Positions 1 to 5,777 of a stretch of 5,777 nucleotides of DNA are shown piece after piece. Under the pieces are notes generated by a model. That model searched no databases, was not told the DNA's origin, and worked only from the letters and a program-made list of their open reading frames with translations. Positions within the stretch are counted from its first letter, which is position 1, and the number at the start of each line of letters is the position of its first letter. Position numbers and translations under genes: made by a program. Origin of the DNA: Victivallales bacterium (GTDB lineage Bacteria > Verrucomicrobiota > Lentisphaeria > Oligosphaerales > Oligosphaeraceae). The DNA lies in the NCBI GenBank assembly GCA_017963875.1, contig JAGCTA010000426.1, forward strand, positions 1 to 5,777. Direction: 5' to 3'.

Positions 1-47
1 AATATTAGAAACCCCAGGTTGAGCGAAGCGAAACCTGGGGGTAAGCA
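1..47. repeat. Left outer inverted repeat with hairpin
   Basis: The repeat holds a hairpin with arms CCCCAGGTT (12-20) and AACCTGGGG (32-40) around the 11-nt loop 21-31, preceded by AATATTAGAAA. Bases 1-40 are the exact reverse complement of 661-700. Bases 42-47 also match 655-660 inverted, after one extra G at 41. The repeat starts at the first base of the window, so it may extend further left. Confidence 0.85.
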
Positions 48-62
48 AGCCCTTAAAGGGAA

Positions 63-83
63 ACGACCTCGGAGAGGTCGAAC
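63..83. repeat. Left inner REP-like hairpin
   Basis: CGACCTC (64-70) pairs with GAGGTCG (74-80) around the loop GGA. With its flanks (63-83) it is the reverse complement of 619-639 except for one loop base. It lies 15 nt inside the outer repeat, the same distance as its partner on the other side. It is also in the leader of the transposase gene and could form in that transcript. Confidence 0.75.
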
Positions 84-88
84 CTACC

Positions 89-103
89 CTCTGAGGAACA
101 GAG
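89..103. repeat. Small stem-loop before the transposase gene
   Basis: CTCTG (89-93) and CAGAG (99-103) can form a five-base-pair stem around AGGAA. I found no second copy in the window. It could be part of the transposase recognition region, a leader structure, or chance. Confidence 0.3.
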
Positions 104-133
104 CGTTACTTTTTACAACAGGAATCTATTATC

Positions 134-586
134 ATGAGTTACACACGTTGCCTATACCATATTATTTTCAGAACAAAATACAGTGAGATGACGATACCCA
201 TTGGTCCAGACGAATCACTTTACAAATATATTTCGGGATTCATAAGAAACAAGAAATGTGTTCTCTACAATATCAATGGGATGCCAGATCATCTTCATAT
301 ATGTACTTCTCTAGCATCAAATATCTCATTGTCCGATTTTGTGAAAGATATAAAACTCTCTTCTTCATACTGGATTAAAACGAAGAGAGACCTTTTTCCG
401 TTTTTTAGGGGATAGGCGGCTGAATATGCAGGTTTAAGTTATGGCAGTGATGCTTTGCCAAATCTAATCAATTATATTGGGAATCAAAAAGCCCTTCATT
501 CGAGATGTTCATTCAGGGACGAAATCATTAACTTGCTGAATCATGAAAACATAGATTTCGACATTAATAATTTTCTCTTGGATTAG
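134..586 (+). pseudogene. IS200/RAYT-type Y1 (HUH) transposase, interrupted by an amber codon
   Basis: Single-strand DNA transposases of this family use an HUH histidine pair to hold the metal and one tyrosine to cut DNA hairpins. The reading frame opens with MSYTRCLYHIIFRTKY, typical of the family, and has the metal motif PDHLH (H53, H55). At codon 94 a TAG (413-415) follows FPFFRG, where the family has a conserved Trp (TGG in most codings). The same frame then continues for 56 more family-like codons, including the helix NYIGNQ, whose Tyr (codon 114, 473-475) is the likely nucleophile, and ends at TAG 584-586. The full frame of 150 codons matches the usual family length. One G-to-A change therefore explains the break, and the 93-residue product would lack the nucleophile. 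A weak AGGA (120-123) lies 10 nt before the ATG. Amber readthrough is unlikely because TAG is also the terminal stop. Confidence 0.88.
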
Positions 587-618
587 TAATCGTATCGCTT
601 TGATTTTTAAGATGATAT

Positions 619-639
619 GTTCGACCTCTTCGAGGTCGT
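619..639. repeat. Right inner REP-like hairpin
   Basis: CGACCTC (622-628) pairs with GAGGTCG (632-638) around the loop TTC. It is the inverted partner of 63-83 (20 of 21 bases). It starts 33 nt after the transposase stop codon and could also act as a 3' transcript structure, although no T-run follows it directly. Confidence 0.75.
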
Positions 640-654
640 ATGTCTTTTGATATC

Positions 655-700
655 TGCTTACCCCAGGTTTCGCTTCGCTCAACCTGGGGTTTCTAATATT
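655..700. repeat. Right outer inverted repeat with hairpin
   Basis: Arms CCCCAGGTT (661-669) and AACCTGGGG (681-689) form a nine-base-pair stem, followed by TTTCTAATATT (690-700). Bases 661-700 are the perfect reverse complement of 1-40, and 655-660 extend the match. The TTTCTAATATT tail recurs at 747-757. Confidence 0.85.
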
Positions 701-701
701 T

Positions 702-716
702 GACCCCTTCGGGGTC
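702..716. repeat. REP-like hairpin, GACCCC variant
   Basis: GACCCC (702-707) pairs with GGGGTC (711-716) around TTC. Compared with the GACCTC/GAGGTC hairpins at 619-639 and 758-773, one stem pair has changed from T:A to C:G on both arms, so pairing is kept. It directly follows the outer repeat. Confidence 0.65.
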
Positions 717-739
717 GGAATCCTTTTGGGGCGTCTTTC

Positions 740-757
740 CCCCAGGTTTCTAATATT
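740..757. repeat. Degenerate copy of the outer repeat, hairpin arm missing
   Basis: CCCCAGG joins directly to TTTCTAATATT. The same two pieces sit at the two ends of 661-700, where the loop and second stem arm separate them. The most economical reading is an internal deletion of a former full copy. Like the full copy, it is followed at once by a GACC...GGTC hairpin, so the order of modules repeats. Confidence 0.6.
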
Positions 758-773
758 CGACCTCTTCGAGGTC
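758..773. repeat. REP-like hairpin, GACCTC type
   Basis: CGACCTC (758-764) and GAGGTC (768-773) pair around TTC. The arms and loop equal those of 622-637. It is the last recognisable repeat module before the pseudopilin promoter. Confidence 0.65.
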
Positions 774-840
774 TCCTCTTGAGGCCTGTAGAGCGAAATA
801 CAATTCTGTCGGGGATTGCAACATTTTTCCATCCAAACAA

Positions 841-868
841 TTGAAACTCTCCCAAAAAATATTATAAT
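841..868 (+). promoter_or_regulatory. Sigma70-type promoter for the pseudopilin genes
   Basis: A -35 box TTGAAA (841-846, one mismatch to TTGACA) and a perfect -10 box TATAAT (863-868) are separated by 16 bp. Transcription should start near 875 and give a leader of about 50 nt before the ATG at 926. It lies just downstream of the repeat array, so insertion there has left it intact. It may serve the two pseudopilin genes and perhaps the MlaA-hydrolase gene, because no clear terminator separates them. Confidence 0.6.
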
Positions 869-915
869 TTAGTAAACAGACTGAAGAATTTTCCAACACA
901 TATCACATAACTCAT

Positions 916-919
916 GGAG
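916..919 (+). promoter_or_regulatory. Ribosome binding site that sets the first pseudopilin start
   Basis: GGAG at 916-919 lies six bases before the ATG at 926. The earlier in-frame ATG at 914 overlaps this site and has no comparable motif in front of it. Starting at 926 also gives MNK, the same beginning as the downstream paralog. Confidence 0.75.
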
Positions 920-925
920 AAAAAC

Positions 926-1618
926 ATGAACAAACGTCGCTCCTTTACGTTGATTGAACTGCTCGTCGTCATCAGCATCATCGCCATTCTGGCAGGATTA
1001 TTGCTGCCCGCCCTATCGAAAGCGCGTGAGAAAGCACAGCAGACCAGCTGCCTCAACAACCTTAGCCAGTTCGCCAAAGCCACGCAAATGTACACCATGG
1101 ACAATGGCCACCGTTTATACGTCACTGCTCCAAGCCAACGCTACGGTTGGATATCTGGCACTAAGGTTGAAGGTAGCAGTTCATTATATAATTTGGAACC
1201 TGATAAAGGTGCTCTTTATCAGTACGTCGGCGATGCCAAGGTCTATGTCTGCGATTCCGACCCGCTTATTGGTACAGATCTTGTTAGTTCAGATTCAAGC
1301 CAAGGAAAATATAACGTCACATACGCATTGAATTCTGTCGTTGGCCATAATGATGGTAAAGGTGGAGCAATGAAACTCAATGTGGTCAAGCAGCCGTCAT
1401 TCGTCTGCGTTCTTGTTGAAGACTCAAGAAACGATGACAGTAATTTCGCCACAAGCGGTTGGGATTTTGAGAACAATCAATTAAAAAATAATGATAGCAA
1501 CAACACCTGCGGTTTCTTCCACAATGGTCAGAACAACTTCTCATTTGTTGACGGCCACTGCGAATCACAGAACTGGCCAATAAATGTCATCCGCGAGCAC
1601 TGTGCAAAATACAAATAA
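926..1618 (+). CDS. Pseudopilin-like exported protein, H-X9-DG type (first paralog)
   Basis: The 230-residue protein has a short basic leader (MNKRRS) and then [18 protein letters not shown], the cleavage/methylation signal of type IV pilins and type II secretion pseudopilins. Cleavage would fall before F7, with the conserved Glu at E11 (fifth mature residue). The residue before the cut is Ser, not the usual Gly. After the membrane helix comes a polar periplasmic or surface domain, ending in [16 protein letters not shown], which fits the H-X9-DG motif (H199, D209-G210) found in large paralog families of Lentisphaerota, Verrucomicrobia and Planctomycetes. Six cysteines (42, 109, 161, 195, 212, 226) are all shared with the next gene and may form disulfides. 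The function of these proteins is mostly unknown; a role in surface structures or secretion is inferred. A good promoter (841-868) and ribosome site precede it. The start at 926 is chosen over 914. Confidence 0.9.
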
Positions 1619-1662
1619 CTCTTTTTTATCAGTATTATATTTTTATAAAAAGAATAATAGAT

Positions 1663-2322
1663 ATGAACAAGCAACACCATTTTACATTGATTGAATTACT
1701 CGTCGTCATCAGTATTATCGCTATTCTAGCAGGATTATTGTTGCCCGCACTTTCTAAAGCACGAAAGAAAGCACAGCAGATTAGTTGTCTCAGCAACCTC
1801 AGCCAATTTGCCAAGGCGACGCAAATGTATACCATGGACAACAACGACTTTATGTGCATTAACACACAAGACCGCTTCGGCTGGATTTACGGCACAAGAG
1901 TTGGGGAAACTTCTTATTATAATTTGGAACCAGAGAAAGGTGCTCTTTATCAGTATATTGGTGATTCTAAAGTATATATATGCAAGTCTGATGAGCAGAT
2001 CGGAACACCCCTTCCCAACAGTGATTCAGGAACATTCAATGTTACATATGCGTTGAATGCCAGAATTCGTGGAAAAAAACTCGATATCATCAAGATACCA
2101 TCCTTCGTCTGCGCCTTTGTTGAAGACAAAATCAATGATGACGGTAATTTCGCGACGTATGCCTGGGATTTTGAAAACAACAAACTTGTTAAGGAAGCGC
2201 ATTACAACGTCTGTGGCTTCTTCCACAATGGCCAGAACAACTTCTCATTCGTCGACGGGCACTGCGAATCACAGAACTGGTCTATGGATGCCATCTACGA
2301 GCATTGTGCCAGATACAAATAA
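1663..2322 (+). CDS. Pseudopilin-like exported protein, H-X9-DG type (second paralog)
   Basis: This 219-residue tandem paralog of the preceding gene begins 44 nt after its stop. The first 60 residues match at 54 positions and the last 36 at 30, while the middle is more diverged and shorter. It has the leader MNKQHH, putative cleavage before F7 with His at -1 (unusual), E11, and the H-X9-DG motif (H188, D198-G199). It keeps the six shared cysteines (42, 107, 150, 184, 201, 215) and adds C65. Most DNA differences in the conserved ends are synonymous third-position changes, so both copies have evolved under protein-level constraint. The gap before it is very AT-rich. I see no clear Shine-Dalgarno site, so it may be translated by coupling or through its unstructured leader. 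It probably shares the upstream transcript. The exact role is unknown. Confidence 0.9.
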
Positions 2323-2362
2323 AAAAACTCTGATAACCACATTGACGTCTGCCTATCAGCCC

Positions 2363-4255
2363 ATGAAACGCTTCTTCTGTCTTTTCCTCTGCGTATTCTA
2401 CCTTGTCCACGTCACTCTTTCCGCCGATGACGTACCGCAGTCGTCATCGGCGGCGACTGTCGAGCACCCCGCATTGACGATGCTCCTCGAACCTGTTGAC
2501 GACCCACTACAAGGCTTCAACCGCGCGATGGAATCAGTGAACTCCTTTCTGGTCCGCAGGATAGTGCATCCAATCAGCATTGTCTATAACCGTATCGTCC
2601 CTGAGTTCATATCAACCTCCATCAAAAACTTCTCGCACAACCTGCTGTTTCCCTTGCGTCTTGTCACCAACTGCCTGCAAGGGAAATTCGCCTATGCGTG
2701 GGAGGAGACGGAGCGTTTCTGCATCAACACAACAGTCGGCATACTTGGGTTCCGCGACCCCGCCACCAAATGGGAATTTCAGCGTCATGACGAAGACTTT
2801 GGCCAGACGTTGGCGGTATGGGGAGTCGGCCCTGGCTGCTACGTCAACCTCCCCGCCCTGGGACCATCGAATGTGCGCGACGCTATCACGAAGATTCCAG
2901 ACATGTTCTTGAATCCCGCCACCTATTTCACAGGGGCATCGCTGGCACTCGGCGGCAATTCGCTTTTCTGCAACGCCGCGTTTCTTGACAACTACTTCAA
3001 GTCGCGTCACGTCACTTATCCACTATCCAAGGCAATCTTTATGATGTCACGCGAGGCATTGATTCGCGACGGCGTATTCCCTCCCGTCACGTCTATGCCC
3101 GACGAATCGCTTGGCATCATGAAAATGATCCCCAAGGACAGGCTCTTCTATTCAACCGCCTACGAGCGCTCCGTCACATTGCCAGGTGCCACAAAACCAT
3201 TGGAATACTCCCTGTTCAGACAGCATGTGTTCAACGGCAAAATCATGTTCGTCCTTCCTGGACTTTCATCGACGCGCAACAACACGGACATTGTCGCCAT
3301 GGCGGAAATTTTCCACAAGGACGGGTGGACAGTCGCCATCATCTCCTCGACCTTTACGCCTGACTTCTTCTTATGCACGGATAGTCCGCTTCCAGGGAAC
3401 CTGCCGCATGACTGCCGCAATCTGGATATCGCTCTCACGACCATACGCGACGACATCATGGAATACGAGAAGAAGTCCGCAATGAAAAACTCCAAAGGCA
3501 TTCCAGCGTATCCATCATCGGCGACCTGCCAGGTGTTCGGAGTCTCCCTCGGAGCAATCAACACATTGTATCTGGCTGCATTGGACGACCGTGGCGAAAG
3601 CCGTCTTGGAGCGGAACGATTCATCGCCGTCAATCCGCCACGTACGCCATTAACCGCATTGAAAAAACTAGACGCATGCTTTGACATCCCCTTGTCATGG
3701 CCAGAAGAAACCCGCAAGCAGAAGACGAATGATGCCATTCAGCGCATTGCCTATACGGTCATGGAACCAGAATCGGCCAGAAATATCGCCCTCGACCATG
3801 ATGAATCACTATTTATCATCGGGCTGAACTGCCGTCTAGGCATCGTGGAACTATGCAAGGCACTCAGCGAAACGGAACACCGCCACTTGATTGAGCATGT
3901 CATCCGAATGGATTCGGATGAACATCTGGAACACGATGCCTTTGCGCTTTCATACGAACAGTATCTTCGAGACATTCTGCTATACCACGCCAAACGCTTG
4001 AAAATCGTCCCACAGGACATGACCATCGAGAAATTCGCGGACAACAACACCATTGACTCGCAGGCGGAGCATTTGCGCACCAATCCCAAAGTCCGCTTCT
4101 TCCACAATCAGAACGATTTCCTGCTTGAAGACGGTGATATCGCCTGGTATCAGAGCGTATTCGCAGGGCGGTGCTTCATCTTCCCCGCTGGGAGCCATCT
4201 CGGCAATCTTTTCATACCAGAGGTTCAGGCGGCACTTCTCCAGGCCAGCCGCTGA
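2363..4255 (+). CDS. MlaA/VacJ domain fused to a C-terminal alpha/beta-hydrolase
   Basis: 630 residues in two parts. Residues 1-20 are a signal peptide (MKRFF, hydrophobic core, likely cut near TLSA-DD). Residues about 44-245 are an MlaA/VacJ domain: DPLQGFNRAM (47-56), VTNCLQGKFAYAWEETERF, then RHDEDFGQTL (141-150), VWGVGPGCYVNLPALGPS and the following RDA. MlaA is the outer-membrane protein that extracts mislocalised phospholipid for retrograde transport. Residues about 290-630 resemble an alpha/beta-hydrolase: strand and oxyanion loop IMFVLPGL (294-301), nucleophile elbow GVSLG (393-397, Ser395), a helical cap, acid FHNQND (Asp585) and FPAGSHLG (His612). Normal MlaA is 200-260 residues, so this is a true fusion in one uninterrupted frame. 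No lipobox cysteine is evident. A phospholipase or lysophospholipase role is inferred, not shown. The start at 2363 is chosen because the frame upstream overlaps the pseudopilin gene and lacks a signal peptide; the ribosome site is weak. Confidence 0.85.
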   Translation: MKRFFCLFLCVFYLVHVTLSADDVPQSSSAATVEHPALTMLLEPVDDPLQGFNRAMESVNSFLVRRIVHPISIVYNRIVPEFISTSIKNFSHNLLFPLRLVTNCLQGKFAYAWEETERFCINTTVGILGFRDPATKWEFQRHDEDFGQTLAVWGVGPGCYVNLPALGPSNVRDAITKIPDMFLNPATYFTGASLALGGNSLFCNAAFLDNYFKSRHVTYPLSKAIFMMSREALIRDGVFPPVTSMPDESLGIMKMIPKDRLFYSTAYERSVTLPGATKPLEYSLFRQHVFNGKIMFVLPGLSSTRNNTDIVAMAEIFHKDGWTVAIISSTFTPDFFLCTDSPLPGNLPHDCRNLDIALTTIRDDIMEYEKKSAMKNSKGIPAYPSSATCQVFGVSLGAINTLYLAALDDRGESRLGAERFIAVNPPRTPLTALKKLDACFDIPLSWPEETRKQKTNDAIQRIAYTVMEPESARNIALDHDESLFIIGLNCRLGIVELCKALSETEHRHLIEHVIRMDSDEHLEHDAFALSYEQYLRDILLYHAKRLKIVPQDMTIEKFADNNTIDSQAEHLRTNPKVRFFHNQNDFLLEDGDIAWYQSVFAGRCFIFPAGSHLGNLFIPEVQAALLQASR

Positions 4256-4268
4256 CACCTAAACGCCA

Positions 4269-4279
4269 CCATAATATGG
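4269..4279. terminator. Short palindrome between convergent genes, possible weak terminator
   Basis: CCATA and TATGG flank a central A inside the 27-bp gap (4256-4282) between two converging genes. The stem is short and has no T-run on either strand, so termination here is speculative. No better terminator is visible, and transcripts from the two sides probably overlap. Confidence 0.2.
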
Positions 4280-4282
4280 CAA

Positions 4283-5287
4283 TCAATGAAGCCGTTTCAG
4301 ACCGCTGTGAATTTCCAAGAGCGACATGAAACGGCAGTCCAGCGTATGCCCTGCCCTGTAGGAAATTACTTTTCCCGCCAGCCGCCCCTGCGGGCATAAT
4401 GACAACGCTGCAATCAGGTCTAGACAGGCGCGATGCCAGACTGCCTCCAACGATTTTCCCTCATGCAACAGCCCTGGCGTATTGACATATCGATGCTTTC
4501 CTGCGACGAGGATGTTGTCCCGCGTGTAGCCGAAATGGCGTGTTTCGGAATTCAGCCAGCCGAACAGTTTGAAAAGCCTCAACTGCGTTAATGAGCAGTT
4601 TGTTCGGGCGTGTGCGCCATGCACAAAAGCATCAGGTGTCACATCGAACTGAATCCGCTGCTTTCCAATGGCCGTCGGAAAATCAATTGCCACGTCAAGC
4701 GTCAGCAATGAATTTGCAGATTCCGCAGGAAGAAATGTCAAAAAGGCATCTTCTTTTTCGCTGACGATTGAAATAGGCTCGGTAACCGTCCAATAGTCCG
4801 CCGACTGTCCCTGTATTTCGCGGATGCCTGCATTCTGAAGTGCCTCCACAATGGGCATGGAACCGACATCGAACAGCGGGGGGTCATCAGATTCCATCTC
4901 AATGACAAGATGGTCGATGCCAAGTCCCAGGCGGTGTGCAATGACATGCTCCGTCATGCGGACATGGTTTTCAGGAATCCCCGCCTGAAGAACGATGTTC
5001 CGCTGTGAGCAGGAGACATTCGCGACATTCACGGGAATCGGCAACTGCTCAGGCAAATCCAACCTGTTGAAACGCCATCCACCTGAAACGGCTGGTTTGA
5101 ACACCAAGGTCCGCTGAAGCCCCTTGTGATATGTTGACGGGCCAGTGACGGACACTTCCTTTGCGATAGTCGTCTCGCAAAGAGGAGCCTGATAACCGCT
5201 TGGTGCCTTCATGACTTGGTCAACAGGCATTGTCTCAGCAGCCTCTTGGAGCCGTTTCAGAGAATCGCTATTGCCGTAAACAACCAT
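4283..5287 (-). CDS. Divergent LpxC-family UDP-3-O-acyl-GlcNAc deacetylase
   Basis: LpxC is the zinc-dependent cytoplasmic enzyme that commits UDP-acyl-GlcNAc to lipid A synthesis. This 334-residue protein follows the LpxC fold throughout: ETTIAKEVSVTG at the start of domain I, FNRLDLPEQLPIPVNVANV, RMTEHVIAHRLGLGIDHLVI (108-127; E113 and H114 match the general base and first zinc histidine), PLFDVGSMPIVEAL (DGSA-like turn), AHARTN (ARTFGF region), and RAGHTLD (H314, the catalytic histidine of domain II). The second zinc motif is odd: HKXXD is replaced by HRACLD (H285...D290), with one extra residue, and the aspartate equivalent to E. coli D246 appears to be Ala. About 35 extra N-terminal residues precede the family start. 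It could be a second, specialised LpxC paralog rather than the housekeeping enzyme. The start has an excellent ribosome site. It follows a DJ-1 gene by 16 nt. Confidence 0.83.
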   Translation of the reverse strand: MVVYGNSDSLKRLQEAAETMPVDQVMKAPSGYQAPLCETTIAKEVSVTGPSTYHKGLQRTLVFKPAVSGGWRFNRLDLPEQLPIPVNVANVSCSQRNIVLQAGIPENHVRMTEHVIAHRLGLGIDHLVIEMESDDPPLFDVGSMPIVEALQNAGIREIQGQSADYWTVTEPISIVSEKEDAFLTFLPAESANSLLTLDVAIDFPTAIGKQRIQFDVTPDAFVHGAHARTNCSLTQLRLFKLFGWLNSETRHFGYTRDNILVAGKHRYVNTPGLLHEGKSLEAVWHRACLDLIAALSLCPQGRLAGKVISYRAGHTLDCRFMSLLEIHSGLKRLH

Positions 5288-5293
5288 GGTGTA

Positions 5294-5299
5294 TCACCT
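5294..5299 (-). promoter_or_regulatory. Ribosome binding site of the LpxC-like gene
   Basis: On the reverse strand AGGTGA lies six bases before the ATG at 5287, inside the 16-nt gap after the DJ-1 stop codon. It supports the long start with the N-terminal extension rather than the internal Met codons 20 or 26, which have weaker sites. Confidence 0.75.
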
Positions 5300-5303
5300 T
5301 CGC

Positions 5304-5777
5304 TTACGCAAACACCATACCGACGCGCAGTTTTTTCGCTTCATCTTCCAAACCCAGCGCCTTCAGCAGTTCAAAGGCGAATTCGGCAGACGCGCCTGGT
5401 CCCCTGCCAGTGATCAACTGACCATCGCGCTGAACCTGTGCCGCCGTATAGTTGCCGCCAATTTGCTTCTCAAAAGACGGATAGCACGTATATGCCTGGG
5501 TCGTCAGCACGCCTGCGGCCTTCAATGCGATAGGGGCGGCACAGATTGCCGCCGTGAACCCGCCTTGGGCAAACACCTTGCGGACGATTGAAAGCGTCGT
5601 CTCGTCGGCGGCCAGATTCGTTGCGCCAGGAAGCCCGCCAGGAAAAATGGTCATTGCCAGTGAAGACGCATCAAGTTCAGCGGCACGGCAATCGCATGTA
5701 ACAGGAATGCCATGAGCACCTTTGACAACAAGACCATCCCCAGTCACAGCGGCTGTCTTCACCGCCACCCCCGCACG
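5304..5777 (-). CDS. DJ-1/PfpI-family protein (YajL/ThiJ-like), 5' end outside the window
   Basis: 157 residues are visible and the frame is open to the window edge, where it reads RAGVAVKTAAV. This matches the RRAG segment that in DJ-1 proteins follows about 25-30 N-terminal residues, so the GTG at 5768 is not the true start. Family landmarks: VKGAHGIPV, IFPGGLPGATNL, the nucleophile elbow AAICAAP with the reactive cysteine (visible residue 79), TCYPSFEKQIGG, and SRGPG-like GRGPGASAEFAFELL. The conserved glutamate that supports the cysteine (E18 in human DJ-1) would lie in the missing part and cannot be checked. Members act as chaperones, glyoxalases or protein/nucleotide deglycases, and the activity here is not predictable. 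The gene ends 16 nt before the LpxC-like gene and is probably co-transcribed with it. Its promoter is outside the window. Confidence 0.9.
   Translation of the reverse strand, partial: RAGVAVKTAAVTGDGLVVKGAHGIPVTCDCRAAELDASSLAMTIFPGGLPGATNLAADETTLSIVRKVFAQGGFTAAICAAPIALKAAGVLTTQAYTCYPSFEKQIGGNYTAAQVQRDGQLITGRGPGASAEFAFELLKALGLEDEAKKLRVGMVFA

Follow-up and report, generated by a model that had tools for sequence, protein, structure and literature searches.

The question raised by this locus is whether one reading frame of the window (the whole stretch of 5,777 nucleotides that was analysed) really joins an MlaA-family domain to a serine hydrolase and, if it does, what such a chain might do to a lipid. 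The original prediction, made from the letters alone, saw an MlaA domain followed by an alpha/beta-hydrolase in a single frame. This reading is correct: the Pfam MlaA profile (PF04333) matches the encoded protein (P0001) with an E-value of 2.7e-53 and a score of 181 bits against a cut-off of 25, and the predicted structure, a confident model (pLDDT 91, pTM 0.88), contains both the MlaA fold and, in its C-terminal half, an alpha/beta-hydrolase fold. The fusion of the two domains in one chain is thus real. The Pfam search that had been suggested as a check was nevertheless positive for one half only, since P0001 has no match besides MlaA at E <= 10. A PldA-like enzyme was considered as the identity of the hydrolase and rejected, the PldA profile (PF02253) having no match in P0001 at E <= 10. 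The lipobox pattern, present in some relatives, is absent from P0001. The features of the window are collected in Table 1; a scan of the window for promoters and terminators returned about as many sites as it did in shuffled sequences.

Table 1. Features of the window, with strand and the basis of each assignment.
Feature	Position	Strand	Basis or remark
IS200-like (Y1) transposase match, 93 residues	134-415	+	profile positions 2-83 of 121
Tandem pseudopilin-like genes with N_methyl motif	914-1618 and 1663-2322	+	alike by eye; DUF1559 weak, below cut-off
MlaA-hydrolase fusion gene	2363..4255	+	one open frame, 630 residues and stop
N-terminus like a signal peptide, about residues 1-21	2363..2425	+	sequence; putative cleavage site; no lipobox by pattern
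MlaA domain, residues 45-238	2495..3076	+	Pfam and fold match
Interdomain junction, residues 239-261 (approximate limits)	3077..3145	+	from end of MlaA match to chosen hydrolase start
MlaY-like alpha/beta-hydrolase domain, about residues 262-630	3146..4252	+	
Oxyanion-loop P299-G300	3257..3262	+	invariant in 42-protein alignment; after strand 293-298
Conserved Asp350	3410..3412	+	D in 142 of 143 aligned domains, one gap
Nucleophile elbow GVSLG with Ser395	3539..3553	+	conservation and fold position
Catalytic acid Asp585	4115..4117	+	conservation and fold position; 27 residues before His612
Catalytic His612	4196..4198	+	conservation and fold position
LpxC-like gene, convergent with the fusion gene	4283-5287	-	Pfam
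DJ-1/PfpI-like gene running off the window	5304-5777	-	Pfam

A join of two genes by the assembly, or a frame error, is the obvious objection to any such claim, especially as the window comes from a single short contig (5791 bases) and relatives exist in which the two domains are encoded by separate genes. We reject this explanation, and give it practically no probability, because homologues with the same domain order occur on other contigs. One of them, P0002, is 79% identical over 94% of the fusion protein; P0003, P0004, P0005 and further proteins are of similar length, and the single-protein architecture is common to P0002-P0028. In the largest genome sample described below the two domains are fused in 49 of 53 genomes, in some of them far inside long contigs. 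The architecture recurs in Lentisphaerota and related bacteria, the named sources of fused proteins being Lentisphaeria and Victivallales (P0008, P0015) as well as Verrucomicrobiae (P0146). These results also dispose of the other objection, that the hydrolase half might find no match. The fusion is also already contained in databases, judging from several JGI entries (for example P0121) that were automatically named as MlaA plus pimeloyl-ACP methyl ester carboxylesterase. The numbers of homologues are lower bounds, each of the two protein searches having scored only about 8000 candidates, those that shared most words. When genome contigs were first scanned with P0001 as sole query, no relative was confirmed; with the narrower full-length alignment (A3) most of the 80 loci kept matched MlaA only, and five (L001, L002, L003, L051 and L054) covered both regions.

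The hydrolase half keeps the residues expected of its fold. P299, G300, D350, S395, G397, D585 and H612 are invariant in an alignment of 42 proteins, and in the predicted model Ser395, Asp585 and His612 each follow the expected strand, that is, they occupy the canonical positions of the fold; the model thus gives no indication that the three residues lie far apart. The order of oxyanion loop, serine, aspartate and histidine that had been read from the sequence therefore stands, by conservation and by position in the fold, and Ser395-Asp585-His612 is the catalytic triad; the activity that we predict for it is taken over from MlaY, discussed below. A profile of the hydrolase domain matches 144 of the 221 collected proteins, and among 143 aligned domains (P0046 left out of these counts) the serine, aspartate and histidine are all kept in 141, the two exceptions, P0141 and P0031, each having a gap at one catalytic column. 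Some variation is seen around the triad. Where other domains have the elbow G-x-S-L/M-G, a subgroup of at least 40 of the 143, with P0166, P0213 and their relatives, is of the GVSHG type (GVSHGG or GVSHGA), with another residue directly after the serine.

One could still imagine that the domain has lost catalysis altogether and has a regulatory or structural task within an otherwise ordinary MlaA. We found no report of activity for any fused member, and one of the 35 fused loci read directly from genomes has a glutamate in the Asp585 column. The aspartate is, however, kept in the other 34 and in all split loci, and serine and histidine are kept in all 55 loci of this kind (35/35 fused, 16/16 split with MlaA first, 4/4 with the lipase first). 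Without catalysis one would expect the triad to decay, so its retention here and in the 141 domains mentioned above argues against a dead domain, which we consider very improbable. The oxyanion position is slightly more variable: serine replaces Pro299 in one of the 35 fused loci, and the lipase-first loci have alanine or serine there.

What kind of hydrolase is this? The comparison first offered for the fusion was with MlaA and PldA of E. coli. The MlaA of E. coli and other Proteobacteria (VacJ) has the family and fold of the MlaA half, and PldA breaks down phospholipid that has arrived in the outer leaflet (PMC11131202, from the part of the paper available). The comparison is not the closest one: E. 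coli MlaA hands its lipid to MlaC and an inner-membrane transporter, whereas the fusion has a hydrolase attached, and PldA (PF02253) belongs to another family. A nearer parallel is the MlaZ-MlaY pair of Pseudomonas aeruginosa, for which we rely on the available parts of the papers cited. MlaZ (PA3239) is of the MlaA family and MlaY (PA3238) is a lipase (PMC11131202, PMC12569750, PMC11977310, PMC10925693, PMC10474453); in the proposed model, MlaZ removes phospholipid from the outer leaflet and passes it to MlaY for destruction (PMC12569750, PMC11131202). Cardiolipin degradation induced by sphingosine is prevented in mlaY mutants (PMC11977310), and MlaY together with MlaZ rescues E. coli lacking pldA (PMC11977310, citing Guest et al.). 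The same paper places the active site of MlaY at Ser187, Asp388 and His415 and also terms the protein homologous to PldA; this last statement does not fit an alpha/beta-hydrolase, and we give more weight to the fold. P. aeruginosa has the MlaA-MlaC system as well as MlaYZ, that is, both routes (PMC11977310, PMC12569750).

The relationship of the fused hydrolase to MlaY can be followed in sequence. A profile of the hydrolase domain (A2) has exactly one match in a Pseudomonas sp. genome (E 1.2e-56, query 17-355 of 358) and one in a Stutzerimonas genome (E 6.8e-56, query 18-354 of 358), and each of the two immediately precedes a same-strand gene of the MlaA family. In these two genes the serine and aspartate are 201 residues apart and the aspartate and histidine 27, which are the spacings of the published P. 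aeruginosa MlaY residues; the Pseudomonas and Stutzerimonas genes are accordingly taken as MlaY by neighbouring gene and residue spacing, the comparison being with them and not with PA3238 itself. The catalytic serine, aspartate and histidine of the fusion fall in the same columns as those of all four lipase-first loci, and the spacing of 27 is common to the fusion protein and the four MlaY-type proteins encoded beside MlaA-family genes. The Pseudomonas MlaY-type gene has no Pfam hydrolase match at E <= 0.01 and, as P0001 lacks one too, annotation may miss this hydrolase altogether. We think that these similarities support the view that the fusion protein would work like a one-piece MlaZ-MlaY. 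Both arrangements couple an MlaA-family protein to a serine hydrolase and are proposed to remove and degrade surface phospholipid, but MlaZ-MlaY consists of two proteins, with the lipase gene first in the related Pseudomonas loci (L084-L087 all have this order), while the fusion is one chain with MlaA first. The idea that extraction and hydrolysis meet in one molecule is thus strengthened by the homology of the hydrolase to a gene that in Pseudomonas stands beside a member of the MlaA family.

Other arrangements exist. In a set of split relatives (L083, L093, L094, L095, L098 and L135-L145) the same two domains occur in the same order and with the same catalytic residues, but encoded separately. 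The hydrolase gene of L083 begins just past the MlaA stop and has its own signal-peptide-like start. Two of the split MlaY-like proteins, in L140 (775-2727, minus strand) and L137 (442-2151, plus strand), have long proline-/alanine-rich C-terminal tails, the end of the tail being charged in L140. The reverse order is also found within a single frame: P0046, of 385 residues, consists of the C-terminal part of an MlaY-like hydrolase running, with no stop between, into an MlaA that has a lipobox-like start of its own.

How common the arrangement is, and what accompanies it, was assessed mainly in 194 genomes of a related phylum, the one to which the Lentisphaerae genome G003 belongs. The hydrolase profile matches at E <= 0.001 in 55 of them, of which 53 were kept (best E 2.1e-55 or lower); the weak matches in G055 (E 1.3e-5) and G115 (E 1.4e-4), and a second one in G179 (E 9.2e-6), were dropped as they are probably other alpha/beta-hydrolases. 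All 53 genomes have MlaA, fused to the hydrolase in 49 and, in the remaining 4, encoded by an adjacent gene preceding it; thirty loci of the sample were read directly, 26 fused and 4 split. Over the whole sample MlaA is found in 74 genomes, MlaC in 23, PldA in 19, MlaE in 178 and LpxC in 190. This near-universal LpxC, together with the LpxC-like gene in the window, makes it plausible that there is an LPS-bearing outer leaflet in need of clean-up. The LpxC E-values listed for the 194 genomes cluster in two ranges, roughly 1e-79 to 1e-97 and 1e-26 to 1e-40.

The partner genes are distributed very unevenly. MlaC is present in 1 of the 53 hydrolase genomes versus all 21 of those that have MlaA without the hydrolase (Fisher p 1.5e-17, ignoring kinship), and PldA in none of the 53 versus 19 of the other 141 (Fisher p 0.002, again with kinship ignored). 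These p-values are a description, the more so as the two types of MlaA form separate groups on the MlaA tree, so that few independent events may underlie the counts. In this phylum the MlaA-hydrolase arrangement takes the place that the MlaA-MlaC pair has in other genomes. Lipid transport as such has not been lost, to judge from the presence of MlaE, a part of the inner-membrane transporter, in 47 of the 53 hydrolase genomes as well as in most of the sample, and 103 of the 194 genomes lack hydrolase, MlaA, MlaC and PldA alike. The one exception among the 53, G179, has a separate MlaA beside its MlaC. Together with G445, mentioned below, and with P. aeruginosa and its two routes, it indicates that the two routes are not incompatible.

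Two further phyla were sampled. In the phylum of G004 (Planctomycetota) 12 of 119 genomes have a hydrolase match at E <= 1e-15, fused to MlaA in 9 and without MlaA in the fetched loci in 3 (G398, G418 and G452, whose weaker matches were not counted among the 9); MlaC is above cut-off in 9 of the 119 genomes, including one of the 9 with a fusion (G445). In the phylum of G005, 13 of 44 genomes match, 12 with adjacent genes in the order MlaA first and 1 fused at a contig edge, and MlaC is present in 3 of the 44 and in none of these 13. The class of the Pseudomonas genome G001 has a single match at E <= 1e-15 among 143 genomes, which is G001 itself. On the broader view given at the end, this rarity beside 53 of 194 would make the Pseudomonas MlaYZ pair a special case and not the prototype. 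Two genomes, G124 and G361, have two fused copies each. The hydrolase relatives without MlaA in the fetched loci (L125-L127 and L129-L134, from G398, G418 and G452) are in several cases in tandem, and the three tested, L125, L127 and L132, match Abhydrolase_6.

Did the fused and the two-protein forms inherit their pairing from one ancestor? A tree of MlaA domains was built from 95 sequences: 36 fused, 12 split with MlaA first (from 16 such loci, near-copies being left out), 27 stand-alone (about every third of the 77 loci L004-L080), 16 with MlaC as neighbour and 4 of MlaZ type, with L124 and L146 left out. The stand-alone proteins come from Pseudomonadota, Campylobacterota, Myxococcota and Thermodesulfobacteriota, and those with an MlaC neighbour from the G003 phylum. 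A branch with support 99/98 separates the fused and split MlaA-first domains from the stand-alone, MlaC-neighbour and MlaZ-type ones, and the four MlaZ-type proteins join 20 of the stand-alone MlaA (97/88). The fused MlaA domain therefore does not group with the MlaZ-type proteins on this tree, and a tree constrained to place the latter with the fused and split domains is rejected (p-AU 0.006, for a group named after the tree had been seen). On the hydrolase tree, which includes 23 of the collected proteins (L124, L129-L134 and L146 left out), the four lipase-first genes and three MlaA-free relatives from the G004 phylum stand away from the fused forms and those with MlaA first (95/87), and the split MlaA-first genes sit inside the latter side. 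This tree has no sure root and requires the fused state to change twice. Gene order differs between the two sides, with the lipase first in that of Pseudomonas and MlaA first in that of the fusion. The distance between fused MlaA and MlaZ and this reversed order lead us to think that MlaA-family proteins and MlaY-type lipases were probably paired on two or more separate occasions, one leading to the Pseudomonas genes (lipase, then MlaZ) and another to the Lentisphaerota/Planctomycetota forms (MlaA first, mostly fused). On the simplest reading of these trees, two different MlaA lineages would each have been joined to a lipase of the MlaY type.

If this parentage is a guide to function, the following mechanism can be proposed. 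The MlaA half, by its family and fold, would be seated in the outer membrane's inner leaflet and draw mislocalised glycerophospholipids from the outer one; these would be handed straight to the attached serine hydrolase, on the periplasmic side, where Ser395-Asp585-His612 would cleave the ester, as the analogy with MlaY suggests. The products would presumably be kept in the periplasm for recycling, in which case no MlaC shuttle would be needed for the extract-and-hydrolyse step. That the fusion is a single-chain MlaZ-MlaY-like protein of this kind, with direct hand-over and with phospholipid as the putative substrate, seems to us quite probable. It is rather unlikely, in our opinion, that the hydrolase acts instead on another lipid or ester (a lysophospholipid, an acyl chain of lipid A, a storage or host lipid) or transfers an acyl group, with the MlaA half supplying the lipid or merely anchoring the enzyme. 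The fused domain is homologous to the MlaY-type proteins over nearly its whole length, and its constant pairing with MlaA (in all 53 genomes of one phylum sample) points to a lipid that MlaA handles.

As for novelty, the original prediction knew of no described MlaA-hydrolase fusion. For the single-chain form this still applies, as our paper searches found no description of a fused MlaA-lipase, and the words fused, fusion and hydrolase are absent from the available parts of PMC10665443 and PMC11131202; the underlying principle of an MlaA-family protein feeding a lipase, on the other hand, has already been published as a system of two proteins. The fusion is best described, then, as a recurrent and apparently undescribed single-chain variant of the known MlaZ-MlaY pathway.

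Beyond the locus itself, the finding bears on a debate over the direction in which phospholipid flows through MlaA and over what becomes of the lipid (PMC11131202; title of PMC10212509). An MlaA joined to a lipase in one chain argues for removal and breakdown of lipid, and such a protein lends itself to purification and assay as a single molecule. The phylum as a whole offers a natural experiment, in which MlaA comes with MlaC or with the lipase, and with both in one sampled genome. A broader view, to which we would give about even credence, is that in Lentisphaerota and their Verrucomicrobiota/Planctomycetota relatives the Mla pathway may have turned from transporting phospholipid to destroying it, a one-molecule device replacing the MlaC-based return of lipid, and that Proteobacteria may have reached the same pairing independently, with a different MlaA and the opposite gene order.
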